From a virus, in the IMG/VR virus record IMGVR_UViG_3300010413_000156, positions 1-24,927 of that record: a stretch of 24,927 nt of DNA. One strand, given 5' to 3'. This document shows, piece after piece, positions 1 to 24,927 of the stretch. The position numbers and the translations under genes are program-made. Under the pieces are notes generated by a model. The model made no database searches and was not told where the DNA came from. It worked only from the letters and a program-made list of their open reading frames with translations. Position 1 is the first letter of the stretch; each line of letters opens with the position of its first letter.

Positions 1-159
1 CGCTTTGGTTGCCGCAGCAAAAGCATTGAATACTATAGTGGGCGCACCAGCGTCTGCGGCAAAAGCACCCTCGAAGTTGTAGGCCATCTGATTTGCAAGC
101 GTCGTGTCATAAGGACTCTCCGCATCGACCTGCCCGGATGTAATTACTGAATAGGCCAT
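1..159 (-). CDS. N-terminal part of a probable tail fibre protein (runs off the left edge)
   Basis: The first 53 codons of a gene cut by the window edge. The start ATG overlaps the upstream stop as TAATG, the junction type used at many boundaries here. The peptide begins MAYSVITSGQVDAESPYDTT, followed by Leu-Ala-Asn-Gln. This Gly-Gln/Glu-Val-Asp-x-x-Ser-Pro opening is typical of tail fibre or tip-attached phage proteins of the form x-G-E-V-D-x-x-S-P. Its position after the tail-tip hub fits a fibre or receptor-binding role. The bulk of the protein is outside the window, so no receptor-binding domain can be judged. Confidence 0.6.
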   Translation of the reverse strand, partial: MAYSVITSGQVDAESPYDTTLANQMAYNFEGAFAADAGAPTIVFNAFAAATKA

Positions 160-428
160 TATTCGATCACCAGTTGTCTTGTTTTGCGCTCAAGCGCCCA
201 ACCGCAGCGGACTGCGTACTTCTGGGACCAGTCGAGTGCATGTTTGTTGTCCCACGAAACCTGAACAACACCTTGGAAGTGAGCACACTTCTCGCAGTTG
301 ACGGCGAACCTTTCATACGGCCTCACCAACGGGCAGTCTATTGTGACTGTTTGAGGTATGCCAACTTCTACCACCGGCAAGCTGTTCTCCCAGTCGCCCG
401 CTTTCCTTTTTGACCCGACCTCCTGCAT
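159..428 (-). CDS. small Cys-containing protein of the tail-tip region, unknown function
   Basis: The frame is open upstream to 644, but that longer version would overlap the hub gene by about 180 bases. I therefore chose the ATG at 428, 34 bases after the hub stop, giving 89 aa. A GGAG at 444-441 precedes it with a rather long spacing of 12, so a downstream TTG is an alternative start. The body contains a Cys-x2-Cys pair (CEKC) and a later lone Cys, several Trp residues and a beta-rich pattern, suggesting a small compact domain that might bind metal. It is tightly linked to the hub and the fibre gene, so a structural or assembly role at the tail tip is plausible. I do not recognise the family. 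Confidence 0.6.
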   Translation of the reverse strand: MQEVGSKRKAGDWENSLPVVEVGIPQTVTIDCPLVRPYERFAVNCEKCAHFQGVVQVSWDNKHALDWSQKYAVRCGWALERKTRQLVIE

Positions 429-462
429 TTGACGCAATATCTCCACATCTGTATCAGCGGCG

Positions 463-2529
463 TTAAATGATCTTGTAAGCCTCTCCACCGTCTGAGAAGT
501 CACCACCTCCTGCGGAGGCAATCCAGCAGTATCTATTTTTTTGATCATCTGTAGCACTCCCGTAGTTTGGTGTTCCGGCAGGAGCGATCTTCGCATATCT
601 GCCAGAAAAGAATAATTCCCACGCTCTATATGAATACCTTTCACCGCTTTTTATTTCATCCCGCTGCACAATCTGAAACAGCGTAGCGCCAGCAGCACCA
701 GTCTCATCCTGGATCTTGCTATGCTGTAGATAGCATTGATCGCCAGTGGTAAGACTTTCGTCCTTTGCGTCCACGTCAAATTTAACAACTCGGATGTTAT
801 CCCGGAATCGCTTAACGATCCTGGAGGATGTTGCAATGGCGGCGTTGTCGTCTTGTATCCACGCTGCAAATATCTCGTTTATCCTTATGTCACCGTACTG
901 ATCGTCGCCCTCTGCAAGAAGGTCTATATTCCTTACCCTGCGCTTGAAGTCTTCAGGTTTTTCAACGTCTATCGGATTCTTGTACTCGTAGTACAACGAC
1001 ACTTCTGTTAAGCGGAGGTCCGTTTTTTCCATTACTTCGAACGACCCTTCCATAATGTGAGACTCTTCTGTATAGGTTTGGATGCTGCCGTAGTCCGGCG
1101 GGCGAATGGCCTCCAACTTCACTGAGGCATTTTCTTCATCCCACCAGGTGAAGAATCCCATCTGCTGGTGCGCTTCACCTAGCAGCTTTTTGACGCCGGT
1201 TGGCTTTGTTATCCTTCTGCTGAACGTCGCTTGTAACCATGTATCCGCAATGGTCGACCATTGCGTTGTGTTAAGGTAAGACGCCGGAATGCCCGCATAG
1301 GTGTTGTACAACGCATAAGCAATATCAGCTGGTTTCATTGCGGTAAAGTCCACGCACATCTGAACCGCATCGTACTGATCATGATCTGCCGCAACCGTAT
1401 TATCCGCACCACGGGTTAGGGTGCTGAACGTGAATGTATCGTCACCGTTGTCAACGCCATTGGCGTATTCAATAACTTCGTCGTTTATGCGTACCGCTCC
1501 GCCGCCTGTAGCGTACTTGTCGGCGTCACCATCCACCGTAAAGTTAGTAGTGGTTGCCAGCGCGAGCGCGGCAGTAAGTTTGCCTACAGTTACCACGGGG
1601 CAGGTAGATCGCTTATCGTCCAGCCTGCGCATGATGTCTTGGCAAACAAAGTTTACCCGTCCATTTTTATCCGGGCCGTCGAACTTTTCCAAAAAGTAGG
1701 TGCGGGACTTAAACGCTCCTGGCAAGTAAGGGTCCGTGATATAACCAGTTTCCACCGTGACAAGCGCATCTTGATAGTATGGGTTCCGTGCCTTCAGCTT
1801 TCCGAAGTAGGTACCCTGTGAGATTGGCGGGTAAGTTCTGTTTCCAACATAAGGATCAATACCTATGTCGTGATGCGGAAAGTCGATGCACTTGAAAGAA
1901 ATACCCGCAGACTTCCCGATACTATTTTGACCCGGCGCAATCTCTGAGTGTGCAGTGCTTACAGTTTCTATACACGGGATCGCTTTGATGTCGTATTGCG
2001 GCTCAACTGTGTGGTCGCAAATAACAACGTTAAGCGTCGCGGTTCCGTTGAAGTTGGTGAAATCCTGACAATGCTTTCTTGCGTTGTAGCAAGCCGCGGA
2101 GCTGTTCACGTTGTGAATGGTGTAAGTAGTCGTTCCATCCACAGCAACAGGGAACACCGCAGAGGCCTGATTTGTAGCGTTCGCGTAATCAGTTATTGTG
2201 ACTTCCTGCCCGCTACCGGTTCCACCAGTGGTTTTAAGTATCATATTGTTATAGTAATCGTCCGCCTGCGCATCTCCTGCGGCAAGCGTCATATAAGTTG
2301 TCGACCCGCCCTGCGCAGTATCCTGTGCAACGATACCAGCCTGACAGTTACCAACGCCATAGACCTCCGCGCATTTTTTGAAGTGGATAGTGACACGACG
2401 GATCGGGATTCTTCCAACAATCGACTTCAACGCATCAAAATCATACAACCGCGCAAACAGGATTTCGTCACCATCCTCAGTGGTGATCGGGTCCCCTGCC
2501 TCGGTAGTTAAAAAGTCATATAGGTTCAT
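463..2529 (-). CDS. tail-tip hub protein, lambda gpL / DUF2163-like with split Fe-S cysteine cluster
   Basis: 688 aa. The N-terminal part has four cysteines at residues 53, 62, 147 and 154, spaced C-x8-C and C-x6-C. Those are the spacings I recall for the iron-sulfur ligands of lambda tail-tip protein gpL, and similar pairs occur in DUF2163/BR0599 tail proteins. Residues 70-140 form an extra module between the pairs (TGGTGSGQEVTITDY region), a sequence style repeated in many phage fibres. A second inserted module lies near 340-430 (INDEVIEYANG, then LTRGADNT). The C-terminal 230 residues look like a baseplate hub body. The likely role is the tail-tip hub between tube and fibres. The ATG at 2529 has a poor Shine-Dalgarno and sits 12 bases after a 12-codon leader ORF, so coupling is likely. 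Family assignment is by motif, not alignment. Confidence 0.75.
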   Translation of the reverse strand: MNLYDFLTTEAGDPITTEDGDEILFARLYDFDALKSIVGRIPIRRVTIHFKKCAEVYGVGNCQAGIVAQDTAQGGSTTYMTLAAGDAQADDYYNNMILKTTGGTGSGQEVTITDYANATNQASAVFPVAVDGTTTYTIHNVNSSAACYNARKHCQDFTNFNGTATLNVVICDHTVEPQYDIKAIPCIETVSTAHSEIAPGQNSIGKSAGISFKCIDFPHHDIGIDPYVGNRTYPPISQGTYFGKLKARNPYYQDALVTVETGYITDPYLPGAFKSRTYFLEKFDGPDKNGRVNFVCQDIMRRLDDKRSTCPVVTVGKLTAALALATTTNFTVDGDADKYATGGGAVRINDEVIEYANGVDNGDDTFTFSTLTRGADNTVAADHDQYDAVQMCVDFTAMKPADIAYALYNTYAGIPASYLNTTQWSTIADTWLQATFSRRITKPTGVKKLLGEAHQQMGFFTWWDEENASVKLEAIRPPDYGSIQTYTEESHIMEGSFEVMEKTDLRLTEVSLYYEYKNPIDVEKPEDFKRRVRNIDLLAEGDDQYGDIRINEIFAAWIQDDNAAIATSSRIVKRFRDNIRVVKFDVDAKDESLTTGDQCYLQHSKIQDETGAAGATLFQIVQRDEIKSGERYSYRAWELFFSGRYAKIAPAGTPNYGSATDDQKNRYCWIASAGGGDFSDGGEAYKII

Positions 2530-2541
2530 TCCACTGTGCGC

Positions 2542-2580
2542 CTACCCGATTGAGCCGTGTCTAATTAGGGTTGCTTTCAT
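2542..2580 (-). CDS. 12-codon leader ORF before the hub gene
   Basis: ATG at 2580 is preceded by a good ribosome-binding site (GAGGA, about 6 bases upstream) and encodes MKATLIRHGSIG followed by TAG. The reading frame is the same as the hub gene, whose own ATG lies 12 bases after the TAG and lacks a strong Shine-Dalgarno. The simplest reading is a leader peptide that brings ribosomes to the hub start by reinitiation. The alternative is occasional TAG readthrough adding 17 residues to the hub N-terminus. Small and without homology evidence, so tentative. Confidence 0.35.
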   Translation of the reverse strand: MKATLIRHGSIG

Positions 2581-2693
2581 GTTTTGTCCTCAGATTATTG
2601 TGCCGTAGATGTCACGCACAATGATTGAATCCTCACCACTACCTCCTCCCGCCTGCCCATTTATTTCAAAGCATCAATATTTCAAAATATGTG

Positions 2694-4316
2694 TTACGGT
2701 TCAAAGCTAAGTGTTCCACCATTCTTCAAGACAACGTCCCATACTCCTGTGGCGCCTCTTGCAACCAGAGACACAGCGCCTCCATTCGTGTCTAATGATA
2801 AATACTTGCCAGCGCTGCCAGTGCCGATACCGCCAGGATCTCGTATGTTTTCCGTCCCATTCGGGTCAATGCGCAGAGCGTACGTACTGTTTATTCTGGA
2901 GAATGAATACTGCATTCCATCGGAAGCAGCTGGCAACGTTAGCGTTATCACTCCGCCAGCGCCATTGTTTGTGAAAGTCGTTCCAACTTGGCTCGCGGTT
3001 AACGTATCATCAGCCGTCTTCGCAACAATTTTTTCTAGGTTGCCAGTGATGGTATTTTGAAGGCCGCCATCAAATTCTATGGCGGTCTGCGTTACATTCA
3101 CGACATTGCTTATCCCTGAGCCTGTTCTGGTTAGATTTTTGTTGAACATGTAGACTAAATTTGTCCCGGCAGTTTCCAGAACCGATGCTGTCGGCCCTGA
3201 TGCAGGGAAATCATTATTTAGTATACGGGTTCCGTTTGCTGATACGATATCAATATCGTAGCTTTGCGTAGGGGCGCCGGAATTGGCAAATGAGTTTCTT
3301 TCGATAGTGGTTTCAGAAGTTGAAAACCCCGATGCATTTGTTAGTTTAATCAGGGAATCAAAAGCTGACTCCATATCATTGTCTATGATTTTAGTTTTCC
3401 ATGCGCCATCTACTACAATGCCTGAACCACTTACTCCAGCAACGTTATTAGATTCGATAACGTTACATTTAATTTTGTTAGAGTAGATGCCTGAGCTGCT
3501 AGTTAATGCCGTTAAAGTAACACCTCCACCATCGTTCCCGGTTATGTGATTTTGCAGTATGCGATTGGCGGAACAATAGATTGAGTCGCTTGCCTCGGTA
3601 AGCGCAACACCAGCACCGACATTTTCTTTTATGTCATTATTCTTGATTGTGACCCCTACGCACGCTTCTAGTGCAATTCCTGCGCCCCCATTAGAACCTA
3701 TAAACAGGCGGATAATATTATTGGCTCTAGTTGCATTAACCAACCGAATGCCGTGGGATGACGAGGCGGTTCCGGTTACGGCAAAATCGCGCAGTGTCAG
3801 GCCATTGAATCTATCAGTCACGCTGCCTACGCCAGAAAGAGAAACACCTGTAGATGTGTTATGTAGTATGCTCTCCACTCCATCTCCATACAGAGTCTGG
3901 TTCTCAGATAGTGTCAGGCCCGTGTGATTGTACGTTCCAGATGGAATGTAAATGAGGGCTAAGCCACTATTAATAGCTGCTTGTATAGTTGTGGTATCGT
4001 CAGTTGATCCGTCGCCAAACGCCCCAAACCATTTAAAGCTTGCCCCGCCACTGTATTGTCTCAGTAAGGCATCTGAACCATCCCCGCCAGATGCAATAAA
4101 CATTGTCCCGCAGTATGCTGCACCGTTGTCAGCGTAGGTTGCTGGTGCAGCGCCAGTCGCCCCAATAAACGCCCCCCCATCATCTGAGGTGATGAAATAG
4201 GCTTGGCCGTTTTGAACACCATGGGTTGTAATGTATGTGACTGCTTCGGTCTTTGATCTAAATACAAGCCCAAGCGATGCGCCAATTTGAGCAAACAGTT
4301 CTGAGTGTTTTATCAT
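2694..4316 (-). CDS. tailspike: pectate-lyase-like right-handed beta-helix protein
   Basis: 540 aa. A short N-terminal adaptor (about 1-95) is followed by the hallmark WFGAFGDGSTDDTTTIQAAI segment at residues 96-115, the entry of the pectate lyase superfamily beta-helix used by phage tailspikes. Residues 120-430 contain many short repeats with Asn-rich turns (NNDI, SNKI, ESNN, ERNSF), as expected of parallel beta-helix coils. The C-terminus (TLPAASDGMQYSF region) resembles trimerisation or capping domains of fibres. The probable role is binding and perhaps cleaving host surface polysaccharide. Active-site residues cannot be named from sequence alone. The gene sits between the Dit-like and hub genes, an unusual slot. 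Start chosen at the ATG after AGGGG, 9 bases beyond the upstream stop. Confidence 0.85.
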   Translation of the reverse strand: MIKHSELFAQIGASLGLVFRSKTEAVTYITTHGVQNGQAYFITSDDGGAFIGATGAAPATYADNGAAYCGTMFIASGGDGSDALLRQYSGGASFKWFGAFGDGSTDDTTTIQAAINSGLALIYIPSGTYNHTGLTLSENQTLYGDGVESILHNTSTGVSLSGVGSVTDRFNGLTLRDFAVTGTASSSHGIRLVNATRANNIIRLFIGSNGGAGIALEACVGVTIKNNDIKENVGAGVALTEASDSIYCSANRILQNHITGNDGGGVTLTALTSSSGIYSNKIKCNVIESNNVAGVSGSGIVVDGAWKTKIIDNDMESAFDSLIKLTNASGFSTSETTIERNSFANSGAPTQSYDIDIVSANGTRILNNDFPASGPTASVLETAGTNLVYMFNKNLTRTGSGISNVVNVTQTAIEFDGGLQNTITGNLEKIVAKTADDTLTASQVGTTFTNNGAGGVITLTLPAASDGMQYSFSRINSTYALRIDPNGTENIRDPGGIGTGSAGKYLSLDTNGGAVSLVARGATGVWDVVLKNGGTLSFEP

Positions 4317-4325
4317 TATAAGCCC

Positions 4326-5096
4326 CTAAAATGTGATGCCGATGTATGGAAGTTCGCTGCGCATATGTGTGACTCCGGTATACGCAGCAGTAGGAATCTT
4401 CCGTGCCGCTTTGCCGTAGACTACTTCGTTCGGGAAATCGTCTGGTAACGGAAGGAATAAGAATCCGCCGCCTTGCTCCGCATGGCGTAAAAAAGGAAGC
4501 CAGTACGTTCTGTTCCATGCAGGGTCCAATACTCGCCAAGACATCTTGTTAGCGTGCGGTTTCCTTTTTGTAGAGATACCCAGAAGCAACGTAGTTTCGC
4601 TTAGGTTATTGGTGGACTCATACTGCTGCGCCATGGAGTCCGGAGTAAAACCTACGGATACATCCGCCGCTAAAGTCAACCTAGCCCCTAACATGAATCC
4701 GCCGACACTGGACGCCACGGATGCAGACACTACTTTGAACCGCCAATAACGCGCAGAAACAGAGGTAAACAATTTTAACACTGGTTCCGTAGCAGTAGGG
4801 GATACCGCTGTTCCAACATCCACTTCCTCTCCAGCCCATGCTCCAGTGGAGCTATACTGCAACAACACAGACGCGCCGTTTGTACCTAAGTTATGCGAGA
4901 ACATACCCCAAGCGTCTACAGACTTAGCGCTGCCGAGATCCGCATAAAAATAAGAAGTCCCAGCAGAATCAGGTTTCCAATAGTCCCAAGTAAGGTCGTC
5001 GTAAGCCCGTTCTTTTTCGTAGCCAACAGCTTCGCTTGACACACTTACGGTCGCGCTTGAAATCAAGTTGTTATATAGAATAACTGGGTACGACAT
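4326..5096 (-). CDS. distal-tail-like protein with discoidin-like N-terminal domain
   Basis: 256 aa, directly after the tape measure and overlapping its stop by one base (TAATG). Residues 1-140 (opening SYPVILYNNLISSATVSV, then YEKERAYDD, YWKP, YADLGSAKSVDAWG, GTNGASVLLQYSS) have the pattern of a galactose-binding/F5-8 type-C-like beta sandwich. The C-terminal half (NRTYWLPFLRHAEQGGGFLF) looks like the body of phage tail proteins that occupy the Dit position. It probably forms part of the tail-tip ring joining the tube to the hub and spikes, and the N-terminal domain could contact carbohydrate. The assignment rests on gene order and pattern recognition, so the exact role is moderate confidence. 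Confidence 0.65.
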   Translation of the reverse strand: MSYPVILYNNLISSATVSVSSEAVGYEKERAYDDLTWDYWKPDSAGTSYFYADLGSAKSVDAWGMFSHNLGTNGASVLLQYSSTGAWAGEEVDVGTAVSPTATEPVLKLFTSVSARYWRFKVVSASVASSVGGFMLGARLTLAADVSVGFTPDSMAQQYESTNNLSETTLLLGISTKRKPHANKMSWRVLDPAWNRTYWLPFLRHAEQGGGFLFLPLPDDFPNEVVYGKAARKIPTAAYTGVTHMRSELPYIGITF

Positions 5097-7114
5097 TAGA
5101 AACTTGCTCCAGAAGCTTTTGTCTCTTCTATACGGTCAATAAAGTCTCTCAACTGCTGTCCTGTATACAGTTTGTCCGGCTCAATACCTTCAAATATAAA
5201 CCTAACTTCCTGCCTAGTTTGTTGCGTAGTGTCCGGGGTAGCCGTACCACCAGCGGGCAGATCCCCGCCTGTAGGCGTACCAGCAGTAGCCGGTGCGGAC
5301 GTAGACACTGTGGGTATGCTCGGTGCGCTGCCGAAAGACGTGCTGTTTATGGCGGATATCTGCTGCAAACCAGCCGCCAGCATGAGCCCGGCTGGTATCA
5401 GCCCAAACGGGTACCCGCCGCCGTTTTCGTAGGACTTTATGACAGCAGACGGCAATGTCACCGCCGCATTAGCCAAGGACAGCGCCTTCTGTATCTCGAA
5501 CATCTCCTTGCTAGTTCCAGCAAGGTTGGACAGCGCCGCAGCCCCGTACTTGACCGCATTTTTGTAGTCGCCTTGGCGTATAGCGTCTGTAAACTCATAT
5601 ATTGCTTTTTGCGAACCAGTGGACAAGTTATACAGCCTGTCCCAGTACGCTTGTTCCTGCGCTGCCTTAGCGTCGTTTATTTCTGCTTGTCGTGCTAATT
5701 CTTCTTCCTGGAAAATAGCGTCGTCCAATTCTTTTTCTAACGCAGCGTCCATCTCTTTCTGCCTACGCTCTGCCCTTCTAGAAGCTAACTCTTCTTCCGC
5801 AGCGTTTACAGCAGCAGCATTATCTACAGCGCTTTGTGCAGACGCGCTTTTTGCAGCGTCTAACTGCGCAGTAGCATCTACTTCGTTCCATATGCGATTG
5901 TAAGCATCCTCGTAAGCAGCACGTTCTTCCTTACGTGCGTCAATAATTGCTTTCGCACCGTCAAGGTTCAAGGACACTAGCTCTACCACAGCCGCAGCAG
6001 TAGCACCAAACCAGTCCCCCATGTCCTGCAACGCTAGTATTATGGAGTTCACAATTTTGGAGGACCACGTTAGGAGTTGCGTTGTACTGCGCAAAGCAGG
6101 GTCAAACGTCTCGCCTAACCGCAACGCAACACCCTCCCAAGCAGAGCTAAGTGCTTTTATGTCTCCGTCCAGATTATTTGTATTGATGCTAGCCTGTTCG
6201 TATGCGGTAGAAGTACCCGTTAGCTTTGAAACTAACTCCTCTACTGCGCCAGCTTGGTTTATAAGCGCCGTTGCCGCTGTAATGGACTCTTGACCGAACA
6301 GCTTCGCTTTCTCCGCAGTCGTCAAGTGCGCATCCTGCAAGTTTTTAAGCGCCTGCACCATACCGACGATCTCAGGGTTGAACTCGTCCTTGCTCTGTGT
6401 AGACAACTTAAGCAGTACACCGCGCAGTCCAGTACCAGCTTCGGAACCTTTTATAGCTACTGCGGCAAGGGCTTGTATAGCAGCATTGGACTCTTCAAAG
6501 GACACACCCAAACTAGCCGCCACAGAACCGGACATGCGTAGGGCTTCTGACGTCATGTTAATTTCTGACGCACCGAACTTCGCACCTGCTGCTAGGACGT
6601 TTATATAGCGAGCAGCTTGTTCGGAACCTGCTCCGAATTGGTTAAGTGCACTACCTAGTGCATTAGCCGCGTCAGGCAGCTGCATACCGGACGCCTCCGC
6701 AAGCGTAAGCACCTCCCTCGTAACAGCAGCAAGGGCTTCTTTACTCTCCAACAAGTCCGGTTTTGCAGACGCTACTAGCTTAAATGCCGTTGCTACTTGC
6801 GACGCTGTAAAGGTCGTTGTAGAGCCTAACAGCTTGGCTTGCTCTGTATAAAACGCGAGGTCTTGTCCAGTAGAGCCAGTAATAGCGGACAGTTCGCTAA
6901 TGGACTTTGTGAACTCCCTGTGGGTGTCTATAACTTTCCACAGCGTAGCAGTCATGAACGCTAGGGAGGCATAACGCTTGAAGGACTTCATTAATTCGTC
7001 GGTTGCCTTCTTGGTGTTCTTAGACTCTTTTGTGAAGTCGGATAAATCTTCCTTCCCCTTCTTCACAGTAGAAGTATCTACAGAAACTCCAAGTTGTGCA
7101 AGGTCGCTTATCAT
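5096..7114 (-). CDS. tail tape measure protein (TP901-like)
   Basis: 672 aa. An N-terminal basic coiled region is followed by a TP901-type tape-measure core at about residues 60-340 (FTKSISELSAITGSTGQD, TEQAKLLGSTTTFTASQVA, MQLPDAANALGSALNQFG, GTGLRGVLLKLS). A charged Ala/Glu/Arg-rich coiled coil covers roughly 395-500, and a hydrophobic segment (FGLIPAGLMLAAGLQQI) lies near 575. The C-terminus is Pro/Thr/Gly-rich. Tape measures set tail length and enter the tail tube. At the usual 0.15 nm per residue, 672 residues predict a tail near 100 nm, assuming no processing. It follows the chaperone frameshift pair with an ATGA overlap, the standard order. Confidence 0.93.
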   Translation of the reverse strand: MISDLAQLGVSVDTSTVKKGKEDLSDFTKESKNTKKATDELMKSFKRYASLAFMTATLWKVIDTHREFTKSISELSAITGSTGQDLAFYTEQAKLLGSTTTFTASQVATAFKLVASAKPDLLESKEALAAVTREVLTLAEASGMQLPDAANALGSALNQFGAGSEQAARYINVLAAGAKFGASEINMTSEALRMSGSVAASLGVSFEESNAAIQALAAVAIKGSEAGTGLRGVLLKLSTQSKDEFNPEIVGMVQALKNLQDAHLTTAEKAKLFGQESITAATALINQAGAVEELVSKLTGTSTAYEQASINTNNLDGDIKALSSAWEGVALRLGETFDPALRSTTQLLTWSSKIVNSIILALQDMGDWFGATAAAVVELVSLNLDGAKAIIDARKEERAAYEDAYNRIWNEVDATAQLDAAKSASAQSAVDNAAAVNAAEEELASRRAERRQKEMDAALEKELDDAIFQEEELARQAEINDAKAAQEQAYWDRLYNLSTGSQKAIYEFTDAIRQGDYKNAVKYGAAALSNLAGTSKEMFEIQKALSLANAAVTLPSAVIKSYENGGGYPFGLIPAGLMLAAGLQQISAINSTSFGSAPSIPTVSTSAPATAGTPTGGDLPAGGTATPDTTQQTRQEVRFIFEGIEPDKLYTGQQLRDFIDRIEETKASGASF

Positions 7115-7557
7115 TCACGTTTCCTAAATAAAGAAGCAAACATCCTCATCTTCTGCGCAACCTCTACTCTGCTAGGCAACTCGTCTACAACAGGTCTAGG
7201 ACAACTAGGTTCCAATGCTTTATTAAACTGGTTCACGTATGCCCCGGATAACCTATGCAGCGCAGCGCATTCCCAATAAGTTAGTACAACTCCAGTACTA
7301 CGCTGCCAGTCTGCAATGTCTGTCCAATTTAATTGCCTCAGCACACTTCCCTCTACAACAGCCTCTCCCATATCGGACAACACTTCTACAACGTACTGCA
7401 CCGGCGCAACGTCAGGTAAACCGTACTCCGGTTCTATTCCGTTAGCTTCCGCCGTAGCGTCAATAATGCTCCTCCTTGAGCGTTTTGAATTTTTTGGTAC
7501 TGCTGTAAGCCACGCTAATTGCCTAACGTATAGCTCGAGCGTTTCAGCACTCTCTGA
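7111..7557 (-). CDS. tail assembly chaperone T part, probably made only by frameshift from the upstream gene
   Basis: This frame is open from 7605 and overlaps the end of the preceding chaperone gene. The coordinates given are the part read after the presumed shift. It has no convincing start: a TTG at 7605 and an ATG at 7590 lie deep inside the other gene without well-placed Shine-Dalgarno sites. The T6 run at 7564-7559 (AAC TTT TTT CTC) lets a Phe tRNA move from TTT to TTC, so a +1 (or -2) shift gives a fusion of about 286 aa, parallel to lambda gpG/gpGT. The encoded segment (SESAETLELYVRQLAWLTA and on) is about 148 residues. Such fusions bind the tape measure and recruit tube subunits. Expression mode is inferred. 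Confidence 0.75.
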   Translation of the reverse strand, partial: SESAETLELYVRQLAWLTAVPKNSKRSRRSIIDATAEANGIEPEYGLPDVAPVQYVVEVLSDMGEAVVEGSVLRQLNWTDIADWQRSTGVVLTYWECAALHRLSGAYVNQFNKALEPSCPRPVVDELPSRVEVAQKMRMFASLFRKRE

Positions 7558-7972
7558 GAAAAAAGTTGGCGCGTTCTCCAATAAACGCATCCACCTGTTC
7601 TGCAATAAACGGAAAACGTTCGTACAGCGCTACGGCGGCGTCGTGGCTGAACATAACTTCCTGGCCGTCCAATTTAAGCCCGCTCCAACCAGCGGTGCAT
7701 ACAGCCAGCATTTCGTTCCGCTCCTTTGGTTGCATAATGAAGTCCAGTTTACCGCGACCACTACGCATGGAGCGACTTACGCGGTTACGCTGGAATTCCA
7801 GTTGGTGCTTGCGGTATGCAGCGGAGTCCTTGCCCAGCACACGGATAACAACGGGCACGCCATCAATGAGCAGCGGTCCACCGTCTACCGGGTGCTCTAC
7901 TTCCATATCTACACCAGCGTCGGACAAATTGGCTGATTCCAGTGCGCTAAGGTCTTCAATCTTGTGTGTCAT
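7544..7972 (-). CDS. tail assembly chaperone (gpG-like)
   Basis: 142 aa, placed between the tail tube gene and the tape measure, the conserved position of the G-type tail chaperone. Its C-terminus overlaps the downstream frame for about 60 bases and ends soon after a six-T slippery run, as expected for the short product of a frameshifting pair. The sequence includes PLLIDGVPVVIRVLGKDS, a domain style shared by many proteins in this slot, and an ERFPFIAEQVDAFIGERANF helix near the end. A good Shine-Dalgarno (AAGAGGAA) lies before the ATG. Function is assigned from position, length and the overlap architecture. Confidence 0.85.
   Translation of the reverse strand: MTHKIEDLSALESANLSDAGVDMEVEHPVDGGPLLIDGVPVVIRVLGKDSAAYRKHQLEFQRNRVSRSMRSGRGKLDFIMQPKERNEMLAVCTAGWSGLKLDGQEVMFSHDAAVALYERFPFIAEQVDAFIGERANFFLREC
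7559..7567 (-). other. putative slippery site for +1 or -2 frameshift
   Basis: In the frame of the short chaperone the codons read AAC TTT TTT CTC. The downstream frame is offset by +1 (ACT TTT TTC TCA). A Phe-tRNA in the P site on TTT can re-pair with TTC, and the overlap continues for only four more sense codons before the short product ends at TGC TGA. No independent start for the second frame looks good. Lambda-type sites normally shift -1, but +1 and -2 shifts are known in other phage tail chaperone pairs. Confidence 0.6.
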
Positions 7973-7998
7973 GACTTATTCCTCTTATAGGGTTACGC

Positions 7999-8442
7999 TT
8001 ATACTTCGTACAAAGATTCTGGGTCTACTGCAAGGGTAGCTACAGTAGTGCTTATACCGCCTGTAGCAATAGCACCCACTCCCAGCTTGGTTACTTTGGC
8101 GGTGAAATTGAATACGTCGCCATTCGGCAGCGTAATTTCAAACGCATAGCTGTTATCGCTATCCCGTGCGGCCTGGAGAATCACCTGCCCTGCGTCTGCA
8201 AACACACGGCCAATAGTAAGGGACAAATCTGCAATGTCGTAAGTATCCTTCAGCTTCTGCGGATAACGACGCGACAGACCTTGGTGGGATACCATGTTGA
8301 ATGCTTTGGCGATTTCGCCTACGTCCACGACCTCTCCGACGCTTGTGAAAGTAAGTGCTCCGTATCCCGCGCCATCGTAGGTAGCAGGTAGGGAGGCGGA
8401 TACACCAATGGTTGTTCCAGAGTTGATTGCAACGTCAGTCAT
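7999..8442 (-). CDS. major tail tube protein
   Basis: 147 aa, immediately upstream of the tail assembly chaperones and downstream of the tail terminator. The sequence is beta-rich with the pattern ALTFTSVGEVVDVGEI near residue 30 and SYAFEITLPNGDVFNFTAKVTKL near 105, typical of short siphovirus tube subunits that stack as hexameric rings. The length is near the lower end for tube proteins and there is no added C-terminal Ig-like domain. The junction with the preceding gene leaves only four bases, so the two are probably co-translated. Confidence 0.85.
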   Translation of the reverse strand: MTDVAINSGTTIGVSASLPATYDGAGYGALTFTSVGEVVDVGEIAKAFNMVSHQGLSRRYPQKLKDTYDIADLSLTIGRVFADAGQVILQAARDSDNSYAFEITLPNGDVFNFTAKVTKLGVGAIATGGISTTVATLAVDPESLYEV

Positions 8443-8446
8443 ATTC

Positions 8447-8893
8447 CTAGCTCCTGTTAGTAAATGCCCGGTAGTTCACACGGACAACTATTTGATAAAA
8501 ACCGCCTTCCATACGTCCGCCAGTACGTCCTTTAGCAACTGGGTACACATTCTGCCCACTGTACGCAACAGGTACACCCACAGCAAACAACGCAAGCACA
8601 GCCTCTGCCGTTTGTTTTGCGTCGTAAGAGCCACTGTCTGCAGGGTAGTTCACAACTATCTGAAACACACCCAAGTGTTCGTCCGTGTGCGCTAACGTAA
8701 CCGCGCCCACACTAGCCGGTATAACCGTTGCTTCCATATACGGTGTCCCAGGGTCTACCGTGTAAGCTCCAACAACGTCGTCGTAAGACGCACCGTTCCA
8801 TGTACAGTAAACACCATTCTCCAAAACAATATCTACGCCAAGCGCAGCAGAGCGCAGCGCGTTTATGAGTGCTTGGTCTATAGCAACACTCAT
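8447..8893 (-). CDS. tail terminator protein (DUF4128-like)
   Basis: 148 aa in the slot between the gp10-like neck protein and the tube protein. An N-terminal helix (IDQALINALRSAALGVDIVLENG) is followed by strands and a long helix (AKQTAEAVLALFAVGVPV), then a beta segment ending GGFYQIVVRVNYRAF. This is the layout of small tail terminators that cap the finished tube and attach it to the head. The start overlaps the preceding stop as ATGA. Function comes from fold pattern and gene order. No catalytic motif is expected. Confidence 0.8.
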   Translation of the reverse strand: MSVAIDQALINALRSAALGVDIVLENGVYCTWNGASYDDVVGAYTVDPGTPYMEATVIPASVGAVTLAHTDEHLGVFQIVVNYPADSGSYDAKQTAEAVLALFAVGVPVAYSGQNVYPVAKGRTGGRMEGGFYQIVVRVNYRAFTNRS

Positions 8894-9261
8894 TTAGCTT
8901 TCCCAGCAATGTCAGAAATAATCTTTCTTATACGCGCCACATTGCGGGACACCATGCCGTCCTTTTGCTCCATTACTTCTGCATAAGGAAGATTATTCAC
9001 AAAGTATGTTTTAGAAATAGGCGTTACTTCGCTCGCCACCTCTCCCTTAACAGTGGACCCAGTAACATCCTTACGGTCTAGCTCACCGCTAGGCGGTGTA
9101 TCGTCCTGTATCTGCCAATTACCGCGCAAACGCCCAGTACGCACGCGTGTATCGTCCACAATGCTGTTAAACAGCACTATCTTTATAGCCGAACAAGTCT
9201 CATCCAAGGAGGCATCCACCTTCTTAGCAAACCGTTCAAACTGTGCAGCAAAATCGCTCAT
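8890..9261 (-). CDS. neck / tail completion protein, HK97 gp10-like
   Basis: 123 aa. The characteristic centre VRTGRLRGNWQI (residues about 40-51) and VNNLPYAEVMEQKDGMVSRN (about 88-107) are signatures of HK97 gp10-type proteins that sit at the head-tail neck or complete the tail. An N-terminal helix (AAQFERFAKKVDASLDETCS) precedes them. It overlaps the genes on both sides by ATGA, indicating coupled synthesis of connector parts. Confidence in the family is high. The exact ring it forms in this phage is not visible. Confidence 0.85.
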   Translation of the reverse strand: MSDFAAQFERFAKKVDASLDETCSAIKIVLFNSIVDDTRVRTGRLRGNWQIQDDTPPSGELDRKDVTGSTVKGEVASEVTPISKTYFVNNLPYAEVMEQKDGMVSRNVARIRKIISDIAGKAK

Positions 9262-9614
9262 TTTCTCACCTGTACAAAATGTACCAGCGGTGTTCCAGCA
9301 GGGTTAATGCTTGTAATATTCACAATAGCCCACTTCTGTCCAGCAATAACCGGCTTGTCAGTAGGTAACGGTGTATTCTCCGCACTAAGCACAAGCATCC
9401 GGTCTCCAACAAGTATCCGTGTGCCGTCAATCATACTGTTAGGGTACGGTTTGAGTAGCCCTTTACTAACAACGGAAGCGTCCGTTCCTGCTACTACAGC
9501 ACCCGTGACGGGGTTAGCCGTAGCGCCTGTTTCGCGGTATAAAGTGACGTCACTTCCAAACTCTGTTAAAAGTTCCAGCGCAACAGCCGCCATCTCGTCG
9601 TAAAAGTCGCTCAT
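9258..9614 (-). CDS. head closure / head-tail joining protein
   Basis: 118 aa between the adaptor-like gene and the gp10-like gene. A short N-terminal helix is followed by a beta-barrel-like sequence (SDVTLYRETGA, VVSKGLLKPY, RILVGDRMLVLS, KWAIVNITSINPAG), the pattern of head closure proteins (SPP1 gp16 or lambda gpFII-like). Such proteins seal the portal channel after packaging. ATGA overlaps join it to both neighbours. The assignment rests on order, size and strand pattern. Confidence 0.7.
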   Translation of the reverse strand: MSDFYDEMAAVALELLTEFGSDVTLYRETGATANPVTGAVVAGTDASVVSKGLLKPYPNSMIDGTRILVGDRMLVLSAENTPLPTDKPVIAGQKWAIVNITSINPAGTPLVHFVQVRK

Positions 9615-10120
9615 CTACGCACCAACGAAATAGACGCTACACCATTATTCCGCAGCAGTTGTGCAAGGTGTGCCTCTGCTTTACTCGTGCGCCCGACTTT
9701 CTGCACACCGTCTTTCACTGCATATGCAACAGTGACAGCACCCTCTACTCTACTGGACTTCTTCGCTAGCGCTGGGTTAACAGGCTGGTTCCACAAGTCC
9801 ACACCCGCATGTACATCCAACGCAAACAGCATCTGCGCAGTAGTAAGCTGTCTAGGTAGCTCTGTGTGCAACCAAGACCAATCGTCTATTACAACGTTGT
9901 AACGGGGAAACGCCATGTACTGATCTCTCGTAACCCGTGTTCCCTTCATGTTTGGTTCGTGCTGGTCTATGTACTGCGCAGCAGTACGCAACTCAACATC
10001 TGCCGCATCAGCATCTGCTATGGTAACGCCAAGCGTAAGCGCGAACGCAATGTAATCCGCCCTAGACACATAGCTGTCTGCATTAGTCACACCACTGCCG
10101 TCTTCTACTATCAGCGCCAT
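9611..10120 (-). CDS. head-tail connector/adaptor (DnaT-like annotated family)
   Basis: 169 aa. It starts MALIVEDGSGVTNADSYVS, the signature opening of a phage family often labelled putative DnaT-like ssDNA-binding protein but found in the head-tail adaptor position. Helices follow (ADYIAFALTLGVTIADADAA, ELRTAAQYIDQHEP), with FPRY and a C-terminal basic tail. By position after the decoration gene and before the head closure gene, I infer an adaptor ring docking under the portal. No evidence here supports a replication role. It overlaps the previous gene by 10 bases. Confidence 0.75.
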   Translation of the reverse strand: MALIVEDGSGVTNADSYVSRADYIAFALTLGVTIADADAADVELRTAAQYIDQHEPNMKGTRVTRDQYMAFPRYNVVIDDWSWLHTELPRQLTTAQMLFALDVHAGVDLWNQPVNPALAKKSSRVEGAVTVAYAVKDGVQKVGRTSKAEAHLAQLLRNNGVASISLVRR

Positions 10121-10611
10121 AAGGAGGGAATCTCCGTCACAAGACCTTCCGTGAACGTAAAGTCTACAGATATGTTGATGAGGCTTGCAGGACTTGTGTT
10201 GTTAGTTATACGAACAGCATACGTTTTAGCAGCATTTAGTATCCAATGGCCCGCAAGGATTCCGTCTGCCGGTACAGCCACAACTCCGGTTGACGTGGCG
10301 TATAACTCTACACTCTGCAATACTTCGCCACCTGTTACAGTTGCGCCGCCATATATTTTCATACGGTGTACATTAGTAGAGTCCCTACGCCTGTTCTTAG
10401 CGAAAGTCTGCGTTCCAGGAACAGTTATGGTCGGAGATTCTACGAGCTGAACAAGTACTGGACCAGAATCAACTTCCACAGAGATATTCTCAAAGACAAC
10501 GGCATCACCGTCCGGGATACCGACGAATGTCAAACTTCCACCTCCAGCAATGGACTGTACAGAGCTTAGAGAAAAGGAGCGTCCTTGCTGTAATGCACGA
10601 ACGTCGTGCAT
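10111..10611 (-). CDS. putative capsid decoration or head-associated protein
   Basis: 166 aa, almost entirely beta-strand in appearance (GGGSLTFVGIPDGDAVVFENISVEV, VLVQLVESPTITVPGTQ, YAVRITNNTSPASLINISVDFTF), with an Arg-rich stretch KNRRRD near residue 75. It lies two genes downstream of the major capsid gene and before the connectors, where decoration or head fibre proteins are common. I do not recognise a specific family, so the role is inferred from place and composition. The start overlaps the preceding stop as TAATG. Confidence 0.55.
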   Translation of the reverse strand: MHDVRALQQGRSFSLSSVQSIAGGGSLTFVGIPDGDAVVFENISVEVDSGPVLVQLVESPTITVPGTQTFAKNRRRDSTNVHRMKIYGGATVTGGEVLQSVELYATSTGVVAVPADGILAGHWILNAAKTYAVRITNNTSPASLINISVDFTFTEGLVTEIPSLWR

Positions 10612-10841
10612 TAGTTGCGCTTACCTTTACGGTTAGCAGGCGCAGCTTCCTGCGCTTCTTCCACAACGCCAGGCTCTTCCTGCTCCGTGGTTACTTCTGG
10701 ATTCTGTTCTGCAACTACTTCCACAGTAACTTCCGAAACTTCATGCAGCTCATGCACTTCCGGATCGTAGTCGTCCTTGTCAATAAGCTTGTACTCGTAA
10801 GGGCCGTCGGGCCACTTAACAGCGATCGTCTCGTTACTCAT
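10611..10841 (-). CDS. small acidic protein next to the capsid gene, unknown
   Basis: 76 aa. An N-terminal folded-looking part (IAVKWPDGPYEYKLIDKDDYDP) is followed by a Glu/Val-rich acidic, probably disordered tail and a basic C-terminus (NRKGKRN). It is the first gene after the terminator that closes the capsid gene, with GGAAGGTG before the ATG. Small acidic proteins in this slot are seen in other phages, often uncharacterised. A head-associated role is possible but unsupported by any motif. Confidence 0.6.
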   Translation of the reverse strand: MSNETIAVKWPDGPYEYKLIDKDDYDPEVHELHEVSEVTVEVVAEQNPEVTTEQEEPGVVEEAQEAAPANRKGKRN

Positions 10842-10863
10842 AAATCACCTTCCGGGTATGTTT

Positions 10864-10892
10864 GAAAAAGGAGTGGCGGAGAACCGCCACTC
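10864..10892 (-). terminator. strong intrinsic terminator after the major capsid gene
   Basis: On the minus strand GAGTGGCGG, loop TTCT, CCGCCACTC form a perfect 9-bp GC-rich stem with a 4-nt loop, followed by CTTTTTC. It starts 14 bases after the capsid stop codon. Only 22 bases separate it from the next gene, so downstream genes need read-through or a promoter inside the capsid gene. Confidence 0.92.
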
Positions 10893-10906
10893 AATGCCGA
10901 CACACA

Positions 10907-12061
10907 TCAGCCAAGGAGGATCACCATGTGTTCCGGTTTAACAGCCGCCACACCCCAAGCGAGGGAAATCTCGTATTGGATCTGACGGTACTGCGCGTAC
11001 ATGCTCACCTGGAAGGACAGGCCGGAGACCGGATCGGTAATGATCATGCGGTCAATAGCGGCATCGCCTTGTGACGGAAGCGCGGGTACACGAGTCGCCA
11101 GTGCGATCGCAGACGGTGCGAATGCCATGTTGCGGGCAGAGTTAGCGGTTACGGTGATGGCGGTTGCCGCTGCGGGGATTGCTTGGCGCAAGCCCGGCGC
11201 TTGTAGCACGATAGTACCGCCGTTAGAAACGTCAGTATCGCCAGTCTTCACCACATACTTGTTAGTGTCGCCAGCGAGGGTAATGACGTCACCGGCAACA
11301 ATGGTACCGGTACCGGCAGAGGCCAATGTGATGGTAGTAGCACCCACTGCATAACCAGTGGCGTCGGTAGTAGCACCAGCAGCGGTACCCTTGGTACTGG
11401 TTACTACTGCGGCAGACTCCCGGATGCTGAAACCTGCGGTATCCAGCAGCACACCACGACGCAGCATACTGTCCTGACCGGCGATGTCCGTACGGGACTG
11501 CTTACCGATCAGGTTCGCACCCGCAGCGGTGTTGAGTACCAGTTGGTTACCAACGCCGGGAGCACCGTTGTCCTTCAGGATAGCCGCTGCGAATGAGGCG
11601 TCGGTGAAGTCGCCAGCAGTGCCGAACGGAGTAGTACCTGCAGTGCCGTAGGCGCGGGAAGCGTAGATATGCAGTGCGCCAAGGTCGGTTTCAACTTCGT
11701 TGCACAGGGTACGCATTGCTTGTGCGAACTGGTCGCGCAGAATGCGGTTAAAGGGAGCACCGTTGTTGTCCAGAGACTTGACTTCCTCGCCATTCCAGCG
11801 AACCGGAACACGGCGGGACTTCGTAATGGACATACTGACGTTTCCGATAGTCTGGTCGCCATCGTCCGGGGGAGTTACTGCGGGGGTGATATCCGCAGCG
11901 GTTGCAGCAGGCGCAACAGGACTACGAACAGTCTGCCCAACAGCAGCTTCCTCGTAAGTCATGTCGCGTGTGACTGCGGGAATGAAACCTACCAGTTCGC
12001 GCGATACAACGTCCAGCGCGTTGTACAGCTCAACCGTCAGGTTAGTGAGTGTATTTGCCAT
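10907..12061 (-). CDS. major capsid protein, P22 coat-like
   Basis: 384 aa. The N-terminus (MANTLTNLTVELYNALDVVS, then RELVGFIPAVTRD) and the segments VGQTVRSPVAPAATAADITP, SITKSRRVPVRWNGEEVKSL and FAQAMRTLCNEVETDLGAL match the P22 gp5 coat-like family of HK97-fold capsids as I know it. A beta-rich inserted domain lies near 230-300 (GATTITLASAGTGTIVAGDV, then YVVKTGDTDVSNGG), comparable with the P22 insertion domain. It is preceded by the scaffold gene and a regulatory gap with its own promoter, and is closed by a strong terminator. The Shine-Dalgarno AAGGGG is 10 bases before the ATG and lies inside a hairpin. Confidence 0.93.
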   Translation of the reverse strand: MANTLTNLTVELYNALDVVSRELVGFIPAVTRDMTYEEAAVGQTVRSPVAPAATAADITPAVTPPDDGDQTIGNVSMSITKSRRVPVRWNGEEVKSLDNNGAPFNRILRDQFAQAMRTLCNEVETDLGALHIYASRAYGTAGTTPFGTAGDFTDASFAAAILKDNGAPGVGNQLVLNTAAGANLIGKQSRTDIAGQDSMLRRGVLLDTAGFSIRESAAVVTSTKGTAAGATTDATGYAVGATTITLASAGTGTIVAGDVITLAGDTNKYVVKTGDTDVSNGGTIVLQAPGLRQAIPAAATAITVTANSARNMAFAPSAIALATRVPALPSQGDAAIDRMIITDPVSGLSFQVSMYAQYRQIQYEISLAWGVAAVKPEHMVILLG

Positions 12062-12067
12062 GTTTGT

Positions 12068-12096
12068 CTAACCCCTTGAGTTATGTCGGGGGCTAG
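12068..12096 (-). promoter_or_regulatory. hairpin covering the capsid ribosome-binding site
   Basis: Minus-strand CTAGCCCC (12096-12089) pairs with GGGGTTAG (12075-12068), 8 bp including one G-U, with a 13-nt loop. The AAGGGG Shine-Dalgarno of the capsid gene (12077-12072) is mostly inside the stem, so translation could depend on opening it. Stability has not been calculated. Confidence 0.5.
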
Positions 12097-12099
12097 AAC

Positions 12100-12153
12100 A
12101 AAAAGTCCGCGACCCGACAATGAAAGAAATTGATTTCATTGCAGGCCACGGAC
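12100..12153 (-). terminator. strong intrinsic terminator or attenuator in the capsid leader
   Basis: On the minus strand, GTCCGTGGCCTG pairs with the complementary arm ending GCGGAC with a few wobbles and one bulge. It is topped by a perfect CAATGAAA / TTTCATTG stem with an 8-nt loop and followed immediately by TTTTTGTT. The stem is about 20 bp. It lies between a strong promoter and the capsid gene, so capsid transcripts must read through it. Confidence 0.85.
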
Positions 12154-12228
12154 CTGGAGCAAGTGTCACGGACGCTTGCCGCGTGATACGCTGGTTAGCG
12201 GTACATACTATGCGCCTTCCAGCAGTTG
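12100..12228 (-). ncRNA. candidate ~130-nt leader or small RNA upstream of the capsid gene
   Basis: Transcription from the promoter at 12263-12235 should start near 12228 and could stop at the terminator ending near 12100, giving a structured RNA of about 130 nt. Additional inverted repeats lie inside it (TCACG/CGTGA and GCAAG/CTTGC), as does a repeated GTCCGTG. No ORF with a good start was seen. It could be a free small RNA or a leader acting in attenuation or antitermination. No match to a known RNA family was recognised. Confidence 0.4.
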
Positions 12229-12234
12229 CCACCA

Positions 12235-12263
12235 AATATAGGCAGGTAAAACCAAAAAGTCAA
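12235..12263 (-). promoter_or_regulatory. near-consensus sigma70 promoter for the capsid leader
   Basis: Minus strand: TTGACT (12263-12258), a spacer of exactly 17 bases, then TATATT (12240-12235). Both boxes differ from consensus at one position. It sits in the 245-bp gap between scaffold and capsid genes and reads toward the capsid gene. Confidence 0.8.
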
Positions 12264-12306
12264 GCACTGTACTCAACTTTTTGCTATAAGCAACGCGGCT
12301 TACGAA

Positions 12307-13053
12307 TTAATCTTGTAGACGTCCACCGCCGCGTATAAACGCGGCTTGTTCAACAGGATCCAACTTGTCATAAGCAGCACGACGCATAACCTTAGCGTCG
12401 GAATTTTTCTGATTTCCGCCACCGCCACCGCTAGCGTTACTACCTTTCACAACAGTAGCGAATGCGGCGTTGTTTTTGAATTCCATTTCCAAGTCTTCCA
12501 TAGACATAGCTGAGGGCTTGCCGTCTTTTACAACTTTAACGATGGTCTTACCGTTGCTGTCGTACTCCATTTTGAGGCGGGAGCGAATGTGCGGAACCAA
12601 TACAGCAGCGGAACCCTCCACTGCCAGTTTAGCAGCAAGGGACTCTGCTGCTGCACCTACGGTGAGCTCCTCAATAGTAGAAACATACTTCTGCTTCTCC
12701 GCATCCCATTCGGTTTGCATGTTACCGATCTTTTCCTTGTAGGAAGTTTCCAGCGTTTCAATATCCCCACTGGAACGCGCAGCAGCTTCAGCAGCTTCGC
12801 GAGCTTCCTTCTCTTTGGCCTTGCGGTGCTTCTCTGCTTCCGTATGTTTGGCAGTGAGGCGCTCGTTCTCCTGCTTAAGCGCTTCCATACCCTGTTTCAT
12901 TTCTTCCAACTGCGCAGCCAGCGCACCAGCGTCGGGCGCATCATCGTCCTCTCCACCGTCGTTACCTTCTCCACCAGCCCCTTCGCCGCGTACGGTGCGC
13001 AGGGTGCTGGAATTAATCACTGTGCCGAACTTGCGTTTATTCATGTGTTTCAT
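12307..13053 (-). CDS. capsid scaffolding protein
   Basis: 248 aa. A Gly/Asp/Glu-rich N-terminal stretch is followed by a long coiled coil (about residues 43-130: LAAQLEEMKQGMEALKQENE, KHRKAKEKEAREAAEAAARS). A compact region with AKLAVEGSAAVLVPHIRSRL and a Gly/Asn-rich linker lead to a basic/hydrophobic C-terminus (RRAAYDKLDPVEQAAFI). This layout and the position directly before the major capsid gene are typical of phage scaffold proteins (GP20/DUF4355-like), which guide procapsid assembly and then leave. ATG at 13053 follows AAGAGG. A second ATG at 13044 is possible. Confidence 0.87.
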   Translation of the reverse strand: MKHMNKRKFGTVINSSTLRTVRGEGAGGEGNDGGEDDDAPDAGALAAQLEEMKQGMEALKQENERLTAKHTEAEKHRKAKEKEAREAAEAAARSSGDIETLETSYKEKIGNMQTEWDAEKQKYVSTIEELTVGAAAESLAAKLAVEGSAAVLVPHIRSRLKMEYDSNGKTIVKVVKDGKPSAMSMEDLEMEFKNNAAFATVVKGSNASGGGGGNQKNSDAKVMRRAAYDKLDPVEQAAFIRGGGRLQD

Positions 13054-13065
13054 TGTAGTTTCCTC

Positions 13066-14136
13066 TTAGTCTATTCCTGCTCTTGTGAATGCCAAAGGTT
13101 CAAGGTTCCTCATCTGTTCCAGTGTCAGCGGTTCAAACGATTTCCCTACTTGTAACTCTGCAAAACGATCTGCACCCAGCCCACCATTCCGCAATAATTT
13201 TCCCCTTGTAGGACCGAGTATATCGTCCTGTACTGCTTTAGGCTGGCGCTTCATCCATGAGTAATACGTTTCCTTAGCTGGAACCTGTACAACTTCTCCA
13301 GCCCTAGGATCCCTCGCGGACCTCGTCGCACCTTTCTGCAACACGCTGAACCTGGAATCCAGAACTGCGGTTGTAGTTGTACGGCAACGTATATGGAACG
13401 GAGGTCTAGGACCTTTATCCAATGGAAATTCCTTTCCATCTAAACTCCTGCATGTTTGCGACGTAGCGTCGTCCAACGTTGCTACAATACGCACACCTTT
13501 GACGACGTTACGGTTAGCGTCCCACGTTTGCTGCCTCGCCATATTAGTCGTATGCGCCAGCGCAGTACGCGCAATGGACTCCAAGTCCCGCCTGCTAGTA
13601 CCCAGCCACCCGCCTACACCGTTGAGGTCGCTAACTAGCTGCCCGGTAGTGCGCCCCTGTGCGTAAGCAAGGCGTATAGCGCCGTCCAGCCGCTGTAGGC
13701 GCTGCTTGCTCCAGCCCTCTAGGAAACCCTCCAACAATTGCCCTTGGTACGGCCCTGCGGCTTGTAGCGGCTTGCTGTATATGGCTGTGCGCAACTGTGC
13801 GTCGCTAGGTAGGTTAAAATCATATCCACTAAGCACGTTTCCTAAAGCCTTGACCTCGAATCCAACTTCATAGTCCGCAAGAGCCATAACCTGTTCGCGT
13901 ACAACATCCGCAACACCAGCATAAACTTTTTCCAAAGCACTGCGTATAGACGCCAGTTGCTTATTAAGCCGTGTTCTATTCCACTCCGTAATGTCCCCAT
14001 TCAAGCGAGACAGTATTGCACGCTCCATTTGTGTAAGGAACTTACTGTACTCCTTAACAGCCGCACTCTTATACCGCTCCAAATGGACGGCATGTCGCAC
14101 AGCTTGGTCTATAAGTTGGCTAGGCGTCGTAGGCAT
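13066..14136 (-). CDS. phage head morphogenesis protein, MuF / SPP1 gp7 family
   Basis: 356 aa. The N-terminal helical part (about 1-190) precedes the MuF core: RTALAHTTNMARQQTWDAN, then VRIVATLDDATSQTCRSLDG, then PPFHIRCRTTTTAV, with the conserved Thr-Leu-Asp-Asp, Cys and His-x-x-Cys-Arg residues. The C-terminal part has YYSWMKRQPKAVQDDILGPT and a closing LTLEQM motif. MuF-type proteins are minor head proteins linked to the portal, some injected with DNA. No toxin domain is attached. It overlaps the portal stop by one base (TAATG), as usual for portal-MuF pairs. Confidence 0.93.
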   Translation of the reverse strand: MPTTPSQLIDQAVRHAVHLERYKSAAVKEYSKFLTQMERAILSRLNGDITEWNRTRLNKQLASIRSALEKVYAGVADVVREQVMALADYEVGFEVKALGNVLSGYDFNLPSDAQLRTAIYSKPLQAAGPYQGQLLEGFLEGWSKQRLQRLDGAIRLAYAQGRTTGQLVSDLNGVGGWLGTSRRDLESIARTALAHTTNMARQQTWDANRNVVKGVRIVATLDDATSQTCRSLDGKEFPLDKGPRPPFHIRCRTTTTAVLDSRFSVLQKGATRSARDPRAGEVVQVPAKETYYSWMKRQPKAVQDDILGPTRGKLLRNGGLGADRFAELQVGKSFEPLTLEQMRNLEPLAFTRAGID

Positions 14137-15506
14137 TACCGTTGTCCAAGCTGGTCAGCGTAATCTTTAGCAGGTACATCCTCCTGGAAATACCCGTTGC
14201 GCTGCATGTACAGCACATAGTCCAGCGTAGGTACAGCTCCCGCAATAAAACCAGCAATCATCTCTTTAATCTCTGCCGGTGTTCCACTAGCTTTAGCGAA
14301 GTCCGTGTTTATCTCAAAAGTATTGTTCGCAACAGTAGCGCCCATATACTCCGCCATCCAGGACAGTGCTTTAGTGTAGGCATCGCTGATGTTTTGGCCC
14401 ATTAGAGACAACGGGCTATGCTGTACCTCGCGTTCGCTATCCGTCTGCGCCGCAGTCTTAGCAACCCCGCCCACAGTAAGCATACGCGCACCCAACCCAA
14501 CCATCATATCCACCTTGTCCAGCATAGCCTGTCTAACCGCTGGATTAGCAGGTGCGGCAGCAAAACCAAACTGCTCTCCACTAGGTACACCCAACAGTTC
14601 TCGCGAACCTATGTACTGCTTGTTGTTCTTCATGAGCTCAACATGGTCTTCCGTAATACCAGACATCCACGCTTGCGCCTGTCCGCAGTACCACACAGAG
14701 TCTTCGTAGTCTGCACTATTGCGGTAATGTGCGATGTTAAGGTCCACCAACGGCAACATAGCAGGCACATCCACATTCCAGTCGTTGTTCACAGCGCCAA
14801 TAAACGTAAACGGTATTTCATTCCACACCTGTCCATTAGCTTTACGCGGAATAATGGTATCTCCAGCAACCCACTTGTCGCTAACCTTGACCCACTTACG
14901 CTCCTTGTAAATGCCGTCCTCATCTATAAACAGCTCGCGCAAAATATCCATTTCTTTAACAGCATAGTCCTCGTGCGTGACCTCTACTTCACGCAACACA
15001 ACCAAGTTAAGGTAGACGTTAGAGCCCTTTGCTGTTACTGCCCAATTGATTATATTTTTTGGGTTATACAGCGTAACCGTTGCGTTATAATTACCGGACT
15101 GTACATCGGCCATGCTAAGCGCCGTATCTACAGGCGGGTACGCAACCAACAACCCGCAGCGGCTCTTACCTACTACGTGCCGCGCTGCTTGTTGTGCTTG
15201 CTGGTAAATGGACGTCCCAGCACCGTCTATATTTACACCAACATACTTCAGCGCGGTGTCTACATTAAGCGCGGGCTCCTTGCGGAACAACGTACCAACC
15301 ATGCCAGCACAAGTCTGCCCCGCCAATCCATAAAACACAGCGCGTTCTTGGTACTGCTCGTTGCGCTTTTTGTTTTCAGCACTGATATCCAGCGGGTTAA
15401 GCTCAACAAGGTAGTCGTCCACATCGTCCATGTCCAACACATCGTCGATACGTTTCCACTTCTTGTAAAACTTACTGTACTTCCCATGTTCAGCATCTAT
15501 AGCCAT
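14136..15506 (-). CDS. portal protein, DUF4055 type
   Basis: 456 aa. The order TerL, (Ntn-like gene), portal, MuF, scaffold, capsid places it. The sequence has the DUF4055 portal features YQERAVFYGLAGQTCAGMVG and LFRKEPAL near residues 52-80, RCGLLVAYPP near 116, a central beta region, and ALSWMAEYMGA near 382 leading to helical C-terminal segments. Twelve such subunits form the DNA gate of the head. A strong AGGAG lies 9 bases before the ATG. Confidence 0.93.
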   Translation of the reverse strand: MAIDAEHGKYSKFYKKWKRIDDVLDMDDVDDYLVELNPLDISAENKKRNEQYQERAVFYGLAGQTCAGMVGTLFRKEPALNVDTALKYVGVNIDGAGTSIYQQAQQAARHVVGKSRCGLLVAYPPVDTALSMADVQSGNYNATVTLYNPKNIINWAVTAKGSNVYLNLVVLREVEVTHEDYAVKEMDILRELFIDEDGIYKERKWVKVSDKWVAGDTIIPRKANGQVWNEIPFTFIGAVNNDWNVDVPAMLPLVDLNIAHYRNSADYEDSVWYCGQAQAWMSGITEDHVELMKNNKQYIGSRELLGVPSGEQFGFAAAPANPAVRQAMLDKVDMMVGLGARMLTVGGVAKTAAQTDSEREVQHSPLSLMGQNISDAYTKALSWMAEYMGATVANNTFEINTDFAKASGTPAEIKEMIAGFIAGAVPTLDYVLYMQRNGYFQEDVPAKDYADQLGQR

Positions 15507-15521
15507 AGCAAAGTGCTCCTA

Positions 15522-15986
15522 TTAGTCGAAACTCACAGCATCTACGCCATTACCGCAGGAGCTATCAAACATACTAGCTATCTCCACCGCAGTCCTAGCA
15601 TCCTGTCCAAGGTATAGAGCAGCAATAGCACAACCTCTACCACTACCTTCTGCAAATATCTTTTCTTCGATTCGAATTGGAATCAGACCATTCTGGTACA
15701 GGAATATCCTGTGCGGCTGCCCTGCCTTATCGGCTTTTTCTATGAGTACGAAATCGACAGCTCTGGAACTTTCCAACTGTACACTAGGAAAATCTTCTTG
15801 CTTCCTACCGCAACGCACCCACTCGAACATCTGCAAAGCAACGACAGCTTCACCAGCAGCAGCGCACAACACTTGTTTGCCTTTTACTGTGTAGTGACGA
15901 ACTTTCGTCACAGTCACAATCCCTTCGCATCTACTCTGGCGTCTATCCGCAGCTAAACTCTTTCCATCCCAAGCAATAACAGTTAT
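15522..15986 (-). CDS. Ntn-hydrolase / proteasome beta (HslV)-like protein with apparent ATA start
   Basis: The conventional start (GTG at 15917) would cut off a clearly coding N-terminus. In the same frame, from 15986, the DNA reads ATA then TVIAWDGKSLAADRR, the start of phage Ntn-hydrolase-like proteins (usually Met-Thr-x-Ile-Ala-x-Asp-Gly). With Met removed, Thr1 would be the nucleophile, and Asp13 and Lys27 (VTKV) fit the proteasome Thr/Asp/Lys arrangement. The C-terminal GSGRGCAIAALYLGQDARTA, followed by Val-Glu-Ile-Ala, matches the conserved Gly-Ser-Gly helix region. The ATA overlaps the TerL stop as TAATA, where other junctions use TAATG. Length is 154 aa from ATA. It might be a maturation protease, but activity is unproven and the start needs experiment. 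Confidence 0.75.
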   Translation of the reverse strand: MTVIAWDGKSLAADRRQSRCEGIVTVTKVRHYTVKGKQVLCAAAGEAVVALQMFEWVRCGRKQEDFPSVQLESSRAVDFVLIEKADKAGQPHRIFLYQNGLIPIRIEEKIFAEGSGRGCAIAALYLGQDARTAVEIASMFDSSCGNGVDAVSFD

Positions 15987-17221
15987 TACATCGCACTCCC
16001 GATTCCAGTTATAAGTACAGGCTTTATGACGGGCATTTCCATAATAGTCAAATAGCCGAGCGCATCGTTGTGGTGATCGTGCCCTTGGGACTTATCCGGT
16101 TCCCCGTTCTTGTCGTAAGCCTGCTGTTCTAAACAGCTAGTAACGTTAGGCGCTAATGCCGTGTTTACGAATAGCCGTTGTTTGCTGAATGCTGTGTTGA
16201 CTGCAAGTATACGGTCCTTAACAAAAGGGTTCTTCTTATTCGCCTTAACACTAAACCCAGCCTGCCTCAACAAAGCCAAGTCTGTAGCACTAGCGTTAAC
16301 AGAGCGCCTACTGTCTCCACTAGCGTCCGGGTACATAGTAATACTATGCTGCGGATACTTTTCCTTAAGTACGTCTACTAAGCTAGGCGTGTCAAATACA
16401 TCTACTAACTCTCCAACAACATGAAACCCAGTATCCCGCTTAACGCATATGACACTAGACATATGTCCTACGTTAAAATCCTGTCCAATATAAAGCGGCT
16501 CTTTCTCTTCTATAGTTTCATAACTTCTGCAAACATCCCGGTCAAACGTGTTGTATACAGAACCCGACGTTAGGTTAACAAATTCTCCATTAAGGTAAGC
16601 AGCAATAAGCTGCTCCGGATACTGGTCCATGAGTGTAGGGATATAGTCCGCCTGCAAATTATGCGCATTACTATATGTACTCATCTGAACCAGCTTACTG
16701 TCTTTAAGGGGTTTCTGCTTGAACAACTGGTAAGTCGCCTTAAACCCCTCTGGCGTAGTAGTAATGTACAGTTGGTTCTTCTTTACCGTGCCGTACTTCA
16801 AGCGCATACGTGCGGACGCTTTACGAAATACTTCTAACGCTTTGTCTTTAGGCAGTATGTCAAATTCATCCAAAAATATATCTGCACACTCCCAACCAAC
16901 GATTTTAGATGGGTCCTCCATCGTGCGGCAGATTACTTTCCCTAGACCATACACGTAAATCGTATTCTCGCTCTTGTTTATAGCGTAGGGCCAACCAAGC
17001 TCCTCCAGCATTTCCTCTGCTTTAGGATAAAAGATGTCCCGCACTAGCGCGTATGTTGGAGCTAAGTATGCTTGGTGGAACCCTGGACGTTGTGCAAGAT
17101 TAGACAGAATGCGGATTAATGCCGCTTGTGTCTTCCCACTTCCGAACCCTGCTACCGCAGCGGTGTACTTAGCTTCGCTGTGGTAGAATTCGGACTGCGG
17201 TCCAGTAAGCTGTACTTTCAC
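15986..17221 (-). CDS. terL: terminase large subunit
   Basis: 411 aa. The ATPase half has Walker A GFGSGKT (residues 25-31), Walker B IFLDE (115-119) and coupling motif TTTPEG (154-159). The nuclease half has acidic residues in the expected places: QDFN (Asp248), YPDASGD (Asp299, Asp303) and HHNDALGY (Asp386). It translocates and cuts DNA at the portal. ATGA overlap with the upstream gene and near-overlap with the Ntn-like gene show tight coupling. Length and motifs are complete, with no sign of an intein or intron. Confidence 0.97.
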   Translation of the reverse strand: MKVQLTGPQSEFYHSEAKYTAAVAGFGSGKTQAALIRILSNLAQRPGFHQAYLAPTYALVRDIFYPKAEEMLEELGWPYAINKSENTIYVYGLGKVICRTMEDPSKIVGWECADIFLDEFDILPKDKALEVFRKASARMRLKYGTVKKNQLYITTTPEGFKATYQLFKQKPLKDSKLVQMSTYSNAHNLQADYIPTLMDQYPEQLIAAYLNGEFVNLTSGSVYNTFDRDVCRSYETIEEKEPLYIGQDFNVGHMSSVICVKRDTGFHVVGELVDVFDTPSLVDVLKEKYPQHSITMYPDASGDSRRSVNASATDLALLRQAGFSVKANKKNPFVKDRILAVNTAFSKQRLFVNTALAPNVTSCLEQQAYDKNGEPDKSQGHDHHNDALGYLTIMEMPVIKPVLITGIGSAM

Positions 17222-17646
17222 GGGTACGCATACCGAGCGTCTGCTAATACATTACGGTCCATGTAAGTAACCTCCAACACAGGCATACTATGTTCCATGT
17301 TCTCCCAGTCGTACAACTGCGCACCCGGTATACCCTCATTAGGGTCGTACACGTATAGCTGTCCGTCTTCGCTTTTGTGCATAACAATACGGTGCAGCGT
17401 ACCCAACGTGTGCAAACTAGGAACCGTTACTAGGTACGTGCCGTAGTAGGGGAACATACTGGGAGCGTCGTGCGGAAGGGAGCGCGGAAACACCTTGCTT
17501 TCTACAAGCAGCATAGTTTCTACGTCCGGGCCAAGCGGGACATCCCCGACGCGCTCTACATACTCCATAACGGGTACGCCTGTTACCATGGACACACAGG
17601 CGTGGACACAGGTGTTGCGTGTTGGTTGTGTGACGTGCTGGATCAT
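17218..17646 (-). CDS. C39-like papain-fold cysteine peptidase-like protein
   Basis: 142 aa from the ATG at 17646; a GTG one codon upstream has better Shine-Dalgarno spacing and is possible. The N-terminus has QPTRNTCVHACVSMVTG, with Gln7 and Cys13 placed like the oxyanion-hole Gln and nucleophile of C39-like peptidases. Further on, GTLHRIVMH (His85) and YVYDPNEG (Asp101) supply the His and Asp. The domain is complete but has no export or ABC module, unlike bacteriocin transporters. It sits immediately before TerL. Possible roles are processing of a phage or host protein, or a non-catalytic structural function. The substrate is unknown. Confidence 0.75.
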   Translation of the reverse strand: MIQHVTQPTRNTCVHACVSMVTGVPVMEYVERVGDVPLGPDVETMLLVESKVFPRSLPHDAPSMFPYYGTYLVTVPSLHTLGTLHRIVMHKSEDGQLYVYDPNEGIPGAQLYDWENMEHSMPVLEVTYMDRNVLADARYAYP

Positions 17647-17846
17647 CACACTGTACTCCTATCTAGTGCATTGCGTACTTCCTTACGTGCAAGGATTACT
17701 CCACCCGCGACACGGCGACGGAATTCGGGAACGCTCTCGTCGCCTTGTCTACGTATCCTTGCAGTAGTTATCTTCGTACTCTTCCCTTTCGTTCCTACGA
17801 TAGAGAAGTTTACAATATCTGGAGTCTGTACCATACGTAGAATCAT
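17646..17846 (-). CDS. small basic protein, unknown
   Basis: 66 aa. I chose the ATG at 17846 because GGGAGG lies 5 bases upstream and the ATG overlaps the previous stop as ATGA. A longer frame to 17873 would start inside the previous gene. The protein is basic (TKGKSTKITTARIRRQ, EFRRRVAGGVILARKEVR) with no transmembrane segment. It might bind nucleic acid given its charge and its place in the packaging block, but there is no recognised motif. Confidence 0.65.
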   Translation of the reverse strand: MILRMVQTPDIVNFSIVGTKGKSTKITTARIRRQGDESVPEFRRRVAGGVILARKEVRNALDRSTV

Positions 17847-18082
17847 ACGTTCCTCCCAATAAGAAACTTCCAACCGTCTTTTACTTGCTTCATGTAGTAA
17901 GCGTCGTTAAGTATCCATGGCCATATGAATAGCGAGAAGAACACTGCTAGCCAAACACCGTTTAGCAAGTTGACGCCTATTTGCTTTGTACGGTAGTAGC
18001 ACCAAGAGTAATAGAGCCCGCCTACTACTGCGCCTATTAGGGTGTAGAGTAGGAGTGTGTATTGGAGGATGGTGTATATCAT
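17843..18082 (-). CDS. small membrane protein with two or three transmembrane segments
   Basis: 79 aa. Hydrophobic segments at about residues 2-25 (LQYTLLLYTLIGAVVGGLYY) and 38-58 (LLNGVWLAVFFSLFIWPWIL) with a basic stretch between (YYRTK) and a basic C-terminus. It overlaps both neighbours by ATGA. It could be a holin-like or other membrane protein, but no lysis genes are nearby and I cannot assign a role. Confidence 0.7.
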   Translation of the reverse strand: MIYTILQYTLLLYTLIGAVVGGLYYSWCYYRTKQIGVNLLNGVWLAVFFSLFIWPWILNDAYYMKQVKDGWKFLIGRNV

Positions 18083-18435
18083 GCTGGTCTGTGCTCCTCT
18101 TCCGCGTCTACAGTCGGATCTGCGACTTCATCGGCTGGAGTCTTCACTTCTGCATACTCCGTATAATCCCTGAAGAATTCAGCGCAAAAGAAAACGCTGA
18201 CAGTTCCTTCCTTGTCTACAAGCACAACATGATTAGGTGTCACATCCTGATGCGGGTTTCTACCGTCCGCCAGTATATAGCGATGGTTATTCTCATGCGT
18301 CACAGAGCACCCGAAAAACTCAAAAGACCACGGCATACCGTTTACGATGTTTGCTCCGTGCGTCCTGCCGTATTGGACGAATTCGTCAAACATATACGCC
18401 ATAACTATACTCGGCTTTCTAATGTAATGCTTCAT
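18079..18435 (-). CDS. conserved phage protein, possibly PGDYG-type
   Basis: 118 aa. Starts MKHYIRKPSIVMAYMF, then SVTHENNHRYILADG and FFCAEFFRDYTEY. The pattern of a basic opening with Lys-Pro, a beta body and a closing Phe-x3-Phe-x3-Tyr resembles widespread small phage proteins that contain a PGDYG-like domain, though the exact motif is not evident here. The last 20 residues are acidic and probably disordered. AAGAGGAAG precedes the ATG. Function unknown. Confidence 0.65.
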   Translation of the reverse strand: MKHYIRKPSIVMAYMFDEFVQYGRTHGANIVNGMPWSFEFFGCSVTHENNHRYILADGRNPHQDVTPNHVVLVDKEGTVSVFFCAEFFRDYTEYAEVKTPADEVADPTVDAEEEHRPA

Positions 18436-18459
18436 AGTATCTTCCTCTTATGTGTCGGC

Positions 18460-18873
18460 CTACTGTAAATGTTGTCTCATAATCGTATCCCAGATGCTGT
18501 CCTTGTGTGTATTGTGCGGCCAGCGTATAAGCAGTTCTACACTACCGTTAAGGACGTTATCTCCACGGTCGCTACTCTGACCGTCTATAAGTTTATCGTC
18601 CAGCCACACACCCGCCTTAGTACAAGCGTCCCAAAGCGCTTTCTTATAATTGTCTAAGTCTCTAACTCTGTTGTCCGGTGCGTGGAAAAGCATAGCAACG
18701 TGCATACGCTGCGCAATACCTAAGTTCCACCCATTGTTATGTACAGCAGTGTGTACAGCAATGCGGAAGTCCAACCCACGGTCAGATATACGCTGTCCAC
18801 CATAGCGGTTCCGCTTGTAGTAGTTGTTGACGCTTGGAGGGAATGGGAGTTGGATCAAGAGGTGCTGTTTCAT
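18460..18873 (-). CDS. rusA: RusA-like Holliday junction resolvase
   Basis: 137 aa, the usual RusA length. The N-terminus has LPFPPSVNNYYKR and RISDRG. The core has RVRDLDNYKKALWDA (Asp72, Asp74 and nearby Lys) and VWLDDKLIDGQ (Asp92, Asp93), corresponding to the metal-binding acidic residues of RusA. The enzyme cuts four-way junctions. In a packaging block it likely removes branches from replicated DNA before terminase threads it. ATGA overlap with the upstream gene. Confidence 0.94.
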   Translation of the reverse strand: MKQHLLIQLPFPPSVNNYYKRNRYGGQRISDRGLDFRIAVHTAVHNNGWNLGIAQRMHVAMLFHAPDNRVRDLDNYKKALWDACTKAGVWLDDKLIDGQSSDRGDNVLNGSVELLIRWPHNTHKDSIWDTIMRQHLQ

Positions 18874-19292
18874 TTAGACACCTCTATTACCAGTTGTTTT
18901 AACTTTGCAGTAGCACCGCTCTTACTGTCCATGGTATCCATAAGCAGTTGCGCAGCTTCTAGAGACGACCTGGACTTCTGTTTGGCTGTGTCCAGCAGCT
19001 CTTGCGCGACGAGTCCTTTTACAAATGGTGCCGTGTGCTTATGCACAAGTTCCAATATCCCAAGTTGGTCTTTGTTTAGGTTGACACCGTGGTAAGCAAC
19101 CAAACTCTGTTCTAAGTCGCTAAGCACCGCGAAACGTTGGAACTCCTCTAACCGTTCGTGGTTAATCATAGCCGTAGCATACTGCGGACTTGTGCGTGTG
19201 AGTGCGTAGATATCCCCGTCATAGTACAACCCCACGGCCCTACAGAGCTGTATGGCGAATTGTGTTGGAAAGGTAGTAGGGTTATCGGCCAC
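18870..19292 (-). CDS. unknown protein, positional candidate for the small terminase subunit
   Basis: 140 aa from a GTG start at 19292 with a weak Shine-Dalgarno. It is the first gene after the repeat-rich gap. The sequence is helical: SPQYATAMINHERLEEFQRF, LVAYHGVNLNKDQLGILELV and a C-terminal region TAKQKSRSSLEAAQLLMDTM. A small terminase would be expected upstream of TerL and the size fits, and the adjacent repeats could be a recognition site. I see no clear helix-turn-helix signature, and six genes separate it from TerL, so this remains a guess. Confidence 0.6.
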   Translation of the reverse strand: MADNPTTFPTQFAIQLCRAVGLYYDGDIYALTRTSPQYATAMINHERLEEFQRFAVLSDLEQSLVAYHGVNLNKDQLGILELVHKHTAPFVKGLVAQELLDTAKQKSRSSLEAAQLLMDTMDSKSGATAKLKQLVIEVSK

Positions 19293-19355
19293 AGTACACG
19301 ACGCCTTGTAGGTGCATTGGGGACGATTTTAGGTAGGTTTTTGGCCGTGGGCAAG

Positions 19356-19384
19356 GGTATAAACCGCTGCAATAACCGTGTCAT
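19356..19384 (-). promoter_or_regulatory. possible promoter of the late block, overlapping a repeat
   Basis: Minus strand: ATGACA (19384-19379), 17-base spacer, TATACC (19361-19356). The -35 box lies mainly inside repeat copy 1 (19372-19383), so a protein binding the repeat would block or contact RNA polymerase. The boxes are imperfect, so this is tentative. Confidence 0.35.
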
Positions 19385-19592
19385 TATTTTGACACAGTTT
19401 TTGACACGGTTATGGCCGCCGCCGTTGCTGGGTTTTTAGTAAAAATAAGGTAGTAAAAATAATAAAAATATAATTATAAATACTATATATAAGGCCCATG
19501 ACACGATTATTCTGACACACTTAATGCTCCAGCCGCCACTGTTATGCGGTTATAACCGTGTCAATAATAGATAACTGTGTTGACACAGTTAT
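19372..19592. repeat. eight 12-bp repeats around an AT-rich core: candidate origin or operator
   Basis: Consensus TGACACRGTTAT. Copies (some with one or a few mismatches): 19372-19383 (reverse), 19390-19401, 19402-19413, 19499-19510, 19513-19524, 19552-19563 (reverse), 19571-19582 (reverse) and 19581-19592. The first and third form a perfect 12-bp inverted repeat. The last two form a palindrome with 10-bp arms and a 2-bp centre (19571-19592). Between the two clusters, about 19436-19495 is almost purely A+T. Repeats flanking an AT-rich core resemble a phage replication origin with iterons, but a repressor operator or terminase site is also possible. This accounts for most of the 349-bp gene-free gap. 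Confidence 0.75.
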
Positions 19593-19603
19593 TGATTTGC
19601 ACC

Positions 19604-19638
19604 TAAAAAATTTTATGACCCAGTGGGCTAGGCTGGGT
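19604..19638 (-). terminator. probable intrinsic terminator of the tag-array operon
   Basis: Just after the last array gene, minus-strand ACCCAG (19638-19633) pairs with CTGGGT (19623-19618) across a 9-nt loop. A run of six T (19610-19605) follows after a 7-base spacer. The stem is short and the T run is displaced, so efficiency may be moderate. Confidence 0.5.
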
Positions 19639-19641
19639 AGG

Positions 19642-19947
19642 TTAGCGGGGTAGTGGGGACTGTTTGGGTATGCTTATCACCTGTGCAAAGATCTTACATT
19701 CCTTTATGAGACGCGGAGGTATTGTGTAGTTGATGTATTTGCGATAACCGCCGTGTGCGATGGTAGACACTACTCTAATTATGTCTATTACAGCGTTCCT
19801 TTTTATCTCGTATACGTGCTCCTTGTACACGAAATACATCAGGTAGTTGTCTGTATACACGTATACATTTTCCATCTCACACACATCCATACAAACGTCT
19901 GTACCTTTGTGTGCTATTTGTTGCTTAGTGTTAACTGTCCAAACCAT
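19642..19947 (-). CDS. tag-array protein A: N-terminal M-V-W-T-V-N-T-K-Q tag plus A-F family domain
   Basis: 101 aa, last gene of the array. It opens with MVWTVNTKQ, a copy of the tag shared by nine consecutive genes. After a linker comes the beta-rich family core ENVYVYTDNYLMYFVYKEHV followed by Tyr-Glu-Ile, then a basic C-terminal part (YRKYINYTIPPRLIKECKIF). The stop of gene B is one base before this ATG (TAAT-ATG), with GGGAA upstream. It has no membrane segment or catalytic motif I can recognise. The function is unknown. Paralogy with B-F is seen directly. Confidence 0.85.
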   Translation of the reverse strand: MVWTVNTKQQIAHKGTDVCMDVCEMENVYVYTDNYLMYFVYKEHVYEIKRNAVIDIIRVVSTIAHGGYRKYINYTIPPRLIKECKIFAQVISIPKQSPLPR

Positions 19948-19948
19948 A

Positions 19949-20233
19949 TTAAAATTCCCGTCTGTAGGTAGCTACATGCTGCAACTTACTTAAGTCTCTT
20001 GGCACGGAAGTCTTTGTATAACAGTGCTTTCCGTCTAGGATTTCATTTGCGATATATTCCCTCTGTCCGTTATCCATAGAATCTTCCTTATAGAACAAAT
20101 ACTGAACTCCATCCTTCACATATACAACCGTATCCTCTCCAATATAAACATCTACCCTACTCCTGACGCTTTCGGCAGGAACACTTACGGTAGGACATTC
20201 ACTACTTTGTTTATTCTGTACAGTCCAAGGCAT
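19949..20233 (-). CDS. tag-array protein B: M-P-W-T-V-Q-N-K-Q tag plus A-F family domain
   Basis: 94 aa. The frame is open to 20254, but the ATG at 20233 is chosen because it begins the shared tag (MPWTVQNKQ) and follows a GGGAAT ribosome-binding site. The linker is Ser/Pro/Val-rich. The core SRVDVYIGEDTVVYVKDGVQ, then Tyr-Leu-Phe-Tyr-Lys-Glu, aligns with A and C-F. The C-terminal half (GQREYIANEILDG) is helical and ends with RREF. Function unknown. The gap to gene C is 10 bases. Confidence 0.85.
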   Translation of the reverse strand: MPWTVQNKQSSECPTVSVPAESVRSRVDVYIGEDTVVYVKDGVQYLFYKEDSMDNGQREYIANEILDGKHCYTKTSVPRDLSKLQHVATYRREF

Positions 20234-20243
20234 AGTATATTCC

Positions 20244-20525
20244 CTAATAGTCAACAGTTACATCTATTACAGTCACAAACTGCATACCCGGCGTGCGTTC
20301 AAATTCCATACTTGCGTATTCTTTTGAATACAGGACAACCTGCTCAGCAAAGTAAAGCAGCTCTCCGCGGTCTGTAAGATCTACACGTGAAAACGGGAGG
20401 CAGACACCACGGTATACGAAATAGCAGACATCACCTTCCCTATATACACCAACCTCTTCCGTGCGCACACAAGCAGGCACAGGAGTAACAACATCTACAC
20501 GTTTATTGCTAACAACCCAAACCAT
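20244..20525 (-). CDS. tag-array protein C: M-V-W-V-V-S-N-K-R tag plus A-F family domain
   Basis: 93 aa from the ATG at 20525, which follows AAGGAG at ideal spacing. The frame runs open much farther upstream, but that part lies inside gene D. The tag is followed by a Val/Pro-rich linker and the core EEVGVYREGDVCYFVYRGVC, then Leu-Pro-Phe-Ser. A helix (ELLYFAEQVVLYSKEYA) follows, and a beta-like tail (QFVTVIDVTVDY). The general plan matches B, suggesting duplication and divergence. No known function. Confidence 0.85.
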   Translation of the reverse strand: MVWVVSNKRVDVVTPVPACVRTEEVGVYREGDVCYFVYRGVCLPFSRVDLTDRGELLYFAEQVVLYSKEYASMEFERTPGMQFVTVIDVTVDY

Positions 20526-20529
20526 AGTA

Positions 20530-20850
20530 TTACTCCTTAGGGAACCTGTACGTGTGTATGAGCTCCATGCCGCCAACACGGTCAGGGTCTGTTGAATATA
20601 GCTCATCGTCAGCTGCTCGCCTAGCAGCCCTAAGGAACCATTTTGGGTGCGTACCTGGAGTACGTCCACTACGAGAGAACCCGTAAGCCTTGCTATTACA
20701 CAGAAACACTATATACCTTTTGTTTTGGTAAACATGTACAATGTCGCACTCAGCATCTGTAGGCAGTGTATTATCCAGTACAGTACCTAGTTGACTTATG
20801 GAGTCTACAACTACCTCTTCCACAGCTTTAGTTATAACAACCCATACCAT
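20530..20850 (-). CDS. tag-array protein D: M-V-W-V-V-I-T-K-A tag plus A-F family domain
   Basis: 106 aa. The tag is the most eroded among A-F at its end (TKA instead of NKQ). After a longer acidic linker the core CDIVHVYQNKRYIVFLCNSK, then Ala-Tyr-Gly-Phe-Ser, aligns with the family. The C-terminal part is different from the other members: Arg-rich and helical (PKWFLRAARRAADDELY). The start follows AAAGGAA and is one base after the stop of E. Function unknown. Confidence 0.82.
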   Translation of the reverse strand: MVWVVITKAVEEVVVDSISQLGTVLDNTLPTDAECDIVHVYQNKRYIVFLCNSKAYGFSRSGRTPGTHPKWFLRAARRAADDELYSTDPDRVGGMELIHTYRFPKE

Positions 20851-20851
20851 A

Positions 20852-21217
20852 CTAGTGTTCCTTTTGTAGCAAGCTTGTATGTAACTCTTGTAATTCCAAA
20901 ATAGTCTGTTCTAACAATTCGGAATTAAACCAATGTACTTTCTTCTCATACTCGTCTAAACAAGGGACATCGTTCCAGGCAGAAAGCCTATGTGCAGCAG
21001 TTTTAGCAGCAATACGTCGCTCTGCCTGAATATTATTTTGCCGGATAAGCGTATCTGTAGGAAAACGTACACAGTAGGAGCCACACTTAAACCACGTATA
21101 AGGGGACCCTTCCTTGAAGTAAACATCCACCCTAATAAGGTCCTCTCCAATATCTACCTCGCAAGCAGTATTCTGTACAACTTGCGCGTGTTGTTTATTA
21201 CGTACTATCCAACCCAT
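20852..21217 (-). CDS. tag-array protein E: M-G-W-I-V-R-N-K-Q tag plus A-F family domain
   Basis: 121 aa, the longest member. The tag is exact (MGWIVRNKQ). The core is IRVDVYFKEGSPYTWFKCGS, then Tyr-Cys-Val-Arg-Phe. A long helical C-terminal extension follows (IQAERRIAAKTAAHRLSAW and LEQTILELQELHTSLLQKE), which could form a coiled coil and so oligomerise. The start overlaps gene F by 13 bases, so the two are translationally coupled. Unknown function. Confidence 0.85.
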   Translation of the reverse strand: MGWIVRNKQHAQVVQNTACEVDIGEDLIRVDVYFKEGSPYTWFKCGSYCVRFPTDTLIRQNNIQAERRIAAKTAAHRLSAWNDVPCLDEYEKKVHWFNSELLEQTILELQELHTSLLQKEH

Positions 21218-21495
21218 TTGTATTCTCCGTCATATAAGTAACTACGGCCAGTGAAACGAAGTTCTTCCTTTTCTGGGCACGGCAAGTAGGAATTAGTGTC
21301 CTGTATGAGATTGTGTGCGTAGTGTTCCTCTTTTTCTTCGCTACAAAAACCAAACGAATAAAACTTACCTTCGTATTTCAAATACTTGAGGTAACTGCCG
21401 TAGTCCATATACACATGCACCGTATGCACAGCACAGGGTTGCTCCTTCTGTGTAGCACAGGCACGTTCTTGCTTAGCCACTACTTTCCATCCCAT
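21205..21495 (-). CDS. tag-array protein F: M-G-W-K-V-V-A-K-Q tag plus A-F family domain
   Basis: 96 aa. The tag MGWKVVAKQ is followed by a Cys/Gln-rich linker and the family core HTVHVYMDYGSYLKYLKYEG, then Lys-Phe-Tyr-Ser-Phe-Gly-Phe. It ends in a short helical and beta region with several Glu, Cys and Tyr residues. The start lies within the 3' end of gene G (16-base overlap), after GGAG. This is the first A-F-type gene in transcription order. Unknown function. Confidence 0.85.
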   Translation of the reverse strand: MGWKVVAKQERACATQKEQPCAVHTVHVYMDYGSYLKYLKYEGKFYSFGFCSEEKEEHYAHNLIQDTNSYLPCPEKEELRFTGRSYLYDGEYKWVG

Positions 21496-21815
21496 ACAAC
21501 ATCTCCATTAGGCCCACGAAAGTTACCGCTTTTCGGCATGTATGCAAGCACATAACCAGATACCTTTATATTGTCCTTAGACTTAACACGCCTATACCAG
21601 TCTGCGCAAACAGGGAGACGTTTACTGACGAGCTCCTGCCTCCAATGTGCGTTGTCCACACGTGCAACAATGTTACGCTTGCGGCTCACAACGGCATATC
21701 CGCGCCTAGCAAGGAACTCGGCCTCCTGTTTAGGATCGCTAAACGTGACACCGAACTTTTCAGCCACAGCAGGACTACACTTTTTCATACCCGCATTAAC
21801 AACAATCCAAGCCAT
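21480..21815 (-). CDS. tag-array protein G: M-A-W-I-V-V-N-A-G tag on an unrelated body
   Basis: 111 aa from the ATG at 21815, which overlaps the stop of gene H (TAATG). The frame upstream to 21953 lies inside H. The start MAWIVVN keeps the first half of the tag. Then the body is unlike A-F: PAVAEKFGVTFSDPKQEAEF, LARRGYAVVSRKRNIVARVD, WRQELVSKRLPVCADWYRRV and SGYVLAYMPKSG. It is basic and mixed alpha/beta. I do not recognise the domain. Its place inside the array and its shared N-terminus argue that it belongs to the same system. Confidence 0.8.
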   Translation of the reverse strand: MAWIVVNAGMKKCSPAVAEKFGVTFSDPKQEAEFLARRGYAVVSRKRNIVARVDNAHWRQELVSKRLPVCADWYRRVKSKDNIKVSGYVLAYMPKSGNFRGPNGDVVWDGK

Positions 21816-22066
21816 TAGTCTACGACCTCGAACAGTTGAGACGGGTACATAAAATTCGTTCCTAGTAACCGGATACATACACCTTCTCGGAGAACAGTGA
21901 CAGACTTGACAGTATAATAGTGCCCGACGGTAAGACCTTCTTTCTTTGTCCATTGGTTGTGCTTAAGCAACTCAACAGTAGACCCGATGCGTAGACTGTT
22001 ATCTTCTGCGCTCGTTGTTTCTGGTACAGCAGTACACACAGTCTGTTTATTTGTTACAATCCACAT
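21815..22066 (-). CDS. tag-array protein H: M-W-I-V-T-N-K-Q tag on an SH3-like domain
   Basis: 83 aa. MWIVTNKQ is the tag with one residue fewer after Met. The linker is Thr/Ser-rich. From about residue 25 the sequence (LRIGSTVELLKHNQWTKKEG, LTVGHYYTVKSVTVLREGVC, FMYPSQLFEVV) has the strand and Gly pattern of small SH3/KOW-like phage proteins, in which a Leu-Thr-x-Gly-x-x-Tyr-x-Val segment is typical. The start follows the stop of gene I by one base. Body function unknown. Confidence 0.82.
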   Translation of the reverse strand: MWIVTNKQTVCTAVPETTSAEDNSLRIGSTVELLKHNQWTKKEGLTVGHYYTVKSVTVLREGVCIRLLGTNFMYPSQLFEVVD

Positions 22067-22067
22067 A

Positions 22068-22337
22068 TCACAACCATCCAAGTCTAAGGCACTGCAAGTT
22101 CGTAAGTTGCGCGGTATAATTCATAAAATCGTCCCACTGCTCATTACAGTGGAATACAACAAACACAGCGTTATGAACACCCGGGATCTCTACACGCTTC
22201 ACCCTTCCGTGAGAAGGTTTCCCACCGAAGTCAAGTGGATAAACAAACGTCACACGGTCTCCAACAGCTAAGTCCTCAACACGTAAAGCGCCATCGGGCG
22301 ATGTGCTAGATTGTGCCTTGTTTTGTACCACCCGCAT
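22068..22337 (-). CDS. tag-array protein I: M-R-V-V-Q-N-K tag on a conserved SH3-like phage domain
   Basis: 89 aa, first gene of the array, ATG at 22337 after AAGAGG. The opening MRVVQNKAQ aligns with gene H (MWIVTNKQ) but lacks Trp. The body (LAVGDRVTFVYPLDFGGKPS, HGRVKRVE, VFVVFHCNEQWDDFMNYTAQ, LRLGW) resembles a widespread phage family with a Gly-Asp-x-Val opening, Phe-Val-x-Phe/Tyr-x-Cys, and Tyr-Thr near the end. Members I recall usually start near the Val-Gly-Asp, so the tag looks like an added extension. Function of the family is unknown. Confidence 0.8.
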   Translation of the reverse strand: MRVVQNKAQSSTSPDGALRVEDLAVGDRVTFVYPLDFGGKPSHGRVKRVEIPGVHNAVFVVFHCNEQWDDFMNYTAQLTNLQCLRLGWL

Positions 22338-22338
22338 A

Positions 22339-22458
22339 TTACCTCTTCCTCTTAGATCCAAACAATTCACCCGGCCCGCCGATAATAATCACAGCAAGGA
22401 ATGCGGCTATGAGTACAGCCCCAAGGATAAAGGGTATCCAGAAGAGTGCGGAGGTCAT
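22339..22458 (-). CDS. 39-aa single-span membrane protein
   Basis: ATG at 22458 overlaps the previous stop (ATGA). The protein is MTSALFWIPFILGAVLIAAF followed by further aliphatic residues to about 27, then GGPGELFGSKRKR. It has one strongly hydrophobic segment (residues 5-27) and a basic C-terminus, predicting the C-terminus in the cytoplasm. There is no clear Shine-Dalgarno, so coupling is likely. It ends one base before the ATG of array gene I. Unknown function. Confidence 0.65.
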   Translation of the reverse strand: MTSALFWIPFILGAVLIAAFLAVIIIGGPGELFGSKRKR

Positions 22459-22664
22459 GACAGAAACTTAATCATTTCTACATAGACATTCTCTACAGAA
22501 CCATCATCACGTTCTACAATGGCAGTAGAGAAGTTTCCAAATCCAGTCTCTCCCTCTACATAGCCGCACCCCCATGCGTGGAAATATCCCTGAAAGTCTT
22601 CAACCTTCATGTGCCTTTTTGCTTCTTCCTGCCATTCCAATTTGTAAACCAGCACTCTTCTCAT
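22455..22664 (-). CDS. conserved small phage protein (FHAWGCGYVEGETGFGNFST type)
   Basis: 69 aa with GGAG 9 bases before the ATG. The central sequence FHAWGCGYVEGETGFGNFST followed by Ala-Ile-Val-Glu, and the end VENVYVEMIKFL, match a small protein common in phages of Gammaproteobacteria with the pattern FHxWGxxYEE...G-x-G-x-x-(S/T)TAIVE-x-x-D-G. It is probably a compact beta domain. No function is known to me. Confidence 0.75.
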   Translation of the reverse strand: MRRVLVYKLEWQEEAKRHMKVEDFQGYFHAWGCGYVEGETGFGNFSTAIVERDDGSVENVYVEMIKFLS

Positions 22665-22689
22665 CTCAACATCTCCTCTCTATCCACAA

Positions 22690-22869
22690 TTATTCGTCAA
22701 CAATCCTACTATTATCCGTATCATTTACCTCATGCCTAAACCAATGCTCATATAGCTGCTTTAGTTGAGTATAGGCGTTTTGCTTTTGCTCAGAAGTCCA
22801 ACTAGGAATCCCGCAAAAGTGAGTGCTTAACAGAAGCTCTCTTGTTTCTTTTTCGTTAGGTAATTCCAT
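22690..22869 (-). CDS. 59-aa hypothetical protein
   Basis: The ATG at 22869 follows GGAGGG with a spacing of 7, so it is preferred to a GTG five codons upstream. The protein is soluble, acidic overall and mostly helical (TSEQKQNAYTQLKQLYEHWF). It has a single Cys and no transmembrane segment. It lies between the 53-aa membrane protein and the conserved FHAWG protein. Unrecognised. Confidence 0.65.
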   Translation of the reverse strand: MELPNEKETRELLLSTHFCGIPSWTSEQKQNAYTQLKQLYEHWFRHEVNDTDNSRIVDE

Positions 22870-22873
22870 CCCA

Positions 22874-23035
22874 CTACCCTCCACAATTCCAACTCACCCC
22901 AATTATCACCAGAGCGATACCAATACATAGCAATACGAACCCAGTGAATGACGCCAGCCTGTCATCTACGCAGATAAAGGCCGTTAATGCGTAGATGGTA
23001 AAGCGGATGCCGAGGATGATTAGTAGGAAGCTCAT
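22874..23035 (-). CDS. 53-aa membrane protein with two transmembrane segments
   Basis: ATG at 23035 overlaps the preceding stop (ATGA). The sequence MSFLLIILGIRFTIYALTAF then Ile-Cys-Val-Asp-Asp-Arg, then LASFTGFVLLCIGIALVIIG and VSWNCGG, gives two hydrophobic helices joined by a short charged turn (VDDR). Coding is supported by the overlap with the upstream gene, close spacing to the downstream one and the coherent hydrophobic pattern. No function can be assigned. Confidence 0.65.
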   Translation of the reverse strand: MSFLLIILGIRFTIYALTAFICVDDRLASFTGFVLLCIGIALVIIGVSWNCGG

Positions 23036-23241
23036 TGATGGCAAACCTCTCTCGCCTCAATGCTTTCTTTTATTGTGATCGGCTTAAGGCACGGCTCCAG
23101 AGGGATATAATTAATCGTTACGCCAAAGCTGACGCGACCGCTCTTTATCTTTTTGCCCAGTTCACAGGTGCCTACGTAAGTTTTACTATAGGTGTTAAGC
23201 GCCCGGCATCCAGTGCAAGTTCTTTTCTGGCTTAGTTTCAT
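23032..23241 (-). CDS. small Cys-rich protein, probable metal binder
   Basis: 69 aa. CTGCRALN near the start, GTCELG in the middle and LEPCLKP further on give four cysteines positioned as in a small zinc-binding protein seen in phages of enterobacteria, plus one near the C-terminus. A typical feature of that family is the closing Pro-x-x-Pro-Cys-x-Lys-Pro-like segment, present here as PLEPCLKP. The ATG overlaps the previous stop as ATGA. Function unknown. Confidence 0.75.
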   Translation of the reverse strand: MKLSQKRTCTGCRALNTYSKTYVGTCELGKKIKSGRVSFGVTINYIPLEPCLKPITIKESIEAREVCHQ

Positions 23242-23654
23242 TTCCCCGCTCCCTGTTTCTCTTTGAAGATGGCGGCTAGTTTTCTTGCAAAATTCATCAG
23301 CGAAGCGCTCGGTACGTCAATGTCGATACCATCTTTCCATATTGGTCTAAGCACTCCCGGCGCGTATTGATGGAGACCAGATTCATAAACAGCCTTTAAT
23401 ACGGATTCCTCTGTCACCGCTTCTTCCGGGTATTTGCTCAGTTCTTCTACCTGTGCGCGGAGGGAGGAGATTTCTGCATCTCGCACAGCTAACTCAGCCG
23501 CTATATCTGACTTGTCGTGCAGCCCTTCTCTAGTCATTGCGGATACGTGGCGACAATAAAAGTTACCCATTCGGTCGAGTTCCATAACATCTCTGTCTGC
23601 ATATAGAGGTCCGCAATCAACATGCCCCTTTGTGCCTACATTAACTTTTTCCAT
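23238..23654 (-). CDS. Ead/Ea22-like coiled-coil phage protein with an EF-Tu-like opening
   Basis: 138 aa. From about residue 30 (FYCRHVSAMTREGLHDKSDI, AAELAVRDAEISSLRAQVEE) it resembles accessory proteins of lambdoid phages with the pattern RHV-x-AMT-x-EGL-x-x-KSDIA, followed by a coiled coil. The start MEKVNVGTKGHVDCG is oddly similar to the EF-Tu N-terminus (VNVGTIGHVDHGKT), but the GKT nucleotide-binding part is absent. The ATG at 23654 is preferred over the GTG two codons upstream. Unknown function. Confidence 0.75.
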   Translation of the reverse strand: MEKVNVGTKGHVDCGPLYADRDVMELDRMGNFYCRHVSAMTREGLHDKSDIAAELAVRDAEISSLRAQVEELSKYPEEAVTEESVLKAVYESGLHQYAPGVLRPIWKDGIDIDVPSASLMNFARKLAAIFKEKQGAGK

Positions 23655-23961
23655 AATCACTTCTCTCTAATGCTTGTTTGGCTATCTTCTGCATTGCAAG
23701 CGATGTGCTTGTTCCACACGCCGCATGGTATTCGTAGTTTACTTTAGTTATCTTCTCCAGCGCAGCACGATACCGATCTAGTTCTGCGCGGAGTGTTTCA
23801 ACCTCTTGGGCTAAAGCCAACACCAACCCATCACCCGTTAAATCACGCCACTCATCTCCGTAGCGGAAGGCAGAAGTGCGACCGGTATTATCTTGAATCA
23901 CGGTGTACTTTCCATCCGCCACAGTCACGTTCAACATACAGTCAAGCAACTTATAGTCCAT
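23641..23961 (-). CDS. coiled-coil hypothetical protein (Ead/Ea22-like)
   Basis: 106 aa. An N-terminal beta part (MLNVTVADGKYTVIQDNTGR) precedes a coiled coil (LVLALAQEVETLRAELDRYR, AALEKITKV) and a small helical end. Accessory phage proteins of this layout are frequent in lambdoid phages. The stop overlaps the following gene by 14 bases. Its ATG context (GAAGTGATTATGGA) is identical to that of the following gene. Unknown function. Confidence 0.7.
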   Translation of the reverse strand: MDYKLLDCMLNVTVADGKYTVIQDNTGRTSAFRYGDEWRDLTGDGLVLALAQEVETLRAELDRYRAALEKITKVNYEYHAACGTSTSLAMQKIAKQALERSDYGKS

Positions 23962-23963
23962 AA

Positions 23964-24293
23964 TCACTTCCCTCCTAATAGCTCCTGCGCCATGTCAATC
24001 AACTCGCCCAGTGTAGGATTATTGTTATACGTCATCTCTGCTCCGCTACTCATTGTAGTGCGCTTTGAGGTGACGAGTTCCAAGAATGAGTGGAGGCGTT
24101 TGTTTTCTTCGTTTGCGGCGCGGGTGTTCCATTGACTTGTTGCAGAGCCAATGTCTCCGGTAAGCATATGGCAACCACATTTTGTGCAGAAAATATCTCC
24201 CCAATTTTGAAGGTCTCTATTATCCTTCGCTTTTCCGCCGCAAAACGGACAAGGCAGCAACTCTTCCTGTGTAATATCTTGTTGGTCAGTCAT
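23964..24293 (-). CDS. Lar-like restriction alleviation family protein
   Basis: 109 aa from the ATG at 24293 (GGAG 7 bases upstream; a longer frame to 24371 overlaps another ORF). ELLPCPFCGGKA, then FCTKCGCHM, then SQWNTRA form the Lar signature: a CPFCGG zinc knuckle, a second Cys-x2-Cys and a Trp-Asn-x-Arg-Ala closing. Named for the Rac prophage Lar protein, which relieves type I restriction. Many phage homologues are untested. The C-terminal 40 residues (LHSFLELVTSKRT and LIDMAQELLGG) are additional. Confidence 0.85.
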   Translation of the reverse strand: MTDQQDITQEELLPCPFCGGKAKDNRDLQNWGDIFCTKCGCHMLTGDIGSATSQWNTRAANEENKRLHSFLELVTSKRTTMSSGAEMTYNNNPTLGELIDMAQELLGGK

Positions 24294-24402
24294 TGGTGTT
24301 CTCCACGTTAGGTACAAATCCAATTTTCTTAAGCTCTTCCCAACTCCCAGCCTCAAAACCGGGTTTGGCAATCGGCTCCAACGCGTGGCTGTTCGTATGC
24401 AG
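24286..24402 (-). CDS. 38-aa ORF with CTG start, or extension of the upstream gene by UGA readthrough
   Basis: An AGGAGG lies four bases before a CTG at 24402 that opens a frame of 38 residues, LHTNSHALEPIAKPGFEAGS then WEELKKIGFVPN and a short end. It overlaps the start of the Lar-like gene. There is no ATG, GTG or well-placed TTG. The frame is the same as that of the 51-aa gene upstream, and no stop occurs between that gene's TGA (followed by C, a leaky context) and this ORF. Either a non-standard start or readthrough could express it. It may also be a decayed gene. Confidence 0.4.
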   Translation of the reverse strand: MHTNSHALEPIAKPGFEAGSWEELKKIGFVPNVENTND

Positions 24403-24432
24403 TATACCTCCTACAGCGTCTATATACCTGTG

Positions 24433-24588
24433 TCAGAAGCCGACGACCTGTATAGCGTAGTCAACAGGTTCTCCGCCGTTATCCAGCACGTCCACAGCAA
24501 CAATACGACACTCCTTACCATTTAAGAACTTCCACATACCTACAGCGCCAATAATACGAGCGCGGTCGTCTACTTTAAACCGTTTCAT
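24433..24588 (-). CDS. 51-aa KOW/SH3-like protein
   Basis: ATG at 24588 after GGAGG at good spacing. The sequence MKRFKVDDRARIIGAVGMWK, FLNGKECRIVAVDV, then YAIQVVGF has the pattern of KOW/SH3-like barrels: Phe-x-Val-x-Asp-x-(A/V)-x-Ile, then Asn-Gly-Lys-Glu-x-x-Ile-Val. Such domains often bind nucleic acid or protein. Not recognised as a specific family. Stop TGA at 24433 is followed by C. Confidence 0.7.
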   Translation of the reverse strand: MKRFKVDDRARIIGAVGMWKFLNGKECRIVAVDVLDNGGEPVDYAIQVVGF

Positions 24589-24596
24589 ATAGCCTC

Positions 24597-24776
24597 CTAT
24601 TTCCACGGGTCACGTTTAATATGCAACCGCCTATTCATATACGCGCTAAATATTGCTGCTACAAGAAACAATAGTATCAGCGTGAACCAATGTACGTTGT
24701 GAGCGTATGTTGCTACGAGTACGAAGAATACTACATCAAACATACTCAGCCTGTTTTCAAATATAAATTTAATCAT
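24597..24776 (-). CDS. 59-aa membrane protein, two-helix hairpin
   Basis: ATG at 24776 has a near-perfect AGGAGGTGA. Two hydrophobic segments (about 12-26 VVFFVLVATY region and 30-47 WFTLILLFLVAAIFSAYM) are separated by a short polar turn (AHNVH), and a basic C-terminus follows (NRRLHIKRD). Both ends are probably cytoplasmic. The family is unknown. Two-helix phage membrane proteins include holins and superinfection-exclusion factors, but there is no specific evidence here. Confidence 0.72.
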   Translation of the reverse strand: MIKFIFENRLSMFDVVFFVLVATYAHNVHWFTLILLFLVAAIFSAYMNRRLHIKRDPWK

Positions 24777-24786
24777 GTGTCACCTC

Positions 24787-24927
24787 CTACTCAAATGTGC
24801 AAGTAAGGAAGGACGTGTCGAACTTCCTTGTACAGTGCGGGCACTTAACTACAGTGCTGTCTCTGTTTCCAGTAACTCTAACGTTATTCCGGCAGTGTGG
24901 ACACTTATACACAGCTTTGTACTCAAC
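24787..24927 (-). CDS. zinc-ribbon protein, start beyond the right edge
   Basis: C-terminal 46 residues of a gene whose start is outside the window. Two CPHC knuckles (YKCPHCRNN and VKCPHCTRK) about 20 residues apart form a small treble-clef or ribbon-like Zn site, and the protein ends SFLTCTFE. Small zinc-ribbon proteins like this are common in phage accessory regions. The regulatory or DNA-binding role is not determined. Confidence 0.75.
   Translation of the reverse strand, partial: VEYKAVYKCPHCRNNVRVTGNRDSTVVKCPHCTRKFDTSFLTCTFE

Follow-up and report, generated by a model that had tools for sequence, protein, structure and literature searches.

The 24,927-nt stretch of viral DNA studied here (IMG/VR record IMGVR_UViG_3300010413_000156, positions 1 to 24,927; hereafter the window) contains a gene for an Ntn-hydrolase-like protein in which the codon preceding the catalytic threonine is ATA. 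This raises the question of where translation of the gene begins, and of whether AUA itself initiates, the true sequence is ATG, or the gene has been crippled, these being the three alternatives set out in a first-pass annotation of the DNA.

The gene and its start junction

All features at this locus lie on the minus strand. The Ntn-hydrolase gene is preceded by the terminase large subunit gene (terL, 15986-17221), its upstream partner at what appears to be a coupled junction, and is followed by a portal protein gene (14136-15506, phrog_145). The 3' end of terL reads ATG TAA (15991-15986), and the last A of its stop codon (TAA, 15986-15988) is shared with the ATA at 15986-15984, giving the junction TAATA. 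Codon 2 is ACT (15983-15981), encoding Thr, and when read from the ATA the frame stays open for 154 codons before a TAA at 15524-15522, with a translation that begins ITVIAWDGKSLAADRR; so read, the gene occupies 15522-15986. The first-pass annotation had described this same arrangement, an ATA start position with Thr next, within a span (15522-15989) that proved correct to within 3 bases, and it had set TAATA against the TAATG junction used elsewhere in this genome, which we did find in the window at 5096, 10611, and 14136. Its further statement that no ATG, GTG, or TTG lies ahead of the Thr holds for all 35 in-frame codons separating the ATA from the first upstream stop (16094). A start farther upstream inside terL was rejected, there being no in-frame candidate up to that stop. 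A Shine-Dalgarno-like GGAG sits within the 3' end of terL at 15996-15999, 9 nt before the ATA, a spacing suited to initiation. Conventional ORF calling places the start at a GTG (15915-15917), which gives a protein of 131 aa.

In a PHROG profile search, residues 2-154 of the protein matched phrog_1040 ("peptidase HslV family") with an E-value of 1e-19 and a score of 72 bits; Pfam and NCBIfam returned no match. The AlphaFold2 model has a pLDDT of 95.2, and its top Foldseek matches are 20S beta subunits, HslV, BPH, and Anbu, with BPH and HslV also matched, weakly, in a profile search of PDB sequences. T1, D13, and K27 (counting Thr as 1) are invariant in an alignment of 45 relatives, and we take these to be the positions of proteasome Thr1/Asp17/Lys33. 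The Ntn-hydrolase call of the first-pass annotation is thus supported by both the PHROG match and the predicted proteasome/HslV fold. Judging from its size, phage origin, and PHROG match, we assign the gene to the proteasome-like Ntn-hydrolases of PPH type, as an intact phage member, PPH being what short phage proteins of this kind are called in the literature (PMC8665760). In the isolate phiM5, too, the peptidase gene comes after TerL and before portal, its start overlapping the TerL stop by 1 nt (TGATG).

A protein search retrieved 80 relatives, in which the start position is occupied by ATG (72), GTG (6), ATC (1, contig L021), or ATT (1, contig L040). In every one of the 80, Thr follows the start-position codon and a conserved TVIAWDGK stands directly after it, in agreement with the earlier placement of the start beside Thr1. 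Translation beginning at GTG 15917, the first conventional in-frame start, would yield a Thr-less protein in which both Thr1 and Asp13 are lost and the PHROG score drops from 72 to 48 bits, and this start also conflicts with the position of TVIAWDGK in the relatives; we consider it highly improbable. None of the canonical in-frame starts would preserve the conserved N-terminus. Annotations should place the start of the gene at 15986, as calling it from the GTG forfeits the catalytic Thr and Asp.

Elsewhere in the window, a row of tandem small ORFs on the minus strand (19642-22081) shares the N-terminal motif M-x-W-x-V-x-N/T-K-Q, at 19947, 20233, 20525, 20850, 21217, 21495, 21815, and 22066. 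The row apparently consists of repeated duplicates; the two members scanned against PHROGs (21217 and 21495) had no match.

ATG in a near-identical contig

The comparison with close relatives that the first-pass annotation had suggested was made with contig L002 (IMGVR_UViG_3300009506_000518), which is 99.64% identical to the window across 5,857 bp, with 0 indels and 21 differences. L002 reads ATG where the window reads ATA, so that its junction is TAATG, and it shows no second difference inside the gene; the sequence upstream of the start is identical. An exact scan of IMG/VR found no further copies of the junction. Because L002 reads ATG at the same site, the gene very probably starts at 15986, and on this comparison the ATA is to be read as derived or as an error, and not as something that this phage species conserves. 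As the rest of the gene is unchanged in L002, the remainder of the ORF does not appear to be decaying. The change probably leaves the start where it is and makes it weaker.

The 21 differences are unevenly spread, 17 of them falling within a 156-bp section of portal (14601-14756) and 4 outside that cluster, the ATA/ATG site included. The cluster brings several amino-acid changes, at codons 290-295, and suggests that one of the two contigs carries a recombined tract or a local mixture of strains.

This pattern bears on the possibility that the ATA arose as an error of consensus or assembly, or that the assembler chose a base from a minor strain; the phage itself would then carry ATG, and its gene would be an ordinary one. 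That L002 carries ATG in an otherwise identical gene is what such an error would leave, and with 4 differences outside the cluster we estimate that a private start-codon change is about equally likely to be an error or real; the portal cluster, too, hints that strains were mixed or recombined in one contig. Against this, the lack of indels and the intact adjoining genes do not indicate a poor assembly, and AUH starts (AUA/AUC/AUU) occur in unrelated records of the family at a frequency far over any plausible consensus error rate (see below). We regard an error as a serious possibility, but one that falls well short of an even chance.

The reading that we prefer, and to which we give about an even chance in its entirety, is that the true start is at 15986, that the ancestral start was an ATG within a TAATG junction with terL, and that a single G-to-A transition produced the start codon of this record. 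If the base is real, ribosomes would begin at AUA using the initiator fMet-tRNA, presumably aided by the GGAG lying 9 nt before it and by reinitiation after termination at the TerL stop that overlaps it, with a yield expected to be well under that of AUG. The initiator tRNA carries fMet, and Thr as residue 2 favours removal of the Met; the product would not differ from that of an ATG start, with the Met removed and Thr1 exposed. A change of RNA structure at the junction was rejected, since the two versions are predicted to fold alike (-12.1 kcal/mol with ATA and -12.2 kcal/mol with ATG). The window and L002 do not differ upstream of the start, so no stronger Shine-Dalgarno sequence compensates, and since nothing offsets the weaker codon, a recent change seems to fit better than an adapted AUA start.

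The unchanged Shine-Dalgarno region would also suit a real base that effectively silences the gene, which would then be a dispensable accessory gene carrying a start-loss allele. In E. coli, AUA initiates poorly, reaching no more than 1% of AUG according to Hecht 2017 as quoted in PMC12864459, and a further family member with ATA (L084, described below) is frameshifted. However, the ORF in the window is without any other lesion, and the AUY starts of L040 and L021 precede full-length ORFs with a common 17-nt context. Silencing is in our view unlikely: if the A is real, weak initiation appears the more likely outcome, given an ORF that is intact in all other respects and the use of AUH by other members.

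AUH starts across the family

All TVIAWDGK-encoding stretches of IMG/VR were gathered in two scans, giving 109 distinct homologous contexts with the window included: 84 in a strict class plus 25 further ones, left from 27 listed alongside after removal of two non-homologues. The start position reads ATG in 97 of these, GTG in 7, TTG in 2, and ATA, ATC, and ATT in 1 each; CTG, ACG, AAG, and AGG were found in 0 of the 109. AUH starts therefore account for 3/109 (~3%), a figure that includes the window that raised the question and becomes 2/108 without it. Targeted AUH searches added a fourth intact AUH member, L205, with ATC, GGAG upstream, and no in-frame DTG before codon 36 of an otherwise full-length ORF; as L205 came from a directed search, 3/109 is the fairer figure. 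The targeted searches also returned L084, whose ATA-started frame is shifted after ~50 codons, which fits decay or poor assembly and marks it as a likely pseudogene or sequencing error. The PPH gene of L084 lies near 10237 (reverse strand), and its ATA overlaps the preceding stop codon as ATAA. A search of GTDB for AUH starts of this gene gave two pattern matches, neither homologous (one a short unrelated frame, the other internal to another protein), and all eleven diverse isolates checked have ATG (11/11).

A tree of 141 proteins requires, by parsimony, four changes to account for the four intact AUH members, and its well supported branches force AUH origins in at least 3 separate places. 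With a consensus error rate of <=1e-4 per base, which is our assumption, ~0.01 false AUH codons would be expected per 109 sequences, as against the 3 found. AUH in the family is therefore not merely error, although a single record such as the window could still be one. Because AUH starts recur elsewhere in the family, weak AUH initiation in the window is plausible, and we lean towards the A at 15984 being a real allele. Of the alternatives posed by the first-pass annotation, AUA initiation and a true ATG both retain substantial probability on these data, L002 showing ATG and AUH recurring in the family.

L040 (ATT) and L021 (ATC) have 17 identical bases, AAATGGAGGCGGCCTAT, running up to and into the start codon, with GGAGG 6 nt upstream of the start; elsewhere upstream their DNA cannot be aligned. 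In L040, whose ORF is otherwise full-length, the first in-frame DTG comes no earlier than codon 86, which leaves AUU as its sole credible start. Starting L021 at its GTG (codon 3) would lose Thr1. The motif was rejected as a conserved regulatory module before other genes, its third exact match (L273) lying inside an unrelated coding frame. In L083 (6584-6650) and L085 (4585-4651), two phages whose upstream DNA otherwise cannot be aligned, 17 bases are identical across the start region of the proteasome-like gene, with ATT and ATC starts.

It is conceivable, if on balance doubtful, that the PPH family repeatedly evolves AUH starts that act as a brake on the translation of a proteasome-like protease, with L040 and L021 sharing a conserved GGAGG-containing initiation region and the window AUA being a recent independent case. 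AUH starts escape gene callers that accept only ATG/GTG/TTG, and the fixed Thr1 exposes them: with Thr obligatory at residue 2, the start is set independently of the caller, and the family offers a direct estimate of AUH use in phages (~3% here).

Comparison with known systems

In S. aureus, the AUA starts of infC, ccpN, and citZ are translated, with ccpN and citZ AUA reporters reaching ~10-30% of AUG (PMC13009471), and in E. coli O104:H4 an ATG>ATA mutant of rpoS has RpoS down up to 5-fold but not abolished (PMC12864459). Stop codons that overlap a start codon support termination-reinitiation (PMC10666635). Gene callers do not offer non-AUG AUN codons as starts, which makes such starts difficult to recognise. 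The start in the window would resemble the natural non-AUG AUN starts of S. aureus infC, ccpN, and citZ (AUA) and cvfC1 (AUU), and of E. coli infC and pcnB (AUU), in being a third-position near-cognate codon that lowers expression. Those genes are cellular and most come with translation data, whereas the gene in the window belongs to a phage; the conserved S. aureus cases have extended Shine-Dalgarno motifs, whereas the window junction has a shorter GGAG in their place.

At the protein level, HslV (ClpQ), BPH, and 20S beta subunits are alike in predicted fold (Foldseek E ~1e-7, TM 0.6-0.75) and in their N-terminal Thr, and differ in showing ~20% identity and an rmsd of ~5 A to the window protein, which is shorter. 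With PPH/PHROG_1040, the short proteasome-like Ntn hydrolases of tailed phages (~140 residues; 153 here), the window protein shares the invariant Thr1/Asp/Lys, and the difference lies in the start codon, which is ATA here and ATG there.

Follow-up and report, generated by a model that had tools for sequence, protein, structure and literature searches.

Nine adjacent small genes of an uncultured siphophage encode proteins that begin with variants of one short peptide, M-x-W-x-V-x-N-K-Q. The agreement among these N-termini is more than chance, resides in the peptide and not in the DNA, and extends over protein bodies of at least three, and probably four, different kinds. The peptide probably serves as a modular N-terminal docking or targeting signal, carried on a flexible tether and acting at the protein level, on a set of accessory proteins.

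Organization of the gene array

The window, by which we mean the whole 24,927-base stretch of DNA that was analyzed, is an incomplete virus contig from an uncultured bacterial virus (IMG/VR record IMGVR_UViG_3300010413_000156). The contig is Guernseyvirinae-like, with a terminase ∼49% identical to those of K1H and other Guernseyvirinae siphophages. Head and tail genes are found in the left part of the contig and small genes in the right part, and all of the genes considered lie on the minus strand. The array spans positions 19642-22337 and consists of tightly packed genes that we number g1 to g9, with g1 at the 22337 end. The accessory-gene region that holds the array also contains a Lar-like restriction-alleviation gene. 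Because the record ends before the rest of the genome, more tagged genes may exist.

An earlier, sequence-only reading had listed nine tandem tagged genes joined by overlaps or by gaps of up to 10 bases. All nine ORFs are indeed present with such N-termini, each is preceded by a plausible ribosome-binding site, and neighbors overlap by up to 16 bases or are separated by up to 10. Two of the tags are weak, with R in place of W in g1 and VVNAG in place of VxNKQ in g3. The genes, with the evidence for individual assignments in parentheses, are as follows.

g1, 22068..22337, minus strand, 89 aa: tag MRVVQNKA(Q) at 22314-22337, linker, small SH3-like domain of a phage family (ORF and ribosome-binding site, tagless homologues, model)
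g2, 21815..22066, minus strand, 83 aa: tag MWIVTNKQ at 22043-22066, linker, body without known relatives
g3, 21480..21815, minus strand, 111 aa: tag MAWIVVNAG at 21789-21815, linker, phrog_8098-type domain (phrog_8098 match, tagless homologues)
g4, 21205..21495, minus strand, 96 aa: tag MGWKVVAKQ at 21469-21495, linker, g4-g9 type domain (body z 4.4 to g9, 3.8 to the phage ZP6 protein described below)
g5, 20852..21217, minus strand, 121 aa: tag MGWIVRNKQ at 21191-21217, linker, g4-g9 type domain (body z 5.7 to g8)
g6, 20530..20850, minus strand, 106 aa: tag MVWVVITKA at 20824-20850, long linker, probable g4-g9 type domain (weak body similarity, best z 1.7; z 2.4 to the ZP6 protein)
g7, 20244..20525, minus strand, 93 aa: tag MVWVVSNKR at 20499-20525, linker, g4-g9 type domain (body z 7.0 to g8, 3.5 to g9)
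g8, 19949..20233, minus strand, 94 aa: tag MPWTVQNKQ at 20207-20233, disordered linker, beta-beta-beta-alpha-beta domain (model; structural match to the ZP6 protein and z 5.1 to it by sequence)
g9, 19642..19947, minus strand, 101 aa: tag MVWTVNTKQ at 19921-19947, linker, g4-g9 type domain (body z 3.2-4.4 to g4, g7 and g8)

Conservation of the peptide rather than the DNA

Column agreement summed over tag positions 2-9 is 44 for the nine proteins, whereas 5,000 shuffles average 17.4 and never exceed 25. An unsupervised search for shared N-termini (127 sequences, 4,953 candidate starts) recovered eight of the nine array genes, with g1 falling below the threshold, and produced only one further cluster, which is the known DUF7211 motif. 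Since the signal comes from nine separate genes, chance is excluded as its source.

Where two tags carry the same residue, the codons are identical in 49 of 104 pairs, versus 42 expected from codon usage (P = 0.10-0.12), which bears out the previous observation that the codons vary while the peptide is kept. DNA matches between array genes are 10-17 bases long once the trivial overlap of neighboring fragments is set aside. Because synonymous codons match no more often than codon usage predicts, it is the peptide that is conserved. The persistence of W, V, N and K at a time when synonymous sites are near saturation points to selection on the peptide, or to repeated convergence on it.

Bodies behind the tag and their tagless relatives

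With the tags removed, g4, g5, g7, g8 and g9 are detectable paralogues, and g6 is a probable one only. Derivation of all nine genes from a single paralogous family by tandem duplication was considered and is ruled out, as the bodies of g1 and g3 come from other families and that of g6 is linked weakly. The g1 body is 40% identical to gene 144 of Maribacter phage Colly_1, and relatives of it occur at 19 IMG/VR loci; of the ones read, most begin no more than ∼10 residues before the domain, versus ∼19 in g1. Residues 32-98 of g3 match phrog_8098 (E 5e-5), and this body has relatives in IMG/VR as well as homologues in Escherichia phage ST20 and Vibrio phage 264E42.1 that are without the first ∼25 residues of g3.

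For the g4-g9 domain, the nearest counterpart is an 81-residue protein of Alteromonas phage ZP6, whose gene was identified via its length and sequence and not via a UniProt accession. A Foldseek comparison pairs this protein with the g8 model (probability 1.00, E 0.006). It also resembles the domain by sequence (z 5.1 to g8, 3.8 to g4), and it begins at the domain with no tag. Other searches returned little. No relatives were found in IMG/VR for the g2 body or for g8, each searched alone, and the six g4-g9 proteins were too poorly conserved to yield a usable search profile. A tblastn comparison of all nine proteins, joined, with phages matched the bodies of g1 and g3 only, and one of six array proteins with plasmids gave no match. 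Foldseek comparison of the g8 and g1 models with the PDB gave nothing convincing. Salmonella phage 7-11, which provided a weaker structural match, has no tagged array.

The tag is absent from all relatives of the g1, g3 and g4-g9 bodies that were read. The tagless homologues (Colly_1 gene 144, the ST20 and 264E42.1 proteins and the ZP6 protein) have the same bodies as their array counterparts but lack a comparable linker and start at or near the domain. Tag and linker thus precede no fewer than three and probably four kinds of body, namely the g4-g9 domain and those of g1, g2 and g3, and the tag is not a matter of plain gene-family ancestry.

Searches for similar arrays

No orthologous array turned up in our searches of IMG/VR, GTDB genomes, INPHARED phages and PLSDB plasmids; these searches may omit records that are very close to the window. 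The strict tag pattern has 32 matches in IMG/VR, a count near the estimated chance number; these are out of frame, internal, very short or of the DUF7211 type, and none forms such a tandem array. Patterns that require two tags have zero matches in IMG/VR and two in GTDB genomes, both of which are due to chance. The nearest terminase relatives (L003 and L004, 61% and 59% identical) carry no such array at that place. The recurrence in orthologous arrays for which the sequence-only reading had proposed a database search was therefore not found, and conservation of the tag is judged only among nine copies on one contig.

Our reading of the literature on common N-terminal tags in small phage genes and on the DUF7211 motif yielded the T4 precedent alone as useful. 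DUF7211 itself (PF23847), the EHHGVKGMKWGVR peptide, offers another example of a short peptide carried by numerous phage proteins. It comprises ∼20 residues and, like the array tag, is common to neighboring phage proteins of many families (more than ten PHROGs), and its core MxWGVRN resembles the M-x-W-x-V-x-N of the array. However, DUF7211 is internal to the protein, where it follows an acidic stretch and requires a preceding EHxGxKG, whereas the array tag is at the initiator Met. None of the nine array proteins matches the DUF7211 model at E values up to 1, while control proteins of L087 and L100 do.

Predicted anatomy and mature N-terminus

AlphaFold models residues 1-24 of g8, which comprise tag and linker, with low confidence, and strands start at residue 25. 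In g1, residues ∼1-19 are likewise of low confidence and the domain scores above 90. In both proteins, a disordered tag and linker are predicted to precede the folded domain.

The second residue is V, P, G or A in all seven of the longer tags (g3-g9), and R or W in g1 and g2, respectively. Met aminopeptidase normally removes Met before V, P, G or A. Loss of the initiator Met is therefore predicted for g3-g9, and its retention for g1 and g2. The tags of g1 and g2 are shifted in register by one residue, and this shift coincides with the predicted retention of Met, such that the mature cores of all nine proteins would stand in one register from the free N-terminus. The chance of this split at residue 2 is ∼6e-4 against the second residues of other genes; as the pattern was noticed after the fact, it is a hint and a prediction, and not proof.

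A putative docking or targeting peptide

The same peptide on at least three or four unrelated kinds of body looks like an address label that brings helpers to one place. We infer docking at a single partner, possibly by strand addition. Each gene would yield a short free N-terminal peptide, with a mature core of one small or hydrophobic residue followed by W-x-V-x-N-K-Q, then a disordered tether of ∼10-30 residues, and then a small folded domain. The peptide would bring nine different accessory proteins to one common partner, which may belong to the host machinery or be a structure of the phage itself, and each domain would then perform its particular task there. The hydrophobic residues of the tag alternate and are followed by N-K-Q, a pattern from which we guess at a beta-strand that might be added to a sheet of the partner. 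As to the partner, a machine inside the infected cell is a reasonable if tentative candidate and takes the larger share of our belief in docking; the capsid or its scaffold takes the smaller share and is a doubtful one.

The sequence-only reading had likewise proposed a targeting or docking signal, and had compared it with the capsid-targeting sequences of T4 internal proteins. The first part of this proposal is favored by the conservation of the peptide and by its occurrence on unrelated bodies whose relatives lack it. As to the destination, the tag shows no likeness in sequence to the T4 leaders. Homology among T4 Ip1-3 is limited to an N-terminal leader by which they are packaged, and each of the three inhibits a different GmrSD restriction enzyme (PMC12373910; PMC3012670). 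As in IpI, IpII and IpIII, a short conserved N-terminal peptide in the array precedes small, otherwise non-homologous accessory proteins, and ipII and ipIII, like the array genes, are neighbors in an accessory region. Conversely, the T4 leader is of the MKTYQEF type, to which the array tag is unrelated in sequence. The ipII and ipIII leaders are nearly identical in DNA, whereas the array tags are near random at synonymous positions. T4 also has three such genes in two loci, whereas the array has nine that are adjacent. By analogy, the tag resembles the T4 sorting tag in organization; it is not a family member by sequence.

A particular form of docking is that the tag binds the scaffold, portal or MuF protein, such that the nine proteins are taken up into the procapsid and injected along with the DNA, acting for example against host defenses as T4 internal proteins do. 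We consider this rather unlikely, although the organization is the same as that of Ip1-3 (PMC12373910; PMC3012670), the array shares its accessory region with the Lar-like gene, and a separate scaffolding protein is encoded on the contig. Comparison of the tag with the T4 leaders gives a mean score of -3.8 against a background of -3.5, which amounts to no sequence similarity. Moreover, seven of the nine proteins are neutral to acidic, and a canonical prohead protease was not seen among the head genes scanned in this incomplete record. Among these head genes, MuF gives a partial match to a maturation-protease family, in the MuF part only, and an HslV-like protein adjoins the portal gene. Given the lack of T4 likeness in sequence, of a visible canonical protease and of a basic character in most of the proteins, packaging is the leading sub-case of docking and not a conclusion.

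Docking also has to be weighed against readings in which the tag recruits nothing. The first codons might be a relic, now functionless, of genes that were duplicated repeatedly and had their domains replaced behind a common start. Such a history would suit an array in which five or six of nine genes are paralogues and in which the consensus reaches into the ribosome-binding site. However, W, V, N and K persist even though synonymous positions are close to random, and bodies and linkers have diverged to near unrecognisability, a fate that functionless residues should have shared. A relic is thus an unlikely explanation.

Less probable still is that the tag sets protein level, either as a nascent peptide that tunes early elongation or as an N-terminal degron recognized by a host protease, for example ClpXP. 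The extreme N-terminal position and the predicted fixed register after Met removal would be expected of such a signal, and N-terminal recognition motifs for ClpX exist. Nonetheless, the tag does not seem to conform to the known ClpX N-motifs, other genes of this region that are not part of the array are without it, and one half-life for nine bodies is less natural than one destination. Finally, a conserved nucleic acid element around the start codon, such as a translational operator, a RegA-like repressor site or another RNA or DNA signal, is very improbable: the element does lie at start codons, and its DNA can be written as a consensus (ATGGTTTGGATTGTAnnnAATAAACAA), but third codon positions agree no better than expected from codon usage, upstream identity is confined to the ribosome-binding site, and there is no Rfam match.

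Implications

If the tag is a docking peptide, it may represent a sorting code not described before. The mature W-x-V-x-N-K-Q would then draw nine or more interchangeable accessory proteins, belonging to three or four families at the least, to a single partner in a small siphophage, and it would spread through fusion to new domains. We advance this fuller proposal tentatively, as one nearly as apt to be right as wrong. Phages rarely place a short common tag on unrelated proteins. The leader of T4-like phages allowed injected proteins to be recognized despite their non-homologous bodies, and these proved to be inhibitors of distinct restriction enzymes (PMC12373910). No reference is needed to search for common N-termini of adjacent genes, and such searches could expose other labels of this kind. 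Should the tag of the array work comparably to the T4 leader, the nine uncharacterized proteins would constitute one functional set in a small siphophage, and the tag would provide a handle on their common partner.

Candidate peptidases and a restriction-alleviation gene

Three proteins encoded in the window are the following:

15522-15917, small HslV-like protein (match to the HslV peptidase family, phrog_1040), between the terminase and portal genes
17218-17649, small phrog_4049 protein, from a family without known function
23964-24371, Lar-like restriction-alleviation protein, encoded among the small genes that precede the nine-gene array on its upstream side

The sequence of the HslV-like protein starts with MT, and thus an N-terminal catalytic threonine is possible. 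On visual inspection, the phrog_4049 protein resembles C39-type cysteine peptidases, and a similar protein is encoded at 8425-8856 of L004, a locus carrying a near relative of the terminase (59% identical).

Sequences within and beside the array

Most of the linkers that join tag to body in g1-g9 (19642-22337) contain cysteine together with small polar residues, as exemplified by VPAC in g7, TAC in g5 and QPC in g4. This pattern is possibly a second, weak motif of the tagged proteins.

Directly downstream of the array, the intergenic DNA at 19374-19590 carries seven copies of AACYGTGTCA (at most one mismatch, both orientations), which surround an AT-rich stretch at 19437-19494. This cluster resembles a group of operator or iteron sites.

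A second IMG/VR contig, L002, encodes a terminase 100% identical to that of the window; judging from its length of 6,026 bases, it stops short of the nine genes.

A shared peptide in other phages

The DUF7211 peptide EHHGVKGMKWGVR is common to neighbouring phage proteins of different families at two comparison loci (L087, 1439-4400; L100, 437-3980). This peptide is without recorded function, and the sequences that flank it have matches in more than ten PHROG families.
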